Assembly (NCBI GenBank): GCA_029881995.1
Contig: JAOULO010000023.1
Location: 1 to 50,327, forward strand
Reading direction: 5' to 3'
Length of the DNA stretch: 50,327 nt
Origin: Gammaproteobacteria bacterium
GTDB lineage: Bacteria; Pseudomonadota; Gammaproteobacteria; UBA6429; Thiohalophilaceae
Part shown: in pieces, positions 1 to 50,327 of the stretch
Position numbering within the stretch: the stretch's first letter is position 1
Layout of the letters: every line of letters starts with the position of its first letter
Made by a program: the position numbers and the translations under genes
Notes under the pieces: model-generated
The model's input: only the letters and a program-made list of their open reading frames with translations
What the model was told of the DNA's origin: nothing
The model's database searches: none

Positions 1-299
1 TTCACATCAAGGCCCCTGATGAACTGGCCAAATATATTGCCGCAAAGGGTTCGATCACCGTGGATGGCATCAGTCTGACGGTCAATTCTGTGTCCGGGGC
101 CGAGTTTACCCTCAATATCGTGCCCCATACCCTGCAGGAAACCACCATGGGAAATATGCAAATAGGTGATCACGTGAACCTGGAAGTGGATATAATTGCC
201 CGCTACCTGGAGCGCCTGCTGCTGGGGGACAAGGCGGCCGAGCCCGGTACCGGGGGTATCAACATGCAGATGCTGGCCGAGCACGGATTTATAAAATGA
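1..299 (+). CDS. ribE: Riboflavin synthase subunit alpha, 3' part (5' end outside window)
   Basis: This is the C-terminal ~98 residues of riboflavin synthase, which dismutates two 6,7-dimethyl-8-ribityllumazines to riboflavin. The reading frame is open from base 3 to the TGA at 297-299, so the gene starts upstream of the window. The text ITVDGISLTVN followed by IVPHTLQETTMG is the hallmark of the second lumazine-binding repeat, and the tail (VDIIARYLERLL) is the usual C-terminal helix. It is followed 26 bp later by ribBA and ribH, which fits a riboflavin operon. The N-terminal repeat cannot be seen. Confidence 0.93.
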   Translation, partial: HIKAPDELAKYIAAKGSITVDGISLTVNSVSGAEFTLNIVPHTLQETTMGNMQIGDHVNLEVDIIARYLERLLLGDKAAEPGTGGINMQMLAEHGFIK

Positions 300-325
300 G
301 TATCGAAGTGAAGTAAGAGTCGATT

Positions 326-1432
326 ATGCAACTGAACAGTATTGAAGAGATCGTCGAAGACATCCGCCAGGGCAAGATGGTGATCCTGATGGATGACGAG
401 GATCGTGAAAATGAAGGCGATCTCATTATGGCCGCTGAGATGGTGCGGGCCGATGATATTAACTTCATGGCCACCTATGGTCGCGGCCTGATCTGTCTGA
501 CCCTGACCCAGGAGCGTTGTGAACAGCTGGACTTGCCCCTGATGGTCAAGAGCAATAATGATCTGCATTCCACCAATTTTACCTTATCTATTGAAGCGGC
601 TAGAGGGGTGACTACCGGTATTTCGGCTGCTGATCGGGCAGTAACCATCCGTGCCGCGGTGGCCAAAGATGCCAAACCCACTGATATCGTCATGCCGGGT
701 CATGTCTTTCCATTGAAAGCTCAGCCTGGTGGAGTGTTGACTCGTGCCGGTCATACGGAAGCCGGATGCGATCTTGCCCGCATGGCCAATCTGGAGCCTG
801 CTGCTGTGATTGTCGAGATCCTCAATGAAGATGGCACCATGGCGCGTCGTCCCGATCTGGAAAAATTTGCCGAGCAGCATAATTTGAAGATCGGCACCGT
901 AGCGGACATGATTCATTACCGCATGGAAAATGAAAAAACCGTCGAACTGGTGGCCAGCTCAGACCTGCCAACCGATTGTGGCAAATTCCGTCTACATGCC
1001 TATAAGAATACGATTGATGGCCAGGTGCATCTGGCATTGGTGATGGGCGATATAAATCCGGATGAACCATCGCTGGTGCGAGTGCATGTAGAAAACACGC
1101 TCTGCGACATGCTGGGTAGTCTGCGTGAAGATTGTGGCTGGCCCCTGCGCGATGCCATGTGTCGCATTGCCAAAGAAGGCAAAGGCATTGTGATAGTCCT
1201 ACGCCTGCATGAAGAGTCCGATGTACTGGCTGGGCAGATTAGCAGCTATGATAAACAGGACAAGGGCGAGGAAATTTTAAAAGATTATAAAGAAGACCTG
1301 CGTACCTTTGGTATCGGTGCTCAGATCCTCAGTGATCTCGGTGTGAAGCAGATGCGAGTACTCAGTGCACCGAAGAAAATGCATGCACTATCAGGCTTCG
1401 ACCTGGAAGTAACAGAATATGTTCAAGAATAA
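326..1432 (+). CDS. ribBA: 3,4-dihydroxy-2-butanone 4-phosphate synthase with degenerate GTP cyclohydrolase II domain (RibBX-type)
   Basis: Residues 1-200 are a complete DHBP synthase, which makes the four-carbon precursor of riboflavin from ribulose 5-phosphate. The acidic metal-binding motif DDEDRENEGD lies near residue 22 and GHTEAGCDLARM near 140. Residues ~205-368 align to GTP cyclohydrolase II, but the three zinc cysteines of E. coli RibA (C54, C65, C67) correspond to Asn257, Glu268 and Cys270. The usual HRQEGRNIGL stretch is also replaced. The second half is therefore probably not a working GCH II. The protein (368 aa) is shorter than true bifunctional RibBA (~400 aa). ribH begins 26 bp downstream. 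Confidence 0.92.
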   Translation: MQLNSIEEIVEDIRQGKMVILMDDEDRENEGDLIMAAEMVRADDINFMATYGRGLICLTLTQERCEQLDLPLMVKSNNDLHSTNFTLSIEAARGVTTGISAADRAVTIRAAVAKDAKPTDIVMPGHVFPLKAQPGGVLTRAGHTEAGCDLARMANLEPAAVIVEILNEDGTMARRPDLEKFAEQHNLKIGTVADMIHYRMENEKTVELVASSDLPTDCGKFRLHAYKNTIDGQVHLALVMGDINPDEPSLVRVHVENTLCDMLGSLREDCGWPLRDAMCRIAKEGKGIVIVLRLHEESDVLAGQISSYDKQDKGEEILKDYKEDLRTFGIGAQILSDLGVKQMRVLSAPKKMHALSGFDLEVTEYVQE

Positions 1433-1458
1433 AGAATTTTATTTAAAGGAAATTTGTT

Positions 1459-1929
1459 ATGCCGATTAAAACAATTGAAGGTGAACTCACAATCAAAGGT
1501 GCCCGCTTTGGTCTGGCAGTGGCACGTTTTAACAGTTTTGTGGTGGAACACCTGCTCGAAGGGGCGATTGATACCCTGAAGCGTCACGGCTGTGATGAAA
1601 ACGATATCGAGATCGTGCGCGTACCCGGTGCCTTTGAACTACCACTGGCCATTCAGCGTATGGCTAACAGCAAAAAGTATGATGCCATTATTGCACTGGG
1701 TGCTGTGATTCGCGGTGGTACACCACACTTCGATTATGTGGCCGGTGAATGTGTTAAAGGTATGGCCATGACCATGATGCAAAAAGATATTCCGGTTTCC
1801 TTCGGTGTTCTCACTGTCGATACCATTGAACAGGCCATCGAACGTTCCGGTACCAAGGCCGGCAATAAAGGTGGTGAAGCCGCAGTTTCTGCCATCGAGA
1901 TGGTTAATCTGCTGCGTAACTTCGACTAG
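1459..1929 (+). CDS. ribH: 6,7-dimethyl-8-ribityllumazine synthase
   Basis: Lumazine synthase condenses the DHBP product with the ribitylaminopyrimidine; riboflavin synthase then uses the lumazine. At 156 aa it has the normal length. Diagnostic stretches are [14 protein letters not shown] near the N terminus, [10 protein letters not shown] near residue 56, [14 protein letters not shown] near 80 (the conserved His region) and [12 protein letters not shown] near 114. ATG 1459 is preceded by AAAGGAAA about ten bases upstream. It sits between ribBA and nusB, the usual gammaproteobacterial order, with only 16 bp to nusB. Confidence 0.97.
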
Positions 1930-1945
1930 AGTTGATAAACAATTT

Positions 1946-2377
1946 ATGAGTAAAGCTCGCAACCGTGCGCGCCGCCTCGCGGTACAGGCCCTGTACGAAT
2001 GGCAAATGACCGGTACCGGTGAGAGTGAGATCCACAAACGCTTCCTGGAAGACAAGAAAGACAAAACTGTCGATAAGGAATACTTTTGTGAGCTGATCAC
2101 GGGTGTCATCGAACAGGCAGAAGAACTGGATGCCACGATTACACCCATGCTGACAAGGCCGCTGGATGAAATCGATCGGGTGGAACATGCCATCTTACGC
2201 CTGTCGGCCTATGAGTTAAAAAACCGTCTGGATGTTCCCTATCGTGTGGTGATCAATGAAGGGGTGGAACTGGCCAAGACCTTCGGTGCCGATCAGGGGC
2301 ATAAGTTTATCAATGGCATCCTGGATAAACTGGCGGGCAGCCTGCGGGCCACAGAGGTCAGTACCAGAAAAAAATAA
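1946..2377 (+). CDS. nusB: Transcription antitermination factor NusB
   Basis: NusB binds boxA RNA with NusE (ribosomal protein S10) and supports antitermination, mainly in rRNA operons. The 143-residue product starts [19 protein letters not shown], a typical NusB N terminus, and contains [18 protein letters not shown] and [13 protein letters not shown], the conserved C-terminal helices. The reading frame is open further upstream (to 1805, inside ribH), but homology begins only at ATG 1946. It is followed 19 bp later by thiL. Confidence 0.95.
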
Positions 2378-2396
2378 ACTAACTGGATGAAGGCGC

Positions 2397-3362
2397 ATGC
2401 CCCAATCTGAATTCGACATTATTAAAGAATATTTTCAAAAACAGAAAACGGTTCGCGATGATGTCTGCCTGGGAATTGGTGATGATGCAGCCATCATTAC
2501 TGTTCCCCAATCAAAGCAACTGGCTATTGCCTTGGATACCCTGGTCGCCGGGGTACACTTCCCAACTGAAACTTCAGCAGAAGACGTTGCCTATAAAGCC
2601 CTGGCCGTGAATCTAAGTGATCTGGCAGCCATGGGGGCAGAACCCGCCTGGTTTACTTTGGGGATAACCCTCCCGGAATCTAACACTGACTGGCTGAAAA
2701 ATTTTGCAAGTGGGTTGTTTTCCCTGGCTGATCAATACAATGTACAGCTTATTGGTGGTGACACCACTCAGGGCCCATTGACGGTGACCATCCAGGTTGC
2801 TGGACTGTTACCAGAAGGCAAAGCCCTCAAACGTGATGGCGCCAATGAAGGTGATCTCATTTACGTGACAGGTTCATTAGGAGACGCGGCCCTGGGACTG
2901 AAAGGTCTGCAACATCCTGACATTTATCCTGTAACCCCTCAATTGATTGATAAACTCAATCGCCCTCAACCACGTCTTGAAGTGGGGCATGCTTTACTTG
3001 ATATAGCATCGGCCTGTATCGATGTTTCAGATGGACTGTTGGCCGATCTTGGACATATTCTGGATAGCAGTGGTGTAGGGGCCAGTGTGGATAGGGCCCA
3101 GTTGCCTTTATCTGATACCTTGCAAGCGCAATGTGATAAAGATGATAGCCGTTATCATCTAGCGCTAACTGGCGGGGATGATTACGAGCTTTGTTTTTGT
3201 GTATCTCCAGACAGGCAACAGGATATACATACCATATCTAATCGTACCGGTGTATTAATCACCTGTATTGGAACAATAGAACAACAGCCAGGACTCAGAT
3301 TGCATCATGCGGGTAATCTGATTGATACTGTTACTCAATCTGGATATGAGCATTTTGCATAA
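2397..3362 (+). CDS. thiL: Thiamine-monophosphate kinase
   Basis: ThiL phosphorylates thiamine monophosphate to the active cofactor thiamine pyrophosphate. The 321-residue protein shows the PurM/ThiL fold signatures: GIGDDAAII near residue 26 (metal-binding Asp pair), AVNLSDLAAMGA near 71, GGDTTQGP near 120 and VSDGLLADLGHIL near 205. A late GGDDYELCF is also typical. The ATG lies at the end of a short 19-bp spacer after nusB. It may support the TPP-dependent Dxs encoded on the other strand, though that link is only metabolic. Confidence 0.96.
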   Translation: MPQSEFDIIKEYFQKQKTVRDDVCLGIGDDAAIITVPQSKQLAIALDTLVAGVHFPTETSAEDVAYKALAVNLSDLAAMGAEPAWFTLGITLPESNTDWLKNFASGLFSLADQYNVQLIGGDTTQGPLTVTIQVAGLLPEGKALKRDGANEGDLIYVTGSLGDAALGLKGLQHPDIYPVTPQLIDKLNRPQPRLEVGHALLDIASACIDVSDGLLADLGHILDSSGVGASVDRAQLPLSDTLQAQCDKDDSRYHLALTGGDDYELCFCVSPDRQQDIHTISNRTGVLITCIGTIEQQPGLRLHHAGNLIDTVTQSGYEHFA

Positions 3363-3365
3363 ACT

Positions 3366-3851
3366 ATGAAGCAATCAGCCAAAAGACTTCCTGTTAAGCT
3401 ATTACTTAATCCGGCACACTTTCTGAGTTTTGGATTTGGCAGCGGGTATATGCCGTTTGCCCCTGGAACATTCGGGACTCTGGCAGCGATCCCTGTTTTT
3501 CTGTTGTTATCACAGTTTTCAATATCGACTTATGTTTTAATTTCACTCGGCATGGCCTTACTCGGTATTGTGCTGTGCTCTTATACCAGTCAGGCATTGG
3601 GAGTGCATGATCACAGTGGCATCGTCTGGGATGAGATAGTGGGTTATTTAATAACCATGTTCATGGTGCCTGCGACCTTAATGAATATTGCCATTGGTTT
3701 TGCCTTATTCAGGTTGTTTGATATCTGGAAGCCCTGGCCCATTCGGCAACTGGATAAAAATATTCATGGTGGCCTAGGCATTATGCTGGATGATGTGATC
3801 GCCGGCATTTTTGCTGCGATTATTTTACAAATTATTTTATTCTTGCTGTAG
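3366..3851 (+). CDS. pgpA: Phosphatidylglycerophosphatase A
   Basis: PgpA removes the phosphate from phosphatidylglycerophosphate to give phosphatidylglycerol in the inner membrane. The 161-residue product has the family's diagnostic start, FGSGYMPFAPGTFGTLAAIP, followed by hydrophobic membrane segments. It also carries the acidic motif HDHSGIVWDEIVG near residue 80 and a second acidic cluster (GGLGIMLDDVIAGI) near 138. Only 3 bp separate it from thiL, implying translational coupling. Length and order match other gammaproteobacteria. Confidence 0.95.
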   Translation: MKQSAKRLPVKLLLNPAHFLSFGFGSGYMPFAPGTFGTLAAIPVFLLLSQFSISTYVLISLGMALLGIVLCSYTSQALGVHDHSGIVWDEIVGYLITMFMVPATLMNIAIGFALFRLFDIWKPWPIRQLDKNIHGGLGIMLDDVIAGIFAAIILQIILFLL

Positions 3852-3863
3852 AGGGGTGAAGCT

Positions 3864-4253
3864 ATGTTTAGTAAAGTTTTTTTGGTTATATCTTGTTTAT
3901 TTATCAGTTCAGTTTCACTGGCAGGTGATGTCAGTATTCGCCATGTCGAGTTTCAGAAGAGTTCGGCAGACTGGACAGCCAACGTTACCCTTGAGCATGG
4001 TGATACTGGCTGGAAGCACTATGCTGATGCCTGGCGTATTGTCGATACAAAGGGCAATGTTCTTGGCACTCGCACTCTCTGGCACCCCCATGTTGATGAA
4101 CAACCTTTTACCCGTAGCCTTTCCGGGATTAACATTCCCACAAAAACGACTAAAGTCTATGTAGAGGCCCATGACAAGGTGCATGGCTGGAGCAAGGATC
4201 GAGTACTGGTTGATCTGAGAAAAACAAGCGGCAAACGGTACAAGGTTCGATAG
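3864..4253 (+). CDS. Conserved exported protein of unknown function
   Basis: A 129-residue protein with a clear signal peptide: a charged start, the hydrophobic core VFLVISCLFISSVSL and a likely signal-peptidase site after SLAG or nearby. The mature part is a small, probably beta-rich domain containing HGDTGWKHYADAW and HPHVDEQPFTRSL, which I remember as recurring in short proteobacterial exported proteins, but I know no assigned function. Its closeness to pgpA (12 bp) and the retropepsin-like gene (32 bp) suggests co-transcription. No cysteines are visible in the mature part. A periplasmic location is inferred. Confidence 0.75.
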   Translation: MFSKVFLVISCLFISSVSLAGDVSIRHVEFQKSSADWTANVTLEHGDTGWKHYADAWRIVDTKGNVLGTRTLWHPHVDEQPFTRSLSGINIPTKTTKVYVEAHDKVHGWSKDRVLVDLRKTSGKRYKVR

Positions 4254-4285
4254 GTAAATGAAATACTAATTGAGTTAGTACTGGG

Positions 4286-4936
4286 ATGAAAATACACGGA
4301 TATGTTATTACCCTTATTAGTTTCTTGTTGATGGCAGGAGCTCTGTCGGCATCTGAAATATTGGTGTTGGGATTATTTAAGGACATGGCCATCATTAAGG
4401 TTGATGACACACGGCATAAATTGCGAACCGGTGAAACCACACCTGATGGCATTAAATTAATTTCTTCAAATAGTGAGCAAGCCATACTTGAAATTAATGG
4501 TAAACGGCAACGACTCACGCTCAGTTCACATCAGGCAGTTTCAACCAGCTCTGGTAAAAAGAAAATCACCGAAGCAAAAATCTGGGCCAATCGTGGCATG
4601 TATCAAACGACAGGTTTAATTAATGGCTATCCGGTAAACCTTATGATCGATACCGGTGCCAGTACTGTTGCCATGGGTACCACTCATGCGGAGCGTTTGG
4701 GCATTAATTATCGATACAAGGGAAGGCGAAATGTCGCCCGCACAGCAAGTGGCGTGGTCAATACATGGGAAGTCAAACTCGATAGTGTCAAGATCGGGGA
4801 TATTGAATTAAAAAATGTTGATGGTGCAGTGGTTGAAGGGGCAGGCCCTTCAACCATTTTATTGGGGATGTCTTTTTTAAAACACGTTAAAATGCAACGC
4901 GAAGGAAACCTGTTGCAATTACAACTTACACATTAA
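4286..4936 (+). CDS. Retropepsin-like aspartic protease, exported or membrane-anchored
   Basis: The 216-residue product begins with a hydrophobic segment (residues ~6-22, ending LSASE) consistent with a signal peptide or anchor. The C-terminal half is a single-lobe clan AA protease: NLMIDTGASTVAMG places the catalytic Asp at residue 122 in the DTG(A/S) motif, and STILLGMSFLKHVKM is the family's late ILGMSFL-type motif. One lobe implies that it works as a dimer, as retropepsins do. The N-terminal part (residues 25-85) is less conserved. Its stop codon directly abuts the stop codon of convergent folE2. Substrate unknown. Confidence 0.85.
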   Translation: MKIHGYVITLISFLLMAGALSASEILVLGLFKDMAIIKVDDTRHKLRTGETTPDGIKLISSNSEQAILEINGKRQRLTLSSHQAVSTSSGKKKITEAKIWANRGMYQTTGLINGYPVNLMIDTGASTVAMGTTHAERLGINYRYKGRRNVARTASGVVNTWEVKLDSVKIGDIELKNVDGAVVEGAGPSTILLGMSFLKHVKMQREGNLLQLQLTH

Positions 4937-5755
4937 TCAGGATTCTTTCAGTTCGTCCGCAAATTTGTCTTTTTCAATCAGGGCATAGGCTGAATGATTA
5001 TGGATGGACTCAAAGTTTTCTGATTCTACAACATAGGCTGAAATACGCTCATCACTATTGAGTACGGCTGCCACATCACGCACCATGTCTTCGACAAATT
5101 TGGGATTATCATAGGCACGTTCAGTAACGTGTTTTTCGTCCGGACGTTTCAAGAGGCCAAACAGTTCGCAGGAGGCCTCGTTTTCCACCATATCAATGAT
5201 CTCTTCAATCCAGACAAAATCAATCACTCGGGCACTGACGGTCACGTGAGAACGCTGATTGTGAGCGCCACGGTCTGAGATCTTCTTGGAACAGGGGCAG
5301 AGACTGGTCACCGGTACCACGACCTTGATGTTCATCTGGTGCTGACCATTGACAATGTCACCAATAAAGGTGACATCGTAATCCATCAGGCTCTGTACAC
5401 CGGAGACAGGGGCGGTCTTGTTGACGAAGTAGGGGAAGGACATTTCGATATGACCGGACTCGGCCTCAAGACGCTCGGCCATTTCTTCCATCATCTCTTT
5501 GAAGGATTGAACCGAGATTTCACGTTCATGGTTATTGAGGATTTCCACAAAGCGAGACATGTGGGTTCCCTTGAAGTTATGGGGCAGGTTAACGTACATG
5601 TTGAAAGAAGCAATGGTGTGCTGTTCTCCGACACTGCGATCCTTAACTCGTACGGGATGACGAATATCCTTGATGCCAACTTTGTTAATCGGAATGCGGC
5701 GGGTGTCTTCTCGGTTCTGTACGTCTTCAATCACTTCTTCAATTACCTGGCTCAT
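4937..5755 (-). CDS. folE2: GTP cyclohydrolase FolE2 (type IB)
   Basis: FolE2 converts GTP to 7,8-dihydroneopterin triphosphate, the entry compound for folate and queuosine. The 272-residue protein has the type IB signature [18 protein letters not shown] (conserved Cys near 154), [17 protein letters not shown] and a C-terminal [11 protein letters not shown]. It is unrelated in sequence to the canonical zinc enzyme FolE; family knowledge says FolE2 tolerates metals other than zinc. It is the last gene of a minus-strand run xseB-ispA-dxs-queD-folE2, 12 bp after queD, and its stop touches that of the opposing protease gene. Confidence 0.95.
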
Positions 5756-5767
5756 GGTTGAGGTTCT

Positions 5768-6151
5768 CTAAATCTCTTCAGTGTATTTTACACAGGCCCG
5801 TTCGGTCTCCCAGATGGTGACTGCTGATACCTGTGCCCGATCATCGTTCAGTTTTGTACCCAGTAGCTTATATATATGTGCTGCCAGGTTTTCCGCTGTC
5901 GGGTTAATCTTGTCAAACGGCGGCAGGTCATTCAGGTTTTGGTGATCCATGGAACCAATGACCTCACGGGTGACGGCTTTGATGTCTTTGAAGTCCACAC
6001 CCATGCCAACCTCGTTAAGGACTCGGGCAATGACTTCAACCTCGACCTTCCAGTTATGTCCGTGTAGACGACTGCATTCACCTTCGTAGTCCCGTAGTAA
6101 ATGCGCAGCAGCAAAATCGGTAATGATTTTAATCGTGTATACGGCGTTCAT
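5768..6151 (-). CDS. queD: 6-carboxytetrahydropterin synthase QueD
   Basis: QueD/PTPS-family enzyme turning dihydroneopterin triphosphate into 6-carboxy-5,6,7,8-tetrahydropterin, the second step towards queuosine. The 127-residue sequence shows the zinc-binding His in FAAAHLL and the HGH of CSRLHGHNW, the catalytic Cys in the same motif, MDHQNLND near residue 70, PTAENLA and a late Glu (ETERACV). It is sandwiched between dxs and folE2, whose product is its substrate, which favours QueD over an animal-type PTPS role. AGGT lies upstream of ATG 6151. Confidence 0.92.
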   Translation of the reverse strand: MNAVYTIKIITDFAAAHLLRDYEGECSRLHGHNWKVEVEVIARVLNEVGMGVDFKDIKAVTREVIGSMDHQNLNDLPPFDKINPTAENLAAHIYKLLGTKLNDDRAQVSAVTIWETERACVKYTEEI

Positions 6152-6179
6152 AATAATACCTGACTGCGAAGGTGGGACT

Positions 6180-8069
6180 TTATGCGAGTGTTAAGTGTTT
6201 GGCAAGGGGTAGCTGTTTAAAATCTTCAATCCGCGCGATTATATCATCTGCGGTCAAGTTTGCGTCAGCTAATAATTCGCTTCGACTGCCATGCTCCTGA
6301 AATTCATCCGGTAACCCCATATTTATTATATGGCTATCTAATCCATTTGCCAACAGGCATTCATTCACAGCACTACCGGCACCACCCTGAATTACATTGT
6401 CTTCGAGGGTGATGAGGAGGTCATGCTGTTCAGCCAGTTCCGTAATGAGTTCCTGGTCAATTGGCTTGATGAAGCGCATATTGGCCACCGTGGCATTGAT
6501 CTGTTGGCCGACTTCCAGAGCCGTATCCAGCATGGCACCAAAGGACAGGATGGCAACAGATTTACCCTGGCGACGGATCTGGCCTTTGCCGATAGGTATA
6601 TCAGTCATCTTGCTTTCAATATTGCTACCAGGGCCCTGACCACGAGGGTAGCGAACGGCACTTGGTCCCTGATGGTTAAAGCCGGTATAGAGCATTTGCC
6701 GACATTCATTTTCATCGGCTGGGGCCATTAACATCATGTTGGGGATGCATCTCAGATAACTGAGGTCAAAACTGCCGGCATGGGTAGCACCATCGGGTCC
6801 AACGATTCCAGCACGGTCGATAGCAAAAAGCACCGGCAGGTTCTGCAGGGCAATATCATGTATTAACTGGTCATAGCCACGTTGCAGAAATGTGGAGTAA
6901 ATGGCCACGACAGGTTTGAGTCCTTCACAGGCCAGACCGCCCGCCAGGGTCACAGCATGTTGTTCTGCGATCCCCACGTCGTAGTACCGATCTGGGAACT
7001 CTTTTGAAAATTTCACCAGGCCGGAGCCTTCACGCATCGCGGGGGTGATGCCAACCAGACGGTTATCCAGTCGGGCCATGTCACATAGCCAGTCACCGAA
7101 GACCTGGGTGTAGCTGGGACCCGTGGCAGAGGACTTTTCCAGTTTCCCCGATTCAGGATGGAAGGGACCCACTCCATGATAGGTACAGGGATTGTCCTCG
7201 GCGGGTTTAAAGCCTTTGCCTTTTTTGGTCACCACATGCAAAAAGCGTGGTCCTTTAAGTTTGTGCAGATTTTTTAGTGTCTTGACCAGGGTCTCCATAT
7301 CGTGCCCGTCGATGGGGCCAATATAGTTAAAACCCAGTTCCTCAAACAGAGTTCCTGGGACGACCATACCCTTGACATGTTCTTCGGTGCGACGGGCCAG
7401 TTCCCATACCGAGGGGATGGTACTCAGAACTTTTTTACTGCCCTCTCTCATGGAGGCGTAAAACTTGCCGGAAAGTACCCTGGCCAGATGGTTGGACAGG
7501 CCTCCCACATTCTGGGAAATGGACATGTCATTATCATTAAGGATGACCAGCAGATTGGCATCCAGATCCCCTGCATGGTTGAGGGCCTCAAAGGCCATCC
7601 CGGCCGTCATGGCACCATCACCTATGACGGCAACCACATCACGAGACTCATTTTTATATTTGCTGGCTAATGCCATACCCAGTGCGGCACTGATGGAGGT
7701 GCTGGAGTGGCCAACGCCGAAAGTATCGTAAGGGCTCTCACCACGACGGGGGAATCCGGACAGGCCATCTTTCTGTCGCAGGGAATCCATTTGTTTGCGG
7801 CGTCCAGTCAGAATTTTGTGAGGATAGCTTTGGTGGCCTACATCCCAGACCAAACGATCATCAGGTGTATTAAACACGTAATGCAGGGCCACGGTTAATT
7901 CAATTGTGCCAAGCCCCGCAGCGAGATGGCCACCAGTATGGCTGACTGTCTGTATGATGAATTCACGTAGCTCATCCGACAGGGATTGCAGCTGGCCTTC
8001 TTTTAGTTGGCGCAGCTGGACGGGATCATCAATGGATTCAAGTAGTGGAAATGTGGATTGAGGGGCCAT
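6180..8069 (-). CDS. dxs: 1-deoxy-D-xylulose-5-phosphate synthase
   Basis: Dxs is the TPP-dependent entry enzyme of the MEP isoprenoid pathway, joining pyruvate and glyceraldehyde 3-phosphate. Visible motifs include [28 protein letters not shown], the TPP/Mg site [25 protein letters not shown], and the C-terminal transketolase-like [19 protein letters not shown] place the start at ATG 8069 (629 aa, [10 protein letters not shown]) because homologues begin there. The frame stays open to an ATG at 8126, whose extra 19 residues look unlike the family. ispA lies immediately upstream, queD 28 bp downstream. Confidence 0.95.
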
Positions 8070-8159
8070 AGCATTCGTCGTCCTGTCAGGGAACCTAATG
8101 ATGAAACCATCGGCCTGAACATGCAAGCCTGAGCCTGGCCTGGCCAGGGAAAAATAAAC

Positions 8160-9050
8160 CTAATTTTTTCGGTCAACAATATATTTGGCGAGCCAGCGTA
8201 GCGGTTCGGCCTGTTCATCAAAACCTGCCAGACTATCAATGGCCTCCTGGTAAAGATCCAGGGCCATTTTACGAGATTCATCCAGACCAAGCAGGGCAGG
8301 ATAAGTGGGTTTATTCAAGGCTTTATCGGCACCCTGAGTTTTGCCTAAAGTCTCTGTGTCAGCAATTTCATCAAGAATATCGTCCTGAATCTGGAAGGCC
8401 AGTCCAACACATTTGGCATAGTGATCCAGTTTATCCAGTGACCTGGTATCTATCTGCGGACTACACATGGCCCCCATCTTGACGCTGGCACGGATCAGGG
8501 CCCCCGTTTTGTGGATATGCATATTTTCCAGTTCCGCTATAGTCAGCTGTTTCCCCACTGAGGCCAGATCAATGGCCTGTCCACCTGCCATGCCACGGGA
8601 CCCACTGGCCACAGCCAGCATATTGAGCATCTCAATGCGTTGTTCAGCCGGAATGGTGGGGGGTAAAAATTGGGCCAGTATATGAAAGGTTAGGGCCTGC
8701 AGGGCATCACCTGCCAGGATGGCAGTGGCCTCATCAAAGGCCCTATGGCAGGTAGGTTTGCCCCGGCGCAGATCGTCATCATCCATGGCAGGCAAATCAT
8801 CATGGATGAGTGAATAGGCATGAATAAGTTCTACAGAACAGGCCGTAGCATCAAGTCCAGCATCATCTGCATTAGCCGCCAGACCTGCGGCATAGACCAG
8901 GCAGGGTCTGACACGCTTACCACCATTCAGGACTGAATACCGCATGGCTGCGTGTAGGTCGGTTGGAATGGTGTTGTCTTTTGGCAGGAATGTCTCCAGC
9001 GCCGTATCGACACGCTGTTGCCAGTCTTGCATGAGGTTTTGTAGGGACAC
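8160..9050 (-). CDS. ispA: (2E,6E)-farnesyl diphosphate synthase
   Basis: IspA elongates DMAPP/GPP with IPP to farnesyl diphosphate, downstream of Dxs. The two aspartate-rich motifs are clear: LIHDDLPAMDDDDLRRG (first DDxxxxD) and FQIQDDILDEIADTETLGK (second). The GGKRVRP IPP-binding motif also precedes them. The start is uncertain. GTG 9050 gives 296 aa, matching E. coli IspA spacing and clearing the xseB stop; ATG 9032 and TTG 9095 (which would overlap xseB) are also in frame. None has a convincing Shine-Dalgarno, so translation may be coupled to xseB. Confidence 0.93.
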   Translation of the reverse strand: MSLQNLMQDWQQRVDTALETFLPKDNTIPTDLHAAMRYSVLNGGKRVRPCLVYAAGLAANADDAGLDATACSVELIHAYSLIHDDLPAMDDDDLRRGKPTCHRAFDEATAILAGDALQALTFHILAQFLPPTIPAEQRIEMLNMLAVASGSRGMAGGQAIDLASVGKQLTIAELENMHIHKTGALIRASVKMGAMCSPQIDTRSLDKLDHYAKCVGLAFQIQDDILDEIADTETLGKTQGADKALNKPTYPALLGLDESRKMALDLYQEAIDSLAGFDEQAEPLRWLAKYIVDRKN

Positions 9051-9078
9051 AGTCAGCAAAGTTTTTTGTTCAGTCTGG

Positions 9079-9339
9079 TTAGTCTTCGGCGTCAAAAGGG
9101 GCCAGTTTGCCAGAATTACCCTGTTCCACCAGTATTTGCACCTTTTGTTCGGCGGCCTTCAGGGTTGCCTGACAGTGTTTGGTCAGTTCTATACCACGTT
9201 GAAAATCAGTCATGGATTCTTCCAAAGAGAGATCGCCTTTTTCCATTTTCTCGACCAGTTGCTCTAGTTCCGCCAGGGCAGTCTCGAAGCTCTCTGGGCT
9301 GGCTTTGGTAGCTGACTTTTTGGCTGATTTTTTGGGCAT
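9079..9339 (-). CDS. xseB: Exodeoxyribonuclease VII small subunit
   Basis: XseB is the small subunit that assembles in several copies on XseA in the single-strand exonuclease VII. The 86-residue protein has a lysine-rich N-terminal tail followed by the family helix pair: SFETALAELEQLVEKMEKGDLSLEESM, then F..G..L...C...L..AE (FQRGIELTKHCQATLKAAEQKVQ). First gene of the xseB-ispA-dxs run. Its stop lies 28 bp upstream of the preferred ispA start. Confidence 0.94.
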   Translation of the reverse strand: MPKKSAKKSATKASPESFETALAELEQLVEKMEKGDLSLEESMTDFQRGIELTKHCQATLKAAEQKVQILVEQGNSGKLAPFDAED

Positions 9340-9485
9340 AAGATGATTCAGGTCCTGGCAAACAGATTTGAGGGCGGCTAAGTTAGCTCACTTTATATTA
9401 GGGGTCAAATTTAACTAAATAACCAAAAAAATCAGTTGAATAGAGTATTTTCTCTCTGTTTCACCTGATGGTTCTGGATTAAGTC

Positions 9486-9514
9486 TTGACATAAAAATGG
9501 GCTTACTCTATCTT
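9486..9514 (+). promoter_or_regulatory. Sigma-70-type promoter of the rubrerythrin gene
   Basis: A consensus -35 box TTGACA (9486-9491) is followed by a 17-base spacer and TATCTT (9509-9514). The expected transcription start is near 9521, giving a ~70-base leader before the rubrerythrin ATG at 9593 with AGACGGAGG close to the start codon. The start site falls inside the overlapping dyads at 9519-9542. Confidence 0.7.
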
Positions 9515-9518
9515 CTTC

Positions 9519-9542
9519 ATTCTAATTTAGAATAAGTCTAAA
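9519..9542. promoter_or_regulatory. Overlapping palindromes at the rubrerythrin transcription start (putative operator)
   Basis: Two perfect inverted repeats share a half site: ATTCTA-ATT-TAGAAT (9519-9533) and TTTAGA-ATAAG-TCTAAA (9526-9542). Both straddle the predicted start of transcription, where a bound repressor would block initiation. The A/T-rich dyad resembles sites of redox or metal repressors (PerR/Fur class in general form), but I cannot assign a regulator. Confidence 0.5.
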
Positions 9543-9592
9543 TTTTAACCGCTCAAACGAGCAGAGTATACACAATAGACGGAGGAACTGTT

Positions 9593-10015
9593 ATGGCAGA
9601 TCTGAAAGGTAGTAAAACTGAACAGAGTCTGAAGGATGCCTTTGCTGGCGAATCTCAGGCTAACCGTCGTTATCTCTACTTCGCAGCCAAGGCTGACGTA
9701 GAAGGTTATAACGATGTCGCAGCGGTATTCCGCTCAACGGCTGAAGGTGAAACTGGCCATGCCCATGGTCATCTGGAATATCTGGAAGCTGTCGGTGACC
9801 CTGCTACTGGCATGCCCATTGGTGGTACGGCCGATAACCTGAAAGCATCAATTGCTGGTGAAACACACGAGTACACTGATATGTACCCTGGTATGGCTAA
9901 ATCTGCCCGTGATGAAGGTTTTGATGAAATCGCGGACTGGTTTGAAACCCTTGCCAAGGCTGAGCGTTCACACGCTAACCGTTTCCAGAAAGCGCTGGAC
10001 AACCTGGACGGTTAA
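9593..10015 (+). CDS. Rubrerythrin family protein lacking the rubredoxin domain
   Basis: A 140-residue ferritin-like four-helix protein. Di-iron ligands expected for rubrerythrin are visible: Glu20 ([10 protein letters not shown]), Glu53-x2-His56 (EGETGH), Glu90/Glu93 (GETHEY) and Glu124-x2-His127 (AERSH). The protein stops at residue 140 without the CxxCG pairs of the rubredoxin domain, so it resembles erythrin/sulerythrin-type short forms. The likely role is peroxide reduction with an external electron donor. It is followed by a GlpC-like Fe-S protein and a DUF3501 protein, a trio I recognise from other proteobacteria, suggesting that the Fe-S protein may act as redox partner. Confidence 0.92.
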
Positions 10016-10023
10016 TCAGGTTT

Positions 10024-10061
10024 GATATCACGGCCGGGGCATTTTGCTTCGGCCAGATATC
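10024..10061 (+). other. Stem-loop between the rubrerythrin and Fe-S protein genes
   Basis: Nine bases after the rubrerythrin stop there is an imperfect hairpin: outer arms GATATC (10024-10029 / 10056-10061), inner arms GGCCG / CGGCC (10032-10036 / 10050-10054) and a loop around ATTTT, followed by a short TTTAAT. It may be a leaky terminator or an mRNA-stabilising hairpin making rubrerythrin more abundant than its downstream partners. Confidence 0.55.
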
Positions 10062-10115
10062 TTTAATAGATCATTCCAAAATTACTATTTCTAACGAATT
10101 CTACGGGGCACTTAG

Positions 10116-11444
10116 ATGAGCGTCAGAGAAGGCAGCCTGGAGGCACCGACTCGTCATCCACTGGATTGGCAGAGTGAAGATTTCTATAACGAAGATTCTT
10201 TATTTAAAGAACTGGAACGGGTTTATGACATCTGTCATGGTTGTCGTCGTTGTGTCAGCCTGTGCCAGTCTTTTCCAACCTTATTTGACCTGGTTGATGA
10301 ATCAGAGACTTTTGAAGTTGATGGCGTTGCTAAAGAAGACTACTGGAAGGTGGTGGATCACTGCTATCTCTGCGACCTTTGCTATATGACCAAGTGTCCT
10401 TATGTTCCACCCCATGAGTGGAACCTCGATTTTCCTCACTTAATGCTGCGTGCCAAGGCCTTCAAGTTTAAGAAGCAGGGTGCAAGCCTGCGAGACAAAT
10501 TGCTGACCTCGACCGATGTGGTTGGCAAAACGATTGGTATTCCAATTATTGTCAACACGGTTAATGCTGCAAACAGTATTAAACCAGTGCGTAAGGTGTT
10601 GGAGGCAACTTTAGGCGTGCATGCCGATGCCAAATTACCCAAATACCACAGCGCGACTCTGCGCAAGCGACTTTCTGGCCACAAGTCCACCCATGAAGTA
10701 CAACCCGGTGAGACCACCAAAGGTAAAGTGGCATTGTTTTCCACTTGCTATGGTAACTACAACGAACCCCACCTGGGTGAAGATATTGTGGCCGTGTTTG
10801 AACACAACGAGATCCCTGTGACATTGGCCGAGAAAGAGCAATGTTGTGGTATGCCCAAGCTGGAACTGGGGGATCTTGAATCGGTACAAAAGGCCAAAGA
10901 GGCCAATATTCCAGTGCTGGCTAAACTGGTTGATGAGGGTTGGGACATTGTTGCACCGGTGCCTTCCTGTGCCCTGATGTTCAAGCAGGAACTGCCCCTG
11001 ATGTTCCCCAATGATGCTGATGTGCAGAAGGTGAAAGAGGCCATGTATGACCCCTTCGAGTACCTGATGCTACGTCACAAAGAAGGCAAGCTGAATACCG
11101 AGTTTAAGAATTCCCTCGGTAAGGTGTCGTACCATGTTGCCTGTCACCAGCGGGTACAGAACATCGGTATGAAGACCCGAGACATGCTACAACTGGTGCC
11201 CGATACCACGGTAGAGCCTATTGAGCGTTGCTCCGGTCACGATGGAACCTATGCCGTGAAAAAAGAATTCCACCAGGCTTCGATGAAGATCGCCCGTCCG
11301 GTGGTAAACAAGGTTAAACAGGCCGAGGCCGATCATTATGGTAGTGACTGTCCTATGGCTGGTCATCAAATTGAAAATGGCTTGAAAGATGGTCGTCAGC
11401 CTGAACATCCCATTAGCCTGATCCGCAAGGCCTATGGTATTTAA
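10116..11444 (+). CDS. (Fe-S)-binding protein, GlpC/heterodisulfide-reductase-like, with CCG domains
   Basis: A 442-residue protein without transmembrane segments. Two [4Fe-4S] motifs lie near the N terminus: Cys40-x2-Cys43-x2-Cys46-x3-Cys50 and Cys83-x2-Cys86-x2-Cys89-x4-Cys94-Pro. Two CCG-type domains follow: CYGNYNE...KEQCCGMPKLELGD (near 210-255) and CHQRVQN...ERCSGHDGTY...SDCPMAGHQI (near 345-420). This is the architecture of GlpC, LutA/GlcF and HdrB-like electron-transfer subunits. No flavin domain is encoded nearby. The context between rubrerythrin and DUF3501 suggests a role in electron supply for peroxide handling; the real substrate is unknown. Confidence 0.88.
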   Translation: MSVREGSLEAPTRHPLDWQSEDFYNEDSLFKELERVYDICHGCRRCVSLCQSFPTLFDLVDESETFEVDGVAKEDYWKVVDHCYLCDLCYMTKCPYVPPHEWNLDFPHLMLRAKAFKFKKQGASLRDKLLTSTDVVGKTIGIPIIVNTVNAANSIKPVRKVLEATLGVHADAKLPKYHSATLRKRLSGHKSTHEVQPGETTKGKVALFSTCYGNYNEPHLGEDIVAVFEHNEIPVTLAEKEQCCGMPKLELGDLESVQKAKEANIPVLAKLVDEGWDIVAPVPSCALMFKQELPLMFPNDADVQKVKEAMYDPFEYLMLRHKEGKLNTEFKNSLGKVSYHVACHQRVQNIGMKTRDMLQLVPDTTVEPIERCSGHDGTYAVKKEFHQASMKIARPVVNKVKQAEADHYGSDCPMAGHQIENGLKDGRQPEHPISLIRKAYGI

Positions 11445-11467
11445 TGAAATTGAGATAGGTGATTAAC

Positions 11468-12052
11468 ATGGCCCATTTAGCAAAAGAAGAACTATTTAGT
11501 CTGGAAGAATACGCCGAAAAGCGTGCTGAGTTTCGTGCCAAAGTGCTGGAACATAAAAAGACCCGGCAGGTACATCTGGGAGAGCATGTCACGCTCTATT
11601 TTGAAAACCGCCTGACCATGCAATACCAGATTCAGGAAATGTTGCGCATCGAAAAGATTTTTGAAAAAGAAGCCATTCAGGAAGAACTGGATGCCTACAA
11701 TCCGCTGATCCCTGATGGTAAAAACCTCAAGGCCACATTTATGGTTGAGTATGAAGATGTGGAGGAACGTAAGGTCGCTCTGGCCAAATTGATTGGTATT
11801 GAGGACAAGGTCTGGATCCAGGTGAAAGACTTTGACAAGAGCTATGCTATTGCCGATGAAGACCTGGAGAGAGATAACGCGGAAAAGACCTCATCGGTCC
11901 ATTTTATGCGCTTTGAATTCAGCGATGAGATGGTTGCTGCAGCCAAAGCGGGCGCAGATATTGCGATAGGGGTTGACCATGAGAACTACAATGTCGCTAT
12001 CGAGCCGATTGACAGGGCTGTTCGTGACTCGTTGACAGCAGATTTTGATTAA
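11468..12052 (+). CDS. DUF3501 family protein
   Basis: A 194-residue soluble protein of unknown function that I recognise as DUF3501 by FENRLTMQYQIQEMLRIEK near residue 48 and the YNPLIPDGKNLKATFMVEY stretch. It has no cysteines and no signal peptide. ATG 11468 is preferred over the in-frame GTG 11459 because AGGTGA lies six bases before it. It begins 23 bp after the Fe-S protein gene. Family members usually sit beside rubrerythrin and GlpC-like genes, so a shared redox function is inferred from context only. A strong terminator follows. Confidence 0.88.
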   Translation: MAHLAKEELFSLEEYAEKRAEFRAKVLEHKKTRQVHLGEHVTLYFENRLTMQYQIQEMLRIEKIFEKEAIQEELDAYNPLIPDGKNLKATFMVEYEDVEERKVALAKLIGIEDKVWIQVKDFDKSYAIADEDLERDNAEKTSSVHFMRFEFSDEMVAAAKAGADIAIGVDHENYNVAIEPIDRAVRDSLTADFD

Positions 12053-12080
12053 GCCTCATTTACATATTTTCGTAAATCTA

Positions 12081-12108
12081 AACCGACCTCTAGCAGGTCG
12101 GTTTTTTT
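12081..12108 (+). terminator. Rho-independent terminator after the DUF3501 gene
   Basis: Perfect nine-base-pair stem AACCGACCT / AGGTCGGTT with a five-base loop CTAGC, followed by a run of T. It ends the rubrerythrin-Fe-S-DUF3501 unit 28 bp after the last stop codon. Confidence 0.9.
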
Positions 12109-12297
12109 ATGTTTTTCAATGAGATAGTAGTGTCGGTAATTCTGACAGCCTGGATTTTATCTAAGTACCTGACCGATAAGGCCTTAATTTAATGGTTACT
12201 ATTACTGTGGCTAATTTTGGTCACATACATTGTCGATATTTTTAACAAAGTAAAGATCTAATACTATAAATATCAATAAAAACAATAAGATATATTT
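12109..12297. other. Non-coding leader region upstream of the small acidic ORF, with a possible activator site
   Basis: A/T-rich DNA with no credible gene. An imperfect dyad TGTC-N9-GACA at 12131-12147 lies about 160 bp upstream of the sigma-54-like promoter, a distance typical of enhancer-binding protein sites. A second loose dyad, TGTG...CACA, spans 12206-12225. Neither can be tied to a known regulator from sequence alone. Confidence 0.4.
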
Positions 12298-12313
12298 TGG
12301 CAAGGTACTTGCT
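12298..12313 (+). promoter_or_regulatory. Sigma-54-type (-24/-12) promoter
   Basis: TGGCAAG-N4-TTGCT matches the RpoN consensus TGGCACG-N4-TTGC at all but one defined base, with the required GG...GC spacing of ten bases (GG 12299-12300, GC 12311-12312). Transcription would start near 12324, leaving a ~30-base leader that carries AGGAG (12343-12347) just before the small ORF. Position and orientation fit the 12355 gene. Confidence 0.6.
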
Positions 12314-12354
12314 CACAATATGGCAACTGTTGAAATTATTACAGGAGCAGTATG

Positions 12355-12540
12355 ATGTTTATGAATGATGTTCATGTTGAACAGAACAGCACCGAATACT
12401 ATATGGATGAAGCACTTACAGCGGAGGTTCTGAATGAGGCTACAGCCTATGAAGCCCTGCTGAACACCGTAGATGCCGCGAGAGCCGGTCTGGCGTCTGA
12501 TGAACATGACTTTGATATTATCGAAGAAGAAATATTTTAG
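12355..12540 (+). CDS. Small acidic hypothetical protein
   Basis: A 61-residue ORF with no recognised family. It is strongly acidic, ending DEHDFDIIEEEIF, has no cysteine, no signal peptide and no obvious membrane segment; residues 18-43 look helical (ALTAEVLNEATAYEALLNTV). ATG 12355 is chosen because AGGAG lies seven bases upstream; an ATG at 12352 is directly before it. Support for a real gene comes from the ribosome-binding site, the sigma-54-like promoter and a perfect hairpin 28 bp after the stop. An opposing ORF on the minus strand overlaps it but lacks such signals. Function unknown. Confidence 0.6.
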   Translation: MFMNDVHVEQNSTEYYMDEALTAEVLNEATAYEALLNTVDAARAGLASDEHDFDIIEEEIF

Positions 12541-12567
12541 TCTTTTCCCCCTCTATAGATATTTTTT

Positions 12568-12586
12568 CCAGAGCATAGTGCTCTGG
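12568..12586. other. Perfect hairpin downstream of the small acidic ORF
   Basis: CCAGAGCA-TAG-TGCTCTGG is an exact eight-base inverted repeat with a three-base loop. No T run follows on the plus strand, so it is not a standard terminator; it could protect the 3' end of the short mRNA or be an operator for the following gene, which starts at 12718. Confidence 0.6.
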
Positions 12587-12717
12587 GATGAAATATCGCC
12601 TTATTCAATTCACTAATTAGTCGAACTGAGACATTTTGTCTTCATTTATTCAGTCTCACCTGATAGATTTTGGTAGAACTCTGTACTATTAAAACCAACT
12701 AACTTTTGGGTGGATGA

Positions 12718-14013
12718 ATGCAGTTAATTATAAGATTTGCTGTTACTTCAATATTTCTTTTTCTGGCTTTGTCCGGCTCTTCCATTGCTGCCACGTTTGG
12801 AACATACGACCCACGCTCTCTGGCAATGGGAGGAACGGGTGTATCTCAGGCCAATATTGATCATGCCGCCTATTACAACCCAGCCTTGTTATCCATTTCT
12901 CAGCAGGATGATGATTTCAGTCTGTTGATCCCAACGATTGGGGCGAGAATCTATGACCCGGAAAACTTTCTCGAAGCGCTTGAAGACCATCAGGATGGTA
13001 AATATGAAACTGCAATGCAGGATGCGGTGAATCAGTTTGAGAATGCAGTGACACCAGTTGATGCTCAGGCGAGTGCCCTGTTGATAGTCGCGAATGCTCA
13101 GCGACTTAGAGACAGTTTTGTGGCTTTGTCAGATAAGGAGCTGGATTTTGAGATCCATGCAGGAATTGGGTTGGCCATTCCCAGTAAGTCCCTTGGTTTT
13201 GCATTTATTGCCAGTGGCCGTGCCATGAGCGGGGTTGTAGTTAATATATCGGAAGCAGATAAGGTTTTAATGCAGGATTATATTAAGGCAGCGCAGGATT
13301 TTGCTGATAACGCCAGTTTTGATGACCCACACCCGGCTAATGTAGTTTGTGGAACCAGTTTTTGTGATGCCAAGTCACAACTAACATCTCGGGCTAGAAT
13401 TCAGGGGGCGGTAATTGTTGAGTCTGGGATATCACTATCCCATGAATTTTCCTCACTAGGTGATTTGTCTATTGGCATTACGCCAAAATCTGTCAATGTC
13501 AGTACCTATGATTATCAAGATATCACGGTTGAAAATTCAGAAATTGATAAAGAAAAAGGTAAGCAAGAGTATGATGATACTAATCTTGATATCGGGTTTG
13601 CCAAAAGGCTTAATGGTAGCTGGAAGATTGGTGGAGTTATAAAAAATGCTATCAAGAAAGAATATAAAACTGTGCTTGGTAATACGATAACTCTGGAACC
13701 AGCGGTCAGGGCAGGTGTATCTCATCATACCAACTGGACAACTGTCGCACTGGATATTGATCTGACAGAAAATAAACGTCTCGGATTAACTGGAGAAAAA
13801 ACCCGCTATGCCGGATTAGGAATGGAGTTTGATTTGTCAATTATTCAGCTAAGGATTGGTGGCCGACATAATCTTAGTGCAAATGATGGACGCCAGGCAA
13901 ATTTACTATCTGCAGGTTTAGGTGTTTATCTGGCTGGGTTTCATGTAGACCTGGGGGTGGCAAAAAATGATGATGAACTGGCCGCAGCCTTACAGCTAGG
14001 CTTGCAATTTTAA
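12718..14013 (+). CDS. TraF-like outer-membrane-type protein (paralogue 1 of 3)
   Basis: A 431-residue exported protein: signal peptide (FAVTSIFLFLALSGSSIAA), then GTYDPRSLAMGGTGVSQANI and AYYNPALLS, the N-terminal signature of the 'conjugal transfer protein TraF' family (Pfam TraF_2 by recollection). The body is rich in alternating beta-like segments and the protein ends in an aromatic residue (LQLGLQF), as outer-membrane barrels do. Despite the family name there are no conjugation genes here. It is much closer to paralogue 3 than to paralogue 2, for example in the shared tail VAKNDDELAAALQLG. It is transcribed towards paralogue 2 and ends 2 bp from its stop. Confidence 0.82.
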   Translation: MQLIIRFAVTSIFLFLALSGSSIAATFGTYDPRSLAMGGTGVSQANIDHAAYYNPALLSISQQDDDFSLLIPTIGARIYDPENFLEALEDHQDGKYETAMQDAVNQFENAVTPVDAQASALLIVANAQRLRDSFVALSDKELDFEIHAGIGLAIPSKSLGFAFIASGRAMSGVVVNISEADKVLMQDYIKAAQDFADNASFDDPHPANVVCGTSFCDAKSQLTSRARIQGAVIVESGISLSHEFSSLGDLSIGITPKSVNVSTYDYQDITVENSEIDKEKGKQEYDDTNLDIGFAKRLNGSWKIGGVIKNAIKKEYKTVLGNTITLEPAVRAGVSHHTNWTTVALDIDLTENKRLGLTGEKTRYAGLGMEFDLSIIQLRIGGRHNLSANDGRQANLLSAGLGVYLAGFHVDLGVAKNDDELAAALQLGLQF

Positions 14014-14015
14014 GC

Positions 14016-15290
14016 TTAGAACTGGAAGCCGAACTGTAGTGATGCAGCTTTTTCTGCTTCACTTTCTGCATAGGCCAGGTCGATGTGGATTCCAAAGGGA
14101 GAGAACCCCAGGCCGACTGATTTAACCGTTTTGTCTTTATCAGTCACTGTGGCCAGTCGATTTTCTTTGATACCTAAGCGGACCTGCAAAGTGTCAATCA
14201 GGTTGATTTCCAGGCCAGCACCCACATACTGAGTTTTTTCATCAAGACCGAGAGGTTCATTTTGGGTAACATCCACATCAATAGCGAATGTTGTCATGAA
14301 GGTGTGATGCGATATACCGGCTCGAACCTGAGGCTTTAACACCATCTCATTACCCAGGGCGGTTGTATAGGAACGTTGAACAAGGTTTTTACCTACCACA
14401 CCAAATTTAATCCCGCCACCAAGATGGGCCACAAGACCAACATCAACATTAGCATCGGAATATTCTATTTTTCCCAAATCTTCATCAATATCGGCTTCCT
14501 GCATACCAATCGCATAATCATAGGTGGTGAAGTCCACTGTCTTGGGGGTAATACCCATGGCTAAATTTACACCACCAAGATTAAACATGGTTCCAATCGA
14601 AATACCGGTGTCCTGAATCAGGGCGCCTCGTACATTGATGGTTGAGGTTAATCGACCAGAGATGTCACGTAGTTGACCACCGCTATACAGGTTGGTGTCA
14701 CTGACATTTGGGAGATTACCACTTGCAACACTTGAGAGTTCTGTTGCGTAAGCATTGATTAAAGCACTATCTTCAGTGGTGTAGTTCAGCTCAACACCGG
14801 CCAGGGCACGAAAATTGGTAGCAATGCTGACTCCAAAATCTGGGCTTGGAACACCAATCACAACCCCCAGATTGGCTTCAAGAATTACAGGTTTATTCGA
14901 AAGACTCTTAATACCAGTATCAAGATTAGTGAGGGCGTCAGATGCGGCATTGGCATTTGCAACACTCGGTGTAGTATTAAAGTCGTTAATCGCGGTTGTC
15001 ATTTTGGCTTCATGGTTAGCAGCCTGATATGCATCCAGTGCATCTTCCAGGTTTTCAGGGTCAGCAATACGTGCTCCAAGGACTGGGGCTTCCAGGCTGA
15101 AATCTTCATCCTGTCGGGTCAGTGCCAACAATGCGGGATTGTAATAACTTGCATTTGCACTGGTGCCTGAGCTGACACCGGTACCACCCATGGCCAGAGA
15201 GCGTGGATCGAAAGTGCCAAATGGCAGTGCATTGGCCACTGGTTGATATATCAATAAAGTTAGGATTGTAAAATAAATTCTTCGCAGCAT
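14016..15290 (-). CDS. TraF-like outer-membrane-type protein (paralogue 2 of 3)
   Basis: A 424-residue member of the same family: signal peptide (IYFTILTLLIYQPVANA), then FGTFDPRSLAMGGTGVSSG and ASYYNPALLAL, with the late GVGKNLVQRSY-like segments and a C-terminal FGFQF. It is the most diverged of the three paralogues and lacks the conserved DKELDFEIHAG wording of the others, having VILEANLGVVIG instead. It is transcribed in the same direction as paralogue 3, 61 bp downstream of it, with a strong hairpin between them. Outer-membrane location and a transport or structural role are inferences. Confidence 0.82.
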   Translation of the reverse strand: MLRRIYFTILTLLIYQPVANALPFGTFDPRSLAMGGTGVSSGTSANASYYNPALLALTRQDEDFSLEAPVLGARIADPENLEDALDAYQAANHEAKMTTAINDFNTTPSVANANAASDALTNLDTGIKSLSNKPVILEANLGVVIGVPSPDFGVSIATNFRALAGVELNYTTEDSALINAYATELSSVASGNLPNVSDTNLYSGGQLRDISGRLTSTINVRGALIQDTGISIGTMFNLGGVNLAMGITPKTVDFTTYDYAIGMQEADIDEDLGKIEYSDANVDVGLVAHLGGGIKFGVVGKNLVQRSYTTALGNEMVLKPQVRAGISHHTFMTTFAIDVDVTQNEPLGLDEKTQYVGAGLEINLIDTLQVRLGIKENRLATVTDKDKTVKSVGLGFSPFGIHIDLAYAESEAEKAASLQFGFQF

Positions 15291-15321
15291 GATTTAGATC
15301 CCTTGCCCTGGAATATCACCC

Positions 15322-15343
15322 CTTCCACTCATGTGAGTGGAAG
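15322..15343. other. Perfect hairpin between TraF-like paralogues 3 and 2
   Basis: Ten-base arms (15322-15331 and 15334-15343) separated by two bases form an exact palindrome in the 61-bp gap between the two minus-strand genes. On the transcribed strand it is followed by GGGG rather than T residues, so it is more likely an RNA-processing or stability element than an intrinsic terminator. Confidence 0.65.
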
Positions 15344-15351
15344 AGAGATGC

Positions 15352-16677
15352 TTAAAACTGAAAACCAAGTTGCAGGGCAGCTGCCAGTTCGTCATCATTT
15401 TTGGCCACTCCCAGGTCGGCATGGAAGCCAAAGATATATAGGCCAATACCTGCGGATAGCATGTCAGCCTCGCGATCATCTTCCGCACTCATGTTATGAC
15501 GTGCACCAACACGCAGCTGAATCAGGGAAAGGTCAAACTCCATCCCAAGGGCGGCATACTGGGTTTTTTCCTTGGTCAGACCTGTGCGTTCATTTTCAGT
15601 CAGATCAACATCAAGGGCGATTGTCGTCCAGTTGGTGTGATGTGAAATACCAGCACGGGCAGTGGGTTCAAGAACAATCGTATTGCCAAGAACGGTTTTG
15701 TATTCTTTTTTGACGGCATTTTTAACCACCATCCCGAACTTCCAACCTTCAGTGAGGCGTTTGGCAATACCGATATCAATATTGGAATCTTCATATTCAA
15801 GCTCGCCTTTTTCTTTATCGAGATCGGCATTTTCAATATCGATTTTAAAGTCATAGGTTGTGACCTGGGTGGTTTTTGGTGTGATACCAATAGACCAGTT
15901 ATCCAGTGACTCAAATTCATGGGCCATAGATAGACCGCCTTCGAGAACCATAATACCTTGTAAGCGGGCATTAGAGGTTAATTTGCCTTTGGGGTCCTTT
16001 AGTGAACCATCAGGATTTAGAACTGGATCAGTTTTCGCTAACTCAACTGGGCCACAAGGATCTGCCGGGTTATCTGCAAGTAATGCAGCACAATTTAAAG
16101 CATCAACATATTTATTCAGTAAGAGCTGATCCTCTGGAGTAACATTCAGAACCGCCCCACCCATTAGACGACCACTTCCCGTTATAGCAAAGCCCAGTCC
16201 TTTGCTTGGTATGGCTACGCCAACACCCGCATGAATTTCAAAGTCTAATTCCTTATCCGACATATTAATCAGGGAATCTACTAGCTGCTTTGATGATGCA
16301 GCAGCAGCTTTAGCTGCAGCTACTTTTTCAGTTGGTGTAACAGCATTATTGTATGAATCAACTGAGTTATTAAACGTGGTTTCGTATTTACCATCCTGAT
16401 ATTTTTCAACAGCCTCGATCAAATCTTTCGGGTCATAGGCTCGTATACCGATGGTTGGGAGCAACAAGCTGAAATCATCATCATCTTGCGCTACTGATAG
16501 CAGGGCAGGGTTGTAATAGGCCGCATGGTCAATATTGGCCTGGGAGACACCGGTTCCACCCATGGCAAGAGAGCGGGGGTCATAAGTACCAAAGGTTGCA
16601 GCCTGGATTACACTGACGGGTAACATACCGAGTAAAATGCCAGCCAGCAGGGGGGAAATTCGAAATAGCTTGTTCAC
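15352..16677 (-). CDS. TraF-like outer-membrane-type protein (paralogue 3 of 3)
   Basis: A 441-residue protein with a signal peptide (ISPLLAGILLGMLPVSVIQAA) and the family start GTYDPRSLAMGGTGVSQAN. It parallels paralogue 1 along its whole length (NIDHAAYYNPALLS, DKELDFEIHAGVG, KKEYKTVLGNTI, ISHHTNWTT, VAKNDDELAAALQLG) and ends FGFQF. Near residues 195-225 it has an insert rich in Pro, Asp and Cys that paralogue 1 replaces with different Cys-containing text (VVCGTSFCD). Start is GTG 16677 with GGAG eight bases upstream. It is first of a two-gene minus-strand unit with paralogue 2. Confidence 0.83.
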   Translation of the reverse strand: MNKLFRISPLLAGILLGMLPVSVIQAATFGTYDPRSLAMGGTGVSQANIDHAAYYNPALLSVAQDDDDFSLLLPTIGIRAYDPKDLIEAVEKYQDGKYETTFNNSVDSYNNAVTPTEKVAAAKAAAASSKQLVDSLINMSDKELDFEIHAGVGVAIPSKGLGFAITGSGRLMGGAVLNVTPEDQLLLNKYVDALNCAALLADNPADPCGPVELAKTDPVLNPDGSLKDPKGKLTSNARLQGIMVLEGGLSMAHEFESLDNWSIGITPKTTQVTTYDFKIDIENADLDKEKGELEYEDSNIDIGIAKRLTEGWKFGMVVKNAVKKEYKTVLGNTIVLEPTARAGISHHTNWTTIALDVDLTENERTGLTKEKTQYAALGMEFDLSLIQLRVGARHNMSAEDDREADMLSAGIGLYIFGFHADLGVAKNDDELAAALQLGFQF

Positions 16678-16937
16678 AACGTCAACTCCATAACCAACAA
16701 GTAATTAATCTGTAAGTCTGCTTCGGCCTGACAGGGGGAGTCTTTAACTAATTATGTGTGAACAAAGGCAAATTTCAGGAGGGTTAATATTTGACAAAAA
16801 TGCAAAATACTTTGAAATCAACTGGATATACGGTCTAAAATAATTTGATTAATTATTGGCGATAGTTTGACGGTATTCCGATGGATATTCATATCGCTTA
16901 CAAATCAATCTGATCGATAAAATGAAGGTTTATTGAT
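16678..16937. other. Divergent intergenic region between TraF-like paralogue 3 and pcnB
   Basis: A/T-rich non-coding DNA serving two outward-facing genes. On the plus strand a TTGACA (16791-16796) and a TTGACG (16867-16872) could be -35 boxes for pcnB, but neither has a good -10 at the right distance. GAAGG at 16924-16928 is the likely ribosome-binding site for the AUU-initiated pcnB. No RNA gene was seen. Confidence 0.5.
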
Positions 16938-18230
16938 ATTAATCATATAGTTCCCGTTATTCCCCGTCCTGAACACTCGATTTCGAGATCCAATATCAGT
17001 GAGAGTGCACTGAAGGTGCTCTATCGCCTTAAAAAAGCCGGTTATGAGTCCTATCTGGTGGGTGGAGGTGTAAGAGACCTGCTATTGGGCGGTAAACCAA
17101 AAGATTTTGATATCGCGACTGATGCCTTGCCAGAGCAGATTAAATCCCTGTTTGGTAATAGTCGAATTATCGGGCGTCGATTCAAGCTGGTTCATGTGCG
17201 TTTTGGTAGAGAAATTATTGAAGTTGCGACCTTTCGTTCTCACCATGAACAGGCTGAAACCGATGAACAGGGCATGATGGAGGACGGTTTAATTATCCGG
17301 GACAATGTTTATGGGACCCTTGAAGAGGATGCCTTCCGCCGGGACTTCACCGTTAATGCATTGTATTACAATATCGCAGATTTCTCAGTCATCGATTACA
17401 CACAGGGTATGGTGGATCTAAAAAATCGAACCCTGAGAATGATCGGCAAAACAGAAGTTCGCTTACAGGAAGACCCTGTTCGGATGTTACGCGCCATTCG
17501 ATTTGCTGCAAAGCTGGGGTTTCATCTTGAAGACAGTTTGAAAAATGAAATTCAGACTCAGGGTGAAAGACTTGATATGGTACCTGCAGCCAGGCTATTT
17601 GATGAAATACTGAAATTATTCATGTCCGGACATGCGGCACAAACTTTCCAGCTGTTAATGGAATTTAATCTTTTCCCTCATTTATTTCTACAGACCCATG
17701 ATTGTATGAAGGGTAACAATGAGTATGTGCAAGAATTTGTTCTACAGGGATTGGTAAACACAGATAAACGAATCGCTGAAGAAAAACCCGTTACACCTGC
17801 CTTTTTATTTGCTGTTTTACTGTGGCCTGCTGTTGCCAGACATAAAGCATCCTTACTGGACTCAGGACTGAGTCCTCTTCAATCTTTGCTGGTGGCTGGT
17901 AGAGATATTATTAGTGAACAAATCCCTCAGGTGGCAATTCCAAAACGATTTCGACAGATGATGATCGACATATGGGTGTTCCAGGCAAGGCTGGAACAGA
18001 GAAGGGGTAAGCGGCCGGTCAGGCTGGTTACCCACCCCAGGTTCAGGGCGGCCTATGACTTTATGCTATTACGCAATCAGGCTGGTGAGAACATACAGGA
18101 GTTATGCGACTGGTGGACCCATTTTCAGGAAGCCAATGAGGGTGAGAGGCATCTCATGTGTAAAGCACAAGGAGGAAAAAAGAAGCACCGGAGAACGCGT
18201 CCAGGTAAAAATACCTCACCCGATACTTAA
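16938..18230 (+). CDS. pcnB: Poly(A) polymerase I, apparent AUU start codon
   Basis: PcnB adds 3' poly(A) tails that promote RNA decay. The nucleotidyltransferase core is clear: YLVGGGVRDLLLGGKPKDFD (GG and DxD), EEDAFRRDFTVNALYY, the RNA-binding REDPVRMLRAIRFAAKLG-type helix and a basic C-terminal tail (GGKKKHRRTRPGK). The family N terminus IPRPEHSISRSNIS is encoded upstream of GTG 17016, but between the in-frame TGA (16923-16925) and that GTG there is no ATG, GTG or TTG. ATT 16938, nine bases after GAAGG, is the best start (430 aa). E. coli pcnB is known to start at AUU. folK begins 1 bp after its stop. Confidence 0.88.
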   Translation: MNHIVPVIPRPEHSISRSNISESALKVLYRLKKAGYESYLVGGGVRDLLLGGKPKDFDIATDALPEQIKSLFGNSRIIGRRFKLVHVRFGREIIEVATFRSHHEQAETDEQGMMEDGLIIRDNVYGTLEEDAFRRDFTVNALYYNIADFSVIDYTQGMVDLKNRTLRMIGKTEVRLQEDPVRMLRAIRFAAKLGFHLEDSLKNEIQTQGERLDMVPAARLFDEILKLFMSGHAAQTFQLLMEFNLFPHLFLQTHDCMKGNNEYVQEFVLQGLVNTDKRIAEEKPVTPAFLFAVLLWPAVARHKASLLDSGLSPLQSLLVAGRDIISEQIPQVAIPKRFRQMMIDIWVFQARLEQRRGKRPVRLVTHPRFRAAYDFMLLRNQAGENIQELCDWWTHFQEANEGERHLMCKAQGGKKKHRRTRPGKNTSPDT

Positions 18231-18231
18231 T

Positions 18232-18723
18232 ATGAGAGGGGTTTGTGTATATATAGGTATAGGGAGTAATCTGGATAATCCTCAGAATCAGGTTACTTCA
18301 GCCATCCATGAACTGGCCCAGATTCCGGCCATCCAGCAAATCACAGCATCTCCTCTTTACAGCAGTACACCCATGGGCCCCCAGGATCAGCCTGACTATG
18401 TCAATGCAGTGGTAGAGATACATACCACTCTTGAGCCACTGGAATTGCTGGATCAACTGCAGCAGATTGAAGCTGAGCATGGACGTATTAGAACAACGTT
18501 TCGCTGGGGCGCCAGAACCCTTGATCTCGATATTCTTCTGTATGGTGAAGAAATAATCAATTTAGCCAGATTGGAAGTACCTCATCCAGGACTACATGAA
18601 CGGGCCTTTGTCCTGTATCCTTTATATGAAATAAACCCAAATTTGAGTATTCCAGGCAGGGGCAAATTGGATGAATTGCTGGAAAAATGTCCTGCGGATG
18701 AGTTGAAAAAAATAATAATATGA
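18232..18723 (+). CDS. folK: 2-amino-4-hydroxy-6-hydroxymethyldihydropteridine pyrophosphokinase
   Basis: FolK transfers pyrophosphate from ATP to the hydroxymethylpterin, preparing it for dihydropteroate synthase in folate synthesis. The 163-residue protein has YIGIGSNLDNP at the N terminus, YSSTPMGPQDQPDYVNAV and the signature RWGARTLDLDILLYG, with the HPGLHERAFVLYPL tail. The frame is open upstream inside pcnB, but homology starts at ATG 18232, one base after the pcnB stop. Its TGA overlaps the next ATG by four bases (ATGA), so translation is coupled to the kinase gene. Confidence 0.95.
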   Translation: MRGVCVYIGIGSNLDNPQNQVTSAIHELAQIPAIQQITASPLYSSTPMGPQDQPDYVNAVVEIHTTLEPLELLDQLQQIEAEHGRIRTTFRWGARTLDLDILLYGEEIINLARLEVPHPGLHERAFVLYPLYEINPNLSIPGRGKLDELLEKCPADELKKIII

Positions 18724-19367
18724 AATCCCCACACGATTTTATTGTCATTGAAGGACCCTTGGGGGTCGGAAAGACCACCCTGGCCCACAGCTTGTCATCA
18801 TCCTTCAATTCGGATTTGCTGCTGGAAGATGCGGATGACAATCCATTTATGGAGCGGTTTTACAAAGAGCCGCAAAATGTTGCCTTACAGACACAGCTAT
18901 TTTTTCTTTTTCAGCGGGCAAAACAGATTGAAGAACTCAAACAGTCAGATATGTTTCAGCCAGTACGGGTTGCCGATTTTATCCTGGAAAAAGATCGCCT
19001 CTTTGCTGAACTAACACTGGATGAGGAGGAATTTAAGCTTTATGATCAGGTCTATCATCACCTGGCACTGGATGCACCGATTCCAGATCTGGTCATCTAT
19101 CTACAGGCACCGGTTGAGGTACTGTTAAAGCGCGTCGCAAAACGGGGACGCAGATACGAACAGCCAATGTCAGGTGAGTATCTTCAACGTTTGAATGAAG
19201 CTTATACCCGATTCTTCTATAATTACAACGCATCACCTCTTTTGATTGTCAATGCAGCAGAAATAGATTTTGCAGACAACGAAGAGGATTACCAGATGAT
19301 ACTTGACTATGTCTGCCAGATTAAAAGTGGTCGACATTATTTAAATCCAAGCCAGGTAACGATTTAA
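18720..19367 (+). CDS. Deoxynucleoside kinase family protein
   Basis: A 215-residue P-loop kinase of the deoxyadenosine/deoxyguanosine kinase family. Visible motifs are the Walker A GPLGVGKTTLA (residues ~9-19), the substrate-helix stretch DNPFMERFYKEP, the conserved VADFILEKDRLFAELTL around residues 81-97 (in place of the usual DRS motif), and the LID-like RGRRYEQPM near 140. Genes of this family often sit between folK and panB in gammaproteobacteria. The physiological substrate is unclear; nucleoside salvage is the family role. It overlaps folK by four bases and lies 3 bp before panB. Confidence 0.87.
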   Translation: MKSPHDFIVIEGPLGVGKTTLAHSLSSSFNSDLLLEDADDNPFMERFYKEPQNVALQTQLFFLFQRAKQIEELKQSDMFQPVRVADFILEKDRLFAELTLDEEEFKLYDQVYHHLALDAPIPDLVIYLQAPVEVLLKRVAKRGRRYEQPMSGEYLQRLNEAYTRFFYNYNASPLLIVNAAEIDFADNEEDYQMILDYVCQIKSGRHYLNPSQVTI

Positions 19368-19370
19368 CCA

Positions 19371-20192
19371 ATGAGCACACGGCCCACTACGACTACCGAA
19401 AAAATCACTGTAACTTCTCTGCTAAAACTGAAGCAATCAGGGGAGAAGTTCACCATGTTAACGGCCTATGATGCCAGTTTTGCTTCTGTTATCGATCAGG
19501 CAGGAGTGGATATTGTTTTAGTTGGTGATTCTCTGGGTATGGTGATCCAGGGACATGACAGCACTATACCGGTTTCAGTTGATGATGTTTTATACCATAC
19601 TCAATGTGTCAGTAAGGTATGCCAGCGAGCCATGGTGATGGCGGATATGCCGTTCATGAGTTTTCGTGATGTTCCCTTGGCCCTTGAAAATGCCACACGG
19701 TTTTTGCAGGAGGGTGGGGCCTCAGCAGTAAAACTGGAAGGGGGAGGGCATGTCCTGCCCGTTGTAGAAGCACTGGCAAAGTATGGTATCCCTGTATGTG
19801 CCCATCTCGGGTTACAGCCACAGTATGTTAATAAACTGGGTGGCTACCGAGTTCAGGGTCGTGATAAAGGAGCGGCCAGGCATATGTTGCACGAAGCGAA
19901 GATCATGCAGGAAAGTGGTGCTGACATGTTATTACTGGAATGTATACCCTCTGATCTTGCCAGCGAGATCAGTCAGTCACTGTCAATACCAACGATTGGC
20001 ATTGGGGCGGGTCAACATTGCGATGCACAGGTACTGGTGTTGTATGATTTACTGGGAATTTCCTTTGGCAAGGTACCTAAATTTGCCAAAGACTTTCTGG
20101 CTGAATCCGATTCTATCCAGGCTGCAGTGGCAGCGTATGTGAAGGATGTTAAGTCAGGGGTATTTCCAGCAGCCGAGCACACCTTTAACTGA
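19371..20192 (+). CDS. panB: 3-methyl-2-oxobutanoate hydroxymethyltransferase
   Basis: PanB transfers a one-carbon unit from methylene-tetrahydrofolate to ketoisovalerate, giving ketopantoate. At 273 aa it has TAYDASFASVIDQAGVD, LVGDSLGMVIQGHDSTIPV (metal-binding Asp), MPFMSF and VKLEGG, then HLGLQPQ and PTIGIGAG near the C terminus, all diagnostic. It lies 3 bp after the kinase gene and 17 bp before panC, in a pantothenate operon. The folate cofactor links it to the upstream folK. Confidence 0.97.
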   Translation: MSTRPTTTTEKITVTSLLKLKQSGEKFTMLTAYDASFASVIDQAGVDIVLVGDSLGMVIQGHDSTIPVSVDDVLYHTQCVSKVCQRAMVMADMPFMSFRDVPLALENATRFLQEGGASAVKLEGGGHVLPVVEALAKYGIPVCAHLGLQPQYVNKLGGYRVQGRDKGAARHMLHEAKIMQESGADMLLLECIPSDLASEISQSLSIPTIGIGAGQHCDAQVLVLYDLLGISFGKVPKFAKDFLAESDSIQAAVAAYVKDVKSGVFPAAEHTFN

Positions 20193-20209
20193 TTCAAAGT
20201 TCTTAATCT

Positions 20210-21058
20210 ATGTCAGTCCAGATCATTACTTCTATTGAAGACATGCAAACAATTTCAAGTCGGTGGCGGCTTGATGGCTTTCGTATTGGTTTTGTTCCCA
20301 CCATGGGTAATCTCCATGAAGGCCATTTACGTTTGGTAGAAAAGGCAAAACAAAATGTAGACAAGGTAGTCATCAGTATATTTGTAAATCCTTTGCAGTT
20401 TGGCCCTAATGAGGATTTTGAGAAATACCCACGTACCCTTGATGCAGATATCGAGAAACTGCAGTCGCTGTCTGTGGATGCGGTTTTTGCACCAGATGAG
20501 AAAAGCTTTTATCGTAATGACAAGGACAAAATGACTTATGTAGAGGTCCCTGGTCTATCAGATATCCTTTGTGGTGCTTCACGCCCTGGACATTTCCGAG
20601 GCGTTACCACCGTGGTAAATAAGCTATTCAATATTGTACAAGCCGACATTGCGGTTTTTGGTAGCAAGGATTACCAGCAGCTAACAATAATTCGTCAGAT
20701 GGTCGAAGAACTGGCCATGCCTGTAAAAATCATTGGCATGGATACTGTACGTGAAATAGATGGTCTGGCCATGAGTTCACGAAATCGTTACCTTAGCACC
20801 GAACAACGAAATATTGCACCAAAGCTTTACCAATGTTTGCAGTCGATGCGGCAGGTCATTCGGGAAGATGAACAGGATTTAACAAAACTTGTTACAGAAT
20901 ACAAAAAGGTATTGCTAAAAGATGGATTCCAGATTGACTATTTGGAAATTCGAGATGCCCATAGCTTTCAATCAATAGAAGAACCAAGTGAAAATATGGT
21001 CATATTAACCGCTGTCTGGCTAGGTGATACTCGCTTAATCGATAATATCCTTGTCTAG
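20210..21058 (+). CDS. panC: Pantothenate synthetase
   Basis: PanC ligates pantoate and beta-alanine with ATP. The 282-residue protein shows the HIGH-like VPTMGNLHEGHLRLVEKAK, SIFVNPLQFGPNEDFEKYPRT, GASRPGHFRGVTTVVNKLFNIV, FGSKDYQQL and the KMSKS-like MSSRNRYLS. All expected ATP- and pantoate-binding segments are intact. Ketopantoate reductase (panE/ilvC) is not in the window. Confidence 0.97.
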   Translation: MSVQIITSIEDMQTISSRWRLDGFRIGFVPTMGNLHEGHLRLVEKAKQNVDKVVISIFVNPLQFGPNEDFEKYPRTLDADIEKLQSLSVDAVFAPDEKSFYRNDKDKMTYVEVPGLSDILCGASRPGHFRGVTTVVNKLFNIVQADIAVFGSKDYQQLTIIRQMVEELAMPVKIIGMDTVREIDGLAMSSRNRYLSTEQRNIAPKLYQCLQSMRQVIREDEQDLTKLVTEYKKVLLKDGFQIDYLEIRDAHSFQSIEEPSENMVILTAVWLGDTRLIDNILV

Positions 21059-21135
21059 ATGACGCGTTGGTAGGTGGCATCGTCACAGTGGCGTGGTAAA
21101 ATACTTCATATCAGAAAAATTGCAGGATAAATTTG

Positions 21136-21516
21136 ATGTTGACGACTATGCTAAAGACCAAGTTACACCGTGTCACGGTCACTCACTCTGAGTTGGAATA
21201 TGAAGGCTCTTGCGCAATTGATGGCAAATTGCTGGATACATCCGGCATTAGAGAATATGAGCAAATTGAGATCTATAACATCACCAATGGCGAGCGTTTT
21301 ACAACTTATGCGATTCGTGCCGAGGAAAATTCCGGTGTTATCTCCGTCAATGGGGCGGCTGCACACAAAGCCAGTCCTGGCGATATGATTATAATCTGTG
21401 CTTATGTTGGATTGAGTCAACAGGAATTACTCAGCTTTAAACCTACGTTGGTTTATGTAGATGAGAAAAACGCTATCACTCATACCAGTAATACCATCCC
21501 TGTACAGGCAGCATGA
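21136..21516 (+). CDS. panD: Aspartate 1-decarboxylase (pyruvoyl-dependent)
   Basis: PanD makes beta-alanine for PanC. The proenzyme is cleaved between Gly24 and Ser25 to create the pyruvoyl group; YEGSCAID is present with exactly that numbering when ATG 21136 is used, giving 126 aa as in E. coli. A TTG at 21133 is in frame but lacks homology support; AGGA lies upstream. Other conserved text includes [10 protein letters not shown] and [17 protein letters not shown] terminator follows 28 bp after the stop. Confidence 0.96.
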
Positions 21517-21543
21517 TTTAATTAGTAAAGTCAGTAAACAATA

Positions 21544-21570
21544 AAAAGGGGAGCATTGCTCCCTTTTTTG
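21544..21570. terminator. Bidirectional terminator between panD and ppc
   Basis: Stem GGGAGC / GCTCCC with an ATT loop, preceded by an A run and followed by a T run (AAAAAGG...CTTTTTT). It has a U tract on both strands, so it can end both the plus-strand panD transcript and the minus-strand ppc transcript. Confidence 0.9.
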
Positions 21571-21585
21571 TTTGACTGGTAAATG

Positions 21586-24432
21586 CTAGCCAGTATTTCT
21601 CATTCCTGCGGCAATGGCATTAATACTACGCAATAATGGATCCAGCCAGACCTCACGTTGTTCTTCTGTCAGACTTTCATCACGATAACGTTTCAGGAGC
21701 ATTAACTGAATCTGATTAAGTGGATCAAGATAAGGATCGCGACGCCCGAGTGATATTGCAAGACGAGGGGTTTCACCCATGAGTGTATCAATCTCTGCGA
21801 TATTAAAAACACTCTGTACTGTTTGAATATATTCACCAGCAATCATTTCATAGATATTCGAAGCAGATTTTTGATCCTTGCACAGCTCCACATAAGTACG
21901 AGCGATGCCCATCTCAGCTTTAAACAGGGCCATTTGAGAGTTACTTAGCAGGGCACGAAAATAGGGCCAGGCCTTGTACATCGCCCTTAATTTGGTGAGT
22001 TTGTCATGATCATCACCACACCAGTTTTTGAGCGCAGTCCCAATACCATACCAGGCGGGAAGGGTGTGACGTGACTGGGCCCAACCAAATACCCAACCAA
22101 TCGCCCTGACTGAACCCTTGGATCGGTCAGTTTTCTTTCTGTGTGAAGGTCGGGAGCCAATATTCATTAAGGCAATTTCACTGACCGGTGTGGCTTCATA
22201 GAAGTAATCAAGGAAGCCGGGGGTTTTATCAGTCAGAGTTCGATAGCTGTGTTCACCCAGCTTGGTGAGTTCAGACATAATCTGTTTAAACTCTTCCGGG
22301 TCAGGCTCAGGTGGAGAAATAATATTACGACTGGCTTTTAGCAGACCGGTTATACCCATGGTTAACTCAAAGGTGGCCGTCGATGGATTGCCATACTTAT
22401 AAGATAACACTTCACCTTGTTCGGTAAATTTAATTTCACCGTGAACGGTACCGGTAGGTTGCGACAGGATAGCGTCACGTGTTGGGCCACCACCGCGACC
22501 AATTGTTCCGCCTCGACCGTGGAATAAACGACACTTGATGTGCCTGGATTTAGTTAATGAGGTTATCTGCTGTTGTGCCTTATACAGGTTCCAGCCGGAA
22601 GCGAGGATGCCACCGTCTTTACAAGAGTCAGAATAGCCCAACATGACTTCCTGAGTATTGCCAGAGGCTTTGAGCAGTTGAGCATAAGTGTTGTTGTCGA
22701 GGAGACGTGTCATGACCGGTTCAATGTGCTCCAGGTCATTAACCGTTTCGAACAGAGGAGAAATCCGAACATTACAGAACCACTGATCATCTTTTTTCCC
22801 GGCAAGTCCTGCTAGCCAACCCAGGAACATTACTTCCATCACATGGCTGGCCTCATGAGTCATGGAGATGACGTAGTTACCAAAGGCATTCTTACTGACT
22901 TCATCACGCATCCTGACCATCACCCGGCATAATTCGATGGTTTCCTGAGACATTTCGCTCAAAGATGAGGCGTCAAATTCAGGTCGATCCGATTCAATAT
23001 ACTTGGCCAGCAGTGCAAGGCGCTCATCTTCTCCCAGGCTTTGGTAATCAGTTCCATCAAGTTGTTTCAGTACTTCTGTGACAGTGTTGGTGTGGATGGT
23101 GGATTCCTGACGGACATCCAGTTGCACCAGATAAAAACCAAAAGACTCGGCCACTCGGATAAAGTCCTGCAGTTCACCACTGGCGACATTGGTGTCACCA
23201 TGGCTGATGAGAGAGTCACGAATCAGGTACAGGTCATTAAACAGTTCTTCTTCATCTTTGTAGCCGTAATTATTTGATGAGGGTGTTTGACCTTCCAGCA
23301 GAGCATCATAGTGGCTTAGATTACATTTCAGTCGCCAGTTCATTAAAAGGAGCTTACGGCGATAGGGTTCATATTTGAATCTATCAGGGTTGCCGTCAAA
23401 GGCTATAGCAAAGTTTTTTTCATCACGAGACAGGCTATCCATAAATGCCTTGCTTGGCTGACAAAGCTTAATAGAGTGGGACAGGATATGGCCCAGTCGC
23501 GCAGCACGGATCACATATTCCTGGGTAGCCTCGCGGGCCTGCATACGCAGGGCTGTAACAGTCGTTTCGGGCTTAACAAAGGGATTACCATCTCGGTCAC
23601 CACCAATCCAGGAACCAAAGCGTATAAAGCTGGGGACAGTGATACCTGGCAAATGCCCATCGGGTTTGCCATAGACACGATGTATGGCTCGCTCCATACG
23701 TCGGTAGGTTGTAGGGACTGCCTTAAATAGACTATTACGGAAGTAGAACAGGCCATTTTTGACCTCATCAATGACTTCAAGTTTGCGCGAACGCACTTCA
23801 TTGGTTTTGTAAAGGATCTGTATGTGGCGTTCCAGCTGTTCAATTACGGCCTCTTTTTCCAGAGGACTGATCTGATTGCTATCCAGTTTTTCACTGATCA
23901 TGTAAATGCGGCGCAACTCTTCCAGGACTGAACGGCGTTTTGCTTCTGTCGGATGGGCGGTGATGACAGGGATATAGGCCAGTTGATGCAGCATCTCCTG
24001 CAATTGATTGGAAGTGATACCCATTTCCTGCATTTCACGCAGAGTTTCATCGTAGGAACCTGGCCAGTCAGCACTGGTCCGTTTTTCTGCCTTACGACGT
24101 AGCTGGTGCAGGTGAGATTCTTCAGCAATGTTAACCAGACCAAAATAGATACTGAAGGCACGTATTACATGGGATAGTGTTTCTGCATCCAGGGACTCCA
24201 CCAGCTTGTTTAACTGTTGACGCTTACGAAAACTTTCAGTTTTCCTAAGGCTGATATGGCCTTTACGCAGGGTCTCCACAGCCGCAAATACACGCTGCCC
24301 GGCATGATTAAGAAGAACTTTTCCAAGGATATTGCCAAACAACTTGACCCGCGTCCGCAAAGGCTTGTCAACAGCTGATTTAACAGTGGGCAGGGTACGT
24401 CGATAGGGGAGATGCTTGATTTCTGCGCTCAT
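21586..24432 (-). CDS. ppc: Phosphoenolpyruvate carboxylase
   Basis: Ppc carboxylates PEP with bicarbonate to oxaloacetate, replenishing the TCA cycle. The 948-residue protein carries the catalytic His motif VITAHPTEAKRRSV near residue 155, GSWIGGDRDGNPFV, the second signature VMLGYSDSCKDGGILASGWNLYKAQ near 595, FHGRGGTIGRGGGP, and the C-terminal MRNTG. Standing between two opposing units, it has its own promoter region in the 192-bp gap to pgi, where a perfect TATAAT occurs on the minus strand. Confidence 0.97.
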   Translation of the reverse strand: MSAEIKHLPYRRTLPTVKSAVDKPLRTRVKLFGNILGKVLLNHAGQRVFAAVETLRKGHISLRKTESFRKRQQLNKLVESLDAETLSHVIRAFSIYFGLVNIAEESHLHQLRRKAEKRTSADWPGSYDETLREMQEMGITSNQLQEMLHQLAYIPVITAHPTEAKRRSVLEELRRIYMISEKLDSNQISPLEKEAVIEQLERHIQILYKTNEVRSRKLEVIDEVKNGLFYFRNSLFKAVPTTYRRMERAIHRVYGKPDGHLPGITVPSFIRFGSWIGGDRDGNPFVKPETTVTALRMQAREATQEYVIRAARLGHILSHSIKLCQPSKAFMDSLSRDEKNFAIAFDGNPDRFKYEPYRRKLLLMNWRLKCNLSHYDALLEGQTPSSNNYGYKDEEELFNDLYLIRDSLISHGDTNVASGELQDFIRVAESFGFYLVQLDVRQESTIHTNTVTEVLKQLDGTDYQSLGEDERLALLAKYIESDRPEFDASSLSEMSQETIELCRVMVRMRDEVSKNAFGNYVISMTHEASHVMEVMFLGWLAGLAGKKDDQWFCNVRISPLFETVNDLEHIEPVMTRLLDNNTYAQLLKASGNTQEVMLGYSDSCKDGGILASGWNLYKAQQQITSLTKSRHIKCRLFHGRGGTIGRGGGPTRDAILSQPTGTVHGEIKFTEQGEVLSYKYGNPSTATFELTMGITGLLKASRNIISPPEPDPEEFKQIMSELTKLGEHSYRTLTDKTPGFLDYFYEATPVSEIALMNIGSRPSHRKKTDRSKGSVRAIGWVFGWAQSRHTLPAWYGIGTALKNWCGDDHDKLTKLRAMYKAWPYFRALLSNSQMALFKAEMGIARTYVELCKDQKSASNIYEMIAGEYIQTVQSVFNIAEIDTLMGETPRLAISLGRRDPYLDPLNQIQLMLLKRYRDESLTEEQREVWLDPLLRSINAIAAGMRNTG

Positions 24433-24463
24433 AGTTCCAACAGGTTTTTACAAAAGGCCGCAT

Positions 24464-24469
24464 ATTATA
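24464..24469 (-). promoter_or_regulatory. Candidate -10 box for ppc
   Basis: The minus strand reads TATAAT at 24469-24464, 32 bp upstream of the ppc start codon. No good -35 hexamer lies 16-18 bases away, so this rests on the -10 alone. Confidence 0.4.
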
Positions 24470-24624
24470 CCCGGCAGAACCATCGAGATCGCCCCTTGAC
24501 AGAGAAAAATTAATCAAATCAGCTGCTTCATCCTGATTGGCTAAATGACAAAATTAGGGAATATTGGCATTTCTCGCTACAATTCGCGTAGAAGAAAAAC
24601 GAAATTAATAACTAAGGTATTCCT

Positions 24625-26280
24625 ATGTCATTATTGACTGACTCACCAGTCTGGCAATCATTGCAAGACCATTACCAAACCATAAAAGACCAGCATTTAA
24701 GGGAGATGTTCTCAGCTGATCCCAGTCGTTTCGATAAGTTTTCCATTAAGTTAAATGACATATTGTTTGATTATTCCAAGCATCGCATTACAGATGAAAC
24801 CATGAATCAGTTGTGTGAGTTGGCAAGGTCAACAAATGTGGAAGACTGGATTCAACGAATGTTTCAGGGTGAGAAAATTAATCATACCGAGAACCGTGCT
24901 GTGTTGCATGTGGCACTCCGGAACATGAGTGAGCAAGTAATCAAAGTTGATAACAAAAATGTCATGCCAGAAGTCCATGCAGTACGTGAGCAGATGCGAG
25001 CGCTTAGTGAAGCGGTTCGTACTCGTCAGTGGCGTGGTTTTACCGGCCAGCCTATTACTGATGTTGTTAACATTGGTGTTGGGGGCTCTGACCTTGGACC
25101 GGTTATGGCAACGGAGGGACTTAAACCTTATGCCATTCATGATCTTGGAATACATTTTGTTTCCAATGTAGATGAAAATCATATCTGGGATACACTGGAA
25201 CCTCTAAAACCAGAAACCACCCTGTTTATTATTGTCTCCAAAAGTTTTACTACCCAGGATACACTGGTAAATGCCAATACTGCTCGAGACTGGTTTCTTA
25301 AAACCGCTGAGGATGAGTCGGTTTTAGCCAGGCATTTCGTTGCGGTAACCGATAATGTTTCGGCAGCAACCGGTTTTGGTATTGGTGAGAAAAATATCTT
25401 CAGAATGTGGGACTGGGTTGGCGGTCGCTACTCCCTGTGGTCTGCAGTTGGTCTTTCCACTGCGATTGCCGTTGGCATGGATCATTTTGAGGAAATGCTA
25501 CAGGGTGCTCATGAAATGGATGAGCATTTCAGGACTGCACCACTTGAAAAGAATATCCCAGTAGTCATGGCACTATTAGGTATCTGGTATAACAATTTTT
25601 TTAATACCCAGACCTATGCCGTATTGCCCTATGACCAGCATCTTCGCTATCTCCCAGCCTATTTACGGCAGGCCGATATGGAAAGCAATGGTAAAAGCAG
25701 GGATCGTTATGGTGAGCAGGTGGATTACAGTACCGGGCCGGTCATCTTTGGACAGTTGGGAATAACTGGTCAGCATGCCTTCTATCAGTTGATGCATCAG
25801 GGCACCAAGTTAATCCCGGCAGATATCATTGCACCTGTGACCAGTCATCATTGTATCCGAGAGCATCACCGTATTCTGATGTCTAATGTCTTTGCTCAGA
25901 CCGAAGCCTTTATGAAAGGAAAAACGGAAGATGAAGCCAGAGCTGAACTCAAGGCAGAGGGACTTTCTGGAGAAGACCTGGAAAACATGCTGCCCTATAA
26001 ATTTTTCCCAGGCAACAAACCGACTTCAACCATCCTTTTTAAAACCCTGACACCCAAAACCCTGGGTTCAATTATTGCGATGTACGAACATAAAATCTTT
26101 GTACAGGGCATTATCTGGAATATTAATTCCTATGACCAATGGGGTGTGGAGTTAGGTAAACAACTGGCAAAAAATATCCTGCCTGAGCTGGAAGGTGATG
26201 TTGAGATCAGCAACCATGATTCATCCACCAATGGCTTGATCAATTATTACAAAGGCCTGAGGCCTAAAAGAGATGGTTAG
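24625..26280 (+). CDS. pgi: Glucose-6-phosphate isomerase
   Basis: Pgi interconverts glucose 6-phosphate and fructose 6-phosphate. At 551 aa it has the normal bacterial length. Visible signatures are DVVNIGVGGSDLGPVMATE near residue 146, VSKSFTTQDTL, WDWVGGRYSLWSAVGLS, PAYLRQADMESNGKS (catalytic-region Glu) and the C-terminal WNINSYDQWGVELGKQLAK with the conserved Lys. It stands alone between the ppc promoter region and the tRNA-Leu repeat region. No terminator with a T run follows; the palindrome array at 26309-26419 comes next. Confidence 0.97.
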   Translation: MSLLTDSPVWQSLQDHYQTIKDQHLREMFSADPSRFDKFSIKLNDILFDYSKHRITDETMNQLCELARSTNVEDWIQRMFQGEKINHTENRAVLHVALRNMSEQVIKVDNKNVMPEVHAVREQMRALSEAVRTRQWRGFTGQPITDVVNIGVGGSDLGPVMATEGLKPYAIHDLGIHFVSNVDENHIWDTLEPLKPETTLFIIVSKSFTTQDTLVNANTARDWFLKTAEDESVLARHFVAVTDNVSAATGFGIGEKNIFRMWDWVGGRYSLWSAVGLSTAIAVGMDHFEEMLQGAHEMDEHFRTAPLEKNIPVVMALLGIWYNNFFNTQTYAVLPYDQHLRYLPAYLRQADMESNGKSRDRYGEQVDYSTGPVIFGQLGITGQHAFYQLMHQGTKLIPADIIAPVTSHHCIREHHRILMSNVFAQTEAFMKGKTEDEARAELKAEGLSGEDLENMLPYKFFPGNKPTSTILFKTLTPKTLGSIIAMYEHKIFVQGIIWNINSYDQWGVELGKQLAKNILPELEGDVEISNHDSSTNGLINYYKGLRPKRDG

Positions 26281-26286
26281 ATTAAA

Positions 26287-26308
26287 TGCTAGCCGAGGTC
26301 GGACTCGA
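26287..26308 (-). repeat. Partial duplicate of the tRNA-Leu 3' end (att-like direct repeat, outer copy)
   Basis: Twenty-two bases repeat the 3' end of the tRNA-Leu gene (26447-26468) with a single mismatch, which lies in the CCA position. The copy contains the acceptor 3' strand and half of the T arm, and lies 160 bp beyond the intact gene in the same orientation. This is the pattern left when an element integrates into a tRNA 3' end. Confidence 0.75.
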
Positions 26309-26419
26309 CAATTTTGCCAGGAGCAAAATTGGACAGCCTTTGGCTGCCCGAAGGGTGAGTGCCAGGGATGGCACGAATCCACCGACACGCCGTGTCGGAT
26401 CAACATTCAATAAAGAATG
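26309..26419. repeat. Array of five short perfect palindromes between the tRNA-Leu repeats
   Basis: Five exact inverted repeats stand in a row: arms 26309-26317/26323-26331 (9 bp), 26334-26338/26342-26346 (5 bp), 26360-26364/26369-26373 (5 bp), 26382-26389/26391-26398 (8 bp) and 26404-26408/26415-26419 (5 bp). A small CCC-GAA-GGG lies between the second and third. The region encodes no credible protein. I think similar hairpin blocks recur in intergenic DNA of other gammaproteobacteria, but this is memory rather than a search. It may be a non-autonomous mobile repeat or a structured RNA. Confidence 0.65.
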
Positions 26420-26446
26420 ACTGTTAGACGTATTCAAAGAAAATAT

Positions 26447-26531
26447 TGGTAGCCGAGGTCGGACTCGAACCGACACGTCTTGCGACACAGCATTTTGAGT
26501 GCTGCGTGTCTACCAATTCCACCACTCGGCC
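26447..26531 (-). tRNA. tRNA-Leu (anticodon CAA)
   Basis: The minus strand folds as a class II tRNA of 85 bases with encoded CCA. The acceptor strands (7 bp, first pair G-U) are 26525-26531 and 26451-26457. The D arm reads GGAATTGGTAGACAC, the anticodon stem CAGCA/TGCTG encloses CTCAAAA so the anticodon is CAA (reads UUG), a long variable arm follows, and the T arm contains GGTTCGAGTCC. The discriminator base is A, as required for leucine. Its 3' end is duplicated at 26287-26308. Confidence 0.96.
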
Positions 26532-26555
26532 ATTTGTCTGTAGACTGGAGCGCGC

Positions 26556-26584
26556 ATTATAGGGAATCCCCAGCATTGCGCAAA
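26556..26584 (-). promoter_or_regulatory. Promoter of tRNA-Leu with GC-rich discriminator
   Basis: On the minus strand a perfect TATAAT (26561-26556) is followed at once by GCGCGC, the discriminator typical of stringently controlled stable-RNA promoters. A weak -35 (TTGCGC or TTTGCG, 26578-26584) lies 16-17 bases upstream. Confidence 0.7.
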
Positions 26585-26686
26585 GACTTCCCGCCAAATA
26601 ATGCAGGCAGCCACTAAAAACGCATTGTAGTTAGTATGGCGTCAGTGAGTTTTGAGGGGCCTCCTAATCTGCTACTATCCCGCGCC

Positions 26687-27715
26687 ATGCAAAGGTCAGA
26701 CTTCCATTTTGATTTACCCGATGAGCTGATTGCCCAGTTCCCAGCTGAACAACGGGCAGATTCTCGTCTATTGGTGGTTGATCGCCAAACAGGTGAGACT
26801 CAGGACAGGCAATTCCCAAATATTGTTGAATACCTTCAGGAAGGGGATTTGCTGGTAATGAACAATACCCGTGTGATTCCTGCCAGGATCCTTGGGAGGA
26901 AGGCCACGGGTGGTCAGGTAGAAGTACTGGTGGAAAGGATGATGGAGGACAATCGTGTCCTGGCCCACATCCGAGCCAGCAAATCACCCAAACCGGGGAG
27001 CCAGTTATTTTTCGGTGACTCGTTCTCTGCCGTGATGGAGAAACGACAGGGTGATCTGTTTATTCTTCAGTTTGAATCTCCTTTGCCTATTGAAGATATT
27101 CTGGAACAAATTGGCAAAATACCTTTACCACCCTATATAGAACGAGAACCCACCGATCAGGACAGACAGCGTTACCAGACTGTCTATGCCACAGAGGCCG
27201 GGGCCGTTGCTGCACCGACGGCTGGGCTGCACTTTGATGAGGCCCTGTTAAATAATTTACATGACAGTGGGGTACAAACCGCTTACGTCACCTTGCATGT
27301 TGGGGCCGGGACCTTTCAGCCGGTACGGGTGGACAATATCGAAGATCATGTAATGCATGCAGAACGTATTACTGTCACAGAGGATACCTGTCAGAAGGTT
27401 AATGAGACACATAAACATGGAGGGCGGGTCATTGCGGTGGGAACCACCAGTGTACGCTGTCTGGAGACGGCTGGACGATCAGGCCAGCTCATTCCTTATC
27501 AAGGTGAAACGGATATATTTATCACTCCCGGTTATGAGTTCAGGATAGTCGATAGCCTGTTAACCAATTTTCATCTGTCTGAATCTACTCTAATGATGCT
27601 GGTGACAGCCTTTGGGGGGTATGACAACATCATGGCGGCCTATGACCACGCCGTGAAACAGCGCTACCGATTTTTTAGTTATGGCGATGCCATGTTTATT
27701 AGCGATATAAAGTGA
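26687..27715 (+). CDS. queA: S-adenosylmethionine:tRNA ribosyltransferase-isomerase
   Basis: QueA transfers the ribosyl part of SAM to preQ1-modified tRNA, forming epoxyqueuosine. The product (342 aa from ATG 26687) begins [19 protein letters not shown], the usual N terminus. It has [41 protein letters not shown] and [13 protein letters not shown]. The frame is open to 26636, but those residues do not belong to the family. It is followed 3 bp later by tgt, the preceding step of the pathway. Confidence 0.96.
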
Positions 27716-28834
<1,119 letters not shown>

Positions 28835-28883
28835 TAGCCGCCGTTTTGCGGTTTAAACCTGTATGTTTGGAGAATAAGAAATA

Positions 28884-29222
28884 ATGAGTTTCCTGATAGA
28901 AAATGCCCATGCCGCTGCACCGGCAGCACAACAGGGCGATCCCATGACTGGTATGTTGTTTTTCATCGGTATGCTGGCCCTGATGTATTTCCTGCTGATT
29001 CGTCCTCAGCAAAAACGGGCCAAGGAACACAAAAAAATGGTCGAGGCCATTACCAAAGGGGATGAGGTGGCTACCAATGGCGGTATGCTGGGTAAAATTA
29101 CCGAGGTGGGCGATCAGTATGTTTCCCTGGAGATTGCCAATAATGTAGAAATAAAGTTACAGCGTCACGCCATTGCCAACGTGTTGCCAAAAGGCAGTAT
29201 CAAAGCTGCAAAGAAAGACTAA
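28884..29222 (+). CDS. yajC: Preprotein translocase subunit YajC
   Basis: YajC is the small single-span partner of SecDF. The 112-residue protein has one membrane segment (MLFFIGMLALMYFLLIRPQQKRAKEHKKMV, residues ~24-42 plus the conserved RPQQKR) and a soluble tail with GDEVATNGGMLGKI. SD GGAG precedes ATG 28884. It lies between tgt and secD in the standard order. Confidence 0.95.
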   Translation: MSFLIENAHAAAPAAQQGDPMTGMLFFIGMLALMYFLLIRPQQKRAKEHKKMVEAITKGDEVATNGGMLGKITEVGDQYVSLEIANNVEIKLQRHAIANVLPKGSIKAAKKD

Positions 29223-29279
29223 AATAAAAACATTTTTTATAACGATTCGACTGATTCAATCAGTACGGAAGAACGGACT

Positions 29280-31145
29280 ATGCTGAATAAATACCCTGTT
29301 TGGAAATATATTCTGATCCTGCTTATCGTCACCATCGGTGGCTTCTACGCCTCGCCCAATATTTATGGCACTGACCCTGCTCTGCAGGTGGCGGCCAAAA
29401 GTCGCAAGGTCGTAGACAGTTCCACCCAGCAGAAAGTGATTAATGTCCTGGATGGGGCAAAGATTGCTTATCGAAAAGTGGTGCTGGATGACAAGGGTCT
29501 ACTGGTACGCTTTAAAGATGTAGAGGGTCAGCTAACGGCCATGGATAAGCTGAGGGAGATCCTGGGCGAAGATTATACCGTGGCCCAGAATATTGCTCCT
29601 GCCGCACCAGACTGGTTGGCCTCGATCAATGCCATGCCCATGTACCTTGGTCTGGACCTGCGTGGTGGTCTGCACTTCCTCATGGAAGTGGATATGGAAA
29701 CCGTACTGAGTCAAACCCGAGAGCGTTTTACTAACGAGTTTCGTTCTGCCTTGAGGAAGGAGAAGGTGCGTGCCATCTCGATCCTGCCAAAAAGCGAAGG
29801 TGTAAACCTGGAATTGAAGTTTCGTACTGAAGCCGAACGAGATAAGGCCGAACAGGCCATACGTCGCGACAATACTGAGTTCCAGTATTCGACTCGGGAA
29901 GATGAGCGCGCCTTCAGTCTGATGGTGACCATGACGGAAACCGCCCTGATTGAACTCAAGAAGCAGGCCTTGCAGCAAAATGTGACCACCCTGAGAAATC
30001 GTGTCAACGAAATTGGTGTGGCAGAACCGGTTATCCAGCAACAGGGTGATAGTCGTATTGTGGTGCAATTACCCGGTATCCAGGACAGTGCCCGCGCCAA
30101 GCAGATCCTGAGCGCCACTGCGACACTGGAATTTCGTATGGTGGATGTAGATGGGAATGCCGATTCTGTGGTCAGCGGTGGGCGTAGCCCGGTGGGTTCC
30201 CGCCTTTACTATGAGCGTAATGGCCGTCCGATTCTGTTGAAAAAACGCGTCATTATTACCGGTGATCGCATTACCCATGCCACATCGGGTTTTGATAATG
30301 ATTCCGGTACACCAGCGGTATATGTCAACCTTGATGGAGCGGGTGCCCGTTCCATGCAGCGTACCACCAAGGCCAATCTGAAAAAGCCCATGGCCGTGGT
30401 ATTCATCGAACACAAAGCGAATGTAAAAGTAGTGAATGGCAAGGAAGTGATTACCCAGAAAAAGGTGGAAGAGGTGATTAACGTTGCCACCATCCAGGGG
30501 GTATTCAGCCGCCGTTTCCAGATTTCCGGTCTTGATAATCCCAAAGAATCACAGACTCTGGCCCTGTTACTGAGAGCGGGTGCCCTGTCTGCACCTATTC
30601 GTATTATCGAAGAACGTACCATTGGTCCTAGCCTTGGTCAGGACAATATTGATCAGGGTATGAAGTCAGTTGTTGTGGGAATGGTGCTGGTGATTGCCTT
30701 TATGGTGTTCTGGTATCGGGGCTTTGGTCTGGTGGCCAATGTTGCCCTGTTGTTGAATCTGGTGCTGATCGTTGCTGTCCTGTCCATGTTACAGGCAACC
30801 CTCACCCTGCCGGGTATTGCCGGTATCGTACTGACGGTGGGGATGGCCGTGGATGCCAATGTACTGATATTTGAACGCATTCGGGAAGAGATAAGGGTAG
30901 GCAACACACCCCAGGCCAGTATCCATGCCGGCTATGAAAAAGCCCTGTCGACCATTGCTGATGCCAACATCACTACCCTGATAGCAGCGGTGATACTCTA
31001 TATGTTTGGTACTGGCCCGATTAAAGGTTTTGCCATTACGCTGTCCATCGGTATTTTGACTTCGATGTTTACTGCCATCATGGGCACCCGCGCCATAGTG
31101 AACCTGTTTGTCAGTGGTCGACGAATCAAAACTCTTTCGATTTAA
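29280..31145 (+). CDS. secD: Protein translocase subunit SecD
   Basis: SecD helps pull exported proteins across the inner membrane using the proton gradient. The 621-residue protein has an N-terminal membrane segment (KYILILLIVTIGGFYASPN), LGLDLRGGLHFLMEVD, a large periplasmic part including TLRNRVNEIGVAEPVIQQQG, and a C-terminal RND-type bundle with AGIVLTVGMAVDANVLIFERIREE. The order yajC-secD-secF and the 12-bp gap to secF point to one transcript. Confidence 0.97.
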   Translation: MLNKYPVWKYILILLIVTIGGFYASPNIYGTDPALQVAAKSRKVVDSSTQQKVINVLDGAKIAYRKVVLDDKGLLVRFKDVEGQLTAMDKLREILGEDYTVAQNIAPAAPDWLASINAMPMYLGLDLRGGLHFLMEVDMETVLSQTRERFTNEFRSALRKEKVRAISILPKSEGVNLELKFRTEAERDKAEQAIRRDNTEFQYSTREDERAFSLMVTMTETALIELKKQALQQNVTTLRNRVNEIGVAEPVIQQQGDSRIVVQLPGIQDSARAKQILSATATLEFRMVDVDGNADSVVSGGRSPVGSRLYYERNGRPILLKKRVIITGDRITHATSGFDNDSGTPAVYVNLDGAGARSMQRTTKANLKKPMAVVFIEHKANVKVVNGKEVITQKKVEEVINVATIQGVFSRRFQISGLDNPKESQTLALLLRAGALSAPIRIIEERTIGPSLGQDNIDQGMKSVVVGMVLVIAFMVFWYRGFGLVANVALLLNLVLIVAVLSMLQATLTLPGIAGIVLTVGMAVDANVLIFERIREEIRVGNTPQASIHAGYEKALSTIADANITTLIAAVILYMFGTGPIKGFAITLSIGILTSMFTAIMGTRAIVNLFVSGRRIKTLSI

Positions 31146-31157
31146 GGAAGCCGAAAT

Positions 31158-32099
31158 ATGCAATTTTTCAAAAAAGAAACCACATTCGACTTCATGGGGA
31201 AGCGTAAGCTGGCACTGGTTTTTTCTGCCTTACTGATCATTGCCTCCATCGCCAGTTTGGCTAGTAAGGGCCTGAACTTTGGTCTCGACTTTACCGGTGG
31301 CACACTGCTGGAACTGGGTTATCCCCAGGCTGTTGAGTTAAATGACATTCGAACTACGCTAGACAAGGCCGGTTATGGTGACGCCATTGTGCAACACTTT
31401 GGTACTGCCAGAGATGTGCTGGTTCGTATCGCACCGCGTGAAAACGTTAGCAGTTCTGAGATTGGTGACGCTATCCTGAAGACCTTAAAAGAGGCCAGCA
31501 ATGGTGAAGCCACTATGCGACGTCAGGAGTATGTGGGTCCCCAGGTTGGTGATGAGCTGCGTGATGATGGTGGTTTGGCCATGATTATCGCTATCGGCTG
31601 TATCCTGGTTTATGTCATGCTGCGCTTCGAATGGCGCTTCGCCCTGGGTTCTGTTGTGGCACTGATTCACGATGTGACCATCGTATTGGGTTGTTTTGCC
31701 CTGTTTCAGTGGGACTTCGATTTGACTGTGATGGCGGCAGTATTAGCCGTAATTGGTTACTCGCTCAATGATACTATTGTTGTGTTTGATCGAATTCGAG
31801 AAAACTTTCGTCGTATCCGTAAGGGGACGTCTGAAGATGTGGTGAATACTTCTTTGAACCAGACCTTGTCGCGTACCATGATGACATCCATCACCACACT
31901 GCTGGTGGTACTGGCCATGTTCTTCATGGGCGGAGAGTTGATTCATGCCTTCTCACTCGCGCTGATAGTTGGGATATTGATCGGAACCTATTCCTCAATT
32001 TATGTAGCAAGCACCACGGCGCTGGCGCTGAAAATCTCCAGAACCAATCTGATACAGGTTGAAAAGGAAGGTGCTGATCAGGAAAGTCTGGTTGACTGA
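31158..32099 (+). CDS. secF: Protein translocase subunit SecF
   Basis: SecF pairs with SecD. The 313-residue protein shows the first membrane helix (LALVFSALLIIASIASLA), the D1-like GLDFTGGTLLELGY, VGPQVGDELRDDGGLA, and the RND-type motif VIGYSLNDTIVVFDRIREN followed by NQTLSRTMMTSITTLLVVLAMF. A bidirectional terminator follows. Confidence 0.97.
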   Translation: MQFFKKETTFDFMGKRKLALVFSALLIIASIASLASKGLNFGLDFTGGTLLELGYPQAVELNDIRTTLDKAGYGDAIVQHFGTARDVLVRIAPRENVSSSEIGDAILKTLKEASNGEATMRRQEYVGPQVGDELRDDGGLAMIIAIGCILVYVMLRFEWRFALGSVVALIHDVTIVLGCFALFQWDFDLTVMAAVLAVIGYSLNDTIVVFDRIRENFRRIRKGTSEDVVNTSLNQTLSRTMMTSITTLLVVLAMFFMGGELIHAFSLALIVGILIGTYSSIYVASTTALALKISRTNLIQVEKEGADQESLVD

Positions 32100-32113
32100 T
32101 ATCAGAACTGAAT

Positions 32114-32143
32114 AAAAAAAAGCCCGCTATTGCGGGCTTTTTT
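32114..32143. terminator. Bidirectional terminator between secF and the 32158 gene
   Basis: Stem AGCCCGC / GCGGGCT with loop TATT, flanked by an A run upstream and a T run downstream. It can terminate secF on the plus strand and the small membrane-protein gene on the minus strand. Confidence 0.92.
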
Positions 32144-32157
32144 GTGTCCAGTGTTTC

Positions 32158-32511
32158 TTACTGAAATTTTTTCACTTCATCCAGTGGATCCGAATCGTCC
32201 AGTTTGGGACTAACAATACGGCAGATATTACTGGTTTTGTTGTTCTGACACCTGGGGTCTTCCTCATCGGCTTCAACACCCTTAATGGTGTTTTCTGCCC
32301 AGACGGCCGCAATAAGCCAGAGTCCTAATCCCAGTAAGACTGTCATCCAGCTAATACCATCGATATTGGCAGGACCGCCCATGAATCCATAGATTATGCT
32401 GATAATACCGGTAATCCAGAAAACCCCGATTGGGGCTGCACAACATCCCGCACAGCCATACTGGCAAACAGCGAGAGGGGGGCTGGTTATGGCCATAAGT
32501 TTTCTTTTCAC
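32158..32511 (-). CDS. Cysteine-containing membrane protein of unknown function
   Basis: A 117-residue protein with two predicted membrane helices: IGVFWITGIISIIYGFMGG (residues ~28-46) and WMTVLLGLGLWLIAAVWAE (~55-73). Before helix 1 is a cysteine cluster, CQYGCAGCC (residues 16-24), and the acidic tail has two more (Cys88, Cys96). The clustered cysteines could bind a metal or cluster, but I recognise no family. Start is GTG 32511 with a strong AGGAGG five bases upstream; ATG 32496 is also in frame. It is not obviously linked to its neighbours. Confidence 0.7.
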   Translation of the reverse strand: MKRKLMAITSPPLAVCQYGCAGCCAAPIGVFWITGIISIIYGFMGGPANIDGISWMTVLLGLGLWLIAAVWAENTIKGVEADEEDPRCQNNKTSNICRIVSPKLDDSDPLDEVKKFQ

Positions 32512-32648
32512 AGATCCTCCTGATTGTCCTTACACCGGTTGGAAATAATTATTTTTATATAGTGATAATTAGCATGGATATGGGGGATGGGTCAAACTTT
32601 GTGCATCTTAAAATAACCATGTGTTTAGCATGGGAAACAGGGTTCTAA

Positions 32649-32930
32649 CTAGAAGCGAGGCTGTTCAGCCTGTTTTTCCCGAGTGATAAGAAATTCCACG
32701 ATATCCTCGCTACGTTGATGACTCAGAACATGGTGAACGGTCGCCATGGGTTGGCGATTGGCAAGCGGATCGCCTTTTGGCCGCTCGATCGACAGGATTT
32801 CAAGGGTGTCTGGGGTCGATTGAAAACCGAAATAACTGGCCGAATCCTCAAGTCCTTCGAGAACATTCTGCATGGTCATTTCCAGGGCCTTGCCACCTTT
32901 GACCGGTATTTTGTGATATTTTTTCTTCAT
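32649..32930 (-). CDS. Hypothetical small protein
   Basis: A 93-residue soluble protein with a basic start (MKKKYHKIPVKGGKALEM) and a C-terminal part containing ATVHHVLSHQRSEDIVEFLITREK. There are no cysteines, membrane segments or signal peptide. I recognise no family. AGG lies upstream of ATG 32930. It stands between suhB and the membrane-protein gene, all on the minus strand but with gaps too large to be sure of an operon. Confidence 0.6.
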   Translation of the reverse strand: MKKKYHKIPVKGGKALEMTMQNVLEGLEDSASYFGFQSTPDTLEILSIERPKGDPLANRQPMATVHHVLSHQRSEDIVEFLITREKQAEQPRF

Positions 32931-32962
32931 AAACGTATACCTGCTTCGGAACTACTAGCGTC

Positions 32963-32986
32963 CGGGGTCTAGCTATCTTGACCCCG
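32963..32986. other. Hairpin downstream of suhB
   Basis: Seven-base arms CGGGGTC / GACCCCG around a ten-base loop, 27 bp after the suhB stop. No T run follows on the minus strand, so terminator function is doubtful. Confidence 0.4.
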
Positions 32987-33013
32987 TTCACAAATTAATT
33001 CACCAGCCAGGGA

Positions 33014-33811
33014 TTACTTAAATTGAGGGGGAATATGCGGCTTAATGGCCTGTAACATGGCCTTAAAGACTCTGGGCGGGGCAGCCACGATATTGCCGGT
33101 TTGCAGATGGGTGAAGCCACCGTTCAGGTCACTGACCAGACCACCGGCCTCTTCAATAAGTAGTACTCCCGCAGCCATGTCCCACTGGTTCAGCCCCATT
33201 TCCCAGAAACCATCCAGCCGACCGGCTGCTACATAGGCCAGATCCAGCGCGGCAGAACCTGGACGTCGTATTCCGGCCGAGCCGGGTAGTAGTGCTTTTA
33301 GCATTTCCAGATAGGCATCCAGATAGGGCAGATCATCCCTGAAAGGGATACCGGTACCCAACAGGGCACCCTTGAGACTATTACGTTTGGTAACTCGAAT
33401 GCGCTTGCCATTAAGCTGCGCCCCTGCACCCTTGCTGGCCGTGAAGAGTTCCTGACTTATAGGATCGTATACTACCGCCTGATCCAGACGGCCTTTGTGT
33501 TTGAGGGCAATGGAAACAGCGTACTGGGGAATACCGTGTACAAAATTAGTGGTGCCATCGAGGGGATCGATGACCCATTCATATTCATTACCCTCATGTT
33601 TTCCACTTTCCTCGGCCAGGATTGCGTGGTCAGGGTAGGCCTTCCTGATGACATCGATAATGGCGGCCTCGGCCTTGCGGTCAACTTCACTCACATAGTC
33701 ATTTTCGGCCTTATTTTCGATGACCAGCTGGTCAACCTGATCGGCTGAGCGGGCGATAATATCACCGGCACGGCGCGCCGCTCGCACGGCAATGTTAAGC
33801 ATCGGGTGCAC
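33014..33811 (-). CDS. suhB: Inositol-1-monophosphatase family protein SuhB
   Basis: A 265-residue Mg-dependent phosphatase starting MHPMLNIAVRAARRAG, nearly as in E. coli SuhB. Metal-site motifs are AILAEESG (Glu), WVIDPLDGTTNFVHG (Asp-Asp) and LNQWDMAAGVLLIEEAGG. In E. coli SuhB also works with NusA/NusB/NusE in rRNA antitermination; nusB is elsewhere in this window. It is divergent from trmJ, sharing a 152-bp promoter region with a perfect CGGCAA-T-TTGCCG palindrome at 33892-33904. Confidence 0.95.
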   Translation of the reverse strand: MHPMLNIAVRAARRAGDIIARSADQVDQLVIENKAENDYVSEVDRKAEAAIIDVIRKAYPDHAILAEESGKHEGNEYEWVIDPLDGTTNFVHGIPQYAVSIALKHKGRLDQAVVYDPISQELFTASKGAGAQLNGKRIRVTKRNSLKGALLGTGIPFRDDLPYLDAYLEMLKALLPGSAGIRRPGSAALDLAYVAAGRLDGFWEMGLNQWDMAAGVLLIEEAGGLVSDLNGGFTHLQTGNIVAAPPRVFKAMLQAIKPHIPPQFK

Positions 33812-33963
33812 GTTAATTCCTTCCAGTTCTGTTAAAGATCAGTGATGGGGCCTGGATATTATCCTGCCCTCATCGAGGCCGCGTATTCTACCGGCAATTT
33901 GCCGAGATAGGGAACCTCTTTTCCAGTATCATATAGCGTTTATGTAAGCAGGTTTCTGAATCC

Positions 33964-34734
33964 ATGGCAGTCAATTTCCAGAATGTCCGTATTGTGCTGG
34001 TCGAGACCAGCCATCCCGGTAATATCGGCTCGGCCTGCCGAGCCATGAAAAATATGCGACTGGAGCATCTCTATCTGGTCAATCCAAAGAACTATCCGGA
34101 TCCCATCGGCAAGTCCAAGGCCATGGCTGCCGGGGCCGATGATGTGCTGGAAAATATACAGATCGTCGATTCCCTGGATGCGGCCGTAGCCGATTGTGCC
34201 TATGTAGTGGGGGCCAGTGCCCGCCTGCGTGCCATTCCCTGGCCTGTGGTGGATCCGCGGGAATGTGTCGGCAAGCTGGCAGAAATCGCCGAGACGGATA
34301 AGGTTGCTATGGTGTTTGGTCGTGAAGACCGTGGTCTGACCAATGAAGAGCTGGAACGCTGTAATGCCCTGGTACATATCCCCGGCAACCCCGATTATAT
34401 GTCCCTGAACATCGCCATGGCCGTACAGGTACTGACCTATGAACTGCATATGCTGTCCTACCTGCAGGGGGAAAAACTCGGCGACAGCGTAGAGTTTTAT
34501 GAACATCCCCGCGCCACGGCGGACGAAGTGGAAGGCCTGTATGGTCATTTTGAGTCTGCCCTGACTACTATGGGCTTTCATGACCCGGCTAATCCACGGC
34601 AGTTAATGCGCCGTTTGCGACGGCTATTTAATCGTGCTGGACTTGATAAGATGGAAGTGAATATATTGCGTGGTATCCTCACTGCAGCCGAGAAGGGCGG
34701 CAAGGATAAACAGGCAAAAACCAGTAAGGCATAA
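33964..34734 (+). CDS. trmJ: tRNA (cytidine/uridine-32-2'-O-)methyltransferase TrmJ
   Basis: A SPOUT methyltransferase that 2'-O-methylates position 32 of tRNAs. The 256-residue protein has [18 protein letters not shown] near the N terminus, [14 protein letters not shown] and [18 protein letters not shown], which form the knotted SAM site, and a C-terminal extension with the dimer helices and [24 protein letters not shown]. It is followed 7 bp later by cysE, in the suhB/trmJ/cysE/isc order common to gammaproteobacteria. Confidence 0.95.
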
Positions 34735-34741
34735 TTCGCTT

Positions 34742-35542
34742 ATGTTTGGACGAATCAGAGAAGATATTAAATGCGTATTCGAGCGTGACCCGGCGGCTCG
34801 CAACAGCTTTGAGGTGTTGACCACCTATCCCGGTGTGCATGCCGTTCTATTGCATCGAATCAGCCATGCCTACTGGAAAGTGGGACTGAAATGGATGGCT
34901 CGTGCCACCTCGGCCTTTGCCCGCTGGTGGACCGGGATCGAGATACATCCGGGTGCAACCATTGGCCGACGCTTTTTCATTGATCACGGTATGGGTGTGG
35001 TGATCGGTGAAACAGCCGAGATCGGTGATGATGTGACCCTTTATCACGGCGTCACCCTGGGGGGCACTACCTGGCAGAAGGGTAAACGTCACCCCACTCT
35101 TGGTAATAATGTGGTCGTGGGGGCAGGGGCCAAGGTTCTAGGGCCAATTGAGATTGGTGAAGATGCCCGTATCGGTTCCAATGCGGTGGTAGTAAAAAGT
35201 GTCCCGGCCGGAGCCACCGTTGTGGGCATTCCAGGACGAGTCGTTCAGGCAGTTATCGACACCGAGTCAGAGCACCATAAGCGCCGAAAGGCCTTTGCAG
35301 AGAAAATTGGCTTCGATGCCTATGGCACTTCCGCCGATATGCCTGACCCGGTGGCCAATGCCATTGATGCCCTGTTGGACCATGTCCATGTTATGGATAG
35401 CCAGATGGAGAATATGTGCCAGGCCATCAAGCACCTGGGTGCAGAGTTACCCGATTATAAGCTCCCGGATCTGGGGCCTTGTGAGATTAATATAGATAAG
35501 GAGAGGGAAAAACCTAAATCTGACGCGGGTACAGCCGACTAA
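34742..35542 (+). CDS. cysE: Serine O-acetyltransferase
   Basis: CysE makes O-acetylserine for cysteine synthesis. From ATG 34742 it has 266 residues: an N-terminal helical region ([30 protein letters not shown]), then the left-handed beta-helix with [38 protein letters not shown] and [20 protein letters not shown]. The frame is open upstream inside trmJ, but homology begins at MFGRIREDI. The long charged C-terminal tail (residues ~190-266) is as in the isc-linked SAT forms. Cysteine feeds the IscS reaction encoded just downstream. Confidence 0.94.
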
Positions 35543-35568
35543 ATTAGTAGGATTTATTAGAGCGGAAA

Positions 35569-35600
35569 ATACTTGACTATTTTGCTTGGTTATGTATACT
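35569..35600 (+). promoter_or_regulatory. iscR promoter with type-1 IscR binding site
   Basis: A -35 TTGACT (35573-35578) and -10 TATACT (35595-35600), 16 bases apart, lie 49 bp before iscR. A type-1 IscR site covers 35569-35593: its left half ATACTTGACT fits the consensus ATASYYGACT fully, and the right half TGCTTGGTTAT matches at 7 of 11 positions. Holo-IscR bound here would overlap the -35 box and repress, giving the usual feedback on the isc operon. Confidence 0.8.
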
Positions 35601-35648
35601 TCGCATCATCAGTAAGTTGTATCGTACCTAAACAGGCAGGACAAGACA

Positions 35649-36140
35649 ATGAGGTTAACAACCAAAGGCCGTTATGCGGTCACCGCAATGTTAGATTTAG
35701 CGCTCCACTATGAAGATGGCCCAATCACACTGGCCGATATCTCTCAGCGTCAGGGTATTTCACTCTCTTATCTCGAGCAGTTATTTTCCCGTTTACGCAA
35801 ACAGGGTCTGGTCGATAGTACCCGTGGTCCAGGTGGTGGTTATCGCCTGAGCCGAGTGGCCAACGATATTGCGGTTGCAGATGTTATTACCGCCGTTGAC
35901 GAGAAGGTAGAAACCACCCGTTGTGGCGGTCTGGCCAATTGTCAGGATGAACACCAGTGTCTGACCCACGACCTGTGGACAGAACTGAGCTCTCAGATCC
36001 ATGATTTCCTGAGCGGTATCAGCCTGGGTAACCTGGTCGCTCGTGACGGTGTGCGTGAAGTATCAGAACGTCAGCATCGTAAACTGGAGGGGCAGCCAGT
36101 AGAATTCAGTTCCCCAAACCCTGAAGCTGTAAACTCTTAA
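35649..36140 (+). CDS. iscR: Fe-S cluster regulator IscR
   Basis: An Rrf2-family regulator of 163 residues with a winged helix ([61 protein letters not shown]). The [2Fe-2S] ligand set Cys-x5-Cys-x5-Cys is present in [20 protein letters not shown]. It is first gene of the isc operon and autorepresses through the upstream type-1 site. A ~95-bp gap with GC-rich dyads separates it from iscS. Confidence 0.96.
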
Positions 36141-36235
36141 GACTTTCTTTCCTGAGAGTCTTTCCAGTTTCACCTATTCGGTATGATGGATCGCATTAGC
36201 GATCGACAAAGAAAGTTGTTGGAGAAACACAGGGC

Positions 36236-37450
36236 ATGAAAACGCCGATTTATTTTGACTACTCTGCTACCACACCGGTTGATCCCCGTGTAGCAGAAAA
36301 AATGTGTACCTATCTTACTCTCGAAGGGTCATTTGGTAACCCGGCCTCACGCTCCCACGAATATGGCTGGGATGCTGAAAAAGCCGTCGATGAAGCTCGC
36401 CGCAATATTGCCGATCTGATCAATGCCGATCCTAAAGAGATTGTACTCACCTCTGGTGCCACCGAGTCCGACAACCTGGCCATCAAGGGTGTTGCCCATT
36501 TCTATCATAAGAAAGGCAAACACATTATCACCTGTAAGACCGAACACAAGGCAGTACTGGATACCTGCCGTCATCTGGAACGAGAAGGTTTTGAGGTGAC
36601 ATACATGGAGCCGGAAAGTAACGGCCTCATTGACCTGAAAAAACTGGAAGCCGCCATGCGTGAAGATACGGTGCTTGTTTCCATTATGCACGTGAACAAT
36701 GAAATCGGTGTTATCCAGGACATCGACGCCATCGGCGAACTGTGTCGTTCAAAAAAGATCCTGTTCCATGTGGATGGGGCCCAGAGCGCCGGCAAGGTGC
36801 CCATTGATTTACAGAAGTCTAAAGTCGACCTGATGTCTTTCTCAGCCCACAAAATTTATGGCCCCAAAGGCATCGGCGCCCTGTATGTACGTCGTAAACC
36901 CCGCGTTCGTCTGGAAGCCCAGATGCATGGCGGTGGTCATGAGCGTGGTATGCGTTCCGGTACATTAGCCGTTCATCAAATCGTTGGCATGGGTGAAGCT
37001 TTCCGCATCGCCAAAGAAGAAATGGCCACCGAAAACGAGCGCATCCGCATGTTGCGTGACCGTTTGCTGAATGGTCTGAAGGACATTGAAGAGACATACA
37101 TCAATGGTGATATGGAACAGCGTATCCCACATAACCTGAATATCAGTTTTAATTTCGTCGAAGGTGAGTCCCTGATGATGGCCCTGAAAGACCTGGCTGT
37201 CTCTTCCGGTTCGGCCTGTACATCGGCCAGCCTGGAACCTTCCTATGTACTGCGTGCCCTGGGCCGTAGTGATGAACTGGCCCACAGCTCTATTCGTTTT
37301 ACGCTTGGAAGGTTCAGTACTGAGGAAGAGGTGGATTTTGCCATCGAGGATATTCGAAAAAATATAGATAAATTACGCGAGCTCTCGCCCCTGTGGGAAA
37401 TGTTCAAGGACGGTATCGACCTGAACTCCATCGAATGGGCGGCACATTAG
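36236..37450 (+). CDS. iscS: Cysteine desulfurase IscS
   Basis: IscS removes sulfur from cysteine as an enzyme-bound persulfide for Fe-S clusters and tRNA thiolation. The 404-residue PLP enzyme starts [19 protein letters not shown], has [28 protein letters not shown], the PLP lysine in [14 protein letters not shown] and the mobile active-site Cys in [21 protein letters not shown]. All are as in the E. coli enzyme, including the C-terminal [10 protein letters not shown]. Confidence 0.98.
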
Positions 37451-37499
37451 GAACAACTTAGGGTAAAATAACCCACTTATCATTTAGAGGTAAGCAGTC

Positions 37500-37898
37500 A
37501 TGGCATACAGCGACAAAGTCATCGATCACTACGAAAATCCCCGCAATGTTGGCAGCATGGACAAGGACGAACTTAATGTTGGTACCGGTATGGTGGGAGC
37601 ACCTGCCTGTGGTGACGTGATGCGCCTGCAAATCAAGGTCAATGATGCCGGTGTTATCGAAGATGCCAAATTCAAGACCTATGGTTGTGGTTCAGCCATT
37701 GCTTCCAGTTCCCTGCTGACCGAATGGGTCAAGGGCAAGACCCTGGATGAGGCCTCTGAAATCAAGAATTCACAGATTGCTGAAGAACTGGAACTGCCTC
37801 CTGTTAAAGTTCACTGCTCTGTACTGGCGGAAGATGCCATCAAGGCAGCTATCAGCGATTACAAGAGCAAGGGTCAGGACCAGAAGAAGAGCGCCTGA
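37500..37898 (+). CDS. iscU: Fe-S cluster scaffold IscU
   Basis: IscU is the scaffold on which the [2Fe-2S] cluster is built. The ligands Cys37 (GAPACGD), Cys63 (TYGCGSAIASSS) and Cys106 (VHCSVLAE) are at the same positions as in E. coli, as is Asp39. LPPVK (99-103), the HscA recognition motif, is intact. Length is 132 aa. Confidence 0.98.
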   Translation: MAYSDKVIDHYENPRNVGSMDKDELNVGTGMVGAPACGDVMRLQIKVNDAGVIEDAKFKTYGCGSAIASSSLLTEWVKGKTLDEASEIKNSQIAEELELPPVKVHCSVLAEDAIKAAISDYKSKGQDQKKSA

Positions 37899-37921
37899 GT
37901 GTCGTAACAGGGTAAAGTAGT

Positions 37922-38245
37922 ATGGCCATTACCGTAACAGACAGTGCTGCTGAGCACGTTAAAAAATTTATCGAAAACCGTGGCAAGGGTGAAGGCCTGC
38001 GTCTGGGTGTTAAAACCACCGGTTGTTCCGGCATGGCCTATGTACTGGAATTTGCCGATGACATCGAAGAGACCGACGAGGTTTTCGAATCCAACGGCAT
38101 CAAGGTTATCGTTGATCCCAAGAGTCTGGTTTATCTCGATGGCACTGAACTGGATTTTGCCAAAGAAGGCCTGAATGAAGGTTTCAAGTTCAATAATCCA
38201 AACGTCAAGGATTCATGTGGTTGTGGCGAAAGCTTCACCGTCTAA
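37922..38245 (+). CDS. iscA: A-type Fe-S carrier protein IscA
   Basis: IscA carries iron or a cluster to targets. The 107-residue protein has the three A-type cysteines: [13 protein letters not shown] (Cys at ~35) and the C-terminal CGCGESF pair. N-terminal [18 protein letters not shown] is typical. It lies 23 bp after iscU and 28 bp before hscB. Confidence 0.97.
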
Positions 38246-38273
38246 GATCTTTTACTAACTATTCAGGGCAGCA

Positions 38274-38819
38274 ATGAACACAACAACCCAGAACCACTTT
38301 GCGTTGTTTGGTCTGCCCGTATCCTACGAAGTCGATCTTAATACACTGTCTGAGCATTATCGTGAGCTGCAGCGTACTGTGCATCCCGACAAGTTTGCCA
38401 ATGCCTCCAATCAGGAGCGACGTATATCGGTACAAAAGGCAGCACAGATCAATGAGGCCTTTCAGACCCTGAAGTCTCCTATCCGGCGTGCTCGTTATAT
38501 CCTGGAAATGCGTGGCGTGGAGTTTGATGATCAGCGCGATAATACGGTAGACCCCATGTTCCTCATGGAGCAGATAGAACTGCGTGAAGCCCTGGCAGAG
38601 ATTCCAAAAAATGATCAAGGGCTCATGAAGCTGGGCAGTCTGCAGGATGATATTCAACAGAAGGTGCAACAGCTTACCAGCGAACTGGGTGAACTCTTAA
38701 GCGAAGATTCTGATGAGGCCATGAACAGGGCCAAATCCAATTTGCATAAGCTGCAATTCATGGACAAGCTGCAACAGGAAGCGGAAAATGTCGAAGAAGA
38801 CATTGCCAACAGCCTGTAA
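38274..38819 (+). CDS. hscB: Co-chaperone HscB
   Basis: HscB is the J-domain partner that brings IscU to HscA. The 181-residue protein has NHFALFGLPVSYEVD, the HPD motif in TVHPDKFANAS and AAQINEAFQTLKSPIRRARYIL in the J domain, followed by the C-terminal three-helix IscU-binding domain. It lacks the N-terminal zinc-finger of eukaryotic forms, as expected for bacteria. Confidence 0.97.
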   Translation: MNTTTQNHFALFGLPVSYEVDLNTLSEHYRELQRTVHPDKFANASNQERRISVQKAAQINEAFQTLKSPIRRARYILEMRGVEFDDQRDNTVDPMFLMEQIELREALAEIPKNDQGLMKLGSLQDDIQQKVQQLTSELGELLSEDSDEAMNRAKSNLHKLQFMDKLQQEAENVEEDIANSL

Positions 38820-38841
38820 CAAAATAGAGAAGTTTTAGAAA

Positions 38842-40728
38842 ATGGCATTATTACAGATCAGCGAACCCGGTCAGTCGACCAACCCTCATGAACACCGTCT
38901 TGCGGCTGGCATCGATCTCGGTACTACCAACTCACTGGTCGCCACCGTAAAAAGCGGTCTGGCCGAGACCCTGCCCGATGATCAGGGCCAGCATTTATTA
39001 CCTTCGGTGGTGCGCTATCTCAAACCCGGTGAGATCGTGGTGGGTGAAACCGCCCGTCAGGCAGCACCGCAGGATCCTCTGAATACCATCGCATCAGTAA
39101 AACGCTTCATGGGTCGTGCCGTGAGTGAAGTCAAACACCTGGGCGGCAGACTCCCTTATGAATTTGTCGAAACCGAATCCAGCGTACCGCGTATTCACAC
39201 AGCCGGTGGTGACGTCAGTCCGGTGGAAGTTTCTGCGGAGATCTTAAAGAGCCTCAAACTACGTGCAGAAGCCAGTCTCGGTGGTGATCTCACCGGTGTA
39301 GTGATCACCGTGCCGGCGTATTTTGATGATGCCCAACGCCAGGCCACCAAAGATGCCGGTAAGCTGGCTGGTCTGCATGTCTTACGATTATTAAACGAAC
39401 CCACCGCCGCTGCCGTGGCCTATGGCCTGGATCAACAGGGTGAGGGCGTGATTGCCGTATATGATCTCGGTGGCGGGACGTTTGATATCTCCATCCTGCG
39501 CTTGAACAAGGGCGTGTTTGAAGTGCTGGCCACCGCCGGTGACAGTGCCCTGGGTGGTGATGACTTCGATCAGACCATTGCCCAGTGGATCATGCAACAG
39601 GCGAATATCAGCGATGATGCCAGTCATGGCCACCTGCGTCAGTTGATGCATACCGCCCGTGATGCCAAAGAAGCTTTAAGTAATCAGGATAACGTGGAAA
39701 TCAATATCGACCTTGATGGTGGTGCTAACTGGCAGTGTGCATTAACACGCGATAAATTCCATCAATTAATCGATCCGCTTATTCAGAAAACCCTCATACC
39801 CTGTCGTCGGACCCTGCGTGATGCCGGTATCAGCGCAGATGAGGTGGAGAATGTCGTTATGGTCGGCGGTTCCACTCGCGTGCCGCGAGTAAGAGAAAAG
39901 GTCGGTGACTTTTTTAAGCGTGAACCCCTTGTTGATATCGACCCGGACAAAGTGGTTGCCGTGGGTGCCGCTATTCAGGCCGATATCCTCGCGGGTAACA
40001 AACCCGATGACGAGCTGTTATTACTCGATGTGATTCCACTGTCCCTTGGTCTTGAGACCATGGGTGGCCTGGTAGAAAAAGTCATTCCCCGCAACACCAC
40101 TATCCCAGTGGCCAGGGCGCAGGAATTCACCACCTTTAAAGATGGCCAGACCGCCATGTCGGTACATGTCTTACAGGGTGAGCGTGAACTGGTAACGGAC
40201 TGTCGCGCTCTTGGTAAGTTTGCCCTGCACGGTATTCCTCCCATGGTGGCTGGTGCTGCAAGAATCCGTGTGACGTTTCAGGTGGATGCAGATGGCCTGT
40301 TAACCGTCACCGCACGTGAAGAAACGACCGGGGTGGCCAGCAGTATCGAAATCAAACCGTCTTATGGCCTGACTGACAACGAAATCGAAACCATGCTGCG
40401 TGATTCACTCACCCATGCCGAGGAAGATGTGGCCGCGCGCATGTTGCGTGAACAACAGGTAGAAGCGGATCGGGTACTGGAAGCCATTAATGCCGCACTT
40501 GAACAGGATGGCAAACTGTTAAACGAAGCAGAGCGTACCGCTGTCGATAGCGCCATGAAGAATCTACTAACGGCAAAGAACGGTACCGATGATCGTGCCA
40601 TCAAACGTGCCCTGGATGAAATCGAAAAGGCCACTTCTGAGTTTGCAGCACGTCGTATGGATCAAAGTATCAAAGCTGCACTCACAGGCCACACCCTTGA
40701 AGAATTTGAACAGGATCTGAATAAGTAA
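38842..40728 (+). CDS. hscA: Fe-S assembly chaperone HscA
   Basis: HscA is the Hsp70-type ATPase specialised for IscU, acting on the LPPVK motif. The 628-residue protein contains [56 protein letters not shown] and [15 protein letters not shown] in the ATPase domain, then a substrate-binding domain ([27 protein letters not shown]). It ends before fdx with one base between stop and start codon. Confidence 0.97.
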
Positions 40729-40729
40729 C

Positions 40730-41068
40730 ATGACCAAGATAATCTTTTTACCCCACGAAGAACTCTGCCCCGAAGGAGCGGTAGTCGAAGTAAAACCTGG
40801 TACCTCACTATGCGATGCTGCGCATCAGGGCGGTGTCGAAATCGAACACGCCTGCGAAAAATCCTGTGCCTGCACAACCTGTCATGTCTATGTGCGTGAA
40901 GGATTTGATACACTGGAAGAGTCCACCGAAGAAGAAGACGACCTGCTCGACAAGGCCTGGGGTCTGGAACCAGATTCACGCCTCAGCTGTCAGGCACTGG
41001 TTGGGGAAGAAGATCTGGTGGTTGAGATTCCGAAGTACACCATTAACATGGTGTCTGAACATCACTAA
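40730..41068 (+). CDS. fdx: [2Fe-2S] ferredoxin of the isc operon
   Basis: This adrenodoxin-like ferredoxin donates electrons to cluster assembly. The 112-residue protein has CEKSCACTTCHVYV (cluster Cys-x5-Cys-x2-Cys) and the distal Cys in RLSCQAL, with the EHACE start and acidic STEEEDDLLDKA helix. It is the last isc gene here. iscX, which often follows, is missing: the next 200 bases hold no matching small ORF. Confidence 0.97.
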   Translation: MTKIIFLPHEELCPEGAVVEVKPGTSLCDAAHQGGVEIEHACEKSCACTTCHVYVREGFDTLEESTEEEDDLLDKAWGLEPDSRLSCQALVGEEDLVVEIPKYTINMVSEHH

Positions 41069-41277
41069 AAACAGAAATACTTCTCCAGTCCTGTGCTTCC
41101 TACCTCAGAGAATAGGTATTTCCCCTATATAGACAATATAACGTACTGATAAATAAAATATTATTCTTTGGTTGTTAAAGCCAGTAGCCGCTGATCCGAT
41201 ATAGAACAAATACATCATATTTTCGACTTTTTGCCGAACCGAAAATGTAACGGTGTAATTGGCTGAACGGAGTTAGG

Positions 41278-43860
41278 ATGGTGGGGCTTCCTATTTATAC
41301 ATATCGGTGGCTTTTGAGTTTTGTTGCGCTGGCGATTCCAGCAGAACTCTATGCGTCCGTTGAATCATCCAACACGGTTTCAAGTGGGGCTTTCACATTT
41401 CTGGCCCTTGTGCAGCTGGTCATTGTTGTAGCTCTATCGAGCTATATCTTTTATCTAAAGCGTGTTAAATCCATCCATCCGTTGAGTCAGGTTAAGAACA
41501 ATGACAAATGGTTAAATGCATTTGAATTTTATGATGAACCCATCTTTCTGGTTGACCTGGATGATAGAGTATTGCAGGCCAATCAAGCTTTTTATAAAAA
41601 AATAAATAAAAAACCAACAGAAGTATTAGGTACAAAAGTTACCCAGTATTTTCATCCCGAAGGTGAACAAACACCCTGTCCGATTTGCAGGGCGCGCAAG
41701 GAAAGACGAAATGAGCTTATAACCCTTGATGTGGATGACCCACAAAACCATACCTGTATGGATATCGAGGTCAGGGTCAGGGTGGTGACCGATGATGCTG
41801 GAAAACCTGTTGGTGTGTTACAGCATATCCATGATATTTCGCTCAGTAAAAAAATTGAAGCTCAGTTACGCAAGGGGGAAACCAAGTTCAGGACTTTGCT
41901 GGAGTCTACTCCTGACGCAATGGTGATCACAGATACGGAAGGTACTATTGTCCTGGCAAACAAACAGTGCAAAAAGGTCATGGGCTATTCACCGGAAGAG
42001 TTGGTCGGGCAAAAGATTGAGATTTTATTGCCTGACTCAATTAAGCATAGTCATATTGGAATGCGGGACGCATTCAGTAAAAGACCCGTCGCACGACCGC
42101 TGGGCAAAGCGGATAACCTCTATGCCAGACATAAAGATGGAAACATTATCCCTGTAGAGGTTAGTTTGAGCCCGTGGAATGATGAAGAGGAAGTTCTGAT
42201 ATGTTCTGTCGTGAGAGATATTTCACAACGCAAGCACGATGAACGAGAATTAAAACGTCTGGCCAGTTTCCTGCAACGAAGTCCTACCCCTACTTTTGAG
42301 TTGAATGAAATAGGCCTGGTGAGCTTTATGAATCCAAAGGCAGTGGAGCTTTTTCCTGAGTTATCAAACTCTGACTCATTTCATCCCTTGCTACAGGGGA
42401 TTGATACATTGCAGAAGATTGCAAGAGGGACCGGTGAGGTTAAGACGCGTATTGTCGAACTGAAAGGCTATGTTTTTGAACAACAGGTCAGTTATATCCC
42501 CGAACTTGATATTTTTCATATTTATTTATGGGACATCACTGTCAGACAGCGAGATGCCGAGAAAATGGAATACCAGGCCAGTCATGACAGTCTGACTGGT
42601 TTAATAAATAGAATGGAGTTTGAAGATAGAATCAAACACGCCATACGGGATGCCAGGGTTGAGAACAAAACCCATGTGTTCTGTTATATCGATCTCGACA
42701 GGTTTAAGATCGTGAATGATCAGTGTGGCCATGTGGCGGGTGATGCCTTGTTGCAACAGCTTTCACAAATCTTAAAGTCAAAAATTCGGGATAGTGACAC
42801 TTTGGCAAGGTTGGGGGGGGATGAGTTTGGCCTGTTGTTAACGGGCTGCAATGAAAAACGTGGCCTACAGATGAGTGAAAACCTGAAAGATGTTATTTCA
42901 AACTACAGGTTTATATATGACAACAAAAGCTATAGCGTTGGGGCAAGCATAGGGCTAATGACCCTGGATAAGAATTCAGAGGGGTTGAAAGAGGTTATGC
43001 AGTCAGCAGATTCAGCCTGCTATATGGCAAAAGAAAAGGGACGTAACCGGGTTCATGTGTTTCATCCCGATGACAAGGAATTACATGAGCAGGCAGACAA
43101 GACCGAATGGGCACAAAGAATTCTTGAGGGTTTGGAGCAGAATAGTTTTGTTTTATATCAACAATCCATTCATCCAATAACTGGTAGTAATGAAATTATC
43201 AATGAACTGCTGATCAGGATGCTGGATAAAAATGGTGACATTATCCTACCCGGTGTTTTTCTGCCCGCAGCCGAACGATATTACCTGATGAATTCGATTG
43301 ATAAATGGGTTGTTAATTATGCATTTGAACAGATTTCTAAAAATCAGTTGGATAGGGGAATCTATAGTATCAATATATCCGGTGATTCATTAAGTGATGT
43401 GACCATGTTGAATTACGTGATTGATATGCTTGATGAACATGCTATTGATGCGACAAAAATTTGTTTTGAGATTACCGAGACTGCCGTGGCACATAATTTA
43501 TCACAAACACAAAAATTTCTATCAACTCTCAAAGGGCTGGGCTGTCAATTTGCCCTGGATGATTTTGGTAGTGGAGTGAGTTCATTTGTTTATCTGCAGA
43601 GTCTGGCTGTCGACATTCTTAAAATCGATGGGCGGTTGGTGCGGGGCATAGAGCATAACAAAACCAACCTCAACATGGTCAGATCAATTACTGAAATTGG
43701 CCATTCGCTAGGTATGAAAGTGATTGCCGAATTTGTTGAAAATGAAAACGTACTGGCCGAACTGGAAAAGATTCACGTGGATTATGGGCAGGGGTATTTC
43801 TTTTCCAGGCCGAAGGCATTGGGGGGGGGAGATTCAAATAAAACGATGAAGGCAAGTTAA
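41278..43860 (+). CDS. Membrane-anchored PAS-GGDEF-EAL protein (c-di-GMP turnover)
   Basis: An 860-residue signalling protein. Two hydrophobic segments lie at ~8-24 and ~36-56, then three PAS-like domains (~80-195, ~205-320, ~330-430; the first contains CPICRARKER). The GGDEF domain (~440-600) has an intact LARLGGDEFGLLL motif and an RDSD inhibitory site five residues upstream, so it should make c-di-GMP with feedback. The EAL domain (~610-855) has NELLIRM at the EAL position (Glu kept), ALDDFGSG, KIDG and AEFVE, so phosphodiesterase activity is possible. Single gene with SD GGAG; a strong terminator follows. Confidence 0.9.
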   Translation: MVGLPIYTYRWLLSFVALAIPAELYASVESSNTVSSGAFTFLALVQLVIVVALSSYIFYLKRVKSIHPLSQVKNNDKWLNAFEFYDEPIFLVDLDDRVLQANQAFYKKINKKPTEVLGTKVTQYFHPEGEQTPCPICRARKERRNELITLDVDDPQNHTCMDIEVRVRVVTDDAGKPVGVLQHIHDISLSKKIEAQLRKGETKFRTLLESTPDAMVITDTEGTIVLANKQCKKVMGYSPEELVGQKIEILLPDSIKHSHIGMRDAFSKRPVARPLGKADNLYARHKDGNIIPVEVSLSPWNDEEEVLICSVVRDISQRKHDERELKRLASFLQRSPTPTFELNEIGLVSFMNPKAVELFPELSNSDSFHPLLQGIDTLQKIARGTGEVKTRIVELKGYVFEQQVSYIPELDIFHIYLWDITVRQRDAEKMEYQASHDSLTGLINRMEFEDRIKHAIRDARVENKTHVFCYIDLDRFKIVNDQCGHVAGDALLQQLSQILKSKIRDSDTLARLGGDEFGLLLTGCNEKRGLQMSENLKDVISNYRFIYDNKSYSVGASIGLMTLDKNSEGLKEVMQSADSACYMAKEKGRNRVHVFHPDDKELHEQADKTEWAQRILEGLEQNSFVLYQQSIHPITGSNEIINELLIRMLDKNGDIILPGVFLPAAERYYLMNSIDKWVVNYAFEQISKNQLDRGIYSINISGDSLSDVTMLNYVIDMLDEHAIDATKICFEITETAVAHNLSQTQKFLSTLKGLGCQFALDDFGSGVSSFVYLQSLAVDILKIDGRLVRGIEHNKTNLNMVRSITEIGHSLGMKVIAEFVENENVLAELEKIHVDYGQGYFFSRPKALGGGDSNKTMKAS

Positions 43861-43902
43861 TATATCTCATATAAACTGATTCATATCGTGTGTAATAGAA
43901 TT

Positions 43903-43924
43903 GCCCGGCATTGCCGGGCTTTTT
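43903..43924 (+). terminator. Rho-independent terminator after the GGDEF-EAL gene
   Basis: Stem GCCCGGC / GCCGGGC with ATT loop, followed by TTTTT. It also separates the gene from the convergent CZB gene. Confidence 0.9.
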
Positions 43925-43941
43925 AATACCTACGAACAGGT

Positions 43942-44304
43942 TTACTCAATTTCTGATTTCCAGTTCATCATTTCACGAGTCAGGTTACGTGAGGTTTCTG
44001 AGTATTTACTAGCAGAACTGATATTATCCTGAGCTTCATTCGTATTACCTTTTAATGCCAGATCCAGAACCTGAGCGGCTGATTTGTGGAAATCGGCGTG
44101 AAGGTTACGAATTGTTTCGTAGTGGGGGGATGATTTTTCGTCATGTGAACAGGAATAGAGCCATTTACCAAATTCACACTGGTTGTCCTGGCAGACGATA
44201 TCCGGGGTCCATTCACTTGTGCCGGTATTGATGGCGTCAATCAGGCGTTGTTTCCACAGGCCGTGGGCCGCGATACCTTTTACAATGGCGTTTTTTGTAC
44301 TCAT
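43942..44304 (-). CDS. Stand-alone CZB (chemoreceptor zinc-binding) domain protein
   Basis: A 120-residue protein that is nothing but a CZB domain. The zinc ligands 3His/1Cys are in place: His14 (AAHGLWK), Cys43 (QCEFGKWLYS), His69 and His73 (LHADFHKSA), spaced as in the CZB domain of E. coli DgcZ (H22, C52, H79, H83). Two further cysteines (38, 52) flank Cys43. CZB domains sense zinc or hypochlorous acid when fused to chemoreceptors or cyclases; here there is no output domain. It ends 82 bp from the convergent GGDEF-EAL gene. A 9-bp palindrome and a perfect FNR-type box lie upstream. Confidence 0.88.
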   Translation of the reverse strand: MSTKNAIVKGIAAHGLWKQRLIDAINTGTSEWTPDIVCQDNQCEFGKWLYSCSHDEKSSPHYETIRNLHADFHKSAAQVLDLALKGNTNEAQDNISSASKYSETSRNLTREMMNWKSEIE

Positions 44305-44317
44305 TTGTTGTCTCCAG

Positions 44318-44339
44318 AATATTAGAAAAATCTAATATT
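44318..44339. promoter_or_regulatory. Perfect A/T-rich palindrome directly upstream of the CZB gene
   Basis: Arms AATATTAGA (44318-44326) and TCTAATATT (44331-44339) with a four-base AAAA centre. It ends 13 bases before the CZB start codon, right next to the Shine-Dalgarno GGAG, so it could be an operator or a 5' leader hairpin controlling ribosome access. Confidence 0.6.
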
Positions 44340-44386
44340 GTATCGGTTAGTAATCCACAATCTTTAGAATGAATTGATCAGTCTAG

Positions 44387-44400
44387 TTGATCTATATCAA
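44387..44400. promoter_or_regulatory. FNR/CRP-family binding box
   Basis: TTGAT-CTAT-ATCAA is an exact match to the FNR consensus TTGAT-N4-ATCAA. On the minus strand a TAAAGA -10-like box (44366-44361) would put a start near 44355, so the box would be centred close to -40, the class II activation position, for the CZB gene. The VOC gene on the other side starts 181 bp away. Confidence 0.65.
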
Positions 44401-44581
44401 TCAACGGGATAGCAAAGCGCGACTTACTGAGAATAGAAAAAAGAGGCTCGATTAAATCATGCATCGGATCAGTCTTAGCTAATCCGTCCTACGGTCCAAT
44501 ATCCTAGAAAGTGTCGCTTTTATTCAAGACATGGGAATTTACACCATTTAGACTTCTCCAATAATTTATCAGTTAGGAGAA

Positions 44582-44986
44582 ATGGCCTTGGAAGCATTGG
44601 AATTTAGATACACCATACTTTATGTCAAAGATGTCAGGGAGACCCTCAATTTCTATCAAGAGGCATTTGGTCTGCAAACGGCGATGTTACATGAGAGTGG
44701 TGACTACGGAGAATTGATCACAGGCAGCACTAAACTGTCATTTTCATCTCTTAAGCTCATGACCGATCTGGGAAAGAATCCTGCTCAGGCCAATTCAAAT
44801 ACACCCTCTTTTGAAATCGCTTTTGAAACCAATGATGTCGCAGCGGCACTTTCTAGAGCAGTTAATGCAGGTGCCACACTGGTACAAGATGCTGAAGAGA
44901 TGCCGTGGGGCCAAACAACAGCTTATGTTACCGATATAAATGGTTTTTTGATAGAGCTGTGTACACCAGTGATTGCTCAACAATAA
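44582..44986 (+). CDS. VOC (glyoxalase/bleomycin-resistance fold) family protein
   Basis: A 134-residue protein with two beta-alpha-beta-beta-beta modules: FRYTILYVKDVRETLNFYQEAFGLQ at the start and SFEIAFETNDVAAALSRAVNAGATL later, ending with DINGFLIELCTP. The final Glu of the second module is kept, but the first-module metal His of GloA is replaced (YTILYV), so this need not be glyoxalase I. AGGAG is only two bases before ATG 44582; TTG 44588, in frame and eight bases after it, is an alternative. It overlaps the convergent AraC-type gene by ten bases. Substrate unknown. Confidence 0.85.
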   Translation: MALEALEFRYTILYVKDVRETLNFYQEAFGLQTAMLHESGDYGELITGSTKLSFSSLKLMTDLGKNPAQANSNTPSFEIAFETNDVAAALSRAVNAGATLVQDAEEMPWGQTTAYVTDINGFLIELCTPVIAQQ

Positions 44987-45618
44987 CCGGTATCACTTAA
45001 CTGTTCGATAAGTTCAGGGGTGTTTAATATCTCGGTAGGAGTAGACTTAAACCAACGCTGGAATTCTCGATTCATATGCGATTGGTCGGAGAACCCGTAT
45101 ATTTCAGATACATCAGCTAAGCTCATGGTGGAATTCAGGCTTTTAGCCGCCTTTCTAACCCTGGCTAATTGAAACCAATAGCCAGGGGTTCTTCCAGTTT
45201 TATTAAGAATTAATCTTTGTAAAGTTCTTACGTTAACACCTAGTCTGACCGAAGCCTGTTTTATAGATATTATGTCACTAGCCAAACATCCTAAAGCTTC
45301 TTCAGTTGATGAATCTAAACGTATAAAATCATCTAAAATTTCTGTCACTTCATCAACAAGGATCTCTTTGCTTGTAAGGTGGCTTATAAGCTCACTCTCT
45401 TTGATCTTAATTCCTGGTCGAAAACGAAACCCGGCAATGTTAGAGTTATCTTCAATATCAATAGATTCTGATCGATCAAACAGAGGAGACACATACCACG
45501 CTGGTTTTTCATTCCCCACTATTTTTACTATTAGATCACGACAGCCATCGGGAAGGATAGCCGCTGAAAATCCAACTTCACATCTTGAATGCCAAACTGA
45601 AAGTATATTATCACTCAT
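44977..45618 (-). CDS. AraC-family transcriptional regulator
   Basis: A 213-residue regulator. Residues ~115-205 form the double helix-turn-helix: SIKQASVRLGVNVRTLQRLI, then SLADVSEIYGFSDQSHMNREFQRWF, typical of AraC/XylS proteins, with the DUF6597-like N-terminal part (AILPDGCRDLIV, AGFRFRPG) that I associate with short AraC members. Its 3' end overlaps the VOC gene, so the two may be regulator and target or merely convergent. A/T-rich relative to the housekeeping genes. Confidence 0.87.
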   Translation of the reverse strand: MSDNILSVWHSRCEVGFSAAILPDGCRDLIVKIVGNEKPAWYVSPLFDRSESIDIEDNSNIAGFRFRPGIKIKESELISHLTSKEILVDEVTEILDDFIRLDSSTEEALGCLASDIISIKQASVRLGVNVRTLQRLILNKTGRTPGYWFQLARVRKAAKSLNSTMSLADVSEIYGFSDQSHMNREFQRWFKSTPTEILNTPELIEQLSDTGYC

Positions 45619-45678
45619 CTGTTAGAAATAATTGTTATCGGCCTCTAGATCTGTTGGTTCCGCAATTTGTAATGAAGA

Positions 45679-46749
45679 TCAAGAACAAACAAAAGAACCT
45701 TTCTCTTTTTTTGCCAGGTACATTTTTGCGTCTGCATTTTTAATCAGATTTTCTTCCTCAGTATAATTCCCAGGCCCTGCCCATGCTATCCCCATGCTAA
45801 GTGAATAATCAGAATATTTTTCAGTAAATTTTTTGATTATTTTATGGCAAATGTTTTCTGCATTCTCAGAATTGCATTCTGGTAGTATAAGACAAAATTC
45901 ATCTCCTCCATATCGACATGCTATGTCTACTTCTCTAATGCTATTAAGCAGTGTTTGCCCTATAAACTTAAGAACTTCATCACCTTTTATATGTCCCAGC
46001 GTGTCATTTATTGCCTTGAAGTTGTCGACATCAAAGTAGACTAATGACAATGTGGATTCACGTCTTTTGGCTACTGAGAGCTCTCTTCGCAGTACATCTT
46101 GCATGGCTCGTTGATTGTATATACTAGTAAGCGGATCTAATCTTGCCTGCTTTTCTAGTTGCTGTGTTCTTTCTGCAACTTTTGCTTCCAGACTCTTTGC
46201 GTAGTCTTCAGTTTTTCTTTTGGCAGACTCGATTTCACCTACCAAACTGTCAATATAGGTATCAAAAACAAGGGTTGTGTCAAAGTAAAATAAATTATCT
46301 AAGGCATCTAACGTTGCCTCCAAAGTTTCTTTATTATCGATATTATTTTTTAACACGTTCACTATAAGTTCTTTTAATGTTTTTACCGCTGAAAGATAAA
46401 GTTTTGGTTCGACTCCTATTCGTTTATGAACCATGCCAATTCTTAGTCTATTGTTTACGTATTCGCTGTCATAGTTCCCAGAAAAGAGGTCAATAACATA
46501 TTTTCGCTGTGCGTTACGCAAACGATATAAGGTATCTGCATCTCCAATTAATAGAGATATTTCATCAATTTCTGTTTGTTTTTCATAAAACTCATCAACG
46601 ATTACTTCGATATTGTCTTCAATAAGTAGTTTATGGTTAGACAGTAGTTTTAAAATATCTTTATTAAGGCCAAGCAAATCCTTTCGATTAGCAATTTCTA
46701 CGTCACTAATCTTCATTTGCTCAAGAAGAGTTGTGTCTGTTCGTCTCAT
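45679..46749 (-). CDS. Globin-coupled diguanylate cyclase
   Basis: A 356-residue soluble protein. Residues ~10-170 are a globin-coupled sensor: the proximal haem His is His108 in GMVHKRIGVEPKLYL, the hallmark of this group. A helical linker (~172-200) leads to a GGDEF domain with DPLTSIYNQRAM, FDVDNFKAINDTLGH, RYGGDEFCLIL (281-285) and an REVD inhibitory site (272-275). It should make c-di-GMP in response to oxygen or another gas, as DosC-type enzymes do. A/T-rich coding sequence. A palindrome lies 58 bp before its start. Confidence 0.9.
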   Translation of the reverse strand: MRRTDTTLLEQMKISDVEIANRKDLLGLNKDILKLLSNHKLLIEDNIEVIVDEFYEKQTEIDEISLLIGDADTLYRLRNAQRKYVIDLFSGNYDSEYVNNRLRIGMVHKRIGVEPKLYLSAVKTLKELIVNVLKNNIDNKETLEATLDALDNLFYFDTTLVFDTYIDSLVGEIESAKRKTEDYAKSLEAKVAERTQQLEKQARLDPLTSIYNQRAMQDVLRRELSVAKRRESTLSLVYFDVDNFKAINDTLGHIKGDEVLKFIGQTLLNSIREVDIACRYGGDEFCLILPECNSENAENICHKIIKKFTEKYSDYSLSMGIAWAGPGNYTEEENLIKNADAKMYLAKKEKGSFVCS

Positions 46750-46806
46750 ATTGGTCTCACAGCGAGCCTAACAATTTCTTGAATAGATTACAAAATTTAA
46801 TGTAAC

Positions 46807-46821
46807 AGGCAGATTCTGCCT
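46807..46821. promoter_or_regulatory. Palindrome upstream of the globin-coupled cyclase gene
   Basis: AGGCAGA-T-TCTGCCT is a perfect 15-base dyad in the 172-bp gap between the CHASE gene stop and the cyclase start. No T run of terminator type follows closely; it could be an operator or a short attenuating hairpin. Confidence 0.45.
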
Positions 46822-46921
46822 ACATCATTTCAGTCCATGCACTAAAGAGCAAAAAGGGGGTGGAGTATTATTTCTTAATCACTTTTTATTTGTGCATAAT
46901 TTAATTCCCTGTATCCTTATC

Positions 46922-48235
46922 TTAGATATTTTGTTCTAATTTCTTACGCTCTGTTATGAGGCAAGTTGGACAGATCCCATGGCTAAATTCCGCTTCGGAG
47001 TGTTTCCTGAAATAGGCTTCAAGTTGGTTCCATGCACCTTCATCATCTCTGATCTTATGGCAATAGGAACATATCGGTATAATTCCTTTTAAAGCCTTAA
47101 TTTCATTTAAGGCATTTAGTAATTCTTTATTAGCGGCTGCAAGTTTTACAGAATGGTGTGTCTTACTAACCAGGTATTTGGTCAATAGCAAAGTAATAAT
47201 AAATCCTGCCGTTAGTATTATCCAGGCTTGCCCCGATTTTTGTTCTTTAATAAATTCGGGAGATGGGACAAATAAAAAAGACCATTGGCGTCCTAGTATA
47301 TTAACGGTAGTTTTCCAGTGCAGGCCTTTTTTTGCAAGTTCATAATCATTTGTTGTTGGGCGAAATACTTCTTTTCTGGTTCGAGAAGAATGGAAATGTA
47401 GAAGTTGACTGGCCTTTGGGGAGGATTCGTCAGTTATCCATACATCAATACCAATTGGTTCTAACTCTCTCATAGTTAATGGTATCCAGTCAGTAAAACG
47501 AAATATCCCTACTGCAAGCCCTGTAAAATTTTTTCGACGTTGACTTATAGTGTTATTTATACTGCCTTTTCGATAAATTGCCTTAAGAAGCAGATAGCCA
47601 TAATTACCTTCCTTTTCCTGAACCAGTTTAATTTTTTCAGTAATAACAGCCAGGCCAGTATCACGTGCCTGTGCAATTGCTTTCTTTCGTCCTTGATGTG
47701 AGGCTATATTAAAACCCAAAGCCTCTTTGTTTGTTGTATATGGCTCGATGTAGTAGACAGCCACATAGTTCTCTCGAACTGGAGCTGAAATAATTTGGCC
47801 GTTTGAATCTATTTCAGTTATTTTAAAATTATTAATACCTTCTTTATGTGCTTTCTCAACATACTTGCTATATTCAGATTTTGATATCAATGGGTTCCAT
47901 GATATACCCTGAATATATGGGTAGCGAGCTAAAGCATCTTTAACAAAGGCGTGAAACTCCTCTCGAGAAACATATTGCGAGGAAGAAAAAAGACCAGCTA
48001 CGGAATTCACCATTTCCTGATGGCGGACTATATCAGTTTGAAGTGAGGATAAACGGTTTCGGGCGCTAAATTCAAAATAGCTTTGGACTTCCGACTTCAC
48101 TATAGATTGCACAATGATAAACAGAATAACAGAGGTAATGCTGCCAAAAATGAATACCAGTGTTGGAGCTAAGAATTGAGAATCTTTAGAAAAACAGCAT
48201 TTGATCAGGCTTAGTTTAGTTGCAGGGACATTCAT
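46922..48235 (-). CDS. CHASE-domain membrane sensor with C-terminal paired-CxxC module and no classical output domain
   Basis: A 437-residue protein: membrane helix 1 (~21-46), an extracytoplasmic CHASE domain (~70-300; VKDALARYPYIQGISWNPLI, YYIEPYTTNKEALGFNIASHQGRKKAI), and membrane helix 2 (~333-356). A short coiled segment then leads to LKGIIPICSYCHKIRDDEGAW...HSEAEFSHGICPTC with CxxC at 389-392 and 422-425. That tail is familiar from the ends of PAS-rich kinases and response regulators, where its function is unknown; four cysteines suggest a zinc knuckle or redox switch. No kinase, GGDEF or EAL domain is attached. Confidence 0.85.
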   Translation of the reverse strand: MNVPATKLSLIKCCFSKDSQFLAPTLVFIFGSITSVILFIIVQSIVKSEVQSYFEFSARNRLSSLQTDIVRHQEMVNSVAGLFSSSQYVSREEFHAFVKDALARYPYIQGISWNPLISKSEYSKYVEKAHKEGINNFKITEIDSNGQIISAPVRENYVAVYYIEPYTTNKEALGFNIASHQGRKKAIAQARDTGLAVITEKIKLVQEKEGNYGYLLLKAIYRKGSINNTISQRRKNFTGLAVGIFRFTDWIPLTMRELEPIGIDVWITDESSPKASQLLHFHSSRTRKEVFRPTTNDYELAKKGLHWKTTVNILGRQWSFLFVPSPEFIKEQKSGQAWIILTAGFIITLLLTKYLVSKTHHSVKLAAANKELLNALNEIKALKGIIPICSYCHKIRDDEGAWNQLEAYFRKHSEAEFSHGICPTCLITERKKLEQNI

Positions 48236-48737
48236 AATAAATATAGTTTGCCTTGTTTGGAATTATGCTTATGTGTTTAGTTCTTAGATAGAGAGTGGCG
48301 GTATAGTAATTTCTTGGTAAAATTTGGATAATATTTTATATTTCAGGCCAAAAAACTTATAACTATTATTTGTATATAAATGCTACTATACAAGCTCTAT
48401 TAAGGATCATCACTTCTGTTTATCTATAGAATATCTTTCACTATGCATCAATCATAGTATGTTATTAATAATAGCCTAATCACCTTCAATATTTGTTACC
48501 AAAAATTACATTTAGAATTATATTATTTCAGTCGACTTTAAATTAAAGCAATTACTCATACCTATCAAAATGTATTCTGATATATAAATATATGTGTATA
48601 AGAAGGGTTTTAAAATTAGCGGATATGAAAGGATTTAATTCTGCTCGAACCATCTCAAACCTTGTTAATTTACTGCATGATGTTTAATGCTTATTATAAA
48701 TACTGGTTCTTTATCACACACAAAAGAAAAGCATATA
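48236..48737. other. Long A/T-rich non-coding region
   Basis: About 500 bases between the divergent CHASE and arsR genes. It is strikingly A/T-rich with many short TATA-like words, so promoter searching by eye is unreliable. I see no convincing ORF, tRNA, terminator or long repeat. It marks the boundary between the signalling block and the arsenic genes. Confidence 0.5.
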
Positions 48738-48761
48738 GTATATATGATTGAACATATATAC
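48738..48761. promoter_or_regulatory. ArsR operator (perfect 9-6-9 palindrome)
   Basis: GTATATATG (48738-48746), six bases ATTGAA, and CATATATAC (48753-48761) form an exact dyad 16 bp before arsR. A second, overlapping dyad (ATATAC...GTATAT) runs to 48775. ArsR/SmtB repressors bind A/T-rich dyads of this size just before their own gene, so autoregulation is likely. Confidence 0.75.
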
Positions 48762-48777
48762 GATTAAGTGTATATTA

Positions 48778-49137
48778 ATGTCCATGAATATCGAACCTAA
48801 ACCCTTTTTCCACCTTCTCTCCGATGAGACCCGCCTGCGTTGCCTGATGTTGATGCAGGTGGAGGGGGAGTTGTGTGTTTGTGAGCTGACCCATGCACTG
48901 GATGTCATTCAGCCGAAGATTTCTCGTCATCTGGCGATGTTGCGGGATGCAGGGTTGGTGTCTGATCGGCGGCAGGGACAGTGGATTTATTATCAGATTC
49001 ATCCTGAGCTGGCTGACTGGGCGTGTGAGATTCTTCAGACCACTGCGGATGCGTCGACAGGTCGTGCGCCGTTTGTGGATGACCTTGTGGCTTTACAGAA
49101 CATGCCTAACCGCCCGAGTGCGGCCTGTTGTGCCTGA
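48778..49137 (+). CDS. arsR: ArsR-family arsenic-responsive repressor
   Basis: A 119-residue winged-helix repressor: FFHLLSDETRLRCLMLM, then the metal-site helix GELCVCELTHALDVIQPKISRHLAMLRDAGLV and DRRQGQWIYYQIHPEL. In the classical ArsR site CVCxLC the third Cys is Thr38 here (Cys33, Cys35, Thr38), and the C terminus carries an adjacent pair, Cys117-Cys118. ATG 48784 is an alternative start two codons in; neither has a strong ribosome site. It is followed by arsC and an ACR3 gene, which it probably represses. Confidence 0.92.
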   Translation: MSMNIEPKPFFHLLSDETRLRCLMLMQVEGELCVCELTHALDVIQPKISRHLAMLRDAGLVSDRRQGQWIYYQIHPELADWACEILQTTADASTGRAPFVDDLVALQNMPNRPSAACCA

Positions 49138-49167
49138 TTCCAGTTTCTACTACGAGAAAAAATCAAA

Positions 49168-49584
49168 ATGAAAATTCTATTCTTATGTACCGGCAATTCA
49201 TGCCGTTCACAGATTGCCGAAGGCTGGGCGAAGCAACTTGGTGGTGATCAGTTTGAGGTTTATTCTGCAGGCATCGAGTCCCATGGCAAGAATCCACGTG
49301 CCATTGCCGTGATGCAGGATGCTGGAGTGGATATCTCTAACCAGGAATCCACCAAACTGACCGATGAGATGCTGGTCGGTCTGGACTATGTGGTGACGGT
49401 GTGTGGTCATGCAGATGAGCACTGTCCGGTATTGCCAGAAGGGATTGTGAAAGAACACTGGCCTTTGTCTGACCCGGCCAAGGCGACGGGTACGGAAGAG
49501 GAGATCATGGAAGTATTCTGTGCCAGTCGGGACGACATTAAGCAGCGAGTGGCTGAGCTGCTCGAAAGATTGAAGAATAAATAA
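49168..49584 (+). CDS. arsC: Arsenate reductase, thioredoxin-coupled (low-MW phosphatase type)
   Basis: A 138-residue reductase of arsenate to arsenite. The phosphatase-type loop CTGNSCRS gives Cys7 and Cys12, and the redox relay Cys79 and Cys86 is in VTVCGHADEHCPV, matching the S. aureus pI258 type that is recycled by thioredoxin. WPLSDPAKATG contains the conserved Asp-Pro. It begins 30 bp after arsR and feeds arsenite to the ACR3 exporter. Unrelated to the glutaredoxin-coupled R773 ArsC. Confidence 0.95.
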   Translation: MKILFLCTGNSCRSQIAEGWAKQLGGDQFEVYSAGIESHGKNPRAIAVMQDAGVDISNQESTKLTDEMLVGLDYVVTVCGHADEHCPVLPEGIVKEHWPLSDPAKATGTEEEIMEVFCASRDDIKQRVAELLERLKNK

Positions 49585-49605
49585 GCGAGACCTTAGTAGT
49601 TAATC

Positions 49606-50327
49606 ATGAATATCTTTGAACGTTATCTGACCCTGTGGGTCGCGCTGTGTATTGTAGTGGGGATTGGCCTGGGTTATCTGATGCCGGGCGTGTTTCAGGC
49701 CATCGGTGGTATGGAAGTGGCGCATATCAATCTGCCAGTGGCGGTGCTGGTGTGGTGCATGATCATTCCCATGTTATTAAAGATCGACCTCAAGGCATTA
49801 AAAGGCGTGACCCAACACTGGCGTGGCGTGGGCGTGACCCTGTTTGTGAACTGGGGTGTGAAGCCCTTTTCCATGGCTTTGCTGGGCTGGTTCTTTATCG
49901 GCTACCTGTTTTATGACTGGTTACCGGCGGAGCAGATCGATTCCTATATTGCCGGGTTGATCCTGCTGGCGGCTGCACCCTGTACGGCGATGGTGTTTGT
50001 CTGGAGTCACCTTATGAAAGGGGAGCCACACTTTACCCTGTCACAGGTGGCGCTGAATGATGCGATCATGGTGGTGGCCTTTGCGCCTATCGTGGCCTTG
50101 TTGCTTGGACTGTCTGCGATCACGGTACCCTGGGATACGCTGTTGTTATCGGTTGTCTTATATATCGTTGTGCCACTGGCCTTTGCGACACTCTGGCGTC
50201 GTTGGTTACTGAGTCGTGAGCATGGTTTTGCACGACTGGATAAGACCATCAAGGTTATGGGCCCGGTCTCACTGGTGGCCCTGCTGACCACCTTGGTGCT
50301 ACTGTTTGGTTTTCAGGGTGAGCAGAT
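49606..50327 (+). CDS. arsB: ACR3-family arsenite efflux permease (3' end outside window)
   Basis: The open frame runs from ATG 49606 to the window edge (240 codons). It encodes several membrane helices, beginning FERYLTLWVALCIVVGIGLGYLMPG. Family signatures are VWCMIIPMLLKIDL, FVNWGVKPFSMA and AAAPCTAMVFVWSHL, which holds the Cys essential in ACR3 proteins, then LNDAIMVVAFAPIVALLLG. The ACR3 type, not the E. coli ArsB type, is clear; the symbol is used loosely (arsB/acr3). It is 21 bp after arsC. About a third of the protein is missing. Confidence 0.93.
   Translation, partial: MNIFERYLTLWVALCIVVGIGLGYLMPGVFQAIGGMEVAHINLPVAVLVWCMIIPMLLKIDLKALKGVTQHWRGVGVTLFVNWGVKPFSMALLGWFFIGYLFYDWLPAEQIDSYIAGLILLAAAPCTAMVFVWSHLMKGEPHFTLSQVALNDAIMVVAFAPIVALLLGLSAITVPWDTLLLSVVLYIVVPLAFATLWRRWLLSREHGFARLDKTIKVMGPVSLVALLTTLVLLFGFQGEQ

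Follow-up and report, generated by a model that had tools for sequence, protein, structure and literature searches.

Poly(A) polymerase I (PAP I), the product of pcnB, is initiated at an AUU codon in Escherichia coli, where this codon and a poor ribosome-binding site keep the level of the enzyme low (Binns and Masters 2002, as cited in PMC9764084). The RefSeq annotation of E. coli strain N3 lets the pcnB coding sequence begin at ATT, and a preliminary description of the present locus had named E. coli pcnB as a case of AUU initiation. The E. coli AUU follows GAGGT with a spacing of five bases and stands 32 codons upstream of the PR motif of the protein. Where an AUU start of pcnB is mentioned in the accessible parts of the literature, it is that of E. 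coli (PMC12779154, PMC9764084, PMC13009471, PMC1780047, PMC4227106, PMC11742677, PMC4245954, PMC5601948, PMC5869508, PMC9848016, PMC9410913). For organisms other than E. coli, no pcnB start at AUU or AUC was found in those parts of the open-access literature; earlier reports elsewhere are possible.

Two other systems are comparable. The infC gene, encoding IF3, has a near-cognate AUU or AUC start and, in E. coli, is part of an autoregulatory loop, and IF3 represses near-cognate starts and also the GTC start of Streptomyces sigR (PMC5472188). However, infC combines a strong GGAGG with autocontrol by IF3 in E. coli, whereas pcnB would be a target only. The near-cognate start of sigR limits a potent protein, as that of pcnB would, but codon, gene and phylum are different, and the effect of IF3 is known there, whereas at the locus described here it is expected by analogy. 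E. coli pcnB is the same gene and has the same start codon as proposed below.

The start region of pcnB in the window

The window is the whole stretch of 50,327 nucleotides that was analyzed. In a profile search with the frame read from AGG 16926, its pcnB product was identified by TIGR01942 with 530.8 bits (cut-off 305.65), and the Pfam domains PolyA_pol, PolyA_pol_RNAbd and PolyA_pol_arg_C were all matched on 16938..18230; NF008634 scored 474, below its cut-off of 702. The first canonical codon in this frame is GTG 17016..17018. Including the stretch upstream of this codon raised the TIGR01942 score from 505.0 to 530.8. Position 1 of the profile corresponds to residue 11 of the frame from AGG 16926, 20 codons before the GTG, and the chains of the E. 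coli PAP I crystal structures (3aqk/3aql/3aqm) align from residue 9 of the same frame. Thus, the conserved N-terminal core PR.EH.ISR..ISE.ALK (16962..17015, plus strand), which is also aligned in relatives, precedes the GTG, in line with the earlier claim that the conserved N terminus is encoded upstream of it. Homology starting only at the GTG, which would have spoken against that claim, was not found, as both the relatives and the E. coli chains align further upstream.

Any possible start of pcnB is bounded upstream by the in-frame stop codon TGA at 16923..16925. The codons that follow are AGG TTT ATT (16932) GAT ATT (16938) AAT CAT ATA GTT CCC GTT ATT CCC CGT and so on to AAG GTG (17016). 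When sequence and translation were read through, no ATG, GTG or TTG was found in frame between this TGA and GTG 17016, exactly as previously described. An ORF finder limited to these three codons begins at 17016, 26 codons downstream of ATT 16938, and so truncates the protein by the 26 residues that had been predicted. The proposed AUU start at 16938..16940 would give a protein of 430 amino acids, encoded by 16938..18230 on the plus strand including the stop codon TAA (18228-18230). The Shine-Dalgarno sequence GAAGG (16924..16928) lies nine bases before it, the spacing given in the preliminary description, and is weak (-2.6 kcal/mol by the rule of the scoring script). The tail pattern of 16S rRNA was not found in the assembly of the window (0/1) or in those of relatives (0/6), and the anti-Shine-Dalgarno sequence was therefore assumed.

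A sigma-70-like promoter match for pcnB at 16812..16841 (plus strand; 10/12 matches) is weak evidence, as three sites were found in the region where 1.5 were expected. RNA structure at the start was not unusual, folding no better than shuffled sequences (z 1.0 to 1.3). An out-of-frame ORF of four codons, ATG to TGA (16922..16936, plus strand), ends beside the ATT. Frameshifting or coupled re-initiation from this ORF was considered and rejected, since its ATG is missing in both genomes of the same genus, G001 and G002. Mini-ORFs ending near the start of pcnB occur elsewhere, i.e., in G001 (42 bases) and at L183 and L191 (15 bases), but no clear enrichment was seen (9/25 sites, a number reached by 17 of 200 shuffles), and the one in the window is probably there by chance.

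Directly upstream of pcnB, the window contains three adjacent paralogues matching the Pfam family TraF_2 (PF13729), at 12718-14013 on the plus strand and at 14016-15290 and 15352-16677 on the minus strand, which share the N-terminal motif FGT(Y/F)DPRSLAMGGTGVS. In E. coli, dksA-gluQRS is found at this place.

Start codons within the genus and the family

At the position of 16938, ATT-AAY is present in all three genomes of the genus that were compared (the window, G001 and G002), preceded in each by AAGG. AAGG and ATT are nine bases apart in the window and eight in both relatives, so the upstream reading frame is not kept relative to the Shine-Dalgarno sequence; consistently, the pattern AAGG-N8-ATTAAY is absent from the window. 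The pcnB gene of G001 also lacks any canonical start codon. In G002, an in-frame ATG and an in-frame TTG precede the ATT by 13 and 9 codons, respectively, the ATG with a match of only -1.5 kcal/mol and the TTG without a Shine-Dalgarno sequence; because of this ATG, G002 was counted in the ATG class.

These comparisons make ATT 16938 the best candidate, and it is, with a probability of about 0.87, the start codon of pcnB, as judged from the DNA sequences of the window and its relatives. Three other near-cognate codons, ATT 16932..16934, ATA 16947 and ATT 16959, are also in the pcnB frame, and initiation at one of them is improbable: the first, only three bases from GAAGG, reads ATC in both relatives, the second is ACA in both, and the third is GTT in G001. 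Translation from GTG 17016, producing a protein without the first 26 residues, is more improbable still. This codon is the first canonical one in frame, and GAGAG (17001-17005), ten bases before it, is a candidate weak Shine-Dalgarno sequence. However, a start there would lose the conserved core, which the relatives share with the crystallized E. coli chains, and the codon itself varies; it is an unlikely start since it is GTT in G002 of the same genus, and it is GTC in L009 and L011 and GTA in L008 and L022. A sequencing or assembly error that created the upstream stop or destroyed a canonical start is hardly credible, even in an assembly of 132 contigs, as canonical starts are absent also in G001 and in genomes of 20 other families, some of them (G112, G258, G253 and G293) assembled into one to four contigs.

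Beyond the genus, the start codon of pcnB appears, from the sequences, to vary between ATT, TTG, GTG and ATG within the family of the window. Among its 34 usable genomes, nine have no canonical start, seven have only GTG or TTG, and 18 have an ATG. In genus g12, AAGGTAG(T/C)CTT-ATT-TCA is found in all four genomes, one of which (L010) has GTG codons further upstream as well, and in the four genomes of g15, AAGG precedes an ATT that lies nine codons upstream of the core. The nearest start candidates are TTG in g2, g3 and g9, GTG in g16, and ATG in g6, g7, g14 and others. With start states as assigned by us to the genera and g13 left open, the ATT state requires at least three changes on the family tree.

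As a positive control for the recognition of near-cognate starts, infC was inspected in the same family. It was found in 25 of 40 genomes, although not in the assembly of the window, and 23 loci were tried, of which 17 (among L117-L138) had a recognized anchor. ATC after GGAGG was present at 16 of these 17, and the remaining one has ATT/ATC after GAGGA. Thus, infC in this family appears to start at ATC, unlike the ATT of E. coli.

Candidate near-cognate starts of pcnB across the Gammaproteobacteria

A comparison of PcnB N termini and upstream codons across the class, proposed in the preliminary description, was carried out on 190 genomes, and near-cognate starts recur in it. The gene was found in 256 of 276 class genomes; 159 of the 256 were taken from the better matches listed, so that the sample leans to closer homologues. 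Together with the rest of the family of the window and two further genomes, this gave 194 gammaproteobacterial genomes. Four were dropped, three without an upstream stop (G019, G228 and G044) and one with a broken gene (G006), leaving 190 from 139 genera and 99 families. Codons were searched from the upstream stop to two before the PR motif.

No canonical start was present before the PR motif in 31 of the 190 pcnB genes (23 genera, 21 families), i.e., in 9/34 within the family of the window and in 22/156 outside it. In the stretch searched, a further 63 offer only GTG or TTG, and the remaining 96 contain at least one ATG. In 25 of the 31 (17 genera, 15 families), ATT (22 genes) or ATC (three genes) lies 5-10 codons upstream of PR and is preceded, at a distance of 5-11 bases, by a Shine-Dalgarno match; the codon after this proposed start specifies Asn or Ser in 20 of the 25. 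The other six are L203, with an ATT that has no Shine-Dalgarno sequence by the survey rule, L216 (G258) and L265, with an ATT 34 codons before PR, L223 and L267, where the start region is unclear, and L257. Since 16 of the 63 genomes with only GTG or TTG also carry ATT or ATC with a Shine-Dalgarno sequence in the zone from -10 to -5, the true number of near-cognate starts may be higher.

Several individual loci deserve mention. L257 (G168) has neither ATG, GTG or TTG nor a near ATT, and its start may be at CTG-AAT, seven codons upstream of the core. In L098 (G205) and L255 (G279), which have no canonical codon, pcnB apparently starts from ATC after AAGGA or GGGGA. A layout similar to the long one of E. 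coli is seen in L248 (G162) and L216, where an ATT with a Shine-Dalgarno match stands 31-34 codons ahead of the core. Two species of genus g81 differ at a shared site, which reads ATT in L106 and ATC in L099. In addition, 47 further named loci, mostly from Marinobacter, are counted as outside the 190, except for L042 and L043, which are identical to L002 and L003; one of them, L047, has no canonical start, and ATT and ATC are located nine and three bases, respectively, after its GGAG.

The neighboring gene folK served as a control, with a near-identical rule that covered the anchor and as many as 60 codons upstream of it. None of 87 class genomes lacked a canonical start in folK, with 12 that had no upstream stop in the stretch still counted and three of 90 giving no match; an earlier pass had given 0/54 distinct loci, and 53 further loci had given no anchor. 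The difference from pcnB (31/190) corresponds to a Fisher p-value of 5e-6. Under a tighter rule of 15 codons, a canonical codon was absent in 3/87 folK and 110/190 pcnB genes, which is not a fair comparison because many PcnB proteins have long N termini. An in-frame ATG was absent in 94/190 pcnB and 16/87 folK genes.

The proposed sites themselves were compared with 55 genomes in which the canonical codons, ATG among them, all lie more than 15 codons upstream. ATT in the zone from -10 to -5 was found in 23 of the 31 genes without a canonical start and in seven of these 55 (Fisher 1.3e-8). Sites with a Shine-Dalgarno sequence in the latter (5/55 for ATT and 4/55 for ATC) mark the chance level, and single sites can thus arise by chance. 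At the proposed starts, 22 of 25 codons are ATT, vs. 132 of 349 downstream Ile codons (binomial 3e-7), and with one gene per genus, 14 of 17 are (2e-4). As related genomes are not independent draws, all these p-values are to be taken as guides.

Origin and possible role of the proposed AUU start

The AUU of the window lies eight codons before PR, after AAGG with nine-base spacing, and thus not at the protein position of the E. coli AUU, 32 codons before PR. The N-terminal extension of the E. coli protein is therefore absent here, and the two sites are not homologous. Consequently, the trait probably recurs rather than descending from one site. Repeated origin is likelier than descent from one AUU start also because the proposed start codons change inside one family and because the class tree (119 columns, 191 rows) requires no fewer than 25 changes to account for its 32 positive rows, a rough figure. 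E. coli was a positive row in this tree by annotation; it has in-frame GTG/TTG codons and is excluded by the strict rule. The preliminary description had proposed a conserved regulatory start. The recurrence of near-cognate starts is borne out by the 31 of 190 genes, but the site is not conserved, given its different position in E. coli and the varying codon in the family, and a regulatory effect is proposed by analogy with E. coli.

In the proposed mechanism, pcnB mRNA would be translated from AUU 16938, positioned by GAAGG and read by the initiator tRNA as fMet, to yield a PAP I of 430 residues that begins just before the catalytic core. Since IF3 discriminates against AUU, the start would be weak and PAP I would be kept at a low level, as has been reported for E. 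coli. By this analogy, the AUU of the window is expected to be limiting for PAP I and sensitive to IF3, and a limiting role is considered reasonably likely. Across the Gammaproteobacteria, pcnB would have acquired AUU and AUC starts repeatedly and at positions that are not homologous, a pattern suggesting that selection favors weak initiation of this gene.

Alternatively, the AUU start may be without regulatory meaning, the start codons of a weakly expressed gene simply drifting to near-cognates. The turnover between ATT, TTG, GTG and ATG within one family is what drift would also give, and this explanation is a serious one, although rated below even odds. Against it stand the low level of PAP I that AUU and a poor ribosome-binding site maintain in E. 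coli (Binns and Masters, cited in PMC9764084) and the excess of pcnB over folK genes that lack an in-frame ATG, a bias that drift alone does not obviously explain.

A broader proposal, put forward tentatively and with some doubt, is that weak near-cognate initiation at AUU, AUC and perhaps CUG has evolved repeatedly in pcnB throughout the Gammaproteobacteria and ties the dose of poly(A) polymerase to IF3 activity. The fidelity of initiation would then set RNA polyadenylation and decay, and the N termini of many annotated PcnB proteins would be incorrect. Annotation limited to ATG, GTG and TTG would cut or misplace the N terminus of PcnB. The pcnB genes without a canonical start occur in 21 families, and most of them have AUU or AUC at a protein position other than that used in E. 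coli; comparing them offers a test of whether poly(A) polymerase is kept scarce by selection acting via the start codon and IF3.
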